A stretch of 64,000 nt of DNA from NCBI RefSeq assembly GCF_900100955.1, contig NZ_FNCC01000011.1, positions 62,001 to 126,000 on the forward strand. The letters run 5' to 3'. The notes under the pieces are model-generated. The model was not told the origin of the DNA. It worked only from the letters and a program-made list of their open reading frames with translations, and searched no databases. Position 1 is the stretch's first letter; every line of letters begins with the position of its first letter. Both the position numbers and the translations under genes were made by a program. This DNA comes from Lentzea fradiae (GTDB taxonomy: Bacteria > Actinomycetota > Actinomycetes > Mycobacteriales > Pseudonocardiaceae). Positions 1 through 64,000 of this stretch are shown here, piece after piece.

Positions 1-937
1 ACTCCAGAACGTCCACCTGGGACGTGAACTTGCCGCCCGCCGACAGCTTCGCCGGCTCGACCAGCGACGCGTCCTCGAAGTGCTCGGGGCGGATGCCCAG
101 GATCACCTCGCGGGGCGCGTCGGCCGCCTCGACCAGCTGACGGACCCGGTCCGTCAGCGTCACGTCGCCGATGACCGAGCGCAGCGCGCCGTTCTCCAGC
201 GTCGCCGGCACGAAGTTCATCGACGGCGAGCCGATGAAGCCCGCGACGAAGAGGTTGGCCGGGTGGTCGTAGAGGAACTGCGGCGCGCCGATCTGCTGCA
301 CGATGCCGCCGCGCATGACGACGACCCGGTCGCCGAGGGTCATCGCCTCGGTCTGGTCGTGCGTCACGTAGACGGTCGTCGTGCCGAGCTGCTTCTGCAG
401 GCGCGACACCGAGGTGCGCATCTGCACGCGCAGCTTGGCGTCCAGGTTGGACAGCGGCTCGTCCATGAGGAACGCCTTGGGGTTGCGCACGATCGCGCGC
501 CCCATCGCCACGCGCTGCCGCTGGCCACCGGACAGGTTGGACGGTTTGCGGTCGAGGTGCTGGGAGAGGTCGAGGATGTCGGCCGCCTCCTTGACCTTCT
601 TCTCGACCGTGGCGTTGTCCACCTTGGCCAGCCGCAACGGGAAGGCCATGTTCTCCTTCACCGTCATGTGCGGGTAGAGGGCGTAGGACTGGAACACCAT
701 CGCGATGTCGCGGTCCTTGGGCGCCTTCTCGTTGACGCGCTGCCCGCCGATGCGCAGCTCGCCGTCGGTGATGTCCTCCAGGCCCGCGATCATGTTGAGC
801 GTGGTGGACTTCCCGCAGCCGGACGGTCCGACCAGGATGATGAACTCGCCATCGGCGATCTCCAGGTTGACCTCCTGGACGGCCAACGCGCCGTCCGGAT
901 ACCGCTTGGTCACCTTGTCCAGAACGATCTCTGCCAT
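1..937 (-). CDS. sugC: Trehalose ABC transporter ATP-binding protein SugC (3' end outside window)
   Basis: This is the ATPase that energises sugar uptake by the LpqY-SugABC importer at the inner face of the membrane. The first 312 codons are present. Walker A (GPSGCGKST) lies near residues 37-45, followed by a Q-loop ([11 protein letters not shown]), the signature [14 protein letters not shown], Walker B with [13 protein letters not shown], and the start of the TOBE region ([14 protein letters not shown]), typical of the MalK/UgpC/MsmX class. The ATG at 937 is 8 bp downstream of the sugB stop, so it is the last gene of the lpqY-sugA-sugB-sugC operon. The substrate is inferred from the LpqY partner and gene order; a maltose-type sugar is the alternative. 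Confidence 0.93.
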
Positions 938-945
938 TGGTCAAC

Positions 946-1791
946 TCACCCCTTGACGGCGCCGGAGGTCAGGCCGGCGACGATCCGGCGCTGGAAGAAC
1001 AACACGAAGAGGATGATCGGGATGGTGATGACCACGGCGGCCGCCGCGATCGACCCGGCCGGGTCCTCGAACTGCGAGCTGCCGGTGAAGAACGACAGCG
1101 CCACGGGGACGGTCCGCGACTGCTCGGTCGAGGTGAGCGAGATCGCGAACAGGAAGTCGTTCCAGCAGAAGATGAACACGAGGATCGCCGTCGTGAACAC
1201 ACCCGGCGCGGCCAGCGGCGCGATGACGCGGCGAAACGCCTGCCCCGGCGTCGCCCCGTCCATCTTCGCCGCCTTCTCGAGCTCCCAGGGGATCTCGCGG
1301 AAGAAGGCCGACAGGGTGTAGATCGCGAGCGGCAGCGCGAACGTGATGTACGGCAGGATCAGGCCGGGCCACGTGTCGAAGAGGCCGAGCGTGCGCTCGA
1401 TCTCGAACAGCGGGGACACCAGCGAGACCTGCGGGAACATCGCGATCAGCAGCGAGACGCCCACCAGCAGGTTCTTGCCGGGGAAGTCGAGCCGCGCGAT
1501 GGCGTAGGCGGCCATCGTGCCGAACACCACGGCGATCGCGGTCGCGATGACCGCGATGCCGATGGAGTTGAACAGCGCCCGCGTGAACTCCGACGTCGAG
1601 AAGATGTTCTGGTAGTTCTCCAGGCTCCACTCGCGCGGGATGAAGTTGCCGTCCGCGAGCGTGGCGGACGACTTGAACGACAGCGACACGATCCACAGCA
1701 CCGGAACCAGCGCGTAGATCACGACGACGGCGTTCAGCAGACCCCAGCCGACCTTCTTGCCGGTGGTCTCCGCTCCTCCGATTCCAGCCAT
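946..1791 (-). CDS. sugB: Trehalose ABC transporter permease SugB (MalG type)
   Basis: This 281-residue integral membrane permease is one half of the sugar channel. About six hydrophobic segments are visible, and the EAA loop that docks on the ATPase reads [20 protein letters not shown] near residues 170-190, as in MalG/LacG proteins. The ATG overlaps the sugA stop (TAATG, shared base 1791), which implies translational coupling. It is followed after 8 bp by sugC. The family assignment is firm; the trehalose substrate rests on the neighbouring LpqY-like lipoprotein. Confidence 0.93.
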
Positions 1792-2750
1792 TACCGCTTC
1801 CCCCCGTCGTCACTGCCGGGGGCAGCGGTGCCGAAGAGCTTGATGAACACGAACGCGATGATCGCGACCATGATGAAGATCAGCACGGACATGGTCGACC
1901 CGATGCCGAGGTTCAAGCCCTTGATGAGGTTGTTGTAGGTCAGCATCGACACCGACGACGTGCCCTGCGAGCCCGCGGTGAGCACGAAGAGGTTGTCGAA
2001 GATGCGGAACGCGTCCAGCGTGCGGAACAGCAGCGCCACCAGGATCGCCGGCTTCATGATCGGCACGGTGATCTTGATGAACCGCTGCCACCCGCTCGCA
2101 CCGTCCATCGCGGCGGCCTTGAGCAGGTCGTCCGGCACGAGCGCCAGACCGGCCATCAGCAGCAGGGCCATGAACGGCGTGGTCTTCCAGATCTCCGCGA
2201 GCGCCACGACCATCAGCGCGGGGATCTTCTCGGTCAGCACCGGGTCGCCGCCGAGGGCCTCGGCGAGGTAGCCGGTGCCGGGCGTCCAGGCGAAGCGCCA
2301 GGAGAACGCGGCCACGACCGTGACGATGCCGTACGGGATCAGCGTCGTCGTCCTGACGATGCCGCGGCCGACCAGCGCGCGGTGCATGATCAGCGCGAGC
2401 GACATGCCCAGCACCAGCTCGATCGCGACGGTGACGACGGTCAGCAGGACCGTCACCCACACCGCGTTCCACCAGTACGGGCTGCTGAGCACGGTGACGT
2501 AGTTGTCGAACCAGATCCACTCGGTCCGGTCCGGGAACTTGAGGTCGAACCTCTGCATCGACAGCAGCAGCGAGTAGAGGATCGGCCAGCCCGTCACCGC
2601 GATCATGGTGAGCGCGGCGGGTGCGCAGAGCAGCCAGCCGAGCCTGCGCTCGGCCTTCTTGCCCTCGCTCAGCGCGGCCTTCTTCTTCGGGGCGGGCGCC
2701 GGGGAGGCCCCGGAAGCCGCCGCGGTGTCCGTGGTGGTCGTCTGGCTCAC
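1791..2750 (-). CDS. sugA: Trehalose ABC transporter permease SugA (MalF type)
   Basis: This 319-residue permease partners SugB. A hydrophilic, Ala/Pro/Lys-rich N-terminus of about 45 residues precedes the first membrane segment. The EAA motif ([20 protein letters not shown]) is near residue 220. I chose the GTG at 2750 because it overlaps the lpqY stop as GTGA (2747-2750). The same frame stays open upstream, but that part is only antisense-like sequence inside lpqY. The product acts in the cytoplasmic membrane in the LpqY-SugABC complex. Confidence 0.92.
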
Positions 2751-4000
2751 GGCAGCACTCCCTTGGAGTCGAGAGCGTCCTGCAGTTCCTTGCGCAGCCT
2801 GTCGGCCGTCGCCCGCGGGTCGATGTCCGCGGGCGGGGACAGGATCGTGGAGATCACCGTGGACACGTTCTGGTACGCGGGCGTGCTCGGCCGGGCACTC
2901 GCGTTCTGGAGCGTCTCCTTGATGTCGTCCTTCATCGGGTACGCCTCGACCATGTCCGGGTCGTCGTAGATCGACTCGATGGTCGGCGGCACGCCGTCCT
3001 TGAGCGCGGCGAACTTCTGGTTCTCCGCGTTGCGCAGGCACAGCACCGCGTCGAAGGACTCCTCCGGGCGCGTGGTGTAGTTGCTGACGGCGTAGTTGAT
3101 CCCGCCGACCGTGACCTTGGCCTGGTCACCGCTCAGCGCGGGGTACGGCGCCCACTTGAAGTTCTTCGCGAACTCCGGCTTCTTCTGCGCCGCCGCGTAG
3201 ACGTACGGCCAGTTGAGCTGGAACGCCGCGTTGCCGTTCTCCATGGCGAGGCGCGCGTTGTCCTCGGCCGCGTTGGAGAACGACGGGTCGATCGCCTTGG
3301 ACGTCGCGAGCTTCTTCAACGCCTCCAGCGCCTCGACGGCCTTGTCGTCGACGATCGCCTTGGTGCCGTTCTCGTCGAGGATCGTGCCGCCGTTGGAGTT
3401 GACGAGGGTGTTGTACAGCACGACGAGCCCTTCGTACTGCTTGCCCTGCGCGACGATCTGGCCGGGCTTCCCCTCCGCCACCAGCGCCTCGGCCATGGAG
3501 ATCATCTCGTCCCACGTCTTCGGCGGCTCCGGCACGAGGTCGGAGCGGTACCAGAGCAGCTGGACGTTGGTGTTGTCCGGAGCCCCGTACAGCTTGCCCT
3601 CGTACGTCGCCGTCTCCAGGGGCGCGGGCAGCGTCCCCTCCGAGACCTGGGACTTCGCCGAGCCGGTGAACTCCTTGATCCACCCGGCCTTGGCGAGCTC
3701 CGCCGTCCACGTGACGTCGAGCCCGAGGACGTCCATGCTGTCGTCCTCGGCCGCGAGTCTGCGCACTATCTGCTCGCGCTGACCATCGGCTTCTCGAGGC
3801 AGTTTGTTGTAGACGATGTTGTAGCGTCCGCCGGCCTTCGCGTTGCAGTTGTCGACGATGGCCTGGAAGTTCTCCTGCGGATATTTGTAGACGTTGACGG
3901 TGATGCCGCCGCTGTTGGACCCGCATGCCGTGACAGTGGACGCCGCGAGCAGTGCGACCCCCACACCGGCAGCGAGTCGATAGCGCCGTTTCGCACCCAT
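2747..4000 (-). CDS. lpqY: Trehalose-binding lipoprotein LpqY
   Basis: This 417-residue extracytoplasmic solute-binding lipoprotein delivers sugar to SugAB. The signal peptide begins MGAKRRYR and ends in a lipobox VTAC near residue 26. The body closely follows M. tuberculosis LpqY as I remember it: LDVTWTAELAKAGW, NTNVQLLWYRSDLV, FQLNWPYVYA and a C-terminal IDPRATAD. The ATG at 4000 has AAGGAGG about ten bases upstream and gives a normal signal peptide. Longer in-frame starts do not. It is the first gene of the operon, with about 175 bp of non-coding leader before the divergent-free upstream gene ends at 4177. In mycobacteria this system recycles trehalose released during mycomembrane synthesis; whether this organism makes trehalose mycolates cannot be told here. 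Confidence 0.92.
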   Translation of the reverse strand: MGAKRRYRLAAGVGVALLAASTVTACGSNSGGITVNVYKYPQENFQAIVDNCNAKAGGRYNIVYNKLPREADGQREQIVRRLAAEDDSMDVLGLDVTWTAELAKAGWIKEFTGSAKSQVSEGTLPAPLETATYEGKLYGAPDNTNVQLLWYRSDLVPEPPKTWDEMISMAEALVAEGKPGQIVAQGKQYEGLVVLYNTLVNSNGGTILDENGTKAIVDDKAVEALEALKKLATSKAIDPSFSNAAEDNARLAMENGNAAFQLNWPYVYAAAQKKPEFAKNFKWAPYPALSGDQAKVTVGGINYAVSNYTTRPEESFDAVLCLRNAENQKFAALKDGVPPTIESIYDDPDMVEAYPMKDDIKETLQNASARPSTPAYQNVSTVISTILSPPADIDPRATADRLRKELQDALDSKGVLP

Positions 4001-4176
4001 CGGCCCAGCCTCCTTCCCGACTGCACGGAGGAGCCAGACCGCAGCGCCTGGCACCTCGTCGTGCCACCGGCCGCACCGGGCGGACCGGTTCACAAAACCT
4101 AGGCCCGGTGATCACCTACCGCAACCAAGGGAAGCAACGATTCAGAACCAATGCCGCGCGGTGTGTCGCGACCGGA

Positions 4177-4692
4177 CTAGTTCGCGGGCCGCATCGCGAG
4201 CCTGGCGAGCAGGTCACGCCCCTTCTCGGCGGACTTCGGGTGGCAGAGCACGTCGTACCTGCCCGCCACGAGCTGGCTGGCCGACTGGAAGTCCCGCTTC
4301 CCGCGCGCCGACCCGTACCCGACCGCGGCGAACACGAGCCCGAAGAAGACACCGGTGACCAAACCGGTCAGCACCGGCCCGACCGTCACACCCGGCTCGG
4401 GGCTGAAGAGGGTGAGCAGAAGGCCCACGAACAGACCGAACCACGCACCGCTGGCCGCGCCCGTCATGAGCACGCGGCCCCACGTGAGCTTGCCGGTGAC
4501 CCGCTCGACGAGCATGAGGTCGACACCGACGACCGTGATGTCCTGGACCGTGAAGTCCTCGGTGGCGAGGAAGTCGACGGCACGCTGCGCTTCCTCGTAC
4601 GTGGCGTACGAACCGATCGGCCACCCCGTGGGCGGGGTGGGCAGGCGGGGCGGGACACCGGGCCGGTTCGGGTTGGCGAACGGACTCGTCAC
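4177..4692 (-). CDS. Membrane protein with general stress protein 17M-like domain (Rv1234-like)
   Basis: This 171-residue protein has a Pro-rich start, then a 17M-like soluble domain (GSYATYEEAQRAVDFLATED, then ITVVGVDLMLVERVTGKLTWG), then two glycine-rich hydrophobic segments (ASGAWFGLFVGLLLTLF and a second near residues 115-135). The C-terminus is again soluble. The GTG at 4692 follows a GAGGTGG ribosome site. It sits beside lpqY, as Rv1234 does in M. tuberculosis. The molecular function of the family is not established; annotation as a magnesium transporter is common but unsupported by anything seen here. Confidence 0.8.
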   Translation of the reverse strand: MTSPFANPNRPGVPPRLPTPPTGWPIGSYATYEEAQRAVDFLATEDFTVQDITVVGVDLMLVERVTGKLTWGRVLMTGAASGAWFGLFVGLLLTLFSPEPGVTVGPVLTGLVTGVFFGLVFAAVGYGSARGKRDFQSASQLVAGRYDVLCHPKSAEKGRDLLARLAMRPAN

Positions 4693-5066
4693 AGGGACCA
4701 CCTCTGTCGGACGCTGATCGTTCCATCCTGCCAAAGCCGGTTGCGGCGTGCTGAGACGCCTACGGGTGTTTTGCCGGGATCGTCGTCCGTGACGGACGTC
4801 GATCCCGGCACCTGCACGGCCCAGGCGCCACGAGGACGCCTGCGCGTCCAGCCAAACGCCTGGCCGCCTCTTTCTCCCACTCTCTTGCAGCAGGCCAGGT
4901 GAGCATCCGCTCGCCGTACTTGCGAACCGATGAGCGCACATACGGCTCCCGCATCAGAACGCGGGTCCCGCTCGCCGAACAACCCCTCCACGCATAGCGG
5001 ACGCCACTCGACATTCGCCTCCGCCACGACTCCCGCAGGTTTTGTCCCACCTAGGCCGCCGCCACA
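4693..5066. other. 374-bp gene-free stretch with one strong hairpin
   Basis: No convincing gene is present. Minus-strand open frames exist (for example 4689-5027), but they run over the hairpin at 4772-4810 and look like no known protein. Base composition becomes less GC-rich toward 5050, where the accessory immunity-like genes begin. Confidence 0.5.
4772..4810. terminator. Strong inverted repeat, possible terminator
   Basis: Two 19-base arms (4772-4790 and 4792-4810) pair with a single mismatch around one central base; the outer arm is TGCCGGGATCG. It lies downstream of the minus-strand gene at 5067-5441, so it may end that transcript. There is no T-run, as usual in high-GC actinobacteria. 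Confidence 0.5.
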
Positions 5067-5441
5067 TCACTCCAAAATATCCTCTGCCCATGCTCCACCC
5101 AAGACGTCCGCCACCCTCTGCGCTGACCTTCGCAACGCCCCCCAACTTTCCACGCTCTCGACGAAATCGAGGGTCCACCCGCCAACCGGAATACTCTCAC
5201 CAAACTCGAAAACTTGCCGACTGAACCCCTCCAGCAACGCGAAGTGTTCTCTATCGAGAGTCCCGTCATCGACTCTCGACCTAGAGATGTACATGACGTC
5301 GTCCAACTGAAGAAAAATCTCATCCAGCCCTACACCGTTCTCACGGAGGTACTGCCGTTGATCTTCAACAGTTGCGGAAAGCGTGGCCAGCACAGAAAGA
5401 ACCCAATTTCTGAATCCCGCCAAGGCGATTTCATCCGTCAC
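5067..5441 (-). CDS. Small acidic hypothetical protein, immunity-like
   Basis: This 124-residue acidic soluble protein has no recognised domain; helical, Trp/Asp-rich stretches include ISRSRVDDGTLDREHFALLE. The GTG at 5441 overlaps the stop of the upstream gene as GTGA, so the two are co-translated. Its codons are less GC-biased than the flanking backbone. Size, acidity and the barstar-domain neighbour suggest a polymorphic-toxin immunity protein, but that is inference from context only. Confidence 0.6.
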   Translation of the reverse strand: MTDEIALAGFRNWVLSVLATLSATVEDQRQYLRENGVGLDEIFLQLDDVMYISRSRVDDGTLDREHFALLEGFSRQVFEFGESIPVGGWTLDFVESVESWGALRRSAQRVADVLGGAWAEDILE

Positions 5442-5882
5442 CGGATCACTCCTCCCAGGTCACCATTGAATCCAACGACTCGCCAGCAGGCGCCTTCACC
5501 GTGCTCGCGGAACGGGACGTGTCGATATGGATCCCGCACCAGCACCAGCCCGATGTCCCGCTCCCAGGTGTCCCCTCGGACGATCACATCCCCCGGCAAC
5601 GAGAGCATGACGAAGGCGGGGTTCCCGTGACCATTGCCGAGAAGCCCTGTCGCCGATCCCGCTCCCGCGAGATCCCACGCCCCAGGCAGGCCCACCTCCG
5701 CCCATCGCCAGGCCTCCGACTCGTCCTCGGCCGCACAGTTCACCGCGACCAGAAAACGCGGGTCCCCCACGTCGAACAACCCGCCGTCCCAACATGGCCA
5801 CCTCACGGCCCTCACCTGGCGGCGTCGCGGTAGCGAACCCCGCGAGCGAGGGCGGGATGAGCGGCAGCGACGGGTCCGCCAT
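5438..5882 (-). pseudogene. Hypothetical gene with apparent single-base frameshift
   Basis: The 3' part (from about 5790 down to 5438) encodes protein-like sequence such as FDVGDPRFLVAVNCAAEDE and GDVIVRGDTWERDIGLVLV. The only start in that frame is a GTG at 5815, preceded by sequence that does not look coding. In the neighbouring frame an ATG at 5882 gives MADPSLPLIPPSLAGF and continues to REVAML. Removing one base from the three-base run at 5788-5790 joins the two as REVAML-DGGLFDVG, a continuous protein of about 147 residues. It is either a real frameshift or a sequencing error; the family is unknown. It is coupled to the gene at 5067-5441. Confidence 0.55.
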
Positions 5883-5968
5883 CTGACGGAAGATCAACCC
5901 GGCACGCGCGAGCCCTGCGATGAAGCCCGGTCATCCGGCGAAACCAACCCCTCGTCTCTCTTTCCGCA

Positions 5969-6697
5969 TCACCGCTCGACGACGTCGACGGAGTGCTCCC
6001 CCAAGATCTCCAGCACCGTCCGCACGAACGTCCCGCCGAGCGCGCTCTTCGACCTGCCGAGGTCGCGCCATTCGAGCCTCCTCAGCCGCCGCTCCGCATC
6101 GCTCGGCCTCAGGCAGTCGTGCAGGGCGTCGCGGTTGGAGCCGAAGTACCCGCCAGGACCGTTCACCGCTTCCCCCAAAGCGCAGTAGAAGCCCGCGCGG
6201 GTCGAGAACTGCGCGCCGTCCAAGTGCGCGACACCCTCGTCGCCGTAGTAAGCGGCGGAATGCCCTGACGCGAACCACGAGTTCTGCACCACGTGCAGCC
6301 ATGCCTCGTCGAAACCGGCGGGCCTGCCGGCCCACTCGCCGGACCGCAGCGGCGTCGCGGACGCCCACCGCCACCAGATGGCAGCCGCCTGCGGAACGTC
6401 GCAGCGCTTGCTGAAGACCCGGAAGCGCACGTCGGCGCTCCCACTGCCCGGCGCTTCCTCTGCCGCGAGGCTGCGCACGACTCGTGCGGCGTTGTACTCC
6501 CCGATCTTCCGCTGCCGGAGGTCGCGCACTTCGAGGAACGCTTCTTCGGACTTGCGCCTCGACCCCAAGTGGTGCACTCCCTGGAAGACCACATCGGACT
6601 CGTCATCAACGAAGAATCCGGACACGCGCTCCGTGGAAACCATCAACTCCCGCGTGCTCTCATCCACCAAGAAATAAATCGGCACTCCTGAGTGCAT
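5969..6697 (-). CDS. Barstar-domain protein
   Basis: The protein has 242 residues from the ATG at 6697; a GTG at 6733 would add 12, and neither has a clear ribosome site. The C-terminal ~90 residues resemble the barstar (barnase inhibitor) family: GYFGSNRDALHDCLRP, then LEWRDLGRSKSALG, and TVLEILGEHSVDVVE near the end. Barstars bind and block secreted ribonucleases of the barnase type. The N-terminal ~150 residues are an unrecognised domain containing FFVDDESDVVFQG and IWWRWASATPL. No ribonuclease or polymorphic toxin gene lies nearby, so this would be an orphan immunity protein. Confidence 0.75.
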   Translation of the reverse strand: MHSGVPIYFLVDESTRELMVSTERVSGFFVDDESDVVFQGVHHLGSRRKSEEAFLEVRDLRQRKIGEYNAARVVRSLAAEEAPGSGSADVRFRVFSKRCDVPQAAAIWWRWASATPLRSGEWAGRPAGFDEAWLHVVQNSWFASGHSAAYYGDEGVAHLDGAQFSTRAGFYCALGEAVNGPGGYFGSNRDALHDCLRPSDAERRLRRLEWRDLGRSKSALGGTFVRTVLEILGEHSVDVVER

Positions 6698-6766
6698 TCC
6701 CGTGTCGCGCGCGAGCGGCCCGCCTCCGGGCACAGCGAAACACGGACCGGCTGCATGGCCAAGTGA

Positions 6767-7366
6767 TTAACGAGCGACCATCAGCTCGAACCGGTGCGCG
6801 AAGCCGCGGTAGGAGCGAGCGTAGACGTCCCCGCTGTCCGCGACCCGCTCACGTTCCTCCCGCAACACCTCGCCTGCCGCGCCCACGTCCCCGTTGATCA
6901 GATGGGTGATCGCCAGCTTCCGCGCCCGCTCGAAGTCGAGCAACGACGCCGGTTTCGCGACAAGTTCGCGGGACAGCGCATCCCACGTGGCGTGCTTGTC
7001 GATATACGGCTTGCCGTGCTCCAAAAACGTTGCCACCAAGCAAGAAGCAGTCGCGGCATGATCGCCACCAGGGACGAAGTTCCAGTGCCACACGGGTTCT
7101 TCCGGCATCAGAGCACCGAGCGGCACGGAAACCAGTGGCGCGATGGGAACTCCGACGCCCAGCTGTCGGCAGATCTCGTCATAGCGGCGGAAGCGGACGC
7201 CGACCAGCGGGGTCAGGTCGAGCGTGCCCGAGAGGCCGAAGCCGAGCCAGCCCTCGACGCCGTCGCCGCGGTCCTCGAGCCAGACGTGCCCGCGGCGGAC
7301 GAAGCCTGTGGGACGCAGGGCGGTGCCCACGGCCAGCAGGACGTCGGTCTTCAGCGATGGCCTCAT
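6767..7366 (-). CDS. Hypothetical protein, DUF4304-like
   Basis: This 199-residue soluble protein begins at the ATG at 7366. Its N-terminus (LRPTGFVRRGHVWLEDRGD) resembles DUF4304-type proteins, which begin with a phrase like 'GFKKRGHTW'. The C-terminal half is helical and charged (LLDFERARKLAITHLINGD). It is on the same strand as the barstar-domain gene, about 70 bp away. No catalytic motif is visible and the role is unknown. Confidence 0.6.
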   Translation of the reverse strand: MRPSLKTDVLLAVGTALRPTGFVRRGHVWLEDRGDGVEGWLGFGLSGTLDLTPLVGVRFRRYDEICRQLGVGVPIAPLVSVPLGALMPEEPVWHWNFVPGGDHAATASCLVATFLEHGKPYIDKHATWDALSRELVAKPASLLDFERARKLAITHLINGDVGAAGEVLREERERVADSGDVYARSYRGFAHRFELMVAR

Positions 7367-7409
7367 GGACGACAGAGTCCCAAACGACCGCGCATCGCGC
7401 CGGGTGATC

Positions 7410-8231
7410 TCAGTGCAGGACCGGGGCGAGGAACTCGGTCAGCTCCCGGACGGCGTCCGGGGGCACCTCGTCGAGGTGTTCGGTGAGCTGCAGCAGGATT
7501 CGGCCGCCGCCGAGGTCCTCGACCGCGAAGCACGGCGCGGTCGAGCGGACCTCCCGCACGCCGCCTAGCGCGGCGACCTGGCGTGGTCCCAGCAGGGTTG
7601 CCCAGTGCGGGCCGCGGCACAGTTCGGCCGCCGTGAACAACGACTCGTCGAGACCCACGCCGACGGCGGCCTCGTGCTCGGTCCGCACGCCGGAGCGGTC
7701 CAGCGTGACCCAGCCGCCGCAGGCGCGCACCAGGGTGGCGCCGGACTTGAGGGCCGACAGCCATCCTTGTTGGGTGACAAGGGAAATCCAGCCGCCGAAC
7801 AACGACCGGGAGGCGGTGACGGTGATCTGGTGCGGGAACGCCGGGTCGTCCTTCAGCAGCACCTCGGCCGACCAGCCGCCGTCGACCAGCGGCAGGCCCT
7901 GCGAGTCGAGGCGCACCAGCTGCACGCGCAGGAACGACGGCAGGTCCGCCAGCGCGGCCGACCACGACGCCGGGGTGAACTCGCCGGTGGAGAGCAGCAG
8001 GCGGGCGTACCCCGGTGGGCCCCAGGGCGTGGTGTCCGAGGGGTGGTAGTCGCGGGCCACCGACACCAGCTCCCCGACCGAGGCCGGGCACAGCGGCAGG
8101 AGCAGGTCGGCGACCACCGCGCCGAACCAGGTGGCCAGCGCGGCGCGGTCGACGCCGGAGAACGTGTCCAGCTCCAGACGGACGACATGCGGCGGCGACA
8201 CCGGCTTCGGAAGCGTCAGGTCTGCACTCAA
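7410..8231 (-). CDS. Hypothetical protein
   Basis: This 273-residue soluble protein has no signal peptide or membrane segment and no recognised family. Visible segments include VVRLELDTFSGVDRAALATW near the start and FAVEDLGGGRILLQLTEHLD near the end. The only upstream start in frame is a TTG at 8231; a GTG at codon 11 is the alternative. It ends the accessory block and lies 81 bp downstream of the acyl-CoA dehydrogenase gene on the same strand. Confidence 0.55.
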   Translation of the reverse strand: MSADLTLPKPVSPPHVVRLELDTFSGVDRAALATWFGAVVADLLLPLCPASVGELVSVARDYHPSDTTPWGPPGYARLLLSTGEFTPASWSAALADLPSFLRVQLVRLDSQGLPLVDGGWSAEVLLKDDPAFPHQITVTASRSLFGGWISLVTQQGWLSALKSGATLVRACGGWVTLDRSGVRTEHEAAVGVGLDESLFTAAELCRGPHWATLLGPRQVAALGGVREVRSTAPCFAVEDLGGGRILLQLTEHLDEVPPDAVRELTEFLAPVLH

Positions 8232-8312
8232 AGTGAGCGAACCTTACGTCCAGTGGCGGACCCGCGGCAGGGGCCACTCCCGTGAAAGAGCGGCCCCCAA
8301 CGGAGGAACGGG

Positions 8313-9509
8313 TTACCCGCGCGACTGGTAGTCGCGGAGCAGGCCGCGGGAGATGATCGTCTTCTGGATCTCCGACGTGCCCTCGCCGATCAGCAGGAAC
8401 GGGGCCTCGCGCATCAGGCGCTCGATCTCGTACTCCTTGGAGTAGCCGTAGCCGCCGTGGATGCGGAACGCCTCCTGCGTCACCTCGGCGCAGTACTCCG
8501 ACGCGAGCAGCTTGGCCATGCCCGCCTCGACGTCGTTGCGCTGCCCGGAGTCCTTCAGGCGCGCGGCGTTCACCATCATCAGGTGCGCCGCCTCGACCTT
8601 GGTGGCCATCTCGGCGAGCTTGAACGCGATGGCCTGGTGCTCGGCGATGGTCTTGCCGAACGTCTTGCGCTGCTGCGAGTACTCGATCGCGAGCTCGAAG
8701 GCGCGGATCGCGATGCCGCACGCGCGGGCGGCCACGTTGACGCGGCCCACCTCGACGCCGTCCATCATGTGGCGGAAGCCCTGGCCGGACTGGCCGCCGA
8801 GGATCTGCTCCTCGGCGATCTCGAAGCCGTCGAACACCATCTCGGTGGTGTCGACGCCCTTGTAGCCCATCTTGTCGATCTTGCCGGGGATCGTGAGGCC
8901 CGGCAGCACCTCGCCGTAGCCCTCGGGCTTCTCGACGAGGAACGTCGTGAGGTTCTGGTGCGGCTTCTCGGCGCCCTCGTCGGTGCGCACCAGCACGGCG
9001 GTGAGGTTGGACGTGCCGCCGTTGGTCAGCCACATCTTCTGGCCGTTGATCGTGTAGCCGTTCGAGCCCTTGACGGCCTTGGTGCGGATCGCCGCGACGT
9101 CGGAGCCGAGCTCGGGCTCGGACATCGAGAACGAGCCGCGCACCTCGCCAGCGGCCATCCGCGGCAGGTACTTCTGCTTCTGCTCGGGCGTGCCGTGCTG
9201 CTTGAGCATGTGCGCCACGATGAAGTGCGTGTTGATGACACCGGAGACGCTCATCCAGCCGCGCGCGATCTGCTCGACGACCAGCGCGTAGGTCAGCAGG
9301 GACTCGCCGAGCCCGCCGAACTCCTCCGGGATCGTCAGGCCGAAGAGGCCCATCTCCTTCATGCCGTCGACGATGTCGGCGGGGTACGTGTCGCCGTGCT
9401 CCAGCGTCTGGGCGTGCGGGATGATCTCCTTGTCCACGAACGTGCGCACGGTCGCGAGGATTTCTTCCTGGATGTCCGTGAGACCCGCGGTCTGGGCGAG
9501 GCGCGCCAT
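8313..9509 (-). CDS. Acyl-CoA dehydrogenase
   Basis: This 398-residue flavoenzyme introduces the alpha-beta double bond in acyl-CoA esters. Family marks are GSFSMSEPELGSDVAAIRT (FAD/substrate loop), LTNGGTSNLTAVLVRTDEG, RVNVAARACGIAIRAFELA, and the C-terminal IHGGYGYSKEYEIERLMREA ending in GEGTSEIQKTIISR, where the Glu is the usual catalytic base. The ATG at 9509 has GGAAGGGA upstream. Chain-length specificity cannot be read off; branched short-chain acyl-CoA is plausible. A TACCGG-type near-palindrome just upstream is shared with the CoA-ester lyase gene at 11815. Confidence 0.9.
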   Translation of the reverse strand: MARLAQTAGLTDIQEEILATVRTFVDKEIIPHAQTLEHGDTYPADIVDGMKEMGLFGLTIPEEFGGLGESLLTYALVVEQIARGWMSVSGVINTHFIVAHMLKQHGTPEQKQKYLPRMAAGEVRGSFSMSEPELGSDVAAIRTKAVKGSNGYTINGQKMWLTNGGTSNLTAVLVRTDEGAEKPHQNLTTFLVEKPEGYGEVLPGLTIPGKIDKMGYKGVDTTEMVFDGFEIAEEQILGGQSGQGFRHMMDGVEVGRVNVAARACGIAIRAFELAIEYSQQRKTFGKTIAEHQAIAFKLAEMATKVEAAHLMMVNAARLKDSGQRNDVEAGMAKLLASEYCAEVTQEAFRIHGGYGYSKEYEIERLMREAPFLLIGEGTSEIQKTIISRGLLRDYQSRG

Positions 9510-9534
9510 CGCACTTCCCTTCCGAAGCAAGAGT

Positions 9535-9556
9535 TACCGGCGAGTATGAACCGGTT
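9535..9556. promoter_or_regulatory. Candidate operator upstream of the acyl-CoA dehydrogenase gene
   Basis: TACCGGCGAGTA (9535-9546) matches the perfect palindrome TACCGGCCGGTA at 12790-12801 in 10 of 12 positions. It is followed by the palindrome AACCGGTT (9549-9556). Both lie 26-47 bp before the ATG at 9509, where a repressor would block transcription. Confidence 0.35.
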
Positions 9557-9711
9557 AACGCTCGTTCGCGACCGCGATGTGCGCTCCGCAACAACGCCGT
9601 CGCGAGCTGTACCGAAACAGCACCACTGCCAGATGCGATCCCCCACCCTCGCGGGACGGGACACGCGTGCGGACCTAAGATCCCGGCTCACCACACCTAG
9701 GGGGACCAGCG

Positions 9712-10101
9712 ATGACCTACGACCCGTACAACCCGAAGCAGCCGGGCGACCCGTACGGCCAGCCGGACCCGTACGGCCAGCAGCCCTACGGTCAGCCAGG
9801 CCCCTACGGTCAGCAGCCTTACGGCCAGCCGGCGTACGGCTATGCGCCACCCAAGCCCCAGACGAGCGCGATCCTGGCCCTGGTGCTGTCCTGCGTCGGG
9901 TTCGTGACGTGTGGCATCACGTCGATCGTGGGCGTCGTGTTCGGCCACATCGCGATGGGGAAGATCAAGCGGGGCGAGGAAGACGGCCACGGCATGGCGG
10001 TCGCCGGCCTGGTCGTCGGCTACTTCGTCATCGTCGGCTGGGTCGCGTACGCCGCGTTCATCATCGCCGCGATCATCGCGGCGGCCAACTCGACCTACTG
10101 A
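9712..10101 (+). CDS. DUF4190 small membrane protein with Tyr/Gly/Gln/Pro-rich N-terminus
   Basis: This 129-residue protein has an N-terminal ~45 residues made of PYGQ/DPYGQQ repeats, followed by two membrane segments (AILALVLSCVGFVTCGITSI and VAGLVVGYFVIVGWVAYAAF). Between them is the conserved GHIAMGKIKRGEEDGHGMA typical of DUF4190. The ATG at 9712 has AGGGGG upstream. Such proteins are common in actinobacteria and have no known activity. It stands alone on its strand. Confidence 0.8.
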   Translation: MTYDPYNPKQPGDPYGQPDPYGQQPYGQPGPYGQQPYGQPAYGYAPPKPQTSAILALVLSCVGFVTCGITSIVGVVFGHIAMGKIKRGEEDGHGMAVAGLVVGYFVIVGWVAYAAFIIAAIIAAANSTY

Positions 10102-10110
10102 CGCCCGGCG

Positions 10111-10287
10111 TCAGCCCGCGAGGGAGACGTCCAGGGCTCCACCGCAGTGGCGGCAGACGTCGGCGAACACGTGGACGTCCGCGGCGCATCCCGGGCAGCT
10201 GCGGAAGCTGCGCTCGAGCAGGTCGTCCTCGCGGCGCTTGAAGAGCCGCAGCCGTCTGCCCGTCTTTGCGTTACTCGAACGTGACAT
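10111..10287 (-). CDS. Small zinc-ribbon protein
   Basis: This protein of about 58 residues begins at the ATG at 10287. A basic N-terminus (TGRRLRLFKRREDD) is followed by two CxxC pairs (CPGCAADVHVFADVCRHCGG), a classic zinc ribbon. The function is unknown; nucleic-acid binding is possible. It is convergent with the DUF4190 gene, with a 9-bp gap. Confidence 0.6.
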   Translation of the reverse strand: MSRSSNAKTGRRLRLFKRREDDLLERSFRSCPGCAADVHVFADVCRHCGGALDVSLAG

Positions 10288-10334
10288 GGCGACGAGCATG
10301 CGCTCCTCGGGGGGTCGTCACGCAAACCCTGGTG

Positions 10335-10426
10335 ACGGATTGTGCGTCACCTCACCTGATTTGAACACGAACAGTCATGACTGACTGCGTTCGGTGAGAT
10401 CCGGGGTGAAATGACGCACAATCCGT
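10335..10426. repeat. 92-bp inverted repeat with 15-bp arms and inner palindrome
   Basis: ACGGATTGTGCGTCA (10335-10349) recurs inverted at 10412-10426. Between the arms is a perfect 12-bp palindrome CAGTCATGACTG (10372-10383). The left arm with its flanks is itself GTGACG-7-CGTCAC. It occupies the space between the zinc-ribbon gene start and the truncated DUF4276 gene end. It could be a terminator, an operator pair or a small mobile remnant. Confidence 0.55.
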
Positions 10427-10431
10427 GACGA

Positions 10432-10698
10432 TCACTCGAAGGTGCGCAGCCACGCGTCGAAGTGCGGGCAGCGCGCCCGGAGCGCGGTCACACCGAGCTC
10501 TTCGAGAGCGATCGGACCGTCCGATGTCTTCATGTAGCCGGGGCAGTAGCGGAGGATCCGCTTGGACGGAGCGGTCGTCGGACCGTCGTTCACCCGCTCC
10601 GGTCCACCGGCGGCCTCCTCGTCGGCCCTGAGCCGGTCGGCGACCTCCTGGCAGTGCAGCAGCCCGAGCAGATGCAGACGCCGGTAGCCCACGCTCAC
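10432..10698 (-). pseudogene. Truncated DUF4276-family gene (C-terminal part only)
   Basis: The frame encodes 88 residues from a GTG at 10698 that overlaps the ATPase stop as GTGA. The protein matches the C-terminal half of DUF4276 proteins: PERVNDGPTTAPSKRI, then CPGYMKTSDGPIALEELGV and RARCPHFDAWLRTFE. Full-length members are about 200 residues with a Toprim-like N-terminal half, which is absent; the DNA upstream is the ATPase coding sequence, so there is no room for it. DUF4276 genes are usual partners of COG4637-type ATPases, which fits this pair. Whether the short form still works is unknown. Confidence 0.65.
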
Positions 10699-11771
10699 GA
10701 ATCTCCGCTCGGCCTGCCACCGAGGAGGTTCTTCTCCCAGAGGTCGCCCAGGGAGTACTCCTCCAGCCATCCGCGCAGCCGTTCGGGGTCAGGCCGCTCG
10801 AACACCGAAGCGCCCTCCTGCCTCCCGACCACGATCAGCTCGTCCAGGGCGAACTGGTTCATCAGGGTCACCGACTGGGTCGCGATGAGCACCTGGCCGC
10901 GGGTGGCCGCCTGCCTGAGCAGGTGGGCGAGCTGGACGACCGCGAAAGGATGCAGTCCCAGCTCCGGCTCGTCGAGCACGACGAGCGACGGCAGCCGCGG
11001 GTGCAGCAGGAGCGTGGTCAGGCAGACGAACCGCAGGGTTCCGTCGGACATCTGGTCGGCGGAGAAGACGAGATCCGAGTCGGCCTGCCGCCAGCGCAGG
11101 CGAAGCTGGTCCCCCTGCTCCGGCTGAAGCACGAAGTCCCGGAAGAACGGCGCCACGAGGCGAATGGTCCGGACGATGCGGCGATAAGCGGGAGGAGCGC
11201 TGTCCCGCAGGTGCAGCAGGACGGCGGCGAGGTTCCCCGCGTCGTTGCGCAGTTGCAGGTTGTCCGCGGTGGACACCCGCCTCTTGACCGGAGCTTTCAC
11301 GCTTGTGTCGTGGAAGTGGTAGACGCGGCATCCGCCCAGGAGGTCGATGACGGGAGCGGCGACGGAGTCTTCGCCGGTGGGCTCCTCCACGTGCTCGTGC
11401 AGCCGCGTCTCGCGGTGACCGCGGCCGATCTCCTCACCCCGGCCCCGGTGCCCGATCCACTCCGACTCGAAGATCAGCTCGTCGCCCGCGGCGGGCACCA
11501 GCGTGGCCTGGTACCGCGCCTGTCCGTGCAGCGCGACCCGGATCTGGTCCTCGCCCGCGGCGCAGAGCGCGCTGGCACCGCCGTTGCGCCCGACGAACAG
11601 GTTGAGCTCACCGTCCGCGATCCGGCCGAGCAGCTCGAAGACGCGGATGAAGTTGCTCTTGCCCGCCCCGTTGGCCCCGACCAGGACGTTGATCTGGCCG
11701 AGCGTGACGGACGCCGAGCGGATCGACGTGAACCCGTCGATCTCGATGGACTTCAGCTTCCCGTCGGCCAT
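10695..11771 (-). CDS. AAA_21-type SMC-like ATPase (COG4637-like)
   Basis: This 358-residue ABC/SMC-type ATPase has Walker A (VGANGAGKSNFIRVFELL) near residues 30-47, the signature-like FSADQMSDGTLRFVCL near 245, Walker B (LPSLVVLDEPELGLHP) near 270, and an H-loop-like QVLIATQSVTLMNQF. The C-terminus WLEEYSLGDLWEKNLLGG is typical of COG4637 proteins. The ATG at 11771 is preferred over a GTG at 11792. Such ATPases pair with DUF4276 proteins in putative defence or DNA-repair modules; here the partner is truncated. The cellular role is inference. Confidence 0.8.
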   Translation of the reverse strand: MADGKLKSIEIDGFTSIRSASVTLGQINVLVGANGAGKSNFIRVFELLGRIADGELNLFVGRNGGASALCAAGEDQIRVALHGQARYQATLVPAAGDELIFESEWIGHRGRGEEIGRGHRETRLHEHVEEPTGEDSVAAPVIDLLGGCRVYHFHDTSVKAPVKRRVSTADNLQLRNDAGNLAAVLLHLRDSAPPAYRRIVRTIRLVAPFFRDFVLQPEQGDQLRLRWRQADSDLVFSADQMSDGTLRFVCLTTLLLHPRLPSLVVLDEPELGLHPFAVVQLAHLLRQAATRGQVLIATQSVTLMNQFALDELIVVGRQEGASVFERPDPERLRGWLEEYSLGDLWEKNLLGGRPSGDS

Positions 11772-11814
11772 GCGCCCTACCTTAAGGCGCACGGCCGACA
11801 GGAAGCCGGATTGG

Positions 11815-12774
11815 TCAGTCCTCCGGGGGCGACCAGACGTTCGCGCGCGTCATGCCCGCGGCGCGGCCCTTGCCGGAGATCACCAGCGCCATCTTGCGGG
11901 ACGCCTCGTCGATCATCTCGTCGCCGAGCATCACCGCGCCGCGCTTCCCGCCCGCCTCGGACGTGAAGTACTCGTAGGCGTCGAGGATGTTCTCGGCGTG
12001 GTCGTAGTCCTCCTGCTTCGGGCTGAAGACCTCGTTGGCCGCGTCGATCTGGCCGGGGTGCAGCACCCACTTGCCGTCGAAGCCGAGCGCCGCGGACCGG
12101 CCCGCCACGCGCTTGAAGCCGTCGACGTCGCGGATCTGCAGGTACGGGCCGTCGATGGCCTGCTTGTCGTGGGCCCGCGCGGCCATCAGGATGCGCATCA
12201 GGATGTAGTGGTAGGCGTCGCCGACGTCGTAGCCGGGGGGCTGCTCGCCGACGACGAGGGACTTCATGTTGATCGACGCCATGAAGTCGGCGGGACCGAA
12301 GATGATCGTCTCGACGCGCGGGGACGCGGTGGCGATCGCGTTGACGTTGTTCAGGCCCAGGGCGTTCTCGATCTGCGCCTCGATGCCGATCCTGCCGACC
12401 TCGTAGCCCATCGTCTTCTCGATCTGCGTGAGCAGCAGGTCGAGCGCGACGACCTGCTCGGCCGTCTGGACCTTCGGCAGCATGATGCAGTCGAGGTTCG
12501 CGCCCGCGCCCTCGACGACCTCGGTGACGTCGCGGTAGGTCCACTCCGTCGTCCAGTCGTTGACGCGCACGACGCGGGTCTTGCCGTCGAAGCCGCCCTC
12601 GTTGAGCGACGCGACGATGGTCTTGCGGGCGTCGGGCTTGGCGAGCGGGGCGCAGGCGTCCTCGAGGTCCAGGAAGACCTGGTCCGCCGGCAGCGTGCGC
12701 GCCTTGTCGATCATCTTCTGGCTCGAGCCGGGCACGGCCAGGCACGAGCGACGGGGACGCTGCTGGTCGACCAC
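11815..12774 (-). CDS. HpcH/HpaI-family CoA-ester lyase (CitE-like)
   Basis: This 319-residue TIM-barrel enzyme cleaves or forms malyl-CoA-type or citramalyl-CoA-type esters. Evidence includes SCLAVPGSSQKMIDKA at the N-terminus, the metal-site FLDLEDACAP, IMLPKVQTAEQV, GIEAQIENALGLNN with the conserved Glu, FGPADFMASI, and WVLHPGQIDAANEVFSP. This pattern is closest to actinobacterial L-malyl-CoA/methylmalyl-CoA lyase-like proteins. The GTG at 12774 follows AAGGAGG. A perfect TACCGGCCGGTA palindrome lies 16 bp upstream. An acyl-CoA dehydrogenase 2 kb away may share the regulon. Confidence 0.85.
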   Translation of the reverse strand: MVDQQRPRRSCLAVPGSSQKMIDKARTLPADQVFLDLEDACAPLAKPDARKTIVASLNEGGFDGKTRVVRVNDWTTEWTYRDVTEVVEGAGANLDCIMLPKVQTAEQVVALDLLLTQIEKTMGYEVGRIGIEAQIENALGLNNVNAIATASPRVETIIFGPADFMASINMKSLVVGEQPPGYDVGDAYHYILMRILMAARAHDKQAIDGPYLQIRDVDGFKRVAGRSAALGFDGKWVLHPGQIDAANEVFSPKQEDYDHAENILDAYEYFTSEAGGKRGAVMLGDEMIDEASRKMALVISGKGRAAGMTRANVWSPPED

Positions 12775-12789
12775 TGGAGTACCTCCTTG

Positions 12790-12801
12790 TACCGGCCGGT
12801 A
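12790..12801. promoter_or_regulatory. Perfect palindrome TACCGGCCGGTA, candidate operator
   Basis: This 12-bp perfect palindrome sits 16 bp upstream of the CoA-ester lyase start, just beyond its AAGGAGG site. Similar sites occur at 9535-9546 and 17178-17189, each before a gene start. Confidence 0.45.
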
Positions 12802-12884
12802 ACTACGAGCGACACAGTCGCACGCATCGTCTCCGGGCGCATATTCGCTGAGTCCGGTTTCACAGACCCTGGCAGGCTGAACCG

Positions 12885-13220
12885 GTGGAGATGACTCGAG
12901 TTCTCGACGCGGCGCTGCGGAAGGCCGCCGCCGTGTGGATCACCTCACCCGGCCACGAGCCCCGTCTCGTGCACGCGCACTGGCGTGACGACGCGCTCTG
13001 GGTCATGAGCGGCGGCACCGAACCGGAGGTGCCGCTGGGTGACGGCGCCCAGGTCACCGTCACCGTCCGCTCCCCCAGCACCCACTCCCACCTCGTCGAC
13101 GCCCCTGCCACCGCGCACCTCACCGAGCCCGATGAGGACACCGCGCAGGCCCTGCGGACCGCCCGTCTCAACACCACCCCTGAGTGGGAGTCGGTGTACC
13201 GCCTGGAGTTCGGCGCGTGA
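12885..13220 (+). CDS. Small protein resembling pyridoxamine-phosphate-oxidase-like split barrels
   Basis: This protein of about 110 residues starts at a GTG at 12885 (an ATG at 12891 is equally possible). Visible parts are KAAAVWITSPGHEPRLVHAHW, DDALWVMSGGTEPEVPL and THSHLVDAPATAHLTEPDED, which suggest a flavin-binding split barrel, but the match is weak. The stop overlaps the GTG of the kinase gene as GTGA (13217-13220), so the two are an operon. No cofactor residue can be assigned. Confidence 0.6.
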   Translation: MEMTRVLDAALRKAAAVWITSPGHEPRLVHAHWRDDALWVMSGGTEPEVPLGDGAQVTVTVRSPSTHSHLVDAPATAHLTEPDEDTAQALRTARLNTTPEWESVYRLEFGA

Positions 13221-14053
13221 TCACCGTCCCGGACGGCTTCGGCGCCGAGCTCGGCGAAGGCTCCGCGGAGTGGGTCGCGCGACTGCCGACGATCGCCACC
13301 AAGGCGTGCGCGCGGTGGAAGCTCACCCCGGACGGCGCGCTGCTGCACGGCTTCTGCGCCGTCGTGCTGCCGGTCCGCCTCCAGGACGGCCACCCGGCCG
13401 TGCTCAAGCTCACCTGGGTCGACGACGAGACGCGGCACGAACCGCTGGCGTTGCGGCTCTACGACGGCAACGGCGCCGTCCGGCTGCTCGACCACGACGC
13501 GGAGCTGGGCGCGTTGCTGCTGGAACGCCTCGACCAGCACTCCCTCGACGACGAACCGGTCGACCTCGCCATCGGCGTGATCGGCGAGCTGCTGCGCCGT
13601 CACCGCGGGATCGAGGCGCCGGACCAGCTCCGCCGCTTCCGCGACACCCTCCCGCGCGAGCACCCGGTGATCCCGCGCAAGCTGCTCGACGCGGCTCGCG
13701 AGGCCGGCACCAGGCCGATGGGCACGACGCTCGTCAACGAGGACCTGCACTACCAGAACGTCCTGCGCGGCGACCGCGAACCGTGGCTGGTGATCGACCC
13801 GAAGCCGCTGTCCGGCGACCCCGAGTACAGCGTGATCCCGTTGCTGTGGAACAGGTTCCGCGAGCTGGACGGGCACAAGGGCCTCACCGGGCGGTTCCTC
13901 GCGATCTGCGACGCGGGTGAGCTCGACGTCGCGAAGGCCCGCGACTGGACGCTGCAGCGGGCCGTCGCCAACTGGGTCTGGTGCCTGGAGGAGGGCCTCG
14001 ACGGCATGGCGGCCGTCTGCGCGGACATCGGCCTGTGGGCGGCCGGAACCTGA
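13217..14053 (+). CDS. Aminoglycoside phosphotransferase family kinase, APH(6)/streptomycin-6-kinase type
   Basis: This 278-residue kinase-fold protein has the catalytic loop NEDLHYQNVL near residues 175-185 and the metal-binding DPKPLSGDPEY, as in streptomycin 6-phosphotransferases. The N-terminal lobe contains PAVLKLTWVDDETRHEPLAL. The GTG at 13217 overlaps the preceding stop. Members phosphorylate streptomycin or hydroxyurea, but many are household kinases of unknown substrate. No streptomycin biosynthesis gene is nearby, so resistance is not implied. Confidence 0.8.
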   Translation: MITVPDGFGAELGEGSAEWVARLPTIATKACARWKLTPDGALLHGFCAVVLPVRLQDGHPAVLKLTWVDDETRHEPLALRLYDGNGAVRLLDHDAELGALLLERLDQHSLDDEPVDLAIGVIGELLRRHRGIEAPDQLRRFRDTLPREHPVIPRKLLDAAREAGTRPMGTTLVNEDLHYQNVLRGDREPWLVIDPKPLSGDPEYSVIPLLWNRFRELDGHKGLTGRFLAICDAGELDVAKARDWTLQRAVANWVWCLEEGLDGMAAVCADIGLWAAGT

Positions 14054-14067
14054 TCTAGCCTGGATCC

Positions 14068-15321
14068 GTGGTGGCTGTGAACAGGATCTTCATCGCTCAG
14101 CTGGCCGGGCTCCCCGTGTTCGGCCCCGACGGCGAACCCGTCGGCAAGGCCAGGGACGTGGTGATCAGCCTCCGCATCGACCGGCAGCCGCCGCGCGTGC
14201 TCGGCATGGTCGTCGAGCTGGTGACCCGCCGCCGGATCTTCGTGCCGATGCTGCGGCTCACGTCGATCGAGCCGAACGCCGTGACGCTCACGACCGGGTC
14301 GGTGAACCTGCGGCCGTTCCACCAGCGCGTCAACGAGGTGCTGGTGATCGGCGAGCTGCTCGACGCCAAGATCCAGGTCGAGGACGGCCGCACGGCGGTC
14401 GTCGTGGACGCCGCGATGGAGCTGACCCGCACCCGCGACTGGCGCATGGTCCGCGTCGCCGGGCGGGAGCGCACCGGCCGGTTCAGCCTCAAGGGCCCGG
14501 TGCAGGTCTGGAACTGGGAGGACGTCGGCGGACTGAGCGTCAACGAGATCGCGAGCCAGCCGCAGGGCGCGCAGCAGCTCGTCGCCGTCTTCGAGGGAAT
14601 GCGCGCGGCCGACGTGGCGCACGCGCTGCACGACCTGCCGCCCAAGCGCCGCCACGAGGTCGCGGACGCGCTGGACGACGAACGGCTCGCGGACGTCGTC
14701 GAGGAACTGTCCGAAGAGGACCAGAAGGACGTGCTGGCGCACCTGGACGAGGAACGCGCCGCGGACATCCTGGAGGCGATGAACCCGGACGACGCGGCGG
14801 ACCTGCTGGGCGGGCTGTCCGAGGGCACCAAGGACCGGCTGCTCGAACTGATGGAACCCCAGGAGTCCGAACCGGTCCGGCGGCTGCTGGAGTACTCGTT
14901 CGACACCGCCGGCGGCCTGATGACGCCGGAACCGATCATCCTCACCCCCGACGCGACGATCGCCGAGGCCCTGGCACGGGTGCGCAACCCCGACCTCACA
15001 CCGGCGCTCGCGTCGATGGTGTTCGTGTGCCGCCCGCCCTCCGCGACGCCGACCGGCCGCTACCTCGGCTGCGTGCACATCCAGCGGCTGCTGCGCGAAC
15101 CGCCGTTCGACCTGGTCGCGGGCGTCCTCGACACCGACCTGACGTCACTGTCCCCGAACGCGTCGCTCAGCGACGTCACGCGCTACTTCGCCACCTACAA
15201 CCTGGTGTGCGCGCCGGTGCTCGACGAGACTGAGCACCTGCTCGGCGCGGTGACCGTCGACGACGTGCTGGACCACCTGCTGCCGGACAACTGGCGCGAG
15301 ACGGGACTGAGCCATGCCTGA
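14068..15321 (+). CDS. Soluble MgtE-N/CBS protein with PRC-barrel-like N-terminus (Rv1232c-like)
   Basis: The protein has 417 residues. The first ~80 (GLPVFGPDGEPVGKARDVVI) look like a PRC barrel, with a second such unit near 95-150. Then comes an MgtE N-terminal superhelix (VAHALHDLPPKRRHEVADAL, ADVVEELSEEDQKDVLAHLD, ILEAMNPDDAADLLGG) and two CBS motifs (GGLMTPEPIILTPDATIAEA; APVLDETEHLLGAVTVDDVL). The MgtE membrane domain is missing, so this is a cytosolic sensor-like relative and not itself a magnesium channel. The 3' end overlaps the DUF1003 gene by 8 bp. Confidence 0.85.
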   Translation: MVAVNRIFIAQLAGLPVFGPDGEPVGKARDVVISLRIDRQPPRVLGMVVELVTRRRIFVPMLRLTSIEPNAVTLTTGSVNLRPFHQRVNEVLVIGELLDAKIQVEDGRTAVVVDAAMELTRTRDWRMVRVAGRERTGRFSLKGPVQVWNWEDVGGLSVNEIASQPQGAQQLVAVFEGMRAADVAHALHDLPPKRRHEVADALDDERLADVVEELSEEDQKDVLAHLDEERAADILEAMNPDDAADLLGGLSEGTKDRLLELMEPQESEPVRRLLEYSFDTAGGLMTPEPIILTPDATIAEALARVRNPDLTPALASMVFVCRPPSATPTGRYLGCVHIQRLLREPPFDLVAGVLDTDLTSLSPNASLSDVTRYFATYNLVCAPVLDETEHLLGAVTVDDVLDHLLPDNWRETGLSHA

Positions 15322-15799
15322 ACTGCTGCCGCGGCGCAGACTCGACCAGCCCCGCGAACCACGCGGCTTCCGCCTCTCGATCGACCCCGACGCGTTCGGC
15401 CAGTTCTCCGAACGGCTCGCGCGCTTCCTCGGCACCGGCAAGTTCCTGTTCTGGCAGACGGTGATCGTGATCGCGTGGATCTCGGTGAACCTGCTCGCTG
15501 TCTCGCTGAGGTGGGACCCGTACCCGTTCATCCTGCTCAACCTGGCCTTCTCCACCCAGGCCGCCTACGCCGCGCCGCTGATCCTGCTCGCGCAGAACAG
15601 GCAGGACGACCGCGACCGCGTGTCGCTGGAGGAGGACCGGGCGCGTGCCGCGCAGACGAAGGCGGACACCGAGTACCTGGCACGCGAGCTGGCGGCGCTG
15701 CGGCTCGCCCTCGGCGAGGTGGCGACGCGCGACTTCATCCGCGGCGAGCTGGAGAAGCTCGTGAAGGAGCAGAACAACCTGAAGAAGGTCCGGCCGTGA
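15314..15799 (+). CDS. DUF1003 membrane protein
   Basis: This 161-residue protein has two membrane segments (FWQTVIVIAWISVNLLAV and FILLNLAFSTQAAYAAPLIL) followed by the hallmark QNRQDDRDRVSLEEDR and a C-terminal coiled coil. The ATG at 15314 lies inside the previous gene and the stop overlaps the next GTG, so three genes (14068-16266) form one operon. DUF1003 proteins have no proven function. The MgtE/CBS neighbour suggests a joint role in metal or membrane homeostasis, which is inference. Confidence 0.88.
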   Translation: MPELLPRRRLDQPREPRGFRLSIDPDAFGQFSERLARFLGTGKFLFWQTVIVIAWISVNLLAVSLRWDPYPFILLNLAFSTQAAYAAPLILLAQNRQDDRDRVSLEEDRARAAQTKADTEYLARELAALRLALGEVATRDFIRGELEKLVKEQNNLKKVRP

Positions 15800-16266
15800 C
15801 GGTCGAGGGGTTCCGCGACGTCGTGGCGGCGTGGCACGTGGGCGAGAAGTCGGCGGCCGACGTCGTGAGCGCCGCCTGCGACCTGGTGCTGGCCGGCATC
15901 GACGGCCCGGCCGTGTGCATGCTGGCCGGCGCGTCACCGCGGAACGCGCACGACGAGGTGCTGCTCCTGCTCGAAGACGCCCTGCTGGAGCTCGGTCTCG
16001 ACCACCACGAGCACCACGGCGACGGCGCGAAGGTCGAAGGTCTGCGCTGGAAGGCCAGGCTGACGCTCTCCGGCGAGTTGCCACCGCACGAGCTCACCCA
16101 CTGGGCACGGCTCACCTTCTTCGGGAGCCTGCCGGAGGCGGGCACCCTGGTGGACCTGTCCTACCACTACAGATACTTCGACCACTTCGGGCAAAGCTTG
16201 GACGGCCTCACCGGGCCGGAGCTGGACGAACGGGTGCTGGCGGAGGCGCGTCGCCTCACGGCCTGA
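15796..16266 (+). CDS. Hypothetical protein in MgtE/DUF1003 operon
   Basis: This 156-residue acidic soluble protein begins at the GTG at 15796, which overlaps the DUF1003 stop as GTGA. Segments include VCMLAGASPRNAHDEVLLLL, HHEHHGDGAKVEGLRWKARL and LVDLSYHYRYFDHFGQSLDG. A His-rich patch (DHHEHHGD) could bind metal, which would suit the operon, but no family was recognised. The 3' end overlaps the convergent NUDIX gene by 11 bp. Confidence 0.65.
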   Translation: MTVEGFRDVVAAWHVGEKSAADVVSAACDLVLAGIDGPAVCMLAGASPRNAHDEVLLLLEDALLELGLDHHEHHGDGAKVEGLRWKARLTLSGELPPHELTHWARLTFFGSLPEAGTLVDLSYHYRYFDHFGQSLDGLTGPELDERVLAEARRLTA

Positions 16267-16654
16267 CGAGGCCGAGCGTCACCAGGTCGTCGAGCACCTC
16301 GTGGATCGCGGGTGCCGTCTCCGCGTGTTCCCGGTACTCGTCGCGGGTCACCCAGGTCAGCTCGGCGATCTCCCCGAACGCCCGCGGCGTGCCGACCGGC
16401 CGGGCGGTGAAGCAGGTCATGTCGACCATCGCGCCCTCCCCCTCGCCGTAGGCGGGTGAGACGTAGCGCCGGAACTCGGCCGGGTCCTCCACCTCGGTCC
16501 CGAGCTCCTCGCGGACCTCCCTGCGCAGCGCGTCGACGGTGGTCTCGCCGGGCTCGATCTTGCCGCCGGGGAGGTAGAACGCCTTCTTGTTGCGTGAGCG
16601 CACAACGAGGAGGCGGCCAGCCTCGACGTGCACAAGACCGACCACCGTGATCAC
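16256..16654 (-). CDS. NUDIX hydrolase
   Basis: This 132-residue protein contains a complete NUDIX box near residues 30-52: GGKIEPGETTVDALRREVRE followed by ELG. These enzymes hydrolyse nucleoside diphosphates linked to other groups; the substrate cannot be predicted. The GTG at 16654 overlaps the MarR gene stop as GTGA, so it is co-translated with the regulator. Confidence 0.85.
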   Translation of the reverse strand: MITVVGLVHVEAGRLLVVRSRNKKAFYLPGGKIEPGETTVDALRREVREELGTEVEDPAEFRRYVSPAYGEGEGAMVDMTCFTARPVGTPRAFGEIAELTWVTRDEYREHAETAPAIHEVLDDLVTLGLVRP

Positions 16655-17151
16655 GGGTACACGTCGTCCGCGGCCAGGCGGTCGCACGTGCGGCCGAAGG
16701 CTTCGAGCTCGCCGGGGCCGAAGCTCTCCCCGAAGTGCTCGGCCACGCCCGTGAGGTGGGTGGCGGAGGCGCTGCGCAGGCGTTCCACACCGAGCGGTGT
16801 GAGCACGGCCACGATGCCGCGTCCGTCACCGTCTGCGCGTTCCCGTCCGACGAGGCCCGCGCGTTCCAGGCGGTCCACCAGGCGGGTCACGCCGGAGCGG
16901 GACAGCAGGACGGCGTCGGCCAGTTCGGTCATGCGCATGCGCATGGAAGGCGTCTCGGCCAGTTGAACCAGCACGTCGTACGCCGCGAGCGAAAGGCGCT
17001 GCTCAGCAATCAGTTCGGCCTCGAGGACCCTCGTGATCCGTGCATGCGCGCGGAGGAACGATCGCCACACCCCTAGCTCGACACGGGTGGGCAACCGGGA
17101 ACTACCCGATTCCGGCACGGGCGTCGATGTTACGGACAGCTCCGAACCCAC
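16651..17151 (-). CDS. MarR-family transcriptional regulator
   Basis: This protein of about 166 residues (GTG at 17151; other starts are possible) has a winged-helix domain in the middle: ELIAEQRLSLAAYDVLVQLA, MRMTELADAVLLSRSGVTRL, VDRLERAGLVGRERADGDGR, then the wing GIVAVLTPLGVERLRSA. MarR dimers usually repress nearby genes in response to small phenolic ligands. It is divergent from mrp and followed by the coupled NUDIX gene. A palindrome at 17178-17189 in the divergent region is a candidate autoregulatory site. Confidence 0.85.
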   Translation of the reverse strand: MGSELSVTSTPVPESGSSRLPTRVELGVWRSFLRAHARITRVLEAELIAEQRLSLAAYDVLVQLAETPSMRMRMTELADAVLLSRSGVTRLVDRLERAGLVGRERADGDGRGIVAVLTPLGVERLRSASATHLTGVAEHFGESFGPGELEAFGRTCDRLAADDVYP

Positions 17152-17177
17152 TACGACCTGGGCCTGCACTGGAAAGT

Positions 17178-17189
17178 GACCGGCCGGTA
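17178..17189. promoter_or_regulatory. Near-palindrome GACCGGCCGGTA between marR and mrp
   Basis: This site contains the perfect 10-bp palindrome ACCGGCCGGT (17179-17188) and differs from the site at 12790 at one position. It lies between two divergent genes, 27 bp before the MarR start, and could serve either promoter. Confidence 0.35.
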
Positions 17190-17221
17190 GGACGGGCGTC
17201 CACCGGACGTAGCATGGCCGG

Positions 17222-18367
17222 GTGACCACCACACAGCCGCTTCCCACGGTCGAGGACGTCCGCAAGGCGCTCTCGGGCGTGCAGGACCCCGAGATCCGCC
17301 GTCCGATCACCGAGATCGGCATGGTCAAGGACGTCGAGGTCGGGTCGGACGGCGCCGTGGTCGTGGGCGTCTTCCTCACGGTCGCGGGCTGTCCCATGCG
17401 CGACAAGATCACGTCCGACGTGACGGCCGCCGTGTCGGCGCTGGACGGGGTCTCGTCCGTGCGCGTCGACCTCGACGTGATGAGCGACGCCCAGCGCACC
17501 GAGCTGCGCAAGACGCTGCGCGGCGGTGTCGAGGAACCCGTCATCCCGTTCGCCCAGCCGGGCTCGCTGACGCGCGTCTACTGCGTCGCGTCCGGCAAGG
17601 GCGGTGTCGGCAAGTCGTCGGTCACCGTGAACCTGGCCGTGGCGATGGCCGCGCGCGGCCTGTCGGTCGGCATCGTCGACGCGGACATCTACGGCCACTC
17701 GATCCCGCGGATGCTGGGCGCCGACGGCAAGCCCACCCAGGTCGAGAAGATGATCATGCCGCCGCAGTCGCACGGCGTGAAGGTCATCTCGATCGGCATG
17801 TTCACGCCGGGCAACACCCCGGTCGTGTGGCGCGGGCCGATGCTGCACCGCGCGTTGCAGCAGTTCCTCGCGGACGTGTTCTGGGGCGACCTGGACGTGC
17901 TGCTGCTCGACCTGCCGCCCGGCACCGGTGACGTGGCCATCTCCGTCGCGCAGCTCGTGCCGAACGCCGAGATCCTGGTCGTGACGACGCCGCAGCAGGC
18001 CGCCGCCGAGGTGGCCGAGCGCGCCGGGTCGATCGCGCTGCAGACCCGGCAGCGGGTCGCGGGTGTCATCGAGAACATGTCGTGGCTGGAGATGCCCGAC
18101 GGCTCCCGCATGGAGGTCTTCGGCTCCGGTGGCGGCGAGGCCGTCGCGGAGTCGCTGTCGAAGGCCATCGGCTCGGACGTGCCGCTGCTCGGCCAGGTGC
18201 CGCTCGACCCGCGGCTGCGGGAGAACGGCGACACCGGCACGCCGATCGTGAAGGCCGTGCCGGACTCGGCCGCCGCGAAGGTGCTGACCGAGGTGGCCAC
18301 GAAGCTGAGCGTCCGCTCCCGCGGCCTCGCCGGCCGCCTGCTCAACGTCTCCCCCGCGGGCCGCTAA
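17222..18367 (+). CDS. mrp: Mrp/ApbC family Fe-S cluster carrier ATPase
   Basis: This 381-residue protein has an N-terminal MIP18/DUF59 domain (residues 1-90: LSGVQDPEIRRPITEIGMVK, VAGCPMRDKI) and then a deviant-Walker P-loop ATPase (SGKGGVGKSSVTVNLAVAMA near 125-145, IVDADIYGHSIPRMLG, LDLPPGTGDVAISVAQ). It binds and transfers Fe-S clusters in the cytosol. The GTG at 17222 is the first reasonable start. It corresponds to Rv1229c and is convergent with tatB, with a long palindrome between. Confidence 0.93.
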   Translation: MTTTQPLPTVEDVRKALSGVQDPEIRRPITEIGMVKDVEVGSDGAVVVGVFLTVAGCPMRDKITSDVTAAVSALDGVSSVRVDLDVMSDAQRTELRKTLRGGVEEPVIPFAQPGSLTRVYCVASGKGGVGKSSVTVNLAVAMAARGLSVGIVDADIYGHSIPRMLGADGKPTQVEKMIMPPQSHGVKVISIGMFTPGNTPVVWRGPMLHRALQQFLADVFWGDLDVLLLDLPPGTGDVAISVAQLVPNAEILVVTTPQQAAAEVAERAGSIALQTRQRVAGVIENMSWLEMPDGSRMEVFGSGGGEAVAESLSKAIGSDVPLLGQVPLDPRLRENGDTGTPIVKAVPDSAAAKVLTEVATKLSVRSRGLAGRLLNVSPAGR

Positions 18368-18386
18368 CCCCCTGTCTCGCACTGCA

Positions 18387-18431
18387 CGCGGGGCCCTTTC
18401 GTACTGTCAGACAGTACGAAAGGGCCCCGCG
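18387..18431. terminator. Perfect 21-bp-arm palindrome between mrp and tatB (family member 1)
   Basis: Arms of 21 bases flank a 3-base loop and read CGCGGGGCCC then TTTCGTACTGT. The hairpin is centred in the 82-bp gap between two convergent genes, so it can end both transcripts. Near-copies occur at 22430 and 33811. Confidence 0.75.
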
Positions 18432-18449
18432 TACTTGAAAAACCAGGGG

Positions 18450-18827
18450 TCAGGTCGCGTCCGGGTCGAACGGCGGGCGCTCGCCGGGGGCGAGGGGGCG
18501 CTGCTCGGCCGCGGGAGGCGTGGGCGGCGCCGGGTAGCCGTTGGCCTTGGCCGGCGGCTCGGGGTCGTCGAAGAGGTGCTTGGCCACCGCGCGCTTCGGG
18601 TCGAAGTTGCGCAGCTCCCGCAGGTCTTCGAGCGGCTTGCGGAGCTGCTCGAAGTCCGGTCCCATCTCCTGCTTGAGCTGTTCGCGGGCACCGGTCGCAT
18701 ACTCGCGGACCTGACGCACGGTCTTGCCCAGCCAGGCCGCGGCGGACGGCAGGCGCTCGGGTCCCAGGATGAAGAGACCCGCGACCACGATGATGAGGAT
18801 CTCCACCCATCCGATGCTGTCGAACAC
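18450..18827 (-). CDS. tatB: Sec-independent protein translocase TatB
   Basis: This 125-residue Tat receptor subunit has a single N-terminal membrane helix ([20 protein letters not shown]) with the conserved Gly-Pro-Glu hinge, an amphipathic helix ([20 protein letters not shown]), the TatB motif [15 protein letters not shown], and a Pro-rich tail ending FDPDAT, as in mycobacterial TatB. The GTG at 18827 is 17 bp after htrA. It follows sigE-rseA-htrA, the same order as in M. tuberculosis. Confidence 0.93.
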
Positions 18828-18844
18828 GAGTCCCAGCCTACTTC

Positions 18845-20368
18845 TCAGTCGCTCTTCAAAGTCACGTCCAGCGTGAGTTCCCGGCCCTGACGGGCGAGCG
18901 TCACCTGGACGGTCTCACCGATCTCGTGCTCGCGGACGGCGACGACCAGCTCGGCCGCGTTGCGGACCATCCGGTCGCCCACCTTGGTGATCACGTCACC
19001 CTCCTGGATGCCCGCTGCCGCCGCCGCGCCACCGGCGGGGACGTTCTGCACCTGGGCACCCTCGGAGGTCTCCGCGGACACCGACTTCACGTTGACGTTC
19101 ATGTCGGCGTGCTTGACCTGGCCGCTGCGAATCAGCTCCTGGCTGATCTTGCGGGCCTGGTTGCCGGAGATCGCGAAGCCGAGGCCGACCGACCCGCCCG
19201 TCTCGGTGCGGATCGACGAGTTGATGCCGACGAGGGCACCGCGCGAGTCGACCAGCGCGCCGCCCGAGTTGCCGGGGTTGATGGCCGCGTCGGTCTGGAT
19301 CGCGTCGTAGGTGACCTGCGGGCCGCCGTTCTCACCCGCGGCGGTCACCGGGCGGTGCAGCGCGGAGACGATGCCCTCGGTGACCGTGTTGGACAGCTGC
19401 AGCGGCGAACCGATGGCGATCACGCTGTCGCCGACCTGGAGCTCGTCGGAGTTGCCGAACTGCAGCACCGTCGGGTTCGTGACCTCGACCTTGATGACGG
19501 CGAGGTCGGTCTTCGGGTCGCGGCCGACGACGCGGGCCTGCGCGCGGGTGCCGTCGGTGAAGACGGCGCTCAGCTTGGCCGACGAGTCCTGCGCGGCCGG
19601 GGCGATGACGTGGTCGTTGGTCAGGATGTAGCCGCCGCCGTCGATGACGACGCCGGAGCCGACGCCCGCCACGTTGGTGCCCTTGAACTCGATCGACACG
19701 ACGCTGGGCGTCACGCGCTTCGCGATGTCCGAGATCGACCCGGCGGGGCGTTCCTTGCCCTCGGCGACCTCGGCGAGGGTCACGGTCGAGTCGGTCAGGG
19801 GGTTGCCCGCGCGGCCGATCAGCCAGCCGACCAGGCCGCCCACGGCGCCGAGCAGCAGGGCCACGGACAGCAGCAGCGCCAGCGCGGTGGGCTTCACGCG
19901 CCGGCCGAAGAGCAGCTCGGGGATGCTGAGCTGCGGGCCGGGTGCCGGCTTGCCCTCGGGCTCGCCGGGCGGGTCCTCGGTGACGGCGGGTGGGCCGATG
20001 ACGGCACCGGAGGCCGGGTCGCGCCACGGGTCGCCCGCGGGCTTGTCGCCCCAGAAGACCGGGTCGACGTCGGGGTCCTGGCCGGTGGAGACGGGCTGCG
20101 GCGGCCGCTGGAGCAGCTCACGCGAACCCTGGCGGCCGAAAGCCGTGGCGAGGGACTCGGGAGGCGGCGGCGCCGTCCGCATGGGGGCGACGGGCACGTC
20201 ACGGGCGGCGAACGCACCGGGAACACCGCGGGGACGGCCGAACGCGGCGGCGGAGGCGGGGTCGACCGGCGGCTGCACCAGGGGCCGTGGCCGGAGCCTG
20301 CGGTGCGCTCCGTCGTCCACTCCGGAAACGGGTGTGGACGTCTGGCCGTTGGGCGACTGCTGGCTCAT
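18845..20368 (-). CDS. htrA: HtrA-family membrane-anchored serine protease with PDZ domain
   Basis: This 507-residue protein has a cytosolic Pro-rich N-terminus (1-140), one membrane helix ([20 protein letters not shown] near 155), and an extracytoplasmic trypsin-like domain with His in [10 protein letters not shown], Asp in [11 protein letters not shown] and Ser in [13 protein letters not shown]-terminal PDZ domain follows ([20 protein letters not shown]). It degrades or refolds damaged exported proteins. The ATG at 20368 has GGGGAGAG just upstream. It is transcribed with sigE-rseA and is a likely SigE target. Confidence 0.93.
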
Positions 20369-20433
20369 CTCTCCCCGAGTTTTCCGCTAGGAGTGCTGAA
20401 CCACAGCGTGCCTGACGAACGGTGAAATGACTG

Positions 20434-20967
20434 TCAGGGGGTGGTCGCGAAGACGGCGCCGGCGTTCTGCGGGACGGCAGGCGCGGAAGGCTGCTCACCG
20501 CTGTCCGGCGTGGTGAACGCGAGTGCGCCGAGCAGCATGCCGCTCACGACGACACCGGCGCCCTGACGGGCCCGGCGGCCGCTGAACCAGCCGTTGCTGC
20601 CGAGCGGCCGTGACGACCCGAGCATCGGCCCGGAGCCGAACGCGGGCTTGTCGGTGCGCTGGACGGCGACGAACTGCCCGTCCTCGGTGATCGAGAGGCC
20701 GTCCGGAGCGGAGGGCAGCTCGACCTCCTGCGGGATGGCGCCGAGCCGGTCCAGCAACGACGCCGGCGCCGTGGGCGTCGACGCGGTGCGCACGGCCGCG
20801 CGCGCCTGCTGCTGGGTGTAGGTCTCGAACGCGCAGAAACCGCAGCTCTGGATGTGCGCGGAAGCCCGCTCGCGCGCGGTCGAGGACAGTTCCCCGTCCA
20901 CGAACGCGACCACGGCGTCCGGCAAGAGGTGCTGCTCCGGCAGTCCCCAACCACGGAGGTCGGTCAT
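20434..20967 (-). CDS. rseA: Anti-sigma-E factor RseA
   Basis: This 177-residue ZAS-type anti-sigma factor has the zinc motif HIQSCGFC (His-x3-Cys-x2-Cys) near residues 38-45, preceded by [21 protein letters not shown] hydrophobic stretch near residues 138-152 ([15 protein letters not shown]) may touch the membrane. The ATG overlaps the sigE stop as ATGA (20964-20967), giving stoichiometric synthesis with SigE. In mycobacteria RseA sequesters SigE and is removed by phosphorylation and ClpP proteolysis; that control is inferred here. Confidence 0.92.
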
Positions 20968-21566
20968 GCAGTGTCCTCCAGCGACGATTCCCGACGACGA
21001 CGTTCGAGCGCGACCCGCAGGGCCTGGCGGCCCCGGTGGATCCTGCTCCTCACGGTACCCATCTTCACCCCGAGCGTGGCGCCGATCTCCTCGTAGGAGA
21101 GTCCTTCCACGTCACAGAGCACGACCGCGGCGCGGAACTCCGGCGGGAGCTCGTCCAGCGCGGCCTGCAGGTCGGGGTCGAGGTGGTTCTCGTCGAAGAT
21201 CTCCTCGGGGGACAGGTCGTCACCCTCGAGGCGGTCGTTGTCCTCGGGCAGCGCCTCCATGCGGACACGGCTGCGACGGCGAGCCATGTCGAGGAAGAGG
21301 TTGGTGGTGATGCGGTGCAGCCACCCCTCGAAGGTGCCCGGCTTGTACGACGCGAGGGACCGGAAGACGCGGATGAACGTCTCCTGCGTCAGGTCCTCGG
21401 CGTCGTGCTGGTTGCCGGTCAACCGGTACGCGAGCCGGTAGACGCGGTCCGCGTGCTCGCGAACGATGGAGTCCCACGAGGGCGGCGTCCAGTCGGCCGT
21501 CTCGATGGGCGCGACGGCCTCCGGCGAACTCGACTGCGTGCGCATCAGGTGTTTCGGCACCTCCAT
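20964..21566 (-). CDS. sigE: ECF RNA polymerase sigma factor SigE
   Basis: This protein has 200 residues, or 193 from the second ATG at 21545. Region 2 ([60 protein letters not shown]) and region 4 ([40 protein letters not shown]) match mycobacterial SigE closely. It directs transcription of the envelope-stress regulon. A SigE-type promoter at 21597-21623 lies directly upstream, which indicates autoregulation. It is the first gene of sigE-rseA-htrA-tatB. Confidence 0.94.
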
Positions 21567-21596
21567 GTGGGCCGCCCGGCGACCCTCGTGCGGCTC

Positions 21597-21623
21597 AACG
21601 GACGGCGGGTCCGGCTTGTTCCC
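21597..21623 (-). promoter_or_regulatory. SigE-type (ECF) promoter of sigE
   Basis: On the minus strand the -35 element GGGAACAA (21623-21616) is followed by 15 bases and the -10 element CGTT (21600-21597). This fits the mycobacterial SigE consensus I know (GGGAACYA-N15/16-CGTT) except that the Y position is A. The predicted start, about 7 bases further on, leaves a short leader before the ATG at 21566. Confidence 0.65.
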
Positions 21624-21764
21624 GACCAGAGCCTGGCTTGTTGCTTACTTACCTTCCCCGCCTCTCTTTAAACGATCGTGAGAGATGCCTGAGAGCACCC
21701 TGAGAATCTCGGTTCGGGCCACGTTCACCCGTTTTGGGCACGGGTGGCACTAACCTGGTAACCC

Positions 21765-22397
21765 GTGACCACGGAATCGGCCCTGCGGGAGTACGTCGAG
21801 CAGTACCTCCCCGAGGACGACGTGCACCTGGCGGCGAGAGCACGCGGCCAGGAACTGGGCTGCGTGCCCATCGGCGCGGGCGGAGGCGCCGCCCTGCGGT
21901 TCCTCGCGACCGCACTCCAGGCCCGGGCAGTGGTGGAGATCGGCACCGGCGCGGGCACCAGCGGCCTCTACCTCCTGGCGGGCATGCCACAGTCAGGCGT
22001 CCTGACCTCGATAGACGTGTCCCCGGAACACCAACGGGCAGCCCGCGAGGCATACGCGGCGGCAGGCATCTCCCCGTCCCGCACCCGCCTCATCATGGGC
22101 AAGGCCCTGGACGTCCTCCCCAGGCTGACCGACGCGGCCTACGACCTGGTCTTCGTGGACGCCTACAAGCCGGAGTACCCCCAGTACCTCCAGCACGGCG
22201 TCCGCATGCTCCGCCCAGGAGGCGTGATCGCCTTCGACAACGTCCTCTGGCACGGATCGGTAGTGGACCCGACCAAGCAGGACGACTCCACCCAGGCCAT
22301 GCGAGACATAGCCAAGCTGGTCAGGGACGACGACCGCCTGGTCCCGGTGATCCTCCCCCTGGGCGACGGCCTGCTGGTGGCCGCCCGCCGCCCGTAG
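21765..22397 (+). CDS. SAM-dependent O-methyltransferase (Rv1220c-like)
   Basis: This 210-residue class I methyltransferase of the catechol-O-methyltransferase-like family has SAM motif I VVEIGTGAGTSGLYLLAG near residues 52-69, SIDVSPEHQRAAREAYAAAG, DLVFVDAYKPEYPQYL, and GGVIAFDNVLWHGSVVDP with metal-site Asp/Asn. The GTG at 21765 is divergent from sigE, the arrangement also seen in M. tuberculosis. The substrate is unknown. It ends before a dispersed palindrome facing glgC. Confidence 0.9.
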   Translation: MTTESALREYVEQYLPEDDVHLAARARGQELGCVPIGAGGGAALRFLATALQARAVVEIGTGAGTSGLYLLAGMPQSGVLTSIDVSPEHQRAAREAYAAAGISPSRTRLIMGKALDVLPRLTDAAYDLVFVDAYKPEYPQYLQHGVRMLRPGGVIAFDNVLWHGSVVDPTKQDDSTQAMRDIAKLVRDDDRLVPVILPLGDGLLVAARRP

Positions 22398-22429
22398 CCA
22401 CCCGCCGCTCGTAGCCGCCCCAGAGCCGT

Positions 22430-22478
22430 CACGCGGGGGCCTTTCGTACTGTCACGTAGTACGAAGGGCCCCCGCGTG
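22430..22478. terminator. Palindrome between the O-methyltransferase gene and glgC (family member 2)
   Basis: Arms of 21 bases pair with a single G.T wobble around GTCACGT. The outer sequence is CACGCGGGGGCC and the inner is TTTCGTACT. It fills the gap between convergent genes and is a near-copy of 18387-18431 and 33811-33859. Confidence 0.75.
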
Positions 22479-22485
22479 CGGAAAG

Positions 22486-23700
22486 TCAGTAGGCGCGGAC
22501 GCCCTTGCCGAGGACTGTGACGCCGCCGGCGGACACCGTGTAGCGCTCGCGGTCCATCGGCGCGTCCACACCGATCAGAGCCCCGTCCGGCACCACGACG
22601 TTCTTGTCCAAAATGGCCCGCCGGACGACGGCGCCCTTGCCGATCCGGACACCGGGCAGGAGAACCGATCCCTGCACCACCGACCCGACCTCGACGGTCA
22701 CGTCGGAAGAGATCACCGACCCGTGGATCTTCCCGGAGATGATCGACCCCGGGCCGACCATCGAGTCCTCGGCCGACCCGCCGGCGATGAACTTGGCAGG
22801 CGGCAACGGCGGCGTAGCAGTGCGAATGGGCCACAACTGGTTGTACAGGTTGAAGATCGGATGGACCGAAACCAGGTCCATGTGCGCGTCGTAGTAGGCG
22901 TCGATCGTCCCGACGTCCCGCCAGTACCCGCGATCCCGGTCGGTGGCCCCCGGAACCACGTTGTCCTGGAAGTCGTAGACGTGCGCCTTACCCCGGTCCA
23001 CCAGCATGGGGATGATGTCCCCACCCATGTCGTGGTCCGAGTCGGGGTTCAACGCGTCCCCGCGCAGCGCGTCCAGCAACGCCTCGGTGGTGAACACGTA
23101 GTTGCCCATCGAAGCGAAAGTGACGTCCGGGTCGTCCGGCACGTGCGGCGGGTCGGACGGCTTCTCCAGGAACCGGGTGATCTTGCCGGAGGCGTCGCTG
23201 TCGATGCAGCCGAACGCCTTCGCCTCGGTCCTGGGCACGCGGATGCCGGCGACGGTCACGGCCGCGCCCGACTCGACGTGCTGCTCGATCATCTGGCCGG
23301 GGTCCATCCGGTACACGTGGTCGGCGCCGAAGATGACGACGTGGTCGGGCTTCTCGTCGTGCACCAGGTTCAGCGACTGGAAGATCGCGTCGGCGGAGCC
23401 GGTGTACCAGCGCGGGCCCAGGCGCTGCTGGGCCGGGACCGGCGTCACGTACTGACCGAGCACATTGGACAGGCGCCACGTCGTCGAGATGTGGCGGTCC
23501 AGCGAGTGCGACTTGTACTGCGTCAGCACGCAGAGCTTCGCGAGCCCGGCGTTGACGAGGTTGGACAGCACGAAGTCGACCAGCCGGTAGTTGCCCCCGA
23601 AGGGCACAGCCGGTTTCGCGCGGTCGGCCGTCAGAGGCCACAGGCGCTTGCCCTCACCACCGGCAAGCACAATTCCGAGAACGTGCGGCTGCCCCTTCAC
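22486..23700 (-). CDS. glgC: Glucose-1-phosphate adenylyltransferase GlgC
   Basis: This 404-residue enzyme makes ADP-glucose from ATP and glucose-1-phosphate. Motifs are [20 protein letters not shown] (N-terminal nucleotide loop), [57 protein letters not shown], and a C-terminal left-handed beta helix ([20 protein letters not shown]). The GTG at 23700 gives the normal mycobacterial-type N-terminus; longer frames into glgM's promoter are not credible. It is divergent from glgM (88 bp apart), so both likely share control. Confidence 0.94.
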
Positions 23701-23788
23701 AGCATGTGACCCTATCCGTGCGATCGTTTCTGAACCAGACGCAACGCGGTGCGTCCCGCCGGGTACCACCGTGATCTACGGTGAACAC

Positions 23789-24940
23789 GTGCGAGTTGCG
23801 CTCTTGACCCGGGAATATCCGCCGGAGGTCTACGGCGGTGCTGGCGTGCACGTGGGATTCCTCGTGCCCCACCTCCGCGAACTGGTGGACGTCGACGTGC
23901 ACTGCTTCGGCGGGCCGCGATCGGACGCCACGGCCCACAACCCGCCGCACAGCCTGGAGCAGGCGAACGCGGCGCTCACGACGCTCGCCGTTGACCTGGA
24001 GATGGCCGCGGCGGTGTCGACGGCCAACCTCGTGCACTCGCACACCTGGTACGCCAACATGGGCGGTCACCTGGCCAAACTCCTGCACGGGATCCCGCAC
24101 GTGGTCACGGCGCACTCGCTGGAGCCGCGCCGGCCGTGGAAGGCGGAGCAGCTCGGCGGCGGCTACCGGATCTCGTCGTGGGCCGAGCGGACCGCGTACG
24201 AGAGCGCCGACGCGGTGATCGCCGTGAGCGAGGGGATGCGGGCCGACGTGCTCGACGCGTACCCGTCGCTCGACCCGGCGAAGGTCCACGTGGTGCGCAA
24301 CGGCATCGACTCGGCGGCGTACCACCCGGTGACCGAGAGCGACGCGCTGACGTCGCGCGGCATCGACCCGGAGAGGCCGATCGTCGCGTTCGTGGGGAGG
24401 ATCACCCGCCAGAAGGGGGTGGGCCACCTCGTCGCCGCCGCGCACCACGTCGACCCGGAAGCGCAGATCGTGCTGTGCGCGGGTGCGCCGGACACCCCGG
24501 AGATCGCCGAGGAGACCCGGCGGGCGGTGAGCGAGCTGTCCGAGTCGCGGCCCGGTGTGTTCTGGATCCAGAAGATGCTGCAGCCGGCCGAGGTGCGGCA
24601 GATCCTCAGCCACGCGACGGTGTTCGTGTGCCCGTCGGTCTACGAGCCGCTGGGCATCGTGAACCTGGAGGCGATGGCGTGCGGCACGGCGGTCGTGGCC
24701 AGTGACGTCGGCGGCATCCCGGAGGTCGTCGCGCACGACGAGACCGGTCTCCTCGTCCACTACGACGAGCGGGATTTGTCGACTTATCGCCTCGAACTGG
24801 CCCAGGCGATCAACGACCTGATCGCCGACCCCGACCGGGCACGCCGCTTCGGCGCCGCCGGACGCACCCGCGCCGAGCAGGAGTTCTCCTGGTCCGCGAT
24901 GGCCGCGCAGACCGTCGAGGTTTACCGAGCTGTGACCTGA
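23789..24940 (+). CDS. glgM: Maltose-1-phosphate synthase / glycogen synthase GlgM (GT4)
   Basis: This 383-residue GT-B glycosyltransferase contains LLTREYPPEVYGGAGVHVGF, HSHTWYANMGGHLAKLLHG, AHSLEPRRPWKAEQLGGGYR, GRITRQKGVGHLVAAAHHV, VFVCPSVYEPLGIVNLEAMA and ASDVGGIPEVVAHDETGLLV. It closely matches M. tuberculosis GlgM (Rv1212c), which joins ADP-glucose and glucose-1-phosphate into maltose-1-phosphate for the GlgE alpha-glucan pathway. The GTG at 23789 is the start; the frame is open for 200 bp upstream but overlaps glgC. The older name glgA is also used. Confidence 0.93.
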   Translation: MRVALLTREYPPEVYGGAGVHVGFLVPHLRELVDVDVHCFGGPRSDATAHNPPHSLEQANAALTTLAVDLEMAAAVSTANLVHSHTWYANMGGHLAKLLHGIPHVVTAHSLEPRRPWKAEQLGGGYRISSWAERTAYESADAVIAVSEGMRADVLDAYPSLDPAKVHVVRNGIDSAAYHPVTESDALTSRGIDPERPIVAFVGRITRQKGVGHLVAAAHHVDPEAQIVLCAGAPDTPEIAEETRRAVSELSESRPGVFWIQKMLQPAEVRQILSHATVFVCPSVYEPLGIVNLEAMACGTAVVASDVGGIPEVVAHDETGLLVHYDERDLSTYRLELAQAINDLIADPDRARRFGAAGRTRAEQEFSWSAMAAQTVEVYRAVT

Positions 24941-25004
24941 GACACAAGTCGTTTGGGCAACCTGCGTGCCTGAGGACCGCCTTTAACCAGTAGTGACGTT
25001 GTCG

Positions 25005-26435
25005 ATGCATCTGGTGAGGGGCGCGAAGACTGTGCGTGGTGCGCTGTTGGGTCTGACGATCCTCCTCGCGGTGGCCGGATGTGCGACGACTCCCGCTTCC
25101 CAGCCCACGTCCGTGCAGCTCACCGTGGACGGCGTGAAGCTGGCGGGCGCCGACGACCTGCAGTCGCAGGCCGAGGCGCAGCTGGCCTACACGCTCGACT
25201 ACGGCTACGTGGCACGGGCCGGCGCAGCGGCGGTGAGCTGCTGGTTCGCCAAGACCGGTGTCGAGTTCGAGGTCGAGAGGCGGCTGTGGTGCGGACCGGT
25301 CCAGGTGCCCGGCACCGGAGCGGGCACCGACTGGGTGCCCGTGCCGATGAAGGAGACCGCCAAGGACGGTGACGAGGTCCGGTTCGAGGTCCAGTCGCCG
25401 CAGGTGCCGGAGAAGGGCAACCGCAGCACGCCGACGAACAGGCTCGTGCGCACCGACGGCAAGGAGATCGACCCGTCGAAGCAGCAGGACCTCACGGCCG
25501 GGCGGGACTTCCTCGCGGTGCTGCCCGACGACGGCAAGCGCCCGAACTCCGACCTGGGTCTCGGCAACGTCGAGATCAAGGTCCGCGACGACCTGCTCTC
25601 CGCGGTCGTCACGGGCTGGGCGAACCCGGACGTCTGGTACACCGCCGAGGGCACCGTGCGCGCCGAGGACGGCACCCGGCTGCGGGTCGTGCGGGTGAAG
25701 GTCGAGAAGCCGCATGAGACGGACAGCGGTTTCCACCGCACCAACTGGCAGGGCTTCGCCCCGCAGCCGTCGGAGCTCGCGCTGGAACTGCCCGGCAAGC
25801 GTCAGGTGCTGCCCCACGACCGGCTGCCGGCCAGCGGCTCGGTCTTCATCGTCTACACCGTGCCGGACGCGCCGGGCGAGGGCGCGGAGGTGCTCTCGCT
25901 CAGCACCCTCGGCGCGAAGTCGCTGGAGCAGCGGGTCGAGGTGCCGTCCGGCAAGCGCCTCGACACCCCGCCGCCCGTGCTCCGCCGCGCCGCCGGTCCC
26001 GCGCACTTCACCGAGCCGACCCAGAAGATCCGCTTCGGCGACCGCGAGCTGGGCATGAAGGTCACCGGCCTGAAGCTCGGCAGGCAGCGCCCGGTCAAGC
26101 TCGGCGAGAGCCAGTACGACGTCGCCACGATCTCCGCGGACGACAAGGCGTTGCTGGAGGTGCGGCTGGAGGCCACCGGCAACCTGCCCGACACCGCGGG
26201 CGGCAACCTCACCAAGGAGCTGGTCACCGTCGAGCTCGCGGACGGCACCCCCGCCCGGCAGGTGGGCGCCCGCTACGACGGCGGCCCGCTGCCCTTCGCG
26301 GTCGTGGTGGAGATCCCGGCGGACGCCCGCTCGGTCTCGGTCGGCCTGGTCGGCGGCACTCCGGAGCTGCCCCGGCTCGGCACGACGCCGATCGCCCCGC
26401 TCGACGGCCGCATGACCGTGGCACTGGACTTCTGA
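25005..26435 (+). CDS. Secreted lipoprotein of unknown function
   Basis: The protein has about 476 residues from the ATG at 25005; a GTG at 24993 and a GTG at 25032, the latter preceded by GAGGGG, are alternatives. The signal peptide ends in lipobox VAGC, so the mature protein is membrane-anchored outside. The body is beta-rich and Asp/Lys/Gly-rich with no recognised domain (VSCWFAKTGVEFEVERRLWC, LGNVEIKVRDDLLSAVVTGW, IPADARSVSVGLVGGTPELP). Its last 163 bp overlap the convergent MFS gene. Confidence 0.7.
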   Translation: MHLVRGAKTVRGALLGLTILLAVAGCATTPASQPTSVQLTVDGVKLAGADDLQSQAEAQLAYTLDYGYVARAGAAAVSCWFAKTGVEFEVERRLWCGPVQVPGTGAGTDWVPVPMKETAKDGDEVRFEVQSPQVPEKGNRSTPTNRLVRTDGKEIDPSKQQDLTAGRDFLAVLPDDGKRPNSDLGLGNVEIKVRDDLLSAVVTGWANPDVWYTAEGTVRAEDGTRLRVVRVKVEKPHETDSGFHRTNWQGFAPQPSELALELPGKRQVLPHDRLPASGSVFIVYTVPDAPGEGAEVLSLSTLGAKSLEQRVEVPSGKRLDTPPPVLRRAAGPAHFTEPTQKIRFGDRELGMKVTGLKLGRQRPVKLGESQYDVATISADDKALLEVRLEATGNLPDTAGGNLTKELVTVELADGTPARQVGARYDGGPLPFAVVVEIPADARSVSVGLVGGTPELPRLGTTPIAPLDGRMTVALDF

Positions 26436-27559
26436 GCCTCGGCGGCCTCGTGCCGCACCCGCGCGCCCGAGTTGTGGGCGAGCATCGCGGCCAGCGCGAA
26501 CCAGCCGAGGACCACCAGCACCAGCCCGCCCCAGCCCCACTGCTCGTACGAGGCGCTGCCGGACGTGCCGCCGATGCTGCTGCCCACGTAGAACCCGCAC
26601 AGGTACAGGCCGGACGCCTGGCCGCGGGCGTTCTCGGGTGCCCGCGCGCCGACCCAGCCGCTGGCGGTGGCGTGTGCCGCGAAGAACCCGGCGGTGACGA
26701 CCGCGAGCCCGAGCGGCACCCACGCGAGGCTCGCCACGGCGCCGAGGGCCAGCACGCCGATGCACATCTGCAGCACGCGGCCACGCCCGTACCGGTCGGC
26801 GAGCCTGCCCGCGAACGCCGCCGACGTGCTGCCGAGGCCGTAGAACAGGAACACCAGCGTCTCCAGCCACACCGGCCCGGTCAGCTGGAAGCCCGCGACG
26901 TTGTAGAACGAGATGAACGCGCCCACCAGCAGCACCGCCACCACGTACAGCGAGAGCAGCACCGGGTCCGTCAGCGCCGCCCTCATCCCGCGCGGCGCCC
27001 GCTTCGGCCCGCTCACCGCCTTCGGCAGCAGGAACACCACGACGAGCGCCGCGACGAGCCCGAAGACACCGGCGAGCAGCACCGAGCCGCGCCAGCTCAG
27101 CCAGTCGGCGGTCATGCCGGTGACGAGCCGTCCCGTCATGCCGCCGAGGCTGTTCCCGGCGATCATCGCGCCCATCGCGGCACCGAGCCCGCGCTTGTCC
27201 AGCTCGTCGGCGAGGTAGGCCATCGACGCCGCGGGCACCCCGGCCGCCGCGACGCCCTGCAGCACGCGCAGCACCAGGAACACGTCGTACGTCGGCGCGA
27301 ACGGCAGCGCGATCCCCAGCAGCGCCGCCACCAGCACGCTGGCCACGATCACCGGCCGCCGCCCGACGCGTTCGGACAGCATCGCGACCGGCACCACCGC
27401 CGCGGCCAGCGCGAGCGTCGCGGCCGAGAGCGCGAGCGACGCGCCGCTGGGCCCCAGCCCGTAGTCGCGCGCGATCTCCGGCAGCACCGGCTGCGGCGTG
27501 TAGAGCAACGCGAAGCACGCGAAGCCCGAGGCGGCGATGGACGCGGTCAGCCTGTTCAC
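26273..27559 (-). CDS. MFS transporter, YnfM-like (antisense-derived C-terminal tail)
   Basis: This 428-residue 12-helix major facilitator contains LPEIARDYGLGPSGASLALS, the loop motif LSERVGRRPVIVAS, GMTGRLVTGMTADWLSWRG, and GRLADRYGRGRVLQMCIGVL in the second half. It resembles YnfM/arabinose-efflux-type exporters. I chose the GTG at 27559 because starts further up leave no promoter space before lysR. The final ~54 residues (from about 26435) are encoded antisense to the lipoprotein gene and look unstructured. Divergent from a LysR regulator, its probable controller. Confidence 0.85.
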   Translation of the reverse strand: MNRLTASIAASGFACFALLYTPQPVLPEIARDYGLGPSGASLALSAATLALAAAVVPVAMLSERVGRRPVIVASVLVAALLGIALPFAPTYDVFLVLRVLQGVAAAGVPAASMAYLADELDKRGLGAAMGAMIAGNSLGGMTGRLVTGMTADWLSWRGSVLLAGVFGLVAALVVVFLLPKAVSGPKRAPRGMRAALTDPVLLSLYVVAVLLVGAFISFYNVAGFQLTGPVWLETLVFLFYGLGSTSAAFAGRLADRYGRGRVLQMCIGVLALGAVASLAWVPLGLAVVTAGFFAAHATASGWVGARAPENARGQASGLYLCGFYVGSSIGGTSGSASYEQWGWGGLVLVVLGWFALAAMLAHNSGARVRHEAAEAQKSSATVMRPSSGAIGVVPSRGSSGVPPTRPTETERASAGISTTTAKGSGPPS

Positions 27560-27611
27560 GATTTCGACGCTAAGCCATACGTCCAATACGGAAATGAGTG
27601 AGAATCAATTC

Positions 27612-28502
27612 ATGGACGAATTGGAGCTGGCGCCGAAGCTGGCGGTGCTGAAGGCACTGGCCGCCGACGAGCACGTCACCCGTGCCGCGGACCGCGTCGG
27701 GCTCCCCCAGCCCACCGTCAGCCGCTGGCTCGCCGAGCTGGGCGAGCGGCTGGGCGCGCCGGTGGTCGTGAAGAGCGGCAGGCGGGTGCGGCTCACCCGT
27801 GCCGGACGGCTGCTGGCCGACGCCGCGACCCGGTCGCTCGCCGCGCTCGAACCGGGGCTGCGTGCCGTCGAGGAGGAGCTCGACCCGGAGAAGGGCAGGG
27901 TCGTGCTGGGCTTCCTGCACATGCTCGGCCGGTCCGTGGTGCCCGAGCTGGTCCGCGGGTTCCGCGCCGAGCACCCGCACGTGCGGTTCGGCCTCGTCCA
28001 GAACGCCCGCTACACCGTCGTCGACAAGCTGTTGCAGGGTGAGATCGACCTCGCCCTCGTCGCACCGCCGCCGGACGACCCGGCGATCGAGTCGGTCGTG
28101 GTCTTCGAGCAGGAGCTGATCGTCGTGGTCCCGGCCGCGCACCCGCTCGCGGCACGAGAGGACGTGCGGCTCGCCGACCTCGTGGACGTGGACCTGATCC
28201 TGCTGGAACACGGCTACGGCCTGCGGCAGATCACCGACGACATGTTCGCGCGGGCGGGCCTCACGCCGCGGGTCGCGTTCGAGAGCCAGGAGATCGAGAC
28301 CGTGCGCGGGCTGGTGGCGGCCGGTCTCGGCGTCGCGGTGCTGACGCGCGCCGAGAACCCGCCGCAGGGCCTGCGCGAGCTACCGCTGACGCCCCGGTCG
28401 GCCCGCGTCTTCGGCCTCGCGTGGCTGCGGGACCACCCGCAGCCGCCCGCCGTCCGCGCGTTCCGCGAGCACGCCCTGCGGACTCACGGCGTCCAGGACT
28501 GA
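27612..28502 (+). CDS. LysR-family transcriptional regulator
   Basis: This 296-residue protein has an N-terminal winged helix (LKALAADEHVTRAADRVGLP, QPTVSRWLAELGERLGAPVV) and a LysR substrate-binding domain (GRVVLGFLHMLGRSVVPELV, LLQGEIDLALVAPPPDDPAI, ETVRGLVAAGLGVAVLTRAE). It starts at the ATG at 27612; an ATG at 27594 is possible. It is divergent from the MFS gene and probably governs it. Its last 19 bp overlap the convergent dipeptidase gene. Confidence 0.88.
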   Translation: MDELELAPKLAVLKALAADEHVTRAADRVGLPQPTVSRWLAELGERLGAPVVVKSGRRVRLTRAGRLLADAATRSLAALEPGLRAVEEELDPEKGRVVLGFLHMLGRSVVPELVRGFRAEHPHVRFGLVQNARYTVVDKLLQGEIDLALVAPPPDDPAIESVVVFEQELIVVVPAAHPLAAREDVRLADLVDVDLILLEHGYGLRQITDDMFARAGLTPRVAFESQEIETVRGLVAAGLGVAVLTRAENPPQGLRELPLTPRSARVFGLAWLRDHPQPPAVRAFREHALRTHGVQD

Positions 28503-30082
28503 GAGCGCGACCAGGTCCGCAGGTACGACTCGGCGCCGCCCAGCATGTCCGTCACGAGCTGGTCGCCGCCCAGCTGGCGCACCTTCTCGACCCAGTCCGG
28601 CAGCAGGCCGATGTGCGCGCCGCCGTCGACGTTGATGTCCCACACCCGCTCACCGGTGCGCTGCCGGTCGACCAGCGGGCCGTCCGGGTAGCTGCGGAAC
28701 GGGTACGTCACCCCGGACTGCGGTGCCGGGTGCGAGCCCACGCCGTTGTAGTCCGAGCCGAACCCGATGCCCACGTCGTACCGACGCCGCAGCGGCTCGG
28801 CGGCGGCGGCCTGGGCCACGTAGCCGCCGGGGTCGTTCTCGTAGCCCGCGATGAACCCGCCGAGCCGGTAGACCTGCTCGGTCCACTGGGCGTCCATCCA
28901 GCTGTGGCTGGAGACGATGCCGGGGTAGCCGGCCTGCTCGGCGAGCCGCAACGTGCGCCCGGCCGCCTTCACGCTCATGTGGTCGATCTCGATCATCATG
29001 TGCCTGCGCATCATGGCCTGCACCGCGTATTCGCCGAGCGACGTCAGGCCGCGCACGTTGCACCGCTTCGCCGGGTCGTAGGCGGGCGCGACGACCCCCG
29101 CCGGGATCAGCGCGTTCGGGCCGACGGTGCCGATCGGGTTGTCCTGCTGCGGGCCCTGGCACTGCTCGGTCTTCCACCACGTGCCGGTGCGCAGGAACTG
29201 GCCCGCGTTGATCACGCCGCCCTGGGTGCCGGAGTCGAAGCGGACGCCGCACAGCGCGTTGTCGAACTTGTGGCACAGGAACGCGCTGCGCACGCCGAGC
29301 GCGTAGACCTCGTCGAGGCCGCGGTCGATGTCGGCCTTGTCGCACAACGGGATGTCGAGCAGCATCCGGCAGCCGAAGATCTCCGAGGTCTCGATGCCGA
29401 GCACGACCGCGAGCTTGCCCTGCGCGACGACGTTCCTGGCCTGCTCGGACGACGTGACGATGCGGAACCAGCCCTTGCCGGGCCCGCCGAACATGCGGTC
29501 GACGTACGCCTGCAGCTCGTAGGTGCGCTGGGCTTGGAGCCGGACCGACGTCATCTCGTCGCACGGCCGGTCTTTGAACGGGTGGATGACGCACAGCTCG
29601 GCGTTGCTGGTGAGATCGGTCACCAGGACGCGCTGGCCGCCGCGCCAGGCCCGTTCCAGCCAGGCGTAGTAGTTCTGCTGGTGCGAGACCGTCGTGTCGG
29701 ACGGCCAGTCGCGGAACGTCGGCCAGCCCACCGGGTCGTGACCGTCGAGGTCGCCCGTCACGATCGCCTCGAAGATCGCGCCGAGACCCGCGGGGTGGTG
29801 CTCGGGGCAGTCCTTCAGCGCGTCCGCGACGCCCTGCTCGGAGAACGGCGCTCCGCAGATCAGCCTGCCGCCGAAGCCCTCGTGGGTCATCAGGTGGTTG
29901 TGCGCGTCGACGAAGCCGCGCACCCGGCCCTGCTCGTCGGTGCCCTTGAACGGTTCGCCGGTCACGTTGACCTGCGAGTCCACCGCGGGCCGTGCGACGG
30001 GTTCCCACCACGGCGTCGCGGCCGACGCGGGGGTGAGCGCGGCGGCCAGCAGGGCAAGGGCGACGACCAGGCGAACGATCAT
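28484..30082 (-). CDS. Secreted M19-like (renal dipeptidase superfamily) metallohydrolase
   Basis: This 532-residue exported enzyme has a signal peptide LVVALALLAAALTPASA. The metal-site HxH is in GFVDAHNHLMTHEGFGG. Later come VVLGIETSEIFG (bridging Glu), MIEIDHMSVKAAGRTL with His, GIVSSHSWM with His, and IGFGSDYNGVG with Asp. It is longer than typical M19 enzymes (~400) because of an insert with several Cys pairs (ELCVIHPFKDRPCDEM, QCQGPQQDNP). The ATG at 30082 follows GGAGGAGCG; the longer open frame upstream overlaps pepA. D-amino-acid dipeptides are likely substrates, by family. Confidence 0.82.
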   Translation of the reverse strand: MIVRLVVALALLAAALTPASAATPWWEPVARPAVDSQVNVTGEPFKGTDEQGRVRGFVDAHNHLMTHEGFGGRLICGAPFSEQGVADALKDCPEHHPAGLGAIFEAIVTGDLDGHDPVGWPTFRDWPSDTTVSHQQNYYAWLERAWRGGQRVLVTDLTSNAELCVIHPFKDRPCDEMTSVRLQAQRTYELQAYVDRMFGGPGKGWFRIVTSSEQARNVVAQGKLAVVLGIETSEIFGCRMLLDIPLCDKADIDRGLDEVYALGVRSAFLCHKFDNALCGVRFDSGTQGGVINAGQFLRTGTWWKTEQCQGPQQDNPIGTVGPNALIPAGVVAPAYDPAKRCNVRGLTSLGEYAVQAMMRRHMMIEIDHMSVKAAGRTLRLAEQAGYPGIVSSHSWMDAQWTEQVYRLGGFIAGYENDPGGYVAQAAAAEPLRRRYDVGIGFGSDYNGVGSHPAPQSGVTYPFRSYPDGPLVDRQRTGERVWDINVDGGAHIGLLPDWVEKVRQLGGDQLVTDMLGGAESYLRTWSRSQSWTP

Positions 30083-30174
30083 GCGAGCGCTCCTCCGTGT
30101 GGTGGCGCTCACATGATGCCGCGACACCCGCCCGTTCCGGATCGGCGGATCGTAGGGACCTCGCGGGATCGACC

Positions 30175-31605
30175 TCAGCTGGAGTAGTGCTCGGCCAGCT
30201 CCACGAGCGTCCGCGCGCCGAAGCCCGTGGCGCCCGGGACGACCTCGTCGTAGACCTTCTCCGACCGCGCCGGACCCGCGATGTCGAGGTGCGCCCACGG
30301 CACGTCGCCCGCGAACTTCTGCAGGAACAGCGCCGCGGTGATGCCGCCGGGGCCGGGAGGGCACTGCCGGTAGTCGGCGATCTCGCTGTGCACGGCCTCG
30401 GCGTGCTCCTCCAGCAGCGGCATCCGCCACCACTGCTCCGCGACGCGGGCACCGGCGCCGACGACCTGGGCCGCGATCGCGTCGGACGGCGTGAAGACAC
30501 CGCCCGTGCGCAGGCCCAGCGACACCTTCATGGCGCCCGTCAGCGTCGCGACGTCCACCAGCAGGTCCGGCTTCAGGTTCTTCACCGCGTACGCCAGCGC
30601 GTCGGCCAGGACCATGCGGCCCTCGGCGTCGGTGTTCGTCACCTCGGTGGTCGCGCCGCCGTAGTGGCGCACGACGTCGCCGGGCCGGTAGGACGAGCCC
30701 GAGACGTGGTTCTCCGCGCACGGCACCAGGCCGGTGACCCTGATCGGCAGCTTGCGCCTGGCCACGGCGATGAGCGCGGCGATCACCGCGCCGCCGCCCG
30801 CCATGTCGGTGCGCATCAGGTGCATGCCGTCGGCGGGCTTCACCGAGATGCCGCCGGTGTCGAACGTGATGCCCTTGCCGACGAACACCAGGTGCGGGCC
30901 GGTGGTGCCGTAGGTCAGCTCCAGGAAGCGGGGCGGGCGGGCCGAGCCGCCGCCGACGGCGAGCACGCCGCCGAAGCCCTGCTGCCGGAGCCACTTCTCG
31001 TCGCGCACGACGGCGGACAGGCCGTCGACCTTCTCGGCGATCTTCGCGGCGGTGGTCGTGAGCCAGCGCGGGTCCTTGACGTTGGACGGGGTGTTGGCGA
31101 GGTCGCGGGTGAGCGAGGTGGCCGTGGCCAGCGCGTGCGCCTTCAGCGCGGCCGACGTCAGCACCTCCTCGAACCCGGTGTCGCCGGTCACGAGCCGCAG
31201 CGAGCCGACGCGCTTGCGCGCGTCCTCGCCGGTCACCTTGAAGCGGTAGCCGCCGAGCGCCGCGCCCAGCACGAACGCGCGCACCTTCTCGGCGTCGAAG
31301 TCGGGGGTGAGCAGCACGTCGACGGACTTCGGGGCGTCGTCGCCGGTCAGCGCCCGCACGAGCGCGGCACCGGCGGCCCGGTGGTCGGCGGGGGTGCCCG
31401 CGCCGACGCCGAGTGTCCAGGCCCGGTCGTGCCGCACCGTCTCACCGGTCTTGCCGGTCAGGGCGGAGACGTCGATGCCGTCGCCACCCGGTCCGAGCTC
31501 CGGTCCGGTGGCCGCGAGAACGACCGCCGGAACGCCGCGACGCGTGGTGGTGGCCACCTCGACGTCCACGAGCTTGGTGGGCACGGACGGAACCGTCGAC
31601 GCCAC
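30175..31605 (-). CDS. pepA: Leucyl aminopeptidase (M17)
   Basis: This 476-residue cytosolic zinc/manganese aminopeptidase has an N-terminal regulatory domain (1-170) and a catalytic domain with VGKGITFDTGGISVKPADGM, RTDMAGGGAVIAALIA, the M17 signature NTDAEGRMVLADAL, and VDVATLTGAMKVSLG. It removes N-terminal residues in peptide turnover. The GTG at 31605 gives a start like other actinobacterial PepA. It stands alone between the dipeptidase and DUF3117 genes on the same strand. Confidence 0.92.
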   Translation of the reverse strand: MASTVPSVPTKLVDVEVATTTRRGVPAVVLAATGPELGPGGDGIDVSALTGKTGETVRHDRAWTLGVGAGTPADHRAAGAALVRALTGDDAPKSVDVLLTPDFDAEKVRAFVLGAALGGYRFKVTGEDARKRVGSLRLVTGDTGFEEVLTSAALKAHALATATSLTRDLANTPSNVKDPRWLTTTAAKIAEKVDGLSAVVRDEKWLRQQGFGGVLAVGGGSARPPRFLELTYGTTGPHLVFVGKGITFDTGGISVKPADGMHLMRTDMAGGGAVIAALIAVARRKLPIRVTGLVPCAENHVSGSSYRPGDVVRHYGGATTEVTNTDAEGRMVLADALAYAVKNLKPDLLVDVATLTGAMKVSLGLRTGGVFTPSDAIAAQVVGAGARVAEQWWRMPLLEEHAEAVHSEIADYRQCPPGPGGITAALFLQKFAGDVPWAHLDIAGPARSEKVYDEVVPGATGFGARTLVELAEHYSS

Positions 31606-31719
31606 TGCCTGACCTCCTAGAACATCGCTTACCGCTCATTCTCGCCCGAGCCGAGAACGAAGCGATGCCCCGGTCTCCACTGTGGAAACCGGGGCGCTAC
31701 TGCTTCCTCGCCGGGTGCC

Positions 31720-31887
31720 TCAGCCGGCGGCGGCCTTCAGCGCGTCGCCCAAGGCGCTGGCCTCGTCCGCCGACATCTCGACGACGAGGCGCCCACCACC
31801 CTCGAGCGGCACGCGCATGACGATGCCGCGTCCCTCCTTGGTGACCTCGAGGGGACCGTCGCCGGTCCGGGGCTTCATGGCCGCCAT
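31720..31887 (-). CDS. DUF3117 small protein (Rv1211-like)
   Basis: This 55-residue protein is nearly identical in pattern to M. tuberculosis Rv1211: MAAMKPRTGDGPLEVTKEGR, GIVMRVPLEGGGRLVVEMSA, DEASALGDALKAAAG. The ATG at 31887 has GGAGGG about ten bases upstream. It is conserved across actinobacteria with no settled function. Its position between the glg and tag anchors matches the M. tuberculosis order. Confidence 0.9.
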   Translation of the reverse strand: MAAMKPRTGDGPLEVTKEGRGIVMRVPLEGGGRLVVEMSADEASALGDALKAAAG

Positions 31888-32140
31888 CGCGTGCTCCCTC
31901 CGTCAACATCTTCCCCGTCCGGCCAGGCCGGATCTGCTCCATTCTCCCCTATCGCGACTCCGGGGCGAAACCGAACCGATCTTTTGGCGAGTCCGGGTGA
32001 CAGTTGTCGATCTTGACTTGTCGCTGTTCAGTACCCGTTTTCCAGGCAAGGCAACACTTTCGGCACAACCGGGTGGTGTGACGTTCACCGAACGGACCAA
32101 CCGCACCCGGCCACCGGCACGGCGTGCCAGACTGGGCAGG

Positions 32141-32938
32141 GTGCGAGCCCGTTCCGCGCTCTTCGACGTCTACGGCGGCCACCTGCGCGAACGCGGAGGC
32201 GCCGCCACCATCGCCGCGCTCGTCCGGCTGCTGGAGCCCCTCGGCTTCGCCGCGCCGGCCGTCCGCACGGCCGTGTCGCGCACCGTCCGGCAGGGCTGGC
32301 TGCAGCCCGTGCGGCTCCCTGACGGGCCCGGATACGCCATGACACCTCGCGGGGAACGACGCCTCGACGAGGCCGCTGCCCGCATCTACCGCACCCGGCC
32401 GTCCACCTGGGACGGTCGCTGGCACGTGGTCGTGCTGGAGGAGATGCCCGGCCGCGACTCGCGCGACCACCTGGCCTCCTCGCTGCAACTGCTCGGCTAC
32501 GGCGCGCTCGGTCCTGTGACGTGGATCGCGCCCCGGCCGTCGCCTGAGCTGGGTGACGTGCTGGCCGCGGAGGAAGTCCAGGCACGAACTTTTCACGGTT
32601 CACACGACGGACAGGACTCCGAGCTCGCGGAGAGGGCCTGGGACCTCGCTGAGCTGGGCCGCGACTACGCCGCGTTCGTCGCGCACTGGCACGCCGAGGT
32701 GTCCGGTGTGGACGCGACGGACGACGCGGCGGCGTTCGCAGGATCACAGCGGCTGCTGCACGCGTGGCGCAAGTTCCTGTTCCGCGATCCCGGTCTTCCT
32801 GCTGAACTGTTGCCACCGGACTGGCCGGGCCACGCGGCAGCCTCGTTCTTCGACGAACAGACGCTGCGGCTGGCACCGGGCACGACTCGCTTCGTCGACG
32901 AGTGCCTGCGGCCGGCCCGCAACGTTTCCACCGCTTGA
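32141..32938 (+). CDS. PaaX-family transcriptional repressor
   Basis: The protein has about 265 residues from the GTG at 32141; a GTG at 32078 would add 21. The N-terminal winged helix reads ARSALFDVYGGHLRERGGAA and VRTAVSRTVRQGWLQPVRLP. The PaaX body has WHVVVLEEMPGRDSRDHLAS and LGYGALGPVTWIAPRPSPEL, and the C-terminus LLHAWRKFLFRDPGLPAELL followed by PPDWPG is characteristic. PaaX represses phenylacetate catabolism and is released by phenylacetyl-CoA. It is followed 10 bp later by a paaG-like gene. Confidence 0.85.
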   Translation: MRARSALFDVYGGHLRERGGAATIAALVRLLEPLGFAAPAVRTAVSRTVRQGWLQPVRLPDGPGYAMTPRGERRLDEAAARIYRTRPSTWDGRWHVVVLEEMPGRDSRDHLASSLQLLGYGALGPVTWIAPRPSPELGDVLAAEEVQARTFHGSHDGQDSELAERAWDLAELGRDYAAFVAHWHAEVSGVDATDDAAAFAGSQRLLHAWRKFLFRDPGLPAELLPPDWPGHAAASFFDEQTLRLAPGTTRFVDECLRPARNVSTA

Positions 32939-32948
32939 TGGAGGTCCA

Positions 32949-33734
32949 GTGGCCGAGCTCCTCGTCGACGACGCCGATGGTGTGCGCACGCTCACGTTCA
33001 ACCGCCCCGAGGCGTTCAACGCCTTCACGACCTCGCTGAAGGAGTCGTTCCTCGCCGCGCTGCGGGACACGGCCGCCGACGCGTCGGTGCGCGCGGTGGT
33101 GATCACGGGTGCGGGCAGGGCGTTCTGCGCGGGCCAGGACCTCAAGGAGCACATCGGCCTGTTGCAGGCGGGCGACCCGGCGCCGCTGCACACCGTCGAG
33201 AAGCACTACAACCCGATCGTGCGCGAGCTCGTCGGCATGCCGAAGCCGGTGATCGCCGCCGTCAACGGCAGCGCGGCGGGCGCGGGCGCGTCCTTCGCCT
33301 ACGCCGCGGACCTGCGCATCGCGGGCGCGTCGGCGAAGTTCCTGATGGCGTTCGCGAACGTCGGCCTGACCGCCGACTCGGGCGCGTCCTACACGCTGCC
33401 GAGGCTGATCGGCCACGGCAGGGCGATGGAGATGATGCTGCTCGCCCAGCCCGTCGCCGCCGAGGAGGCGCTGCGGATCGGCATGGTCAACCAGGTCGTC
33501 CCCGACGAGGAGCTGCTGCCCACCGCGCTCGCGCTGGCCGCGAAGCTCGCCGCGGGCCCGACCACGGCGTACGCGAAGATCAAGGAAGCCCTCGCCGCCG
33601 CGGCGGACGGGACGCTGGAGGACGCGCTGGAGGCCGAGCGCCGCACCCAGGCCGACTGCGGCGCGACCCAGGACCACCGCGAGGCCGTCGACGCGTTCGT
33701 GAACAAACGCGCCCCGAAGTTCACCGGCCGCTGA
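32949..33734 (+). CDS. Enoyl-CoA hydratase/isomerase, PaaG-like
   Basis: This 261-residue crotonase has oxyanion-hole segments AFCAGQDL and AAGAGASFAYAADLR. The catalytic region reads ADSGASYTLPRLIGHGRAME, with an Asp where hydratases carry Glu, as in PaaG (ring 1,2-epoxyphenylacetyl-CoA isomerase). The GTG at 32949 has GGAGGT upstream. The PaaX partner supports a phenylacetate role, but no other paa gene is in the window, so a general enoyl-CoA isomerase cannot be excluded. Confidence 0.85.
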   Translation: MAELLVDDADGVRTLTFNRPEAFNAFTTSLKESFLAALRDTAADASVRAVVITGAGRAFCAGQDLKEHIGLLQAGDPAPLHTVEKHYNPIVRELVGMPKPVIAAVNGSAAGAGASFAYAADLRIAGASAKFLMAFANVGLTADSGASYTLPRLIGHGRAMEMMLLAQPVAAEEALRIGMVNQVVPDEELLPTALALAAKLAAGPTTAYAKIKEALAAAADGTLEDALEAERRTQADCGATQDHREAVDAFVNKRAPKFTGR

Positions 33735-33810
33735 TCCCGCCCACCCGCTCCCCCTGCCCGCCCGCTCCCCCGCCCCACCCGCTTCCCCGCCCACCCGCTT
33801 CCCCGGATCG

Positions 33811-33859
33811 CACGCGGGGCCCTTTCGTACTGTCAGACAGTACGAAAGGCCCCCGCGTG
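33811..33859. terminator. Palindrome between paaG-like gene and tag (family member 3)
   Basis: Arms of 23 bases pair with one mismatch around CAG. The sequence starts CACGCGGGGCCC and contains TTTCGTACTGT, almost the same as 18387-18431. It lies between convergent genes 143 bp apart. The preceding 70 bp contains short CCCGCTCCCC/CCCGCTTCCC repeats of no evident role. Confidence 0.75.
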
Positions 33860-33877
33860 CGCAGGCCGGGCGGCGGG

Positions 33878-34426
33878 TCAGGGGTGCGGGGCGGCCCGGA
33901 AGCAGGTCGAGATGTGGTCGTCCACCATGCCGGTGGCCTGCATGAGCGCGTAGCACGTGGTGGGGCCGAGGAACTTGAAGCCGCGGCGCTTGAGCTCCTT
34001 GGCCATCGCCTTCGACTCGTCGGTGATGGCGGGGACGTCCGCGCTCGTCTTGGGCCGCTTGTGCTTCTCCGGCGCGAACGACCACAGCAGGGCGTCGAGG
34101 TCAACGTCCTGCTCGACGAGGACGCGCGCGTTGTGGACGGCGGCGTCGATCTTGAGGCGGTTGCGGACGATGCCCGCGTCGGCCATCAGGCGTTCGACGT
34201 CGGCCGGTCCGAACTCGGCCACGAGCTTCGGGTCGAACCCGGCGAACGCCGCGCGGAAGGCGGGACGCTTGCGCAGGATCGTGATCCACGACAGGCCGGA
34301 CTGGAACGCCTCCAGCGACATCCGCTCGTACAGCTCGGGCGTGCCGTGCAGCTCCACGCCCCACTCGGTGTCGTGGTACTCGGCGTAGTCCGGCGTCGAG
34401 TCGCCCCACGGGCAGCGGCTGATCAC
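33878..34426 (-). CDS. tag: DNA-3-methyladenine glycosylase I
   Basis: This 182-residue base-excision enzyme opens with RCPWGDSTPDYAEYHDTEWG (zinc Cys and His region), then LYERMSLEAFQSGLSWITIL with the catalytic Glu, DAGIVRNRLKIDAAVHNARV, and GFKFLGPTTCYALMQATGMV followed by DDH. It removes 3-methyladenine from alkylated DNA. The GTG at 34426 overlaps the upstream stop as GTGA, so it is the last gene of a run with the SRPBCC and DivIVA-like genes, as for tagA/Rv1209 in M. tuberculosis. Confidence 0.93.
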   Translation of the reverse strand: MISRCPWGDSTPDYAEYHDTEWGVELHGTPELYERMSLEAFQSGLSWITILRKRPAFRAAFAGFDPKLVAEFGPADVERLMADAGIVRNRLKIDAAVHNARVLVEQDVDLDALLWSFAPEKHKRPKTSADVPAITDESKAMAKELKRRGFKFLGPTTCYALMQATGMVDDHISTCFRAAPHP

Positions 34427-34824
34427 CGGTACTCCTCGGCGAACCGGGCGAACCGGTGCAGCGACCGGCGCAGCATCAGCACGAACAACGGCTTCACGAC
34501 GGGGAAGAAGAACGGCACGTCGAGCCGTTCCGTCCACACGAAACGGCCGCCGCGCACGGCGAACACGCCGGTCCCTCGCACGACCCGGCCGAGGTGCAGC
34601 ACCTCGACGGCGTGCGGCGGGTCCCAGCGGGTGATGCGCATGCGGTCCGAGACGCCGAACGTGACGGCGTCGATCTCGCTGCCCACCGACCTGCCGTCAC
34701 CCTCCACCACGGACACGCGGGTGCCGAACACCCACTCCGACTGGCGTTCCCAGTCGGTCATCGCGCGGAAGACCGTGTCCGGTGGCGCGGCCACCTCGAC
34801 GCTCAGCTCAAGCTCGGTGCTCAC
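34423..34824 (-). CDS. SRPBCC (START/Bet v1-like) family protein
   Basis: This 133-residue protein contains LSVEVAAPPDTVFRAMTDWE, RITRWDPPHAVEVLHLGRVV and FVWTERLDVPFFFPVVKPLF, typical of polyketide-cyclase/dehydrase-like hydrophobic-cavity proteins. The ligand is unknown. The GTG at 34824 lies inside the end of the DivIVA-like gene (17-bp overlap), and its stop overlaps tag, so it is tightly coupled to both. Confidence 0.82.
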   Translation of the reverse strand: MSTELELSVEVAAPPDTVFRAMTDWERQSEWVFGTRVSVVEGDGRSVGSEIDAVTFGVSDRMRITRWDPPHAVEVLHLGRVVRGTGVFAVRGGRFVWTERLDVPFFFPVVKPLFVLMLRRSLHRFARFAEEYR

Positions 34825-35107
34825 TGCTCTCCAGCTCCTCGACGCGGGCCCGCAGCTCCCCGACCTCCGTCGCGAGCCGCTGCAGCACCCAGTCGACCTC
34901 GCTCATCTTGTAGCCGCGGAACGACTGCTGGAACTTCAGCTCGCGGACGTGCTCCTCGGTGAGGCCGTCCGCGGGCAGACGCGTCGGGGAGGCGCCCGGC
35001 GGCAGCGGTTCGAGCTCCTCGCCGCGCCCGAACACCAACGCCGCGAGCAGGAACACCACTGCCGCGACGGCCACCATCACGATCAGGTAGAGAAGGGCGT
35101 TGGTCAC
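34808..35107 (-). CDS. Small membrane-anchored DivIVA-domain protein (Rv1209-like)
   Basis: The protein has 99 residues. An N-terminal membrane helix (LLYLIVMVAVAAVVFLLAAL) is followed by FGRGEELEPLPPG and a short DivIVA-like domain (FQQSFRGYKMSEVDWVLQRL) with a terminal coiled coil. The GTG at 35107 overlaps the preceding stop as GTGA. It corresponds to Rv1209 in position and pattern. A role at the cell pole or septum is inferred from the domain. Confidence 0.82.
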   Translation of the reverse strand: MTNALLYLIVMVAVAAVVFLLAALVFGRGEELEPLPPGASPTRLPADGLTEEHVRELKFQQSFRGYKMSEVDWVLQRLATEVGELRARVEELESSEHRA

Positions 35108-35781
35108 ACGACGATCGTGGCACAGCTCAGGCACCGGCGAGCGAGCAGACCGAGACGAACGACCACGATCCAGCTGACCGCGCTCGCGATCGTCATCGGC
35201 GCCGACTGCAGCAGCCGCTGCGGGTCGAGGTGCGCGGTGGCCAGGACGATCGACAGGTTGCCCGCCAGCACCGCCCCCACGGCCACCATCCCGATCGACG
35301 CGGCCACCCTGGCCAGCAGCTTCGGGTCGTAGCGGCGGGCCACCAGCCGGCCTGCCACCAGCGCGGCGAGCGCGACGGCGGACGCGATGCCGTTGGTGAG
35401 GTCGTTGGCCTTGGCGACGAAGAGGTACCAGGACGGCGGCGGCGTGGCGAAGGCCGGCCACGGGCCGATGAACAGCATCCGCCCGTACTCCCACGCCATG
35501 TGCATCAGCGGCAGCACGATCGCGAGCCACACGAGCGTGCGCGTGCCGTACCCGACGGCCAGCTCGGCCTGGTACTCGTTCGCGATCACGCGGACCGGGC
35601 CGAACTCGTCGACCGCGCGCCGCTGCGCCTCCTGCTCGGTCAGGCCGCTGCCGAGGTGGGCCTCGGTCGCGTCGGCGAGGCTGTCGCGGGTCTCGGTGAG
35701 CAGGTCGCGGACCTGCCTGGGCGAGCCGTTGAGCCGGGACCCGAGGTCCGTCACGTACCTGTCGATCACGTCTGCGCCCAC
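35104..35781 (-). CDS. HAAS-type (permease prefix domain) membrane protein
   Basis: This 225-residue protein has an N-terminal cytosolic HAAS-like domain (IDRYVTDLGSRLNGSPRQVR, AHLGSGLTEQEAQRRAVDEF) followed by four to five membrane helices. Such proteins are normally encoded with a PadR regulator, as here. The GTG at 35781 has GGGAGGGGG upstream; a GTG at 35769 overlapping the PadR stop is the alternative. It probably works with the PadR protein in a small envelope-stress or signalling unit. Confidence 0.8.
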   Translation of the reverse strand: MGADVIDRYVTDLGSRLNGSPRQVRDLLTETRDSLADATEAHLGSGLTEQEAQRRAVDEFGPVRVIANEYQAELAVGYGTRTLVWLAIVLPLMHMAWEYGRMLFIGPWPAFATPPPSWYLFVAKANDLTNGIASAVALAALVAGRLVARRYDPKLLARVAASIGMVAVGAVLAGNLSIVLATAHLDPQRLLQSAPMTIASAVSWIVVVRLGLLARRCLSCATIVV

Positions 35782-36104
35782 GTTCCGCCCCCTCCCAGCA
35801 CCCCGCCGATCACCGTCGTGAACTCGCGCCACGCCGCGCGTTCGGCGTGCAGCGCCTTCCGTCCCGCCGAGGTGAGCCGGTAGGTGCGGCGCTTGCGTCC
35901 GCCGACCGTGCTCCAGTCGCTCGCCACGTGCCCCGCCCGTTCCAGCCGGCGCAGCGCCGGGTAGACGGTGCCCGTCGGCAGGTCGAGCGCACCGCCGCTG
36001 CCCTGCTGCAACGCCTCGATGATCGCGTAGCCGTGCAGCTGCCTGCCGTCGAGCGTGGCCAGCAACAACGCGTCGAGGTGGCCGCGTAGCGCGTCGGGCT
36101 TCAT
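35766..36104 (-). CDS. PadR-family transcriptional regulator
   Basis: This 112-residue winged-helix protein contains ALRGHLDALLLATLDGRQLH, GYAIIEALQQGSGGALDLPT, GTVYPALRRLERAGHVASDW and RRTYRLTSAGRKALHAERAA, the PadR pattern. It overlaps the HAAS-type membrane gene, so the two are a regulator/membrane pair. The ATG at 36104 faces cydA 140 bp away. Confidence 0.9.
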   Translation of the reverse strand: MKPDALRGHLDALLLATLDGRQLHGYAIIEALQQGSGGALDLPTGTVYPALRRLERAGHVASDWSTVGGRKRRTYRLTSAGRKALHAERAAWREFTTVIGGVLGGGGTWAQT

Positions 36105-36245
36105 GTCCCCGCACTCTACTGACCGGCCCGCCGGGGCCGGTCCCGGAAGATTCCCGTAGTGCCGGTCGGGGACGTCCCTGAGTTCTCCCCGGTATCGGCG
36201 GAGAAGCGTTCATAAGTAGCACAGCTACACATAGCTTCCCTACAC

Positions 36246-37406
36246 ATGAGCGCAGTAGACCTCGCCCGCCTCCAGTTCGCGACGACGACGTCGTTCCACT
36301 TCCTGTTCGTGCTGCTCACCCTCGGTCTGGTCACCCTGCTCGTGGTGATGCAGACGAGGTTCACCATCACCGGGGCGCGCGTGCACGAGCGGATGACGTT
36401 GTTCTGGGGCCGGATCTACGTGATCAACTACGCGCTCGGGATCGTCACCGGCATCGTGATGGAGTTCCAGTTCGGCCTGAACTGGTCGGGGCTCGCGACC
36501 TACGCCGGTGACGTGTTCGGGGCGCCGCTCGCGGTGGAGACGCTGGTCGCGTTCTTCCTGGAGTCCACGTTCCTGGGGCTGTGGATCTTCGGCTGGGGCA
36601 AGCTGAACCGCTGGCTTCACCTCTCCCTGCTCTACCTGACCGCGCTCACGGCGTTCGCGTCGGCGTTCTGGATCATGGCGGCCAACGGGTTCCTGCAGAA
36701 CCCGGTCGGCCACCGGGTGGACGGGAACGTGCTGCGGCTGACCGACTTCGGCGCGCTGCTGACGAACCCGGCTTTCGTCCACGCGCTGCCGCACGTGATC
36801 TCGGCCGCCCTGACCGTCGGCGGCGTGTTCCTGACCGGGGTGTCGGCGTACCACTTCATCAAGCGCACCCCCGAGGCCGACTTCTTCCGCCGCTCGCTGC
36901 GGATGGGCGTCGTGACAACGGCGCTGGCCACGCCGGTGCTGTTCACGTTCGGCATCACGCAGCTGAACGTCGTCAGCGAGCTCCAGCCGCACAAGAACGA
37001 GGCGGCGTCGTGGATCGGTCTCCCGCTCGGGTTCATGATCCTCATCGGGCTGGGGCTGACCGTCGTCAGCTGGCTCACGCTGCCGCTGCTCGCCAGGGAC
37101 GCCGTGATCCGGATGCGCTTCCCCTTGTACCTCATGGTGATCGGCATCCCGGTCCCGTTCGCCGCCGCGATCTTCGGCTGGCTGTACCGGGAGGTCGGCA
37201 GGCAGCCGTGGGTCGTCTACGGCCTGCTGCGCACCGAGGACGCGGTGTCGCATGTGGACGCCGGTCAGATCCTGTTGTCGCTCATCGTGTTCACGTCCCT
37301 GTTCGTGGTGCTGGCCGGTGTGGACTGGGTGTTGATCGCACGTGCGGTCCGCCGCGGTCCGGACGTGGCTCCCGCCCCTGTCTCGCCGTTGGTGGTGACG
37401 CTCTGA
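36246..37406 (+). CDS. cydA: Cytochrome bd oxidase subunit I, short form lacking most of the Q-loop
   Basis: The protein has 386 residues against about 450-520 for usual CydA. Retained are the haem-ligand His in TTSFHFLFVLLTLGL, ETLVAFFLESTFLGLWIFGW with both Glu, His in HALPHVISAAL, and GRQPWVVYGLLRTEDAVS. After SELQPHKNEAA, where a typical protein has an ~80-90-residue quinol loop, the next helix follows at once. The helix that normally carries Arg-x-Met (haem b558 ligand) reads LGFMILIGLGL, so neither residue is evident. No clear ribosome site precedes the ATG. The stop overlaps cydB. Confidence 0.85.
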   Translation: MSAVDLARLQFATTTSFHFLFVLLTLGLVTLLVVMQTRFTITGARVHERMTLFWGRIYVINYALGIVTGIVMEFQFGLNWSGLATYAGDVFGAPLAVETLVAFFLESTFLGLWIFGWGKLNRWLHLSLLYLTALTAFASAFWIMAANGFLQNPVGHRVDGNVLRLTDFGALLTNPAFVHALPHVISAALTVGGVFLTGVSAYHFIKRTPEADFFRRSLRMGVVTTALATPVLFTFGITQLNVVSELQPHKNEAASWIGLPLGFMILIGLGLTVVSWLTLPLLARDAVIRMRFPLYLMVIGIPVPFAAAIFGWLYREVGRQPWVVYGLLRTEDAVSHVDAGQILLSLIVFTSLFVVLAGVDWVLIARAVRRGPDVAPAPVSPLVVTL

Positions 37407-38029
37407 TGGAAACGCTCTGGCTGGTCGTGCTCGGCACGCTCGCCACCGGCTACTTCACGCTGGCCGGCTTCGACTACGGCACCGGGTTGCTGCTGCCGTT
37501 CCGCCGCCGTGACGAGGCCCTGTCCAGGATGACGCCGTTCTTCCTCGGCAACGAGGTGTGGCTGGTGGCCGCGGTCGGCGTGCTGCTCGCGGCGTTCCCG
37601 CGGCTCGAAGGAGAGCTGCTGTCCGGGTCGCACTCGGTGTTCACGCTGCTGCTCGCCGGGCTCGTGCTGTTCATGGCGGCCGTGCAGCTGCGGCTGTGGT
37701 GGTGGCTCGTGTTCACCGGCGCGCTGATGGTGTCCGTCGGCTGGGGCCTGTTCCTGGCGCACCTGCTCGACGCACCGCCGTTCGTGGCGCTGGTGATGCC
37801 GGTGCTGTTCGCGGTGCACGGCTGGGTGTTCCAGAACCGGCGGTGGGCGCTGTTCCCCGTGTCGGCGGCGTTGTGCGCGCTGCCGATCCCGCTCGCGTTC
37901 GGCACGATCGACGTCTCCGGCCTGATGGCGCACCCCGCCACGCTCACCCTGCTCGCGTGGGTCGCGATCCCGGTCATCCCGCTGGTGGTGGTGTTGCAGT
38001 GGTCGATCGTCGCCATCTCCTCGCGCTGA
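37406..38029 (+). CDS. cydB: Cytochrome bd oxidase subunit II, compact form
   Basis: The protein has 207 residues, against about 330-380 normally. The N-terminal marks TGYFTLAGFDYGTGLLLPF and MTPFFLGNEVWLVAAVGVLL are clear CydB, and the last helix (HPATLTLLAWVAIPVIPLVV) resembles the normal C-terminus. The middle is compressed to about seven membrane segments. The ATG at 37406 shares a base with the cydA stop (TGATG). The stop lies 31 bp inside cydD. The open frame and tight coupling suggest a working gene. Confidence 0.8.
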   Translation: METLWLVVLGTLATGYFTLAGFDYGTGLLLPFRRRDEALSRMTPFFLGNEVWLVAAVGVLLAAFPRLEGELLSGSHSVFTLLLAGLVLFMAAVQLRLWWWLVFTGALMVSVGWGLFLAHLLDAPPFVALVMPVLFAVHGWVFQNRRWALFPVSAALCALPIPLAFGTIDVSGLMAHPATLTLLAWVAIPVIPLVVVLQWSIVAISSR

Positions 38030-39348
38030 TCCCGATCCCGTTCCTGGTGCTGGCGCAGGCCGAGCTGCTCGCGTCAGTGCTGAGCGGCGGCACCGGTTTC
38101 CTCCTGCTGTGCCTGGTGGTCGGCGTGCGCGTGCTGGTCTGGTGGCTGCACCGCGCGTGGGCGCACCGGGCTGCCGAACGCACTCGTGCGCGGTTGCGGG
38201 AGGCGTTCCTGCGCTCGCCCGGCACCAAGGCCGGTGAAGTCGCCACCCTGGTCACGCGGGGCGTGCACGACGTGACCCCGTACGTCGTGGGGTACCTCCC
38301 GATGCGGGTCCTGGCCGTGGTGGTGCCGCTCGCGGTCATGGTCAGGCTGGCGTTCGCCGACCTGACGGCCGCGCTGACGATTCTGGTGACGCTGCCGTTG
38401 ATCCCGGTCTTCGGCGCGCTGGTGGGCGCGCACACCCGTGAGCGGACCGCCCGCCAGTGGGACGCGCTGGCGACGCTCGGCGGGCACTTCCTCGACGTGG
38501 TCAAGGGAATCGGGACGCTGCGGACGTTCGGCAGGGCCGGGGCGCAGTCGGCGACGGTCCGCGAGCTGGCCGCACGGCACCGGGCCGAGACGATGTCGGC
38601 GCTGCGGATCGCGTTCCTGTCGGCGTTCGTGCTGGAGCTCGTCGCGACGCTGTCGGTGGCCTTGGTCGCCGTGCCGGTAGGGCTGCGGCTGCTCGGCGGA
38701 GGGGTGCCGCTGCACACCGCCCTGCTCGTGCTCTTCCTGGCCCCGGAGGCGTTCCTGCCGCTGCGGGCCGCGGGAGCGCAGTTCCACGCGAGCGCACAGG
38801 GCCGTGAGGTGCTGGCCAAGGTGCCCGAGGTGGTCGAACGCGCCGGTGTGGAGCCGCCGGATCTCAGCGAGGCCGAGATCGTGCTCGACTCGGTGAGCGT
38901 CCGCAGCCTGGAGAACTTCTCGTTGCGCATCGCGCCGGGCGAACGGATCGCGCTCGTCGGCGCGAGCGGTGCGGGCAAGAGCACCGTGCTGGGGCTGCTG
39001 CTCGGGTTCGTGCGACCGGACAGCGGCCGGGTGCTCGTCGGCGGTGTCGACCTGGCCGAGATCGACCGGGAGAAGTGGCTGGCGGCGCTGTCGTGGGTGC
39101 CGCAACGGCCGACGCTCGTCCCGGCGAACCTCTCGTCCGGTGAACAGCAACGCGTCGCGCTGGCGAACGCGGTGGCACGGCGGCATGCCGGTCTCTTCCT
39201 GCTCGACGAACCGACCGCGCACCTCGACGCGGAGACCGAAGCCTTGGAGCTCAAGGCGATGCGTGACTTCACGAAGGGGCGGACCGCCGTGGTCGTGGCC
39301 CACCGGCCCGCGTTGCTGGACGAGGTCGACAGGGTGGTGACGGTGTGA
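37999..39348 (+). CDS. cydD: CydD-type ABC exporter half, short, with reduced nucleotide-binding domain
   Basis: The protein has 449 residues (usual ~540-580). The membrane domain keeps CydD marks LPLIPVFGALVGAHTRERTA, WDALATLGGHFLDVVKGIGT and APEAFLPLRAAGAQFHASAQ. The ATPase has Walker A GASGAGKSTVLGLLLG, Q-loop LSWVPQRPTLVPANL, signature LSSGEQQRVALANAVAR, Walker B LFLLDEPTAHLDAETE and H-loop VVAHRP. The signature follows the Q-loop within about ten residues, so the ~45-residue helical subdomain is missing. The GTG at 37999 overlaps cydB by 31 bp. CydDC exports thiols for cytochrome bd assembly. Confidence 0.8.
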   Translation: MVDRRHLLALIPIPFLVLAQAELLASVLSGGTGFLLLCLVVGVRVLVWWLHRAWAHRAAERTRARLREAFLRSPGTKAGEVATLVTRGVHDVTPYVVGYLPMRVLAVVVPLAVMVRLAFADLTAALTILVTLPLIPVFGALVGAHTRERTARQWDALATLGGHFLDVVKGIGTLRTFGRAGAQSATVRELAARHRAETMSALRIAFLSAFVLELVATLSVALVAVPVGLRLLGGGVPLHTALLVLFLAPEAFLPLRAAGAQFHASAQGREVLAKVPEVVERAGVEPPDLSEAEIVLDSVSVRSLENFSLRIAPGERIALVGASGAGKSTVLGLLLGFVRPDSGRVLVGGVDLAEIDREKWLAALSWVPQRPTLVPANLSSGEQQRVALANAVARRHAGLFLLDEPTAHLDAETEALELKAMRDFTKGRTAVVVAHRPALLDEVDRVVTV

Positions 39349-40646
39349 GACTCGCGATCCTCGTGGGCGTGCTCGCCGAACTGGCGGGCGTCGGCCTCAC
39401 CGCCACGGCGACCTGGCTCGTCATGCGCGCCGCCGAGCACCCGCCGATGCACGCGCTGACCGTGGCGATTGTCGCGGTCCGCACGCTCGCCCTCGCCAAG
39501 GGCGCCCTGCGCTACCTCGAACGCCTGACGAGCCACCGGGCCGTGCTGGGCGAGGCCGTCGAGCTACGCGGACGCGTCTACGACGACCTCGTGCACCGCC
39601 GACACATCCCGTCCGGCACGGCGCTGACCCGCATCGTCACGAACGTCGACCAGCACCTGGACTCGCGGCTGCGCACCACGTTGCCGTGGACCACGGCCGC
39701 TGTCGTGGGCGCGGTCGTCGCGGCAGCCTCGGGCTTCTCTCCGCCACTCGTCATCGGTCTGCTGATCACCCTGGCCCTGCTCCCCTGGCTCGCGCTCCGC
39801 GACCCGCGGGACCTCACCCCGTTGCGCGCGAAGCTGACCGAACAAACCACCGAACTGGTGCACAGCAAAGAAGAACTCATCGCGTACGGCCTCTTCGACG
39901 AGAAGCTCTCCGCCGCTACGGCGACCGCGAAAGCGTTGTCCCGCAAGGAACGCACGCGCGACCTGACCCCGCTGGCGATCGCCGTCCAGTTCGGCGTGGC
40001 ACTGCTGATGCTCGCGCAGCACGAGCCCGCGTGGCTGGTCATGGCCGCGATCGCGACGTTCGAGATCACCGTCCCGCTGGCCGCACTGACGAAGCCCGCA
40101 CCGGAACCCACCGACGAACCGGAGCCACCGGCCATCCACGAAATCCCGCTTCTGCAAGGGAAGACGGCGATCGTAGGACCGAGCGGAGCGGGCAAGACGA
40201 CGTTGCTCAACGCCATCGCGCACCGGCTGGAACCCAGCAAGGGCGCACTGGCCGACGCGCACGTCTTCCACACCACCGTCCGCACGAACGTGCTGCTCGC
40301 CAAGCCGGGTGCCACCCAGGAGGAGCTGGACCGCGCCGCCGCGATCACCGAGCTGGACCTCGACTGGGACCAGGTCGTCGGCGAACGCGGCGAGGAGATC
40401 TCCGGCGGCCAGCGGCAACGCCTGGTCCTCACCAGGTCGGTGCTCGCGAACCCGGACGTCCTGCTGCTCGACGAACCCACCGAAGGACTCGACCCCGAGC
40501 AGGCCGACCGGGTGCTGGGCAAGGTGCTCGACCACAGCCGCGGCACGGCGCTGGTCGTGACCCACCGGACCGAGCAGCTAGCGCTCTTCGACCACGTGCG
40601 CCATCGGCGGCCGGTCGGCCACCAGGACGTCGGTCGAGTCGGGTAG
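39345..40646 (+). CDS. cydC: CydC-type ABC exporter half, short, with reduced nucleotide-binding domain
   Basis: The protein has 433 residues (usual ~550). The membrane domain opens LVGVLAELAGVGLTATATWL with RYLERLTSHRAVLGEAVELR. The ATPase has Walker A AIVGPSGAGKTTLLNAIAHR, then ADAHVFHTTVRTNVLLAKPG, signature ISGGQRQRLVLTRSVLANPD, Walker B VLLLDEPTEGLDPEQ and H-loop VVTHRTEQ. About 25 residues, including the Q-loop Gln, are absent between Walker A and ADAHVF. The GTG overlaps the cydD stop as GTGA. Its last 69 bp overlap gpgS antisense, giving an unusual tail (HRRPVGHQDVGRVG). Confidence 0.78.
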   Translation: MRLAILVGVLAELAGVGLTATATWLVMRAAEHPPMHALTVAIVAVRTLALAKGALRYLERLTSHRAVLGEAVELRGRVYDDLVHRRHIPSGTALTRIVTNVDQHLDSRLRTTLPWTTAAVVGAVVAAASGFSPPLVIGLLITLALLPWLALRDPRDLTPLRAKLTEQTTELVHSKEELIAYGLFDEKLSAATATAKALSRKERTRDLTPLAIAVQFGVALLMLAQHEPAWLVMAAIATFEITVPLAALTKPAPEPTDEPEPPAIHEIPLLQGKTAIVGPSGAGKTTLLNAIAHRLEPSKGALADAHVFHTTVRTNVLLAKPGATQEELDRAAAITELDLDWDQVVGERGEEISGGQRQRLVLTRSVLANPDVLLLDEPTEGLDPEQADRVLGKVLDHSRGTALVVTHRTEQLALFDHVRHRRPVGHQDVGRVG

Positions 40647-41492
40647 CCACTCGCCGCCGACCTGCACGAACTGGGTGAGCGGGCCCGCCTGCGACTCGAC
40701 CCCGCAGCGGGCCAGCGCCGTTCCCATGATCTGCGAGGACATCACGCCCAGCTGCAACAGCGACCGGTTGCGGTGCTTGCGCACCCCGAGGTTCACCTGC
40801 GCCAGCGCCGACAGCCCGTGCAGCCGGTGCACGTCCAGCAGCAGCCCGATCTCCACGCCGTACCCGGCCGCGAACGGGACGGACTCCAAAAAGGACCGTG
40901 TCGCCGCGTACTCGCCGCCGAGCGGTTGCACCACACCGGAGAGCTCGGGCCGCAGCGTGTTCAGCAACGGCCGCGCCACCAGCTCGGTGACCCGTCCGCC
41001 GCCGCTGCTCTCCAGCCGCAATGGCCGCCGGTAGAAGCCCTTCACCAGGTGCACGTCCCGGTCGAGCAGCAACGGCCCGAGCAACGCCGTCACGAACGCC
41101 GTCTCCGGGTCCACCAGGTCGGAGTCGAGGAAGACGACCAGGTCACCGGTGGTCGCCGCGAGCGAGCGCCACAGCACCTCGCCCTTGCCGGGCACGGGTT
41201 CCAGCCACGGCACGACGTCCTCGCGCAGCACCACGCGTGCCCCGGCGGCGGAGGCGACGGCCACCGTCCGGTCGGTCGACCCGGAGTCCATCACCACCAG
41301 CTCGTCGACGAGCGTCCCGAGCAGCGGCCGGACCACGGAGACGACGTCGCCGACGGTCTCCTCCTCGTTCAGCGCGGGCAGCACCACGGACACCGTGCGG
41401 CCGCGTTTGAGCGCCACGAGCTCCTCGGGCGTCCAGGACGGCTGCTGCCAGGTGTGCGAGGCGAACCAGGCTTCGACGGCGGGCAGCATCAC
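40578..41492 (-). CDS. gpgS: Glucosyl-3-phosphoglycerate synthase GpgS
   Basis: This 304-residue GT81 glycosyltransferase transfers glucose to 3-phosphoglycerate, the first step of methylglucose lipopolysaccharide synthesis. Motifs are VSVVLPALNEEETVGDVVSV, DELVVMDSGSTDRT, PGKGEVLWRSLAATTGDLVV, FLDSDLVDPE, YRRPLRLESSGGGRVTELVA, and GYGVEIGLLLDVHRLHGL. The C-terminus VLVADRPPM matches Rv1208. GTG at 41492 or ATG at 41489; the former overlaps the upstream stop. Its 3' end overlaps cydC antisense. Confidence 0.93.
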   Translation of the reverse strand: MMLPAVEAWFASHTWQQPSWTPEELVALKRGRTVSVVLPALNEEETVGDVVSVVRPLLGTLVDELVVMDSGSTDRTVAVASAAGARVVLREDVVPWLEPVPGKGEVLWRSLAATTGDLVVFLDSDLVDPETAFVTALLGPLLLDRDVHLVKGFYRRPLRLESSGGGRVTELVARPLLNTLRPELSGVVQPLGGEYAATRSFLESVPFAAGYGVEIGLLLDVHRLHGLSALAQVNLGVRKHRNRSLLQLGVMSSQIMGTALARCGVESQAGPLTQFVQVGGEWLPDSTDVLVADRPPMAHVVEER

Positions 41493-41827
41493 GCGAGCGC
41501 CCTCAGCGCACGGGCCGGCGGACGGGTGCCCATCACGCTCGCGACCATCTCCACGACCTTTCTCGCCTGCCGCACGTCGGACGCGCGCAGCGCACGTGCT
41601 CCGGACAGCGCGGCGACCGTCGCGGCGGCCAGGGTGAAGTCCTCGTCACCCGGCGGCACCGTCGCCACCTCGACCGCCTCGGTGAACTCCGGCAGCTCCA
41701 GCTCACCGTCGAACTCGATGACGTCCGCGCCGTCCGCCACCGCCCGCTCGGCCTCGTCCGCGCTGGTCACAGCCGCGATCACCAGCACTCTGTCGGTCGG
41801 CGGCTCGCTCACGCGGAATCGGTTCAC
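41489..41827 (-). CDS. Shrunken dihydropteroate-synthase-like protein (FolP2 remnant)
   Basis: The protein has 112 residues, against about 300 for FolP2. Its N-terminal part (ADEAERAVADGADVIEFDGE) resembles the first strands of the DHPS barrel. Its C-terminal part (RALRASDVRQARKVVEMVAS then VMGTRPPARALRALA) matches the end of mycobacterial FolP2. About 180 central residues, with the pterin and pABA sites, are missing. The frame is open, and the stop overlaps gpgS as in a coupled pair, so it may be retained for gpgS translation or a non-enzymatic role. It cannot be a functional DHPS. Confidence 0.65.
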   Translation of the reverse strand: MNRFRVSEPPTDRVLVIAAVTSADEAERAVADGADVIEFDGELELPEFTEAVEVATVPPGDEDFTLAAATVAALSGARALRASDVRQARKVVEMVASVMGTRPPARALRALA

Positions 41828-41864
41828 ACCCTCCAGCGTAGACAGTGACCTGACTCACAGCCTC

Positions 41865-41884
41865 TTGCTACTCCCGAGTAGCAA
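41865..41884. promoter_or_regulatory. Perfect 20-bp palindrome, candidate operator
   Basis: Nine-base arms TTGCTACTC and GAGTAGCAA flank CC. A weaker related sequence (TTACTCCTCGGTAAC) follows within about 25 bases. It sits 60-80 bp before the secreted hydrolase gene at 41944 and just after the start of the folP2-like gene, so it could control either. The form resembles TetR-family operators. Confidence 0.5.
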
Positions 41885-41943
41885 GACCTTTACTCCTCGG
41901 TAACACCCTGTGTGATGTGCGTCATGGTCAAGGAGGACCTTGC

Positions 41944-43437
41944 GTGCGCCGTTCCCTAGTCCTGTTCCTGGTCTTCCTCACCACCCTGCTCGGTGCGCCG
42001 ACGGCCCAGGCCGCCCCCGGCCACCAGATCACCTACCGCTCCATCCCCGGCGTCGGCGGCACCGCGCTGAAGGCGTTCGTGATCGAGCCGACCGGCATCG
42101 GCTCCGGCCCGTTCCCCCTGCTCGTCATGCCGTCCAGCTGGTCGGTGCCGAACATCGAGTACGTCGGCGCCGCCGCCAAGCTCGCCAAGCAGTCCGGCTA
42201 CGTCGTCGTCAGCTACACCAGCCGCGGCTTCTGGGACTCGGGCGGCCAGATCGACATCGCCGGGCCCGACACCGTCGGTGACGTCAGCAAGGTCATCGAC
42301 TGGGCCGTCGCCAACGTGCGCGCGGACGGCACCAAGGTCGGCGTGGCCGGCATCTCCTACGGCGGTGGCCAGTCGCTGCTCGCCGCCGCCGCGGACAAGC
42401 GCGTCAAGGCCGTCGCGGCGCTGAGCACGTGGACCGACCTCGCCCGGTCGCTCTACCCGAACACCACCGTGAACAAGCAGGCCGTGGACCTGCTGCTCAC
42501 CGCGGGCAAGCTCACCGGCCGGCCCGGCCCCGTCCTCCAGGAGGCGGAGGCCGCCTACCGCGCGGGCAGGTTCTGGGAGGTCGTGCCGATCTCCGAGGGC
42601 CGCTCGGCCGCCGCGAAGATCGACCAGATCAACGCCAACGGCACCGCGGTGATGATCGGCAACGCCTGGAACGACGGCATCTTCGCGCCGGGCCAGATCG
42701 CCGACTTCTACTCGCGGCTCACCGGGCCCAAGCGGCTCATGCTCTCGCCGGGCGACCACGCCACCGCCGAGCTGTTCGGCGCGGCCGGTCTGCCCAACGA
42801 GATCTGGGAGTCCACCGGCCGCTGGTTCGACCGCTACGTCAAGGGCGTCGCCAACGGCATCGACTCCGAGCAGCCGGTGCGGCTCAAGCCCAACAACGGC
42901 GGCACGTGGCGCACGTTCGGCGCGTGGCCCGCCGGTGCCACCGACACCCTGCAGCTCGACGGCAAGCGGATCGCCGCCGGGTGGAACACCCTCGCCGACA
43001 GCGGCACGATCCTCGTGTCCGGTGCGCTGCAAGGGTTCCTGAAGATCCCGACCGGCGTCTCGCTGCCGCTGGTCGACCGCAACGCCGCCGCGGTGTGGAC
43101 CGGCCCGCGCTACTCCGGCGGCGTCACGCTCGCCGGGACGCCGAAGCTCCGGTTGCAGGTCACGCCCAGCGCCGAGACCACGACGCTGTTCGCCTACCTG
43201 TACGAGGTCGGCCCGCTCGGCCTCGGCGCGCTGGTCACGCACAAGCCCGTCACGGTGACGGGTGCGGGCCGCACGCAGACGCTCGACGTCGAGCTGGAAC
43301 CGACGGTGTGGAACGTCGGCGCGGGCAACCGGCTGGCACTCGTGATCGACACGGTCGACCCCCGGTACTCGTCGGAATCGACACGTGGCTCAACCGTCAC
43401 CTTCGGACCGTCGAGCCTCACCGTGCCGAAGGCGTAA
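41944..43437 (+). CDS. Secreted S15/CocE-type alpha/beta hydrolase
   Basis: This 497-residue exported protein has a signal peptide SLVLFLVFLTTLLGAPTAQA. An alpha/beta hydrolase domain contains the nucleophile elbow GISYGGGQSLLAAAAD and a His in MLSPGDHATAE. It is followed from about residue 340 by a beta-rich PepX C-like domain (YSGGVTLAGTPKLRLQVTPS). This layout is that of X-Pro dipeptidyl-peptidase/CocE acyl hydrolases. The GTG at 41944 has AAGGAGG upstream. The substrate is not predictable. Confidence 0.85.
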   Translation: MRRSLVLFLVFLTTLLGAPTAQAAPGHQITYRSIPGVGGTALKAFVIEPTGIGSGPFPLLVMPSSWSVPNIEYVGAAAKLAKQSGYVVVSYTSRGFWDSGGQIDIAGPDTVGDVSKVIDWAVANVRADGTKVGVAGISYGGGQSLLAAAADKRVKAVAALSTWTDLARSLYPNTTVNKQAVDLLLTAGKLTGRPGPVLQEAEAAYRAGRFWEVVPISEGRSAAAKIDQINANGTAVMIGNAWNDGIFAPGQIADFYSRLTGPKRLMLSPGDHATAELFGAAGLPNEIWESTGRWFDRYVKGVANGIDSEQPVRLKPNNGGTWRTFGAWPAGATDTLQLDGKRIAAGWNTLADSGTILVSGALQGFLKIPTGVSLPLVDRNAAAVWTGPRYSGGVTLAGTPKLRLQVTPSAETTTLFAYLYEVGPLGLGALVTHKPVTVTGAGRTQTLDVELEPTVWNVGAGNRLALVIDTVDPRYSSESTRGSTVTFGPSSLTVPKA

Positions 43438-43447
43438 GAATGACCGG

Positions 43448-44506
43448 GTGGAACTCACCCGGCGACAGGTGCTCCTCCACCGGATCCACCAGCACGAGCT
43501 GGACCGGCGGACCGGCGACGCGGCCGAGCTGGCGGTGTTGTCCCTGGGCGTCCAGGACAACACCTCCGGCTCGGCCCTGCTGAGCCTCGCCGCCAGGCTC
43601 ACCGAGCCGAAGGCGGACGACTTCGTCCTCACCTGGTCCGTGCGCGGTGCCCCGCACCTGCACCGGGCTGGTGAGCTGAAGGCGTTCGCCCGCGCGCTGT
43701 GGCCGTGGAGCGACGCCGACGCACGAGCACGCGCGTCCCGCCCGAAGACCGACGACATGCTGGCGTCGTTGCGGCACATCGCGACGGCAATGAGGTCGAT
43801 CGTCACGAAGCCGATGACCAAGGGCGATCTGAGCGCGGCCCTCACTCCGCTGGCCCCCAGGCAGACGATCGAGGCGTGCCGCGGCTGCGGGACCGAGCAC
43901 GTGAGCGACCCGATCTTCCGGCTCGGCGCGCTGCCCGCCGGTCTGCGCATCCTGCCCGAGCACAAGACCGTGACGTTCGAACGCATCCACGGCTGGCCCG
44001 TGGTGCCGGTGCCGCGCAAGACGGCCGGGTTCGACGAATTGGTCCACCGCTACCTCACCCTGCACGGCCCCGCCGGACCGTCCGAAGTGGCCGCTTACTT
44101 CGGCACGACGCTGCGTGAGCTGAAGAAGCGCTGGCCGGAGGAAGGACTGGTGGAGGTCACCGTCGAGGGCAGGCGGGCGTGGCTGCCCGAGGGCCTGGAG
44201 ATCGCCGACGCCGCACCGCCGGACGTGCGCCTGCTGCCGCCGACCGACCCGTACCTGCAAGCCCGCGACCGCGACCTGCTGCTGCCGGACAAGGCGGCGC
44301 AACGGGACGTCTTCCGCGTCCTCGGACGGCGCGGCGCGATCCTGGCCGACGGCGAGATCGCGGGCTCCTGGCAGGGCAGGGTGGTGTCCGGCAAGCGGTT
44401 CGAGGTGACGGCGACGCCGTACCGCCCGTTGCCGGACCTCCTGCCGGAAGCCCAGTTCCTGGCTCAGGCCAGGGGACTAGCGGACGCAAGCGTCAAGAGC
44501 GGCTGA
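43448..44506 (+). CDS. Winged-helix DNA-binding-domain protein (HTH_42 family)
   Basis: This 352-residue protein contains VLSLGVQDNTSGSALLSLAA, FVLTWSVRGAPHLHRAGELK, LHGPAGPSEVAAYFGTTLRE and, near the end, GAILADGEIAGSWQGRVVSG. This is the usual pattern of the HTH_42 (DUF1006-like) family, related to YcaQ-type DNA glycosylases for crosslinks. The GTG at 43448 lies 10 bp after the hydrolase gene. No catalytic site can be confirmed. It overlaps the convergent LOG gene by 30 bp. Confidence 0.75.
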   Translation: MELTRRQVLLHRIHQHELDRRTGDAAELAVLSLGVQDNTSGSALLSLAARLTEPKADDFVLTWSVRGAPHLHRAGELKAFARALWPWSDADARARASRPKTDDMLASLRHIATAMRSIVTKPMTKGDLSAALTPLAPRQTIEACRGCGTEHVSDPIFRLGALPAGLRILPEHKTVTFERIHGWPVVPVPRKTAGFDELVHRYLTLHGPAGPSEVAAYFGTTLRELKKRWPEEGLVEVTVEGRRAWLPEGLEIADAAPPDVRLLPPTDPYLQARDRDLLLPDKAAQRDVFRVLGRRGAILADGEIAGSWQGRVVSGKRFEVTATPYRPLPDLLPEAQFLAQARGLADASVKSG

Positions 44507-45010
44507 CACGTCGTCGGTGACGACCAGCGACTCCAGCGCCGCGTGCGAGACGAAACCCTTGTCCCGCAGCTCGGTGAGCCACTCGACCAGGCCCTTGTAG
44601 TGGTTGTCGACGTCGAGCAGCACGACCGGCTTGCCGTGCATGCCGAGCACACCGGCCGTCCACACCTCGAAGAACTCCTCGGCGGTGCCGATGCCGCCGG
44701 GCAGGGTGAGGAACGCGTCCGCCTTGTCGTCCATCATCTTCTTGCGCTCGCGCATGGTGTCGACGACGTGCAACTCCGTCGAGTCGTGGTCGGCGATCTC
44801 CCTGGTGGCGAGGCTCTTCGGGATGACGCCGTAGGTGTGCGCGCCACCGGCACGCGCCTCCCGCGCCACCGCGCCCATCATCGACGTCTGCCCGCCGCCC
44901 CAGACGAGGTGCCAACCGCGCGCGGCGATCTGGCGCCCGACCTCGGAGGCGAGGTCGACGTAGCTCTGCGGGACCGTCGCGAGACTTCCGCAGTACACAG
45001 CGACATACAT
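44477..45010 (-). CDS. LOG-family protein, short form
   Basis: This 177-residue lysine-decarboxylase-like/LOG nucleotide hydrolase contains VAVYCGSLATVPQSYVDLAS, HLVWGGGQTSMMGAVAREA and the LOG signature FLTLPGGIGTAEEFFEVWTA. These enzymes release the base from nucleoside 5'-monophosphates such as cytokinin nucleotides. The ATG at 45010 shares a base with the stop of the second LOG gene (TGATG), so two LOG proteins are made together. Confidence 0.88.
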   Translation of the reverse strand: MYVAVYCGSLATVPQSYVDLASEVGRQIAARGWHLVWGGGQTSMMGAVAREARAGGAHTYGVIPKSLATREIADHDSTELHVVDTMRERKKMMDDKADAFLTLPGGIGTAEEFFEVWTAGVLGMHGKPVVLLDVDNHYKGLVEWLTELRDKGFVSHAALESLVVTDDVSAALDACVR

Positions 45011-45786
45011 CAGTGCGCGTCCGCCCATGCCTGGTGCGCTTCCTTGACCACGCGCACCGCGTCCTCGATGTCGTCGGTGAGGTGCAGCAGCGCCAGGTCC
45101 TTCTCGCCGACCTTGCCGCCTTCCAGCACCGAGTCCTTGACCCAGTCGTACAGGCCCTGCCAGTACTTCTTGCCGAACAGCACGACCGGGAACTTCGTGA
45201 CCTTCTTCGTCTGCACCAGCGTGAGCGCCTCGAACAGCTCGTCGAGAGTGCCGAACCCGCCGGGCAGGCAGATGAACGCCTGCGAGTACTTGATGAACAT
45301 CGTCTTGCGCACGAAGAAGTAGCGGAAGTTCACGCCGAGGTCGACCCACGGGTTGAGGCCCTGCTCGAACGGCAGCTCGATGCCGAGCCCGACCGAGAAA
45401 CCCCCGGCCTCCGAACACCCGCGGTTGACCGCCTCCATCGCGCCGGGACCACCACCGGTGATCACCGCGAACCCGGCCTGCGCCAGCGCGCCGCCGAGGT
45501 CGCGCCCGACCTGGTACTCCGGGTGGTCACGACCGGTACGGGCCGAGCCGAACACGGTGACCGCGCTGGGCACCTCGGCCAGCGCGCCGAACCCCTCGAC
45601 GAACTCGGCCTGGATCCGCAGCACCCGCCACGGGTCGGTATGCACCCAGTCCGACGGCCCGCGCGAGTCCAGCAGCCGCTGGTCGGTGGTCGTCAGCTCG
45701 TCCCTGCGTTCCCTGCGCAGCACCACAGGACCGCGCTGCTTCTCCTTGGGGTGCTCGTCCACGGCACCGTTCTTCTCTTCCGTCAT
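45010..45786 (-). CDS. LOG-family protein, long form (Rv1205-like position)
   Basis: This 258-residue LOG/TIGR00730 protein has a charged N-terminal extension (1-70, including PVVLRRERRDELTTTDQRLL) and the LOG domain: AVTVFGSARTGRDHPEYQVG, ITGGGPGAMEAVNRGCSEAG, FICLPGGFGTLDELFEALTL. The ATG at 45786 is preferred. It lies downstream of dapE and is coupled to the short LOG gene. The base specificity is unknown; Rv1205 is the M. tuberculosis member at this place. Confidence 0.88.
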   Translation of the reverse strand: MTEEKNGAVDEHPKEKQRGPVVLRRERRDELTTTDQRLLDSRGPSDWVHTDPWRVLRIQAEFVEGFGALAEVPSAVTVFGSARTGRDHPEYQVGRDLGGALAQAGFAVITGGGPGAMEAVNRGCSEAGGFSVGLGIELPFEQGLNPWVDLGVNFRYFFVRKTMFIKYSQAFICLPGGFGTLDELFEALTLVQTKKVTKFPVVLFGKKYWQGLYDWVKDSVLEGGKVGEKDLALLHLTDDIEDAVRVVKEAHQAWADAH

Positions 45787-45803
45787 CACTGAGATTCTAG
45801 TGA

Positions 45804-46871
45804 TCAGTCGAGCAGAAATCGCTGAAGCACCGCGAAACACTCGGTAACCTGCCGCACCGGCAGATGCTCTTCCTGAGTGTGCGCCAGCGTCGGGTCACCA
45901 GGCCCGAAGTTCACCGCGGGCATCCCCAGCGCCGCGAACCGCGCCACGTCGGTCCACCCGAGCTTCGCGACGGGAGTACCCCCGGCGGCAGCGACCAGCT
46001 CCTGTGCTGCGGGCGCGCTCAGCCCCGGCAGCGCCCCACCCGCGAAGTCCGTGACCGTGACGTCGAACCCGTCGAACACCTCACGCAGGTGCCGCTCGGC
46101 CTCCTCCACCGACCGGTCCGGCGCGAACCGGTGGTTCACCGTCAGCACGGCCTCGTCCGGCACCACGTTCCCGGCGACCCCACCGCTGATCTTCACGGCC
46201 TGGAGCCCCTCGTGGTACCGGCACCCGTCGATCTCGGGCTGCCGCGGCACGTACGCCTCCAGCCGCCGCAACGCCTCCCCCATCCCGTGGATGGCGTTGG
46301 CCCCCATCCAGGCCCGAGCGGTGTGAGCCCGCCGCCCGGTGGTCCGGACCTCGACCCGCATGGTCCCCTGACACCCGGCCTCGACGGTCCCGTTGGACGG
46401 CTCGCACACGATCGCGAGGTCCCCGAGCAACCACTCCGGAAGCTCCCGCTGGATCCGCGTCAGCCCGTTCCTCTCGGCCTCGATCTCCTCGCAGTCGTAG
46501 AACACGAACGTGAGGTCATGCCGAGCCTCGGCGCTCAACGCGGCGATGGCGAGCATGACCGCGTCGCCACCCTTCATGTCCACGGTCCCGCACCCGTGCA
46601 ACACGTCACCGTCACGCCGGCTGGGAAAGTTGGAGTTGATCGGCACGGTGTCCAGATGCCCGGCCAGCACCACCCGCCGCCCCCGCCCGAGACGAGTGCG
46701 AGCCAGCACCGAGTTCCCCGAACGAGTGATCTCCAGATGCGGCGCCTGCCCGCGCAACGACCGCTCGACCAGATCGGCGATCTCCTCCTCCTCCCCGGAC
46801 ACGCTGCGCACATCCACGAGAGCGGTGGTCAGGTCGATCGGATCGGCGAACAGATCAAGGGTGTCGGACAC
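45804..46871 (-). CDS. dapE: Succinyl-diaminopimelate desuccinylase DapE
   Basis: This 355-residue zinc peptidase-family enzyme cleaves N-succinyl-LL-DAP in lysine/peptidoglycan synthesis. Seen are [18 protein letters not shown], the metal His in [46 protein letters not shown] with catalytic Glu pair, and [20 protein letters not shown]. The GTG at 46871 is the start. It is 17 bp before the LOG genes on the same strand. dapD lies divergently nearby, as for Rv1201c/Rv1202. Confidence 0.93.
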
Positions 46872-46921
46872 CCGCCCACCCTACTCAGCAAACTTGGGCG
46901 CTACCCCGTTCAGCCGATACC

Positions 46922-47347
46922 GTGCGCAGCGTGATCAAGCGCACACTCCTGGTCATCACCCTGCTCCTGCTCGCCACCGGCTGCGGCGACCCACCGGCCA
47001 CGTGCGACACGCAGTGCGGCGAGATCAGAACGCTGTTCACCGCCCCCTGCGGCGCCCAGCACAGCGGCACCCCGGCGCAATGCGCGACCTGGGTCACCGA
47101 GGTGGGCGCCATGACCCGCACCCTCGACACCTCCCTGCGCACCAAGGACCGGGTCAAACGCGATGTCACCGACCTGCTCCCCCGCCTGCTGACCACAGTC
47201 CACACCTTCGAGACCAACCGCTGCGGCGAGGTGCGCGTGGAGAACGCCGACAGCACCAACATCCGCCAGTCGAAGTGCAACGAGGCCCTGATCTCCACCA
47301 GAGGCGACCTGGGCTCGCTCTACTTCATCGCCGAGGTACCGGACTAA
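46922..47347 (+). CDS. Small Cys-containing lipoprotein
   Basis: The protein has 141 residues from GTG 46922; GTG 46931 is also possible. The signal peptide VIKRTLLVITLLLLATGC ends in lipobox ATGC. The mature part has six or more Cys (CDTQCGEI, APCGAQHSGTPAQCATW, NRCGEVRVEN, SKCNEALIS), suggesting disulphides outside the membrane. No family was recognised. It is divergent from dapE and precedes dapD by 270 bp. Confidence 0.65.
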   Translation: MRSVIKRTLLVITLLLLATGCGDPPATCDTQCGEIRTLFTAPCGAQHSGTPAQCATWVTEVGAMTRTLDTSLRTKDRVKRDVTDLLPRLLTTVHTFETNRCGEVRVENADSTNIRQSKCNEALISTRGDLGSLYFIAEVPD

Positions 47348-47439
47348 GCACCGGAAGCCCCGCCCACCCTCACCCGCCACACACCCGCCCGCGCGTCACC
47401 CACCAGCGTTCCCCGCCTCCTCTGCGTGACGCGGCTTTA

Positions 47440-47490
47440 GGACGCGGGGACCCCGCGTACTCGTGGAACGAACGCGGGGACCCCGCGTCC
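47440..47490. terminator. Double palindrome upstream of dapD (variant of the hairpin family)
   Basis: ACGCGGGGACCCCGCGT occurs at 47442-47458 and 47472-47488. Each copy is self-complementary, and the whole 51-bp block with its AGG/CCT ends is also an inverted repeat. It follows the lipoprotein gene stop (47347) and may terminate it. The GC core resembles the outer arms of the elements at 18387, 22430 and 33811 but lacks TTTCGTACTGTC. Confidence 0.55.
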
Positions 47491-47618
47491 TCAGCGGGAA
47501 ACACGAAAGGGCGTCGCGAGCGGGGCTGGTCGTGACGGACAGCATTCTCGAAGACCGGTCGGAAGAGCCCCTCGCCTGGAACCCGGACCCGCACGCACCA
47601 ACGACTAGGCTCACCACC

Positions 47619-48575
47619 GTGAGCACCGCATACGGCATCGGCCTGGCCACAGTGACCCCGGACGGCACCGTCCTAGACACCTGGTACCCGTCCCCCGCCC
47701 TGGGAGACGCAGGCGACCCGGGCACGACCCGCCTGTCGTCGGCGGAGATCGCGGACTCCCTGGGCGAGGCGGCGGCGAAACTCCTGGGCGCGGACCCGGA
47801 ACGCGAGGTGGAGGTGGTCGGCGTCAGGGTCGCCATCGACCTCGGCGAGGCACCGCGGTCCACCTACGACGTCTGGCTGAGGCTGCACCTGCTGAGCCAC
47901 CGCCTGGTCAAGCCCCACGGCGCCAACCTGGACGGCATCTTCGGCCTCCTCACCAACGTCGTGTGGACCAACCACGGCCCCTGCGCCGTCGAGAACTTCG
48001 AACAGACCCGCACCCGGCTGCGCCCCAGGGGCCCGGTCACCGTCTACGGCGTCGACAAGTTCCCCAGGATGGTCGACTACGTGGTCCCCGGCGGCGTCCG
48101 CATCGGCGACGCCGACCGGGTCCGCCTGGGCGCCCACCTGGCCTCCGGCACCACGGTCATGCACGAGGGCTTCGTGAACTTCAACGCCGGCACGCTCGGC
48201 AGCTCGATGGTCGAGGGCCGCATCTCCGGCGGCGTCGTCGTCGGTGACGGCTCGGACGTCGGTGGCGGCGCGTCGATCATGGGCACGCTGTCCGGTGGCG
48301 GCAAGCAGGTCATCAGCATCGGCGAGCGCTGCCTGCTCGGCGCGAACGCCGGTCTCGGCATCTCGCTGGGCGACGACTGCGTGGTCGAGGCGGGCCTGTA
48401 CATCACGGCGGGCACGAAGGTGACGCTGCCGGACGGCGAGGTCGTGAAGGCCGTGTCGCTGAGCGGCCAGTCGAACCTGCTGTTCCTCCGGGACTCGGTG
48501 ACCGGCGCGGTCCTGGTGAAGCCGCGCAAGGGCACCGGCGTCGAGCTGAACGCCGCACTGCACGCGAACGACTGA
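47619..48575 (+). CDS. dapD: Tetrahydrodipicolinate N-succinyltransferase DapD
   Basis: This 318-residue trimeric left-handed beta-helix acyltransferase contains [80 protein letters not shown] and [20 protein letters not shown], nearly as in M. tuberculosis DapD. It succinylates tetrahydrodipicolinate in the DAP pathway. The GTG at 47619 gives the usual N-terminus; the open frame continues upstream through the hairpin block but is not coding. Confidence 0.94.
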
Positions 48576-48653
48576 CGGACCGGCTTTCCCCAGCAACGCA
48601 GCGTCCGGGTCCGGCCACCCAGGCCGGACCCCTGCCGGTCGAGGGAGGTGCCC

Positions 48654-49559
48654 GTGCTGAAACAGCGTCTGGAGCTCAACGCCCGCGCCGCCATCGAACG
48701 AGCCTTGCAGGGGGCGCAGTCGGAGGACTCCTTCGTGGAGTTCAAGACGCAGTGGCCGGTCGACCACGGCAAGGCCGCGCGCCAGATCGCCGCCCTGTGC
48801 AACGCCGCCCGCGGTTCCGAGGCGATGTACATCGTGGGCGTCGACGAGAAGGGCCGCTACGTCAAGGGCGCACGCGCCGAGGAGCTGTCCTCGTGGTGGC
48901 CGCGGGTGGAGAGCCACTTCGACGGTGTCGCGCCGGGCCTCACGACCGTCGCGTTCGACTGGGCTCCGCGCCGGACCGTCGTCGTCCTGAGCCTGCAGAC
49001 CGACAACGCGCCGTACGTGTTCGTCACGAAGAAGGAGCCGTACAGCAGGGAGATCCCGTGGCGCTCCGGTGAACGCACCCGCTCGGCGCGCCGCGGGGAG
49101 ATCCTGGAGCTGCTGGTCCCGAAGCTCGACATGCCGGGCTGGGAGTTCGTGAGCGCCCGCGCCACGCTCAGCCAGCACTCGCCGACGCTGCGGTTCGAGG
49201 GCGACCTCTACCTGGAGACGAACCAGCCGCTCTCGCTGCCGCACCACCGCTGCCACTCGTACGCCCGCTACGGGCTCGACAACGAGGCGGTCGACCTGGC
49301 GTTCAGCTTCCGCACGAACACGCGGGACGTGCGGGCCGTGGAACGGGTCGTGCGCGTCGCGGAACCGTCCGTACTGCACGTCATCGCGGACACGGACGTC
49401 GAGCTGGAAGCCTTCCAGGACCTCTGGGACCTGCACTGGCACCTCGTGCTCGGCCTCGGCCTGAGCGGTGAGGAGATCAGCACCAGCGTCCGCCTGACGA
49501 CGGACGCGGTGCCTCCGAACCAGTTCACCCGCAGGGTCTGGTCGGCTCTCAAGCCCTGA
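48654..49559 (+). CDS. AlbA_2 (Schlafen-like) domain protein
   Basis: This 301-residue protein has an N-terminal AlbA_2/divergent AAA-4-like domain: SEDSFVEFKTQWPVDHGKAA, RQIAALCNAARGSEAMYIVG, VDEKGRYVKGARAEELSSWW. The C-terminal half is unrecognised, with HHRCHSYARYGLDNEAVDLA and VELEAFQDLWDLHWHLVLGL. The GTG at 48654 follows GGGAGG with good spacing; a GTG at 48648 overlaps that site. AlbA_2 domains occur in nucleic-acid-binding and anti-phage proteins, but no partner gene is near, so the role is open. It overlaps dapC by 11 bp, convergently. Confidence 0.72.
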   Translation: MLKQRLELNARAAIERALQGAQSEDSFVEFKTQWPVDHGKAARQIAALCNAARGSEAMYIVGVDEKGRYVKGARAEELSSWWPRVESHFDGVAPGLTTVAFDWAPRRTVVVLSLQTDNAPYVFVTKKEPYSREIPWRSGERTRSARRGEILELLVPKLDMPGWEFVSARATLSQHSPTLRFEGDLYLETNQPLSLPHHRCHSYARYGLDNEAVDLAFSFRTNTRDVRAVERVVRVAEPSVLHVIADTDVELEAFQDLWDLHWHLVLGLGLSGEEISTSVRLTTDAVPPNQFTRRVWSALKP

Positions 49560-50646
49560 GGCGCTCCACGGCGGCGGCGACCCGCTCGTCCGAAGCCGTC
49601 AGGGCGATCCGGACGTGCCGCTCGCCCTCCGGGCCGTAGAAGGTGCCGGGAGCGGCCAGGATGCCGCGGTCGGCCAGCCAGGAGATGGTCTCCCAGGCGT
49701 CCTCACCGCGCGTCGACCACAGATACAGCCCCGCCTCGGAGTGCGACACGGTGAACCCGGCCGCCTCCAGCGCGGGCTTGAGCACCTCGCGCCGGGCGAG
49801 GTAGCGCGCCCGCTGCTCGGCGACGTGCTCGTCGTCCTCCAGCGCGGCCCGCATGGCCTCCTGCACCGGCCGGGGCACGATCATCCCGGCGTGCTTGCGC
49901 AGCTCCAGCAGTCCCGCGACCAGTTCCGGGTCACCGGCGACGAACCCGGCGCGGTACCCGGCCAGCGACGACGACTTCGACAGCGAGTGCACGGCGAGGA
50001 CGCCGTCGAAGGAGTCCACGACGGACGGGTGCAGCACGGACACGGGCGAGGAGCCCCAGGGCAGCGACAGGTAGCACTCGTCCGACGCGACGACGGCCCC
50101 GACCTCGCGGGCGGCCGCGACGGCGGCGCGCAGTTGCTCGGCCGACAGCACCCGGCCCGTCGGGTTGGACGGCGAGTTCAGCCACACCAGCTTCGTGCCG
50201 GCGGGCGGCGGCTCCCCGTCGGCGAGCCGCACGACGGTCGCCCCCGCCATCAGCGCGCCGACCTCGTAGGTCGGGTACGCCACGGACGGCACGGCGACGA
50301 CGTCACCCGGCCCGACCCCGAGCAGGGTGGGCAGCCAGGCCACGAGCTCCTTGGAGCCGATGGTCGGCAGCACGGCCTCCGGTGCCAGCCCGGTGACCCC
50401 GTACCGGCGCTCCACCGCGGCGACGACGGCGGCGCGCAGCTCCGGGGTGCCGTGCGTCGTCGGGTAGCCGGGGACGTCCGCGACGGACGACAGCGCGGCC
50501 TGGATCACGGCGGGCACCGGGTCGACGGGCGTGCCGACCGAGAGGTCGACCACGCCGCCGGGGTGCGTGCGCGCCTTGGCGGCGTGGTCGGCCAGGGAGT
50601 CCCACGGGAAGTCGGGCAGCCCCGGGCCCCGGCGTCGGATGATCAA
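49549..50646 (-). CDS. dapC: N-succinyldiaminopimelate aminotransferase DapC
   Basis: This 365-residue PLP-dependent class I/II aminotransferase contains [79 protein letters not shown], and the PLP Lys in [20 protein letters not shown]. It follows M. tuberculosis Rv1178. The TTG at 50646 overlaps the ferredoxin stop as TTGA, so the pair is co-translated as fdxC-dapC. With dapD and dapE nearby, three succinylase-pathway steps are clustered. Confidence 0.9.
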
Positions 50647-50969
50647 TGCTCCGCGGCCTGCGGCGGGAGAGCCTTCACGAAGCTCGGGTCCGCGCTGACC
50701 TTGCCGACCTTGGACGCGCCACCGGGCGAGCCGAGCTCGTCGAAGAAGTCGACGTTCGCCTTGGTGTATTCCTTCCACTCGTCCGGGACGTCGTCCTCGT
50801 AGTAGATGGCTTCCACCGGGCACACCGGCTCGCACGCACCACAGTCCACGCACTCGTCGGGGTGGATGTAGAGCATCCGGTCGCCTTCGTAGATGCAGTC
50901 GACCGGGCACTCTTCGATGCACGCCTTGTCGAGCAGATCCACGCACGGCTGGGCGATCACATAAGTCAC
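50643..50969 (-). CDS. fdxC: 7Fe ferredoxin FdxC
   Basis: This 108-residue ferredoxin has Cys in [20 protein letters not shown] (3Fe-4S plus one 4Fe ligand) and [20 protein letters not shown] (4Fe-4S), the 7Fe pattern of actinobacterial FdxA/FdxC. The GTG at 50969 has GGAGAG upstream. It carries electrons in the cytosol, perhaps to cytochromes P450. It directly precedes dapC, as Rv1177 precedes Rv1178. Confidence 0.93.
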
Positions 50970-51121
50970 TGCGCTCTCCAACTTCATCTGGTCACACCGC
51001 GCAAGCCGGAGAGTACGCGGCACGTTCGAGTATCCCCCGGCCAGGTTTGCCTTAGCTGCACGGTGTGCCACGTCACAACACCCGGCCGGACAAACTCCCG
51101 ACGACCGGACAGGATGAACGC

Positions 51122-51844
51122 GTGCACACCGTCGACCACCTGGAAACGCTCTGCGCGCGAGCATGGCCGGTGCCGGCAGAAGTTCCGCTAGGAGACTGGT
51201 TGATGCGCGCCGCCGACGGGTTCACCGGCCGCGCCAACAGCACCCTGACCTGCGGCGACCCCGGAGTTCCCATCCGGGAGGCGTTGGCGGCCGCCGAGAG
51301 GTTCGCGCTCCGGCACGGCATCGCGCCCACGGTCCACGTGGTCGTGGGCTCCGAGCACGAGCCCGCCATCGCGGACGCGGGCTGGCGGGTGAACCTCGAC
51401 CACCCCGGCGGGGCGGAGTCGCAGGTGATGACCGGTCCGCTGGAGAAGTTCGCGTCCGGCGTGGCGGTCAGTCGTGATCTTCCCGGATGGTGGGACATGA
51501 CGACCGGATCCGAGGTGACCGCCGCCCAGCGGCACGTGCTCGGCAGCGGCGGCAACGTCTGCTTCGCGAGCCTCACCGACAACGGGACCGTGGTCGCGGC
51601 CGTGCGCGGCGCCGTCGTCGAGGACGTCCTGCACGTCGCCCGCCTCGCCGTGCGGCCGTCACACCGCCGTCAGGGCCTCGCACGGCGGCTCATGGGCGAA
51701 GTGGCCGGCTGGGGCCTGGAGCGGGGCGCCACGACGTGCGCGTTGCAGGTCGCCGTGGACAACCAGGCGGCGATCGGGCTGTACGAGGAGCTCGGCTGCA
51801 CCGAGCACCACCGCTACCGCTACTGGACGCCCGCGGGCTCGTAA
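51122..51844 (+). CDS. GNAT-family N-acetyltransferase
   Basis: The protein has 240 residues. The C-terminal GNAT domain has the acetyl-CoA loop [20 protein letters not shown] and [20 protein letters not shown]. The N-terminal half ([40 protein letters not shown]) is typical of actinobacterial two-part GNATs annotated in this location. The GTG at 51122 is chosen. The substrate is unknown. It overlaps the convergent membrane gene by 25 bp. Confidence 0.85.
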
Positions 51845-52251
51845 CGGCCGGGCCGGTTCGCGGCGTTGCGGGCCATCACGGCCCCCACGGCCACCGCACC
51901 CGTCAACGCGCCGCCCGCGAGCAGCAGCAGCCCGCGCCAGTCCTGCAACAGCACGATGGTCTCCCTCGTGCTGCCCGGCTCCATGTAGCCGAAGACCATC
52001 AGCGTGAGGAACCACACGATCAACGGCATCGCCGCCGACACGACGCTCTCGGACAGCGAAGCCGCCCACGACACCAGCAGCGGCGTCATGACGGCGGCCA
52101 CCGCGATCACGACCGGGAACGGGAAGTCCCCCAGCTCCGGCAGCAACGTGCCGTCGAAGCGCAGGGGCAGGAACATCGTTTCGAGCACGGCGAGCACCGC
52201 TGCCTCGACGTTCAGGAGCAGCAGCAGGACCACTCGCGTGCCACCGGTCAC
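51820..52251 (-). CDS. Small integral membrane protein (Rv1171-like)
   Basis: This 143-residue protein has four membrane helices (VVLLLLLNVEAAVLAVLETM, FPVVIAVAAVMTPLLVSWAA, LIVWFLTLMVFGYMEP, LLLLAGGALTGAVAVGAVMA). The GTG at 52251 overlaps the mshB stop as GTGA. M. tuberculosis Rv1171 occupies the same place after mshB. The function is unknown; coupling suggests a link to mycothiol metabolism, but that is inference. Confidence 0.78.
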   Translation of the reverse strand: MTGGTRVVLLLLLNVEAAVLAVLETMFLPLRFDGTLLPELGDFPFPVVIAVAAVMTPLLVSWAASLSESVVSAAMPLIVWFLTLMVFGYMEPGSTRETIVLLQDWRGLLLLAGGALTGAVAVGAVMARNAANRPGRYEPAGVQ

Positions 52252-53078
52252 CCGAGCCCTCCGAACAGGTCTGTCTCCGCCCCGGCCGCGGGGCCCTTGG
52301 CGATCACGTAGTACTCGGCGCCGACCAGCGGCTGCGCGATGTCGTTCGACAGCGCGTATCCGCCGTCCCACACACTGACCTGCGTCGAGTGTGCACGCAA
52401 AGCACGCCGCTTGGCCGTGAGGTGCTCGGACACGTCCACAACCGTTGTGATCTCTTCATCCGGCGTCACCGGCAGCTCACCGGGCTCCGGCAGCCGGAAC
52501 GACTCCGGCACGTCCTCCAGCGCCGCCACACCCTCGTTCGTGGCGTCGCGGGACGTGACGGCGTAGAAGACCCGTTCGACCTCGGAGACCTTGGCGCAGG
52601 CGGCCATCGTGATCTCGTGCGCACGGATGTGGTCGGGGTGCCCGTACCCGCCGAACGCGTCGTAGCTCACGACCACCTGCGGCTTGACCTCGCGCAGGAT
52701 CTCGGCCAGCTGCGCCGCCTGCTCCTCGACCTCGCCCTGGATGAACGCCCGCGGGTGCGCGTTGGACGGCACGTCGACCATGCCCGAGTCGCGCCACCTG
52801 CCGATGCCACCGAGGAACCGGTGGTCCGTCACCCCGAGCGCCGCACAGGCCGACCGCAGCTCGCCGACGCGGTACCCGCCGAGCTGGTCGGCCTCCGCGG
52901 CCGCGAGGCGGGCCAGTGCGGGCGGGATGATCTCGCCCTCCTCGCCCAGCGTGCAGGTGACGACGGTGACGTGCGCACCCGCCGAGGCGTAGCGCGCGAT
53001 GGTGCCGCCGGTCCAGAGACTCTCGTCGTCCGGGTGGGCGTGCACGAAGAGCAACCGTGGTGGGGCAGTCAGCGTCAC
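52248..53078 (-). CDS. mshB: Mycothiol biosynthesis deacetylase MshB
   Basis: This 276-residue zinc deacetylase removes acetyl from GlcNAc-inositol, the second mycothiol step. The zinc motif AHPDDE lies in LLFVHAHPDDESLWTGG near residues 9-25, and the third ligand His is in GGYGHPDHIRAHEITMAA. VTCTLGEEGEIIPPAL is also typical. The close relative Mca is distinguished by context and by the GGYGHPDH form. The GTG at 53078 is the start. It is followed by the Rv1171-like gene. Confidence 0.92.
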   Translation of the reverse strand: MTLTAPPRLLFVHAHPDDESLWTGGTIARYASAGAHVTVVTCTLGEEGEIIPPALARLAAAEADQLGGYRVGELRSACAALGVTDHRFLGGIGRWRDSGMVDVPSNAHPRAFIQGEVEEQAAQLAEILREVKPQVVVSYDAFGGYGHPDHIRAHEITMAACAKVSEVERVFYAVTSRDATNEGVAALEDVPESFRLPEPGELPVTPDEEITTVVDVSEHLTAKRRALRAHSTQVSVWDGGYALSNDIAQPLVGAEYYVIAKGPAAGAETDLFGGLG

Positions 53079-53172
53079 CGAATCAGAGTAAAGCTGTGCA
53101 TATGGCCCCTGCTGCGCAGGGGCGGCGAAATCGCCGGTATGTCCGCCGGGAGTTCCGCACCGGTAAGCCGAA

Positions 53173-53208
53173 AGGCCGCGGCCCGTGGCGAACCACGGAC
53201 CGCAGCCT
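53173..53208 (-). terminator. Hairpin downstream of the oligopeptide operon
   Basis: Sixteen-base arms (53173-53188 and 53193-53208) pair with a few mismatches around a CGAA loop, core CCGTGG/CCACGG. It lies 24 bases after the last opp gene stop on the minus strand. A second small hairpin (CCCCTG/CAGGGG) is at about 53106-53122. Confidence 0.55.
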
Positions 53209-53231
53209 CGGTGAAAAATAACGCGGAACCC

Positions 53232-54224
53232 TTACACCACAGCGCGTTCTTCGGCGAAGTGGCACGCGGACAGCGTTCCGTCCGGTCCGCCGCGCAGCTC
53301 CAGCTTCGGCTCCTCGGTGGCGCAGATGTCCTGCGCCTTCCAGCAGCGGGTGCGGAAGCGGCAGCCCGACGGCGGGTTCACCGGTGAGGGCACGTCGCCG
53401 GTCAGCACGATCCGCTGGCGCTTGCGCTCCTGCTTCGGGTCCGGCATGGGGACCGCGGACAGCAGCGCCTGCGTGTACGGGTGCATCGGCTTGGTGTAGA
53501 TGGTCTCGCGCTCGCCCATCTCGATGATCTTGCCGAGGTACATGACCGCGACCCGGTCCGAGATGTGCCGGACGACCGAGAGGTCGTGCGCGACGAACAG
53601 GTACGCCAGGTCGAGGCGTTCCTGCAGCTCCTCCAGCAGGTTCACGACACCGGCCTGCACCGAGACGTCCAGCGCGGACACCGGTTCGTCCAGCACCAGG
53701 AACCGCGGGTTGAGCGCCAGTGCCCGCGCGATGCCGATGCGCTGCCGCTGACCGCCGGAGAACTCGTGCGGGTAGCGGTTGCGGTGCTCGGGGTTCAGGC
53801 CGACGAGCTCCAGCAGCTCGTTGACCCTGCGCTGCACGCCGCCCTCGAACCCGTGGATCTGCAGGGGCTCCGCGATGATGTCGTTGACCTGCCACTTGGG
53901 GTTCAGCGACGCGTACGGGTCCTGGAAGACGATCTGGATGTCCTTGCGCAACGGCCGCAGCTGCTTGGTGCTCATGGAGGTGAGCTCCCGGCCCTCGAAC
54001 TTCACCGAGCCCGAGGTCGGCTTGTGCAGCTGCAGGATCGCGCGGCCGGTCGTCGACTTGCCGCAGCCGGACTCGCCGACCAGGCCCAGCGTCTCACCGG
54101 GGTGCAGCGTGAACGACACACCGGACACGGCCTGCACCGTGCCGACGTTGCGCGGGATGATCCCCTTGCCGCGCACGGGGAACTCCTTGACGAGGTCGGT
54201 GACCTCCAGCAGCGGAGCGGTCAC
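53232..54224 (-). CDS. Oligopeptide/dipeptide ABC transporter ATP-binding protein (OppF/DppF type)
   Basis: The protein has 330 residues. Walker [22 protein letters not shown]-loop [16 protein letters not shown], signature [20 protein letters not shown], and Walker [21 protein letters not shown] are present. The C-terminal OppD/F extension has three to four Cys ([24 protein letters not shown]) that bind an Fe-S cluster in the family. The GTG overlaps the OppD-type stop as GTGA. It is the last gene of a five-gene importer operon. Confidence 0.92.
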
Positions 54225-55384
54225 TTCGCCTCCTCCTCGGACACCAGGGTGCCGTGCACGGCGGTCACTTCGAGCGACTCGTCGGGGTTGGCCTGCGCGA
54301 ACGCGGCGGGGTTCTCGACGGTGCCGATCTCGTCGTGCAGGAACAGCTTCTGCGGCTGCTCGACGGTCGCGAGGTGCTCCCAGCGGTGACAGCGCGTCTT
54401 GTGGTTGACACCGGCCTCCTCGAGCTCCGGCTCCCACTCGTGGCACGTCTGGACGACGAGCGGGCAGCGCGGGGAGAACGAGCACCCCGTCGGCAGGTTC
54501 ACGAGCGAGGGCGGTGCGCCCTTGATCGGCGTGAGCCGCTTGCCCAGGGTCGCCGGGTTCGGCACGGAGCCGAGGAGTCCGACGGTGTAGGGCATCCGCG
54601 GCTGTTCGAAGACGTCGTCGACGGGGCCGGACTCGACGACCGTGCCGCCGTACATGACCTGCACGCGGTTCACCATGCCCGCGACGACGCCGAGGTCGTG
54701 CGTGATCATGACGATCGCCGCGTCGGTCTCGGACTGCAGCCGCAGCATCGTGTCGAGGATCTGCGCCTGCACCGTCACGTCGAGCGCGGTGGTCGGCTCG
54801 TCGGCGATGATCACGCTCGGGTCGTTGATGATCGCCATCGCGATCACCACGCGCTGCCGCATGCCGCCGGAGAACTCGTGCGGGTACTGGGCCGCGCGCT
54901 TGTCCGGCTGCGGGATGCCGACCAGTTCCAGGGCCTCGACCGCCTTGGCCCACGCCGCCTTCTTGGACACGTCGTGGTGCGCCCGGTAGGTCTCGGCGAG
55001 CTGCCACCCCACGGTGTACACGGGGTTCAGCGACGTCATCGGGTCCTGGAAGATCATCGAGATGTGCTTGCTGCGGAACGGCTGCATCTGCTTGTAGGAG
55101 CGGCCGTTCAGCTCCTCACCGCGGTAGCGGATGGAGCCCTCGACGCGGGCGTTCTTGGGCAGCAGGCCCATGATCGCCATGGACGACACGGACTTGCCGG
55201 AGCCCGACTCGCCGACGATGCCCAGCACGTCGCCGGGGTTGAGGTCGAACGAGACGTTGCGCACGGCGCGGACGTCGCCGTCGTCGGTCGGGAACGTGAC
55301 CGACAGGTCCTTCACCGAGAGCAGCGGCGCGGTGGTGTCACCGGAGGACAGGAAGTCCTCCGGCCGTTCGGAAACAGTGGTCAT
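54221..55384 (-). CDS. Oligopeptide/dipeptide ABC transporter ATP-binding protein (OppD/DppD type)
   Basis: The protein has 387 residues. Walker [22 protein letters not shown]-loop [20 protein letters not shown], signature [20 protein letters not shown], and Walker [21 protein letters not shown] are intact. The Cys-rich tail is [20 protein letters not shown]. The last ~45 residues (after [11 protein letters not shown]) are an extra acidic extension. The ATG at 55384 lies one base after the upstream permease stop. Confidence 0.92.
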
Positions 55385-55385
55385 C

Positions 55386-56318
55386 TCAGGCACGCACCTT
55401 CGTCTGCCTCGGGTCGAACGCGTCGCGCAGGCCGTCACCGATGAAGTTGACGGCGAGCGAGAGCGACACGAGCACGATGAACGGACCCCAGAACAGCCAC
55501 GGCCGGTTCAGGAACTGCCCGTAGTTCTCGAGCACGATCACGCCGAGCGAGGTGTCGGGAGGCTGGACGCCCAGGCCCAGGAACGACAGCGCCGCCTCGG
55601 TGAGGACGGCCGCCGCGATCGCCAGCGTCGCGTTGACCGTGATGCTGCCGATCATGTTCGGCACGAGGTGCTTGAAGATGATCCGCGGCGTCGAGGCACC
55701 GCAGGCGCGGGCCGCCTCGACGAACTCGCGCTCGGACAGCGAGAGCGTCTCACCGCGGGTGATGCGGGCGATCTGCATCCAGGCGAACGCGGCGAGCACC
55801 AGCGCGACGACGTACCAGCTGCCGGAGAACCCCTTGACGACGATCGCGGCGACCGCGATCTGGGGGATGATCAGCAGCAGGTCGACCAGGCGCATCAGCG
55901 CCGTGTCGACGATGCCGCGCAGGTAGCCCGCGAGCGCGCCGAAGGTCACGCCGATGGCGGTGGCGAGCGCGGCCACGATCAGTGCGATCTGCAGCGAGTA
56001 GCCGGTGCCGCGCATGAGCAGCGCCAGCATGTCCTTGCCGACCTGGGTGGTGCCGAGCGGGTGCTCGCCGCTCATCGGCAGGTACGACTTGCTGCTCACG
56101 TCCTCGTAGTCGTAGGTCCAGACGAACGGGCCGAGGAACGCGAAGAGGATCAGGAAGACGAAGACGCCGAGGCTCACCATCGCGAGCCGGTGGCGCAGGA
56201 AGCGCCGCAGGACGAGCTGGCCCTGCGTGCGGGTCTTGGCGGCGTCGAACTCGTGCGAGTCGGGCTGAGGAGCGCTCGCGACCACGCCACCCCCGGACGC
56301 CATGTTGATGTCAGCCAA
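55386..56318 (-). CDS. Oligopeptide/dipeptide ABC transporter permease (OppC/DppC type)
   Basis: This 310-residue permease has a hydrophilic start and six membrane segments. The EAA-type loop reads LSEREFVEAARACGASTPRI, as in OppC. Also seen are STIQ-like GTTQVGKDMLALLMRGTGYS and FLGLGVQPPDTSLGVIVLEN. The TTG at 56318 has AGGA six bases upstream and overlaps the OppB stop; an ATG at 56303 is the alternative. Confidence 0.92.
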   Translation of the reverse strand: MADINMASGGGVVASAPQPDSHEFDAAKTRTQGQLVLRRFLRHRLAMVSLGVFVFLILFAFLGPFVWTYDYEDVSSKSYLPMSGEHPLGTTQVGKDMLALLMRGTGYSLQIALIVAALATAIGVTFGALAGYLRGIVDTALMRLVDLLLIIPQIAVAAIVVKGFSGSWYVVALVLAAFAWMQIARITRGETLSLSEREFVEAARACGASTPRIIFKHLVPNMIGSITVNATLAIAAAVLTEAALSFLGLGVQPPDTSLGVIVLENYGQFLNRPWLFWGPFIVLVSLSLAVNFIGDGLRDAFDPRQTKVRA

Positions 56319-57309
56319 GGCGAATCCTAGGGTCGAGGAAGCCGTACACGACGTCCGCCAGCAGGTTGAACAGCACGACCAGGGTGGCCGTGACGGCCAG
56401 CCAGCCCATCAGCATGGGCGGGTCGAACTGCCGCACGGAGTTGACGAGCAGCGTACCCATGCCGGACCAGCCGAAGACGGTCTCGGTGATGATCGCGCCG
56501 GACAGCACGGCGCCGAAGTTCAGCGAGAACAGCGTGGAGACAGGGATGAGGGCGTTGCGGAACGCGTGCTTGAAGATCACGCGGCTCTGCGAGATGCCCT
56601 TCGCCCTGGCGGTCCGCACGAAGTCGGAGTGCAGGATCTCGAGCATCGACGCGCGCTCGAACCGGCTGTAGGCCGCGAAGCTGATCAGCATCAGCGCGAC
56701 GGTCGGCAGCAGGAACGTGCCGGTGTACTTGAAGATGACCTCGCCGAAGCTGCCGCTGAAGCCACCGGGCCGGGGGCCCGCGGTGGTGAGCCAGCGGTCC
56801 AGGCCCATCGACTCCAGGACGTTGTTGAACTGGATGCCGTAGTTCTTCACGATGACCGCGACGCAGAAGATCGGCATCGAGAACATCAGGAACGCGGTGC
56901 TGGTGGCGAGGTAGTCGAAGATCGAGTACTGGCGCACGGCGGCGAGCACGCCGACCGAGACGCCCAGCGTCAGAGCGAGGAGCTCGGCGCCGATGACGAG
57001 ACGCCCGGTGGTCCACAGCGCGTCGGTGACGGCCGGGAAGACAGCTGTCTTGGCCTGGCCGAGGGCGATGCTCTGCCCCCAGTCGCCGGTCAGGAAGTCG
57101 GTGAGCCAGTCCCAGTAGCGCAGGGGGATCGGCTTGTCGAGGCCCAGGGAGATCTCCGCGGCCTTGATGTCGGCCTCGGTGACGCCGGGCCGGAACCGCA
57201 TGTCAGCCAGGGGGTTGCCGGCTTTGGAGACGAGGTAGTAACAGGCGAAGCTGCCGATCAGCAGGATGGGTATGGAGATCAGCAGGCGCCGGATGATGTA
57301 GCGAATCAC
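56311..57309 (-). CDS. Oligopeptide/dipeptide ABC transporter permease (OppB/DppB type)
   Basis: This 332-residue permease starts VIRYIIRRLLISIPILLIGS, with the family's EISLGLDKPIPLRYWDWLTD periplasmic segment, the EAA loop DFVRTARAKGISQSRVIFKH, and the C-terminus FNLLADVVYGFLDPRIRLG. The GTG at 57309 has AGGAG upstream. It follows the binding-protein gene with a strong hairpin between. Confidence 0.92.
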   Translation of the reverse strand: MIRYIIRRLLISIPILLIGSFACYYLVSKAGNPLADMRFRPGVTEADIKAAEISLGLDKPIPLRYWDWLTDFLTGDWGQSIALGQAKTAVFPAVTDALWTTGRLVIGAELLALTLGVSVGVLAAVRQYSIFDYLATSTAFLMFSMPIFCVAVIVKNYGIQFNNVLESMGLDRWLTTAGPRPGGFSGSFGEVIFKYTGTFLLPTVALMLISFAAYSRFERASMLEILHSDFVRTARAKGISQSRVIFKHAFRNALIPVSTLFSLNFGAVLSGAIITETVFGWSGMGTLLVNSVRQFDPPMLMGWLAVTATLVVLFNLLADVVYGFLDPRIRLG

Positions 57310-57335
57310 GGGCGGGCTCCTAGGGAACAACCCGG

Positions 57336-57374
57336 CCCGGGCGGGGCCGGACTCGTGGTCCGGCCCCGCCCGGG
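57336..57374 (-). terminator. Hairpin between the binding-protein and permease genes of the opp operon
   Basis: Seventeen-base perfect arms (57336-57352 and 57358-57374, core CGGGGCCGGAC) flank TCGTG. It sits 31 bases after the binding-protein stop and before the OppB start. A partial terminator or RNA-stabilising stem here would raise the binding protein above the membrane subunits, a common arrangement. Confidence 0.6.
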
Positions 57375-57404
57375 TTCAGGCGTTGCGCACTTCAGCTATG
57401 GCGA

Positions 57405-59183
57405 TTACTTGGTCTGCCACTCGTTGGCGTTCCACAGCGCGCCGTAGTAGCTCTGGAAGTACACCCGGTCCAGGCCCTTGAAGGCCCACATGTTCGGCAT
57501 CTGGAACAGCGGCAGCGACGCGTACGCGCCGGCCAGCGCCTCGTCGGCCTCGGCCCAGTACTTGAGCGAGTCGGAGATCGCGGTCTGCGAGACGGCCTGC
57601 TTCATGGCCTCGTCGGCCTTCGGCACCGTCAGGTTCTGCCAGTTCTGGCCACCGCCGGTCTCGTAGATCGACTTCTTGCTGCCCTTGAACGGCGAGCCGG
57701 ACCACGCGAAGAGCGCGACGTCGTAGTCACCGTCGGAGACGCGCTGGTCGAGGAAGTTCGGGTCGGTGTCGTCCTTGACCTCGATGCCGGCTTCCTTGCA
57801 CTGGCCCTGGATCAGCTCGACGGTCTGCTTGCGGCGCGGGATGTCGGTGTGGCTGATCCGGAAGGAGGCGCGGACGCCGTCCTTCGCGAACACGCCGTCG
57901 GCACCCTGCGTCCAGCCCGCCTCGGTGAGGATCTTCTTGGACTCGGCCGCGTCGCCCTTGGCCTTCTCGCCGTAGACGTCCTTGTAGCCCTCGTCGGTCG
58001 GGAAGAAGACCAGGCTGCCCATCGGCTTCGCGTCCGACTGCACCTCGGAGATCAGCTTGTCGATGATGTCCTGGCGCTTGATGCACATGAAGAACGCCTT
58101 GCGGATTTCTTCCTTCGACAGCACCGGGTGGCTCATCTGGATGTCCAGGTGCTCGAACGACAGGCCGGGGCCCGCGCCGAAGGTGACGCCCTGGGCGCTC
58201 AGGCTCTTGAGCTTGGTCGCCGCGTTGGCGTCCGGCTGCGCGAAGGAGTTGACGGCGAGCTCACCGTTCTCCAGCGCCTGCGCCTGCGCGACGGGGTCCG
58301 GGATCGCCTTCAGGATGATCTTGGCGGGACCACCGGGCTTGCCGACCCACTTGGGGTTGCGCTCGAGGGTCACCGACTGGTTCGGCTCGAAGCCGGTCAG
58401 CACGTAGGAGCCCGCACCGGGCATGAGCTCCTTGGTGAAGCCGTTCCACTTCTCGTTCCAGAAGTCGGCGGCCTTCTGGATCTCCGCCGGGTCGCTGTCC
58501 TTGGACAGCTTGGTGATGTCGGCGATGCCGGCGTTCTTCTCGAGGATGTGCGCCGGGAGGACGTCGCTGTTGAACATGTCCTCGTAGTCCGGGTACGGAG
58601 CGGTGAACGTGCCGACGAACGTCTGGTCGTCCTTGCACTCACCGGTCATCAGGTTGTACCCGGTCGTACCGGCGGCCTTGAAGAACTTGCCGCCGTCGGC
58701 CTTCTTGGCCGAGTCGCTCTGCGTGAACCACGCCATGTAGAAGTCGTCGCAGTCCCACGCTTCGCCGTCGGACCAGCTGACGCCCTTCTTGAGCTTCCAC
58801 TCGACGACCTGGGGGTCCTTCGAGGTGACCTCGACACCCTCCATGACGTCCTTGTTCAGGATGACCTTGTTGTTGCCGTTCAGCAGGTGCGCACCAGGCT
58901 GCACGAGCGTCAACGCGAACGTGTTGTAGGACTGGTTGGCGTCCTCGGTCGCGTTGTTGTACGAGGTGAACGGCTTGTCGGTCGACACGACGACCTGGTC
59001 GCTCTGCTTCGTCTCCGGTGCGGTGTAGCCGTCCGCGGACTCACCGCGGGCGGTCGCCATCTCCGCGATGGAGGCGTCTCCCCCATCGGCGTCGCTCGTT
59101 CCGCCGCCACCACCGCAGGCACCCAGCACGAGAGACGCGCTGGCGACCAGCGCGATCGCCGGAATGGCTTTGGTTCTCCTCAT
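57405..59183 (-). CDS. Oligopeptide-binding lipoprotein, SBP_bac_5 family (OppA/DppA type)
   Basis: This 592-residue lipoprotein has a signal peptide MRRTKAIPAIALVASASLVL ending in lipobox LGAC followed by a Gly-rich linker. Family marks are VEWKLKKGVSWSDGEAWDCD, DFYMAWFTQSDSAKKADGGK, GAGSYVLTGFEPNQSVTLER and RKAFFMCIKRQDIIDKLISE. The ATG at 59183 has GGAGGG upstream. It captures peptides outside the membrane for the four following genes. Substrate size is unknown. Confidence 0.9.
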   Translation of the reverse strand: MRRTKAIPAIALVASASLVLGACGGGGGTSDADGGDASIAEMATARGESADGYTAPETKQSDQVVVSTDKPFTSYNNATEDANQSYNTFALTLVQPGAHLLNGNNKVILNKDVMEGVEVTSKDPQVVEWKLKKGVSWSDGEAWDCDDFYMAWFTQSDSAKKADGGKFFKAAGTTGYNLMTGECKDDQTFVGTFTAPYPDYEDMFNSDVLPAHILEKNAGIADITKLSKDSDPAEIQKAADFWNEKWNGFTKELMPGAGSYVLTGFEPNQSVTLERNPKWVGKPGGPAKIILKAIPDPVAQAQALENGELAVNSFAQPDANAATKLKSLSAQGVTFGAGPGLSFEHLDIQMSHPVLSKEEIRKAFFMCIKRQDIIDKLISEVQSDAKPMGSLVFFPTDEGYKDVYGEKAKGDAAESKKILTEAGWTQGADGVFAKDGVRASFRISHTDIPRRKQTVELIQGQCKEAGIEVKDDTDPNFLDQRVSDGDYDVALFAWSGSPFKGSKKSIYETGGGQNWQNLTVPKADEAMKQAVSQTAISDSLKYWAEADEALAGAYASLPLFQMPNMWAFKGLDRVYFQSYYGALWNANEWQTK

Positions 59184-59484
59184 CGACACGTGCCCTCCTA
59201 GCACTGGGCGGCCGTGGCCAGGTCGGCCGGCACGCCCATAACCGTGATGTGCCATACGCGCCCCGAACCGGCACATCGTGGGCAGCACCGTAGAAACCCG
59301 TTGAGGGGGCGGTCACTACCTGAGAGGGTGATCGTGACCCAATGGAAACGAGTTGTAGCAGGCCGCAATGGCCCGATTACCGGGCGCCAGCGTTCGTTGA
59401 CCGGGCGAGAAGAATTCTGTCAACAACAGCGGCCGAAAGTAGCAACGCCCAAACGGTCCGCGCAACGGCTTTCTCACCCGTTGG

Positions 59485-61149
59485 CTACTTGTCCAGACGC
59501 CGCCATTCGGGCGCTCCGCTGAGCACGCCCGCCAGGGGTGCCCCGGCGTCGACTCCCGAAACCTCCGAGGGCAGAACGGCGAGCAGATCGACCACCTGGA
59601 ACAGCGGCACGGCGACCGCCTGGGCCGCGATCAGCGGCTCGATCCTGGCCAGCGCGTCGGCCAGCAGGACCTTCCCGTTCAGCGCGGCCTCGACGTCCGC
59701 CTGGATCGCCGGGTCGCAGAACCCGGCCGCGTTCGCCGGGGCGGGCGTCGCGCCGTCCGGGGCGTCATCGGTGCAGCCGTAGGCGCTCGCGAGCCCGGCG
59801 GCCGAGTCGCCCGCGTCCACTCTGGGCACGACCGCGATGTCCACGTCGGACTCGGTGAGCTGCTTGCCGAACAGGTCCTCGGCGTTCGGCGTGACCACCT
59901 CGGAGTCGATGCCGCGTTCCGCGAGCTGCGTCCTCACCCGGTTCGCGAGGGTCACGTACGGCTCGACCTTCTCCGGCGCGGCGATGCGCAGCTTGAGCGC
60001 CTTGCCGCCCTTCTGCCACACGCCCTCGGTCCTCGCGTAGCCCGCCTCGGTGAGCAGGTGCTCGCTGGCGGCCGGGTCGAGCGTGTTGCCCGTGATCGTC
60101 GCCCGGTACCCGGCGCGGCTGGGCGGCACCACGTAGGAGTCGGCGCGGAACTGCGCGCTGGGCCCGCTCTGCGTGCCGGCCGCGATGAGCGCGTCCCGGT
60201 CGAGCGCGGCCACGACCGCCTTGCGGGTGGTGACGTCGGCGAGCTGCCTGCTCGCGGGCCGCAGCAGCACCTGCGCCACCTCGTTGCGCGGCACGGGCTT
60301 CGTCGTGAGGCCCTCGACGGTGCCCATCAGGTTGACGTCCGCGGCGTCGGCGCGCAGCAGCACGGCCTGGTTGTCCCCTTTGGACAGCGACTCGGCCATC
60401 GCGCTGTGCGTGGCCCTGCGGATGACGACCCGGTCGAGCGTGGTCGGCACCTCCCAGTACCGGTCGCTGCGCTCCAGGACGACCTCGCCGCGCGGCTCGT
60501 CGAGGCTGCGCACCTGGAACGGTCCCGCGGTGGCGGGGAAGCCGGTGGCGAGCACGTTCGACCAGGTGCCGGGCGCGTCCTTGAGCAGGTGCGCCGGCAG
60601 CAGGTTCGCGAAGAGGCTCCGCCAGCCGGGGAACGGCTTGCCGAACTCGACCTCGACGACCTTGCCGCCCTCGCGGGCGCTGATGTTGTTGATCAGCCGG
60701 TAACCTGCCGGATCCACAACGCCGGGCTCGGTGCGCATACGCTGCCAGAGGTAGTAGAAGTCCTCGGCCGCGATCGGCGCGCTGTCCGACCAGCTGGCGT
60801 CCTTGCGGATGGTGTAGGTGACGGTGAACGGCTCCGCCTCGGTGACCTTGGCGCTGACCATGAGGTTCCGGTCGAGCTGCGGCGTGCCGTCGCCGCCCGC
60901 GCGGAAGACCGAGGGCAGCAGCAGCGAGCCGAGCGCCGTCGTGATGGGGCTCTGCGCCGCGAGCGTGTGCGGGTTGTAGCCGCCCGCCACGTCGTCCACG
61001 CCGACGACGACCTCGGTGACCTTCGGTCCCGTCGTGGTGATGACGGGCGCCTCGGAGGCGGGGACCAGCGGCGGGGGCGGGGCGTTCGTGCACGCCGCGG
61101 CGGCGCCGCAGAGGACGGCGGCGGCCAGCAGTCCCCCAAGTCGCCTCAT
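59485..61149 (-). CDS. lpqW: LpqW-like lipoprotein (SBP_bac_5 superfamily)
   Basis: The protein has 554 residues. The signal peptide MRRLGGLLAAAVLCGAAAAC is followed by a Pro-rich linker (TNAPPPPLVPASEA). The body is a diverged OppA fold: VGVDDVAGGYNPHTLAAQSP, YTIRKDASWSDSAPIAAEDF, YYLWQRMRTEPGVVDPAGYR. In mycobacteria LpqW (Rv1166) lies beside typA and steers PIM/lipoarabinomannan synthesis instead of importing peptide. The ATG at 61149 is chosen. The gene has no transporter genes of its own, although it directly follows typA and precedes the opp operon. Confidence 0.85.
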   Translation of the reverse strand: MRRLGGLLAAAVLCGAAAACTNAPPPPLVPASEAPVITTTGPKVTEVVVGVDDVAGGYNPHTLAAQSPITTALGSLLLPSVFRAGGDGTPQLDRNLMVSAKVTEAEPFTVTYTIRKDASWSDSAPIAAEDFYYLWQRMRTEPGVVDPAGYRLINNISAREGGKVVEVEFGKPFPGWRSLFANLLPAHLLKDAPGTWSNVLATGFPATAGPFQVRSLDEPRGEVVLERSDRYWEVPTTLDRVVIRRATHSAMAESLSKGDNQAVLLRADAADVNLMGTVEGLTTKPVPRNEVAQVLLRPASRQLADVTTRKAVVAALDRDALIAAGTQSGPSAQFRADSYVVPPSRAGYRATITGNTLDPAASEHLLTEAGYARTEGVWQKGGKALKLRIAAPEKVEPYVTLANRVRTQLAERGIDSEVVTPNAEDLFGKQLTESDVDIAVVPRVDAGDSAAGLASAYGCTDDAPDGATPAPANAAGFCDPAIQADVEAALNGKVLLADALARIEPLIAAQAVAVPLFQVVDLLAVLPSEVSGVDAGAPLAGVLSGAPEWRRLDK

Positions 61150-61380
61150 GGTCCTCACATTGCCAGAACGGTCGTGGTGGCGTTCGGGCAACCCAGGTTT
61201 TGTCACCCGCACCACTACGTCGGACGTGTGGTGCCGTGCCGGGGTTGCTCATCCAGTGAGTAGTACGGCTCACCTGGTCGAGTGGTTCGGCGTGAGGATC
61301 GGCTGATTCCACGAGGGTGAAACACCCACCGCGAGGTGGTTCGCCGTCTCACCTCGCCCGAAAGTCCCCGGCACGACGAA

Positions 61381-61409
61381 GGGCGGCCGGGCCGTCGGCC
61401 CGGCCGCCC
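61381..61409 (-). terminator. Terminator hairpin of typA
   Basis: Thirteen-base perfect arms (61381-61393 and 61397-61409, GGGCGGCCGGGCC) flank GTC. It starts 21 bases after the typA stop on the minus strand and precedes lpqW. Confidence 0.7.
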
Positions 61410-61429
61410 TCCTCAGGCGTTTCGTCGGA

Positions 61430-63325
61430 TCAGCCGCGCTGCTTGAGCCGCGAGCGCTCGCGGCCGCGCAGGTTGGCGTCCAGCGTGACCTTGCGGACGC
61501 GGATGACCTCCGGGGCCACCTCCACGCACTCGTCGGACGCGCAGAACTCCAGCGCCTCCTCCAGCGAGAGCTTGCGGGGGCGGGCCAGCGTCTCCATCAC
61601 GTCGGCCGTGGAGGAGCGCATGTTCGTGAGCTTCTTCTCGCGGGTGATGTTGACGTCGAGGTCCTCGGCGCGCGGGTTCTCGCCCACGACCATGCCCTCG
61701 TACGCGTCGGCGCCCGGCTCGACGAAGAACGTGCCGCGGTCGGCCAGCTGGATCATCGCGTAGGCGGTGATGGAGCCGGTGCGGTCGGCGACCAGCGAGC
61801 CGTTGTGGCGGGTGCGGATCTCGCCCGCCCACGGGCCGTAGCCCTCGGAGACGGCGTTCGCGATGCCGGTGCCGCGGGTCTCGGTGAGGAACTCCGTGCG
61901 GAAGCCGATCAGGCCGCGCGACGGGACCACGTAGTCGAGCTTGATGCGGCCGGTGCCGTGGCCCGACATGTTCTCCATGCGGCCCTTGCGGTTCGCCAGC
62001 AGCTGCGTGACGGCGCCCAGGTGCTCCTCTGGGCAGTCGACGGACAGGCGCTCGAACGGCTCGTGGACCTTGCCGTCGACCACGTGCGTGACGACCTGGG
62101 GCTTGCCCACGGTCAGCTCGAAGCCCTCGCGGCGCATCTGCTCGACCAGGATGGCGAGCGCCAGCTCACCGCGGCCCTGCACCTCCCAGGTGTCCGGGCG
62201 CTCGGTCGGCAGGACCTTCACCGACACGTTGCCGACGAGCTCGGCGTCGAGGCGGGCCTTGAGCACGCGGGCGGTGAGCTTGGTGCCGCCGTTGCGACCG
62301 GCCAGCGGCGAGGTGTTCACACCGACGGTCATCGAGATGGCCGGCTGGTCGACCGTGATCCGCGGCAGCGCCTCGGGGTTCTCGGCGTCCGCCAGCGTGT
62401 CGCCGATGGTGATGTCCGGGATGCCGGCGATGGCGACCAGGTCACCCGCGCGGGCGAGCTCGGCCGGCTGGCGGTCGAGGGCCTCGGTGATCAGCAGCTC
62501 GGTGATGCGGACCTTGACGGGCTCGCCGTTCTCGCGGCACCACGCCACGGTCTCGCCCTTGCGCAGCGTGCCCCGGTGGATGCGGCACAGCGCGATGCGG
62601 CCGAGGAACGTCGAGGCGTCGAGGTTCGTGACCAGCGCCTGGAGCGGGCCGTCGACGTCGACGTGCGGGGCGGGGATGTGCTCGAGCAGCACCTGGAACA
62701 GGGTGTCGAGGTTCTCCTCGTCCGGCAGGCCGCCGTCCTCGGGCTGGGTCAGCGAGGCGCGACCGGCGCGGGCGGAGGCGTAGACGACCGGCAGGTCCAG
62801 CACGGAGTCGTCCGCGCCGACCTCGGTCGCGAGGTCCAGCAGCAGGTCGTGGGCTTCCTCGACGACCTCGGAGATCCGGGCGTCGGGGCGGTCGACCTTG
62901 TTGACCAGCAGGATCACCGGCAGACCGGCGGCCAGGGTCTTGCGCAGCACGAAGCGCGTCTGGGGCAGCGGGCCCTCGGACGCGTCGACCAGCAGGACGA
63001 CGCCGTCGACCATGGACAGGGCCCGCTCGACCTCACCGCCGAAGTCGGCGTGGCCGGGGGTGTCGACGACGTTGATGATCACGTCGCCGTCCGGCGTGTG
63101 CCTGCGCACCGCCGTGTTCTTCGCGAGGATCGTGATGCCCTTCTCGCGCTCCAGCTCGCCCGAGTCCATGACCCGGTCGACGAGCTCGGCACGCGCGGAG
63201 AAGGCGCCGGACTGGCGCAGCATGGCGTCGACCAGGGTGGTCTTGCCGTGGTCGACGTGCGCAACGATCGCGACGTTTCGCAGGTCGGTGCGCGTCTGAA
63301 GGGCAGACGCGGTGGCCGTGGGCAC
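61430..63325 (-). CDS. typA: Ribosome-associated GTPase TypA/BipA
   Basis: This 631-residue translational GTPase has G1 AHVDHGKTTLVDAML, switch I through NVVDTPGHADFGGEVERALS (G3), and NKVDRPDARISEVVEEAHDL (G4). Domain III-V marks are GRGELALAILVEQMRREGFE and YVVPSRGLIGFRTEFLTETR, and the C-terminus RKVTLDANLRGRERSRLKQR is typical. It acts on the 50S subunit in stress or cold. The GTG at 63325 has AGGAG upstream. It matches Rv1165 in place. Confidence 0.95.
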   Translation of the reverse strand: MPTATASALQTRTDLRNVAIVAHVDHGKTTLVDAMLRQSGAFSARAELVDRVMDSGELEREKGITILAKNTAVRRHTPDGDVIINVVDTPGHADFGGEVERALSMVDGVVLLVDASEGPLPQTRFVLRKTLAAGLPVILLVNKVDRPDARISEVVEEAHDLLLDLATEVGADDSVLDLPVVYASARAGRASLTQPEDGGLPDEENLDTLFQVLLEHIPAPHVDVDGPLQALVTNLDASTFLGRIALCRIHRGTLRKGETVAWCRENGEPVKVRITELLITEALDRQPAELARAGDLVAIAGIPDITIGDTLADAENPEALPRITVDQPAISMTVGVNTSPLAGRNGGTKLTARVLKARLDAELVGNVSVKVLPTERPDTWEVQGRGELALAILVEQMRREGFELTVGKPQVVTHVVDGKVHEPFERLSVDCPEEHLGAVTQLLANRKGRMENMSGHGTGRIKLDYVVPSRGLIGFRTEFLTETRGTGIANAVSEGYGPWAGEIRTRHNGSLVADRTGSITAYAMIQLADRGTFFVEPGADAYEGMVVGENPRAEDLDVNITREKKLTNMRSSTADVMETLARPRKLSLEEALEFCASDECVEVAPEVIRVRKVTLDANLRGRERSRLKQRG

Positions 63326-63493
63326 GCAGAACTCCTATGAGCTTCGAAGGCGTTGGAGGGGCTCGCGCCGGAACACGTCGATGCGCACAGCCGTTTCGAA
63401 TACTACCGGCCGGAGCGGCATTACCACACAGGTGTGCCCAGTGAAGTGAGCCTCACCTACTCTGGTGACAGGTGTCGGAGTGGAGAGCGACCT

Positions 63494-63646
63494 GTGGCGA
63501 AAAAGCTCAAGAAGAAGTGTTGCCGGTCCACGCCCCGATGCAAGCGCTGTCCGGTCCCGTTCCTGCTCAAGGAGCGTGACAAGGCCCGCAAGAAGGCAGC
63601 GAAGAAGGCCGCCAAGGCGGCCAAGAAGGCGCAGAAGAGCTCTTGA
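63494..63646 (+). CDS. Small Lys/Ala-rich Cys-containing protein
   Basis: This 50-residue basic protein has a KKLKKKCCRSTPRCKRCPVP start with four Cys arranged CC-x5-C-x2-C, followed by a Lys/Ala tail (RKKAAKKAAKAAKKAQKSS). The GTG at 63494 has GGAGAG upstream. The same pattern is widespread in actinobacteria as an unnamed small protein; zinc and nucleic-acid binding are plausible. It is divergent from typA. Confidence 0.75.
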   Translation: MAKKLKKKCCRSTPRCKRCPVPFLLKERDKARKKAAKKAAKAAKKAQKSS

Positions 63647-63873
63647 GCACGACGACCCGCCGGTGCCTGGACACGGCGCCGGGCCTGCTTGAGCTTCACT
63701 CGATGGAGCGCGCGCACGTCGATCGGCCCCGTTTCACGTGCGCAAGCTCACGCCGAAATCGCCGGTGCGGAGGCTCCCGCCGACGCGCACGACGCCATCA
63801 GGGCCGTCGTCACGGCACCGGGCAACCCGCACACCCGCCTGTCCGGCCTTCCCCGGCATCCAGCGCCGGAACG

Positions 63874-64000
63874 TCAGTGCTGGAGAACGGCTTCGTTCAG
63901 CTTCACCAGCTCCGGCGCCGTCCGGGTCGCCTCGAACTCGCAGATCTCGTACGTCACGAGCTTCTGCACGGCCCACGGGTCCGTGGCGAGCAGCGCCTCG
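63874..64000 (-). CDS. C-terminal end of a YciI-like protein (5' end outside window)
   Basis: The last 41 codons of a minus-strand gene are present: ALLATDPWAVQKLVTYEICE, FEATRTAPELVKLNEAVLQH, stop at 63874-63876. The phrase 'ALLATDPW...LVTYEI..FEA' is how YciI-family proteins end. The rest lies beyond the window, so start and length are unknown. Nothing recognisable lies between it and the small Lys-rich gene (63647-63873). Confidence 0.6.
   Translation of the reverse strand, partial: EALLATDPWAVQKLVTYEICEFEATRTAPELVKLNEAVLQH

Follow-up and report, generated by a model that had tools for sequence, protein, structure and literature searches.

We report a compact cytochrome bd operon from Lentzea fradiae whose CydA has no Q-loop, keeps the haem-ligand residues of the bd superfamily and has lost residues of both documented quinone sites. 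The operon lies in a 64,000-nt stretch of DNA (the window), in the order cydABDC with cydA first, and its products of 386, 207, 449 and 433 aa are all four below canonical length (Table 1). It probably specifies a functional, inducible bd-type reductase in which electrons enter haem b558 without a lidded quinol site. A conserved haem core, seen together with lost residues at two quinone sites and in the CydB proton path, speaks for a working reductase with changed electron entry, perhaps with no CydB-side proton uptake.

Table 1. Features of the compact bd locus, in coordinates of the window
Feature	Position	Strand	Remarks
HAAS-domain protein, after padR	35107..35802 (scanned stretch; start unsettled)	-	PF22564 28.0 bits, cut-off 27
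PadR-family regulator	35766..36104	-	divergent from cydA; PF03551 74.7 bits
TAG-N5-CTA box 1, putative PadR operator	36217..36227	+	promoter comparison
TAG-N5-CTA box 2, putative PadR operator	36232..36242	+	ends 3 nt before cydA ATG
cydA, compact, 386 aa	36246..37406	+	frame intact; PF01654 373.8 bits
Residual TM6-TM7 loop in the place of the Q-loop	36984..37016	+	K250 = E. coli K252 kept; E257 lost
CydA codons G262-F263-M264	37029..37037	+	E. coli R391-I392-M393
cydB, compact, 207 aa	37406..38029	+	PF02322; overlaps cydA by one base
cydD, 449 aa, predicted GTG start	37999..39348	+	TIGR02857 439.6 bits, cut-off 435
cydC, 433 aa	39345..40646	+	Walker A, Walker B, signature kept

The uninterrupted 386-aa cydA frame described in an earlier sequence-only reading of this DNA was confirmed. 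Haem-free structure models give about nine membrane helices for CydA and about seven for CydB, for which hydropathy counts were too noisy for use; the Lentzea CydB is without the helix 6-7 region of canonical CydB. CydD also keeps its Walker A, Walker B and signature motifs, and about 40-47 residues are absent between WVPQRP and LSSGE; in CydC, the ATPase domain and the C-terminal end are shortened. Shortening of all four genes, and CydB and CydC scores below their NCBIfam cut-offs, would suit a decaying paralogue or a sequencing or assembly artefact, yet we hold this to be very improbable and rejected assembly error and pseudogene alike: six other genomes sampled from the genus encode CydAs of 384-386 aa with the identical gap, making intact frames of near-equal length in 7/7, non-identical homologues number 145, and dN/dS medians of 0.18-0.28 show purifying selection and argue against decay. 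The 3' end of cydC (40578-40646) overlaps a convergent glycosyltransferase-2 gene (40578-41492, minus strand) by 69 nt, and at this overlap the CydC of the window is without the usual C-terminal tail. Other neighbours look ordinary, among them a DNA-3-methyladenine glycosylase and a PaaX-type regulator (33878-34537, minus; 31682-32938, plus). The same genome holds a second, canonical CydA on a different contig (484 aa as trimmed), accompanied by cydB and a long cydDC-like frame, as well as COX1, with two full matches and one in two pieces.

CydA fold, six ligand residues and the GRQPW motif place the protein in the cytochrome bd superfamily, as judged by Pfam score, structure match and residue counts. 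These counts cover 145 short and 21 canonical CydAs (175 rows, nine identical ones dropped), which are not a random sample, having been picked by similarity to the window protein and to an alignment, A4. Residues H18, E73, E98, E106, H183, M264, W312, E316 and R319 of the compact CydA correspond to E. coli H19, E74, E99, E107, H186, M393, W441, E445 and R448; the positions of H19, E74, E99, E107, H186, E445 and R448 are invariant in 145/145 short CydAs, and GRQPW is intact in the window CydA and in 136/145. The ligands of haem b558 in E. coli are His186 and Met393 (PMC6853902), to which His183 and Met264 correspond. The sequence-only reading had found neither the Met nor the Arg of this haem site, and it was right about the Arg, whose position (Arg391) is Gly262 in the window and carries Arg in 0/145 short versus 21/21 canonical CydAs. 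The Met, by contrast, is on alignment grounds retained as Met264. Its distance to GRQPW is 54 residues, equal to that of E. coli Met393, so that no gap is needed to bring the two together; the same spacing occurs in 19/21 canonical and 50/145 short CydAs, the other short ones ranging from 50 to 60. Of five MAFFT modes, four have Met in the Met393 column for 74/74 short sequences and the fastest for 58/74, and in the enlarged alignment Met fills this column in all 145 non-identical short and all 21 canonical CydAs. Two results run counter to this: a HMMER pairwise alignment introduces a gap of two residues and thereby matches Leu266 with Met393, and Met264 is missing from the >=90% list of the 49-row alignment that served as structure-model input. 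Given the spacing and conservation of Met264 we rejected loss of haem b558; with the Met ligand present, nothing in the sequence therefore points to an enzyme without this haem.

The Q-loop fared otherwise. From K252 to position 385 of E. coli CydA there are 5 residues in the compact protein, 92 in the canonical CydA of the same genome and 132 in E. coli. A confident structure model, a check that the sequence-only reading had called for, shows only 11 residues (CydA 247-257) between helices 211-246 and 258-281. The absence of the Q-loop described in the sequence-only reading stands. Along with it, E257 is Glu in 12/145 short versus 21/21 canonical CydAs, gapped or changed in the other 133, and D239 is Asp in 2/145 versus 19/21. 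An alternative menaquinone site in M. tuberculosis bd includes Trp9 (PMC8413341), and a Trp of this type is found in 2/145 short versus 20/21 canonical CydAs, having been lost in 143/145; the Arg neighbouring this position is kept in 145/145. K252 is retained in the window CydA and in 131/145 short CydAs, which could mean residual quinol function; for a related lysine, contact with a haem propionate has been discussed as well (PMC9846854). One of two narrower versions of our best explanation, a version that we see as possible but less likely than not, builds on this lysine and on the kept haem b558 ligands: menaquinol would be oxidised in an open pocket beside the haem, perhaps slowly, by an enzyme serving under stress or as an overflow oxidase. 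Menaquinone is the quinone to be expected in these bacteria. How bd enzymes with a short Q-loop oxidise quinol is itself described as unsettled (PMC13189123). Against this version count the losses or changes at E257, at D239 (143/145), at R391 (145/145) and at the Trp9-type position in the short CydAs. In the second version a redox protein, for example a cytochrome of the membrane or the periplasm, docks on the exposed haem b558, a donor for which the loss of residues at both documented quinone sites speaks and to which we return below.

The partner subunit is altered as well. In E. coli a water chain to the haem d propionate involves CydB D58, K109 and D105 with CydA K57 (PMC6853902). The D58 position is L47 in the window, and D58 and W57 occur in 0/141 short-operon CydBs versus 21/21 canonical ones, so that by the D58 count none of these operons has an E. 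coli-type CydB proton path; K109 is Arg in 121/141, D/E105 is mostly Trp or Gln, and CydA K57 is kept in 5/145 short CydAs. In another proposal CydA K53 and E107 deliver protons (PMC13189123), and this route may survive because E107 is kept in 145/145 and K53 is Arg in 143/145, with Leu in the window. We also observed that CydA R315, beside the haem ligand Glu316 (R315-E316, 37188-37193), is Arg in 145/145 short CydAs and Thr in 19/21 canonical ones, and that CydB E68 is a class-typical Glu in 65/72 short versus Tyr in 21/21 canonical; the two possibly form a replacement proton or ion-pair route.

Compact operons extend well beyond Lentzea. End-to-end matches, defined as at least 370 of 386 residues, were found in 22/150 genomes of a family sample (including 7/7 of the same genus, the window's own counted) and in 40/394 of a class sample, both being minimum figures, since relatives whose remnant is longer are matched in two pieces. 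In a phylum sample 4/246 genomes match at E <= 1e-70, namely the genome of the window, a second from its order, a third from its class and a fourth, whose match covers residues 1-255 in a 473-aa frame. Among named homologues, those above 80% identity are mostly Lentzea, with one called Nocardia sp. and one Pseudonocardiales, and the carriers among the best 80 of 585 confirmed stretches include Planomonospora, Streptosporangium, Microtetraspora, Microbispora, Nonomuraea, Micromonospora, Amycolatopsis, Kibdelosporangium, Allokutzneria, Saccharopolyspora, Jiangella, Streptomyces, Actinomadura and Nocardiopsis. An IQ-TREE phylogeny of 95 rows, sampled from actinobacterial CydAs plus E. coli and computed with the loop columns left out, separates the 74 short CydAs from the others by a branch with 100/99 support (FastTree, 0.825). 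Short CydAs thus form one actinomycete clade and, provided that the rooting on E. coli is correct, the loop as a functional element was lost a single time. Presence or absence of a remnant loop (>10 aa) changes seven times among the 74, the remnant having been trimmed repeatedly within the clade, which also counts against oxidation of menaquinol in an open pocket. A full-length CydA, recognised by Pfam match span, is present in 49/49 carriers checked, and some genomes have two short-type copies besides it (L103 and L104 in G349; L109 and L110 in G384). CydB was found in the same locus for 141/145 short CydAs, and a CydAA'-type pairing of two CydAs is accordingly thought unlikely. Among the literature matches listed, from searches that covered few subscription papers, none describes a Q-loop-less actinobacterial CydA; an earlier description is possible.

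Where does this enzyme belong? OR-N enzymes are not known to have a CydB, and OR-C enzymes have a cytochrome c fused or linked. By similarity, the compact CydA is closest to the E. coli and mycobacterial type (qOR1), with 35-41% identity to eight qOR1-type chains among structure matches versus 24-26% to 9r2g and Geobacillus 5doq. Structure 9r2g, which we take to be M. smegmatis AppCB, is titled as qOR-2 type, and its chain A shares 24% identity with the compact CydA over 371 aligned residues. Structural matches to membrane subunits of alternative complex III and polysulfide reductase were read as shared helical architecture only. Unlike the canonical qOR1 enzymes bd-I and bd-II of E. coli, the compact CydA lacks the Q-loop, R391, E257 and Trp9, and its CydB has D58, W57, D/E105 and K109 replaced; the same contrasts hold for the CydAB of M. 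tuberculosis and C. glutamicum, here taken as short-Q-loop qOR1. M. smegmatis AppCB is likewise a second bd copy in an actinobacterium, but AppC keeps K252 and E257 (PMC9498996), of which the compact CydA has lost E257. With its 11-aa loop, E257 lost and K252 kept, the compact CydA is not a qOR by the published definition, the quinol site being absent (PMC13189123). In this it resembles the OR-N and OR-C families, which according to papers citing Murali et al. 2021 have no quinol-binding site and are proposed to use another electron donor. For OR-N, with examples in nitrite oxidisers and related uncultured lineages, citing papers hypothesise a CydA-CydA' complex; the compact CydA is instead encoded with a PF02322 CydB and for that reason is not OR-N as described in print. 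The sequence-only reading had suggested membership among quinol-loop-less oxygen reductases, and this survives as to the missing quinol site, while a simple fit to the published families fails on the CydB partner and the qOR1-like similarity. The compact bd is thus best described as a candidate variant form within the bd superfamily, neither qOR nor OR-N as described. Cytochrome c is the presumed donor of published OR-N enzymes that have no quinol site (PMC10839748), a precedent for the docking of a redox protein on haem b558. That version, too, is possible but less likely than not. A scan of 154 short CydAs found no CxxCH motif, and we noticed neither an electron-donor gene in the operon nor a gene for cytochrome c or ferredoxin in the annotated part of the neighbourhoods.

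The compact operons are linked to regulators. We surveyed 126 non-identical short operons with longer flanks, from 3 kb upstream to 8 kb downstream. A PadR relative lies near 65 of them (50 divergent upstream, 15 about 6.5-7 kb downstream), a NarL-type response-regulator relative near 34 (31 upstream, three weak matches downstream), and 27 have neither. Where read, the NarL-type regulator comes with a histidine kinase, directly upstream of cydA (L055, L056, L058-L060, L096-L099, L108). A TAG-N5-CTA box occurs within 150 bp upstream of cydA in 64/65 PadR-linked, 0/34 NarL-linked and 2/27 remaining operons, the background rate being 0.002 per 150 bp; the motif was first spotted in these promoters, so the count is not an independent test, and the 0/34 serves as control. 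The sole box-free PadR-linked operon, L063, has a PadR only 52% identical and 6.8 kb off, and the two box-bearing operons without PadR are Micromonospora loci whose stretch stops short of the place of padR in their relatives. The two boxes of the window are the only ones in its 64 kb, but two or more turn up in 8/100 shuffles of the window, and it is therefore the cross-species comparison that carries the case. PadR would control the compact operon at these boxes. The best match to the Rex site TTGTGAA-N4-TTCACAA has six mismatches at the compact promoter and likewise six at the canonical one. There is no obvious ribosome-binding site between box 2 and the cydA ATG (36217-36248), and since the box ends so close to the ATG the Lentzea cydA transcript may be leaderless; several Streptosporangiaceae homologues have boxes further upstream and a GGAG-type site.

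Regulator linkage in 99/126 operons, a full-length copy in every carrier checked and the replaced CydB proton-path residues would also fit a protein that is not respiratory at all, such as a haem-based sensor of O2, NO or redox state, or a scavenger of peroxide or NO without fast electron supply. We consider this improbable, the positions of E74, E99, E107, E445 and R448 being invariant and CydB being encoded in nearly all loci. In the reading that we prefer, the operon would encode an inducible oxygen reductase of bd type, additional to the canonical one, in which three haem sites are kept and the lidded quinol site has been given up; a CydDC-like transporter of its own is retained. Electrons would reach haem b558 (low-spin; His183/Met264) at an uncovered periplasmic face and move on to the two high-spin haems (H18, E98, E106, E316), where O2 would be reduced, or else a related ligand, for example H2O2 or NO; the E. 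coli-style CydB proton path would be closed, the CydA Glu106 route may remain, and the adjacent PadR would act on transcription. Haem occupancy, O2 reduction, electron donor, inducibility and PadR binding we infer from comparison of genes and promoters. A more far-reaching account, plausible though short of probable, sees an actinomycete-wide subfamily of single origin from a quinol oxidase. Having shed the two known quinol sites along with the CydB proton path, this subfamily would serve, under PadR or two-component control and beside a canonical bd, with a non-quinol donor or as a non-electrogenic scavenger.

Taken together, our findings go beyond the sequence-only reading in the shortened CydB, CydD and CydC, the lost proton-path Asp of CydB, the canonical copy elsewhere in the genome and the clade of many genera; a different electron donor or a novel compact form, as that reading put it, is still the live question. 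They bear on how bd-type enzymes without a quinol site obtain electrons. Here the loss of that site adjoins the best-studied branch of the superfamily, in culturable genera such as Streptomyces, Micromonospora, Nonomuraea and Lentzea, where intermediate forms are graded and the cell's own full-length paralogue serves as internal control; it would allow the roles of the Q-loop, Arg391 and CydB Asp58 to be told apart from the requirements of the haem core.
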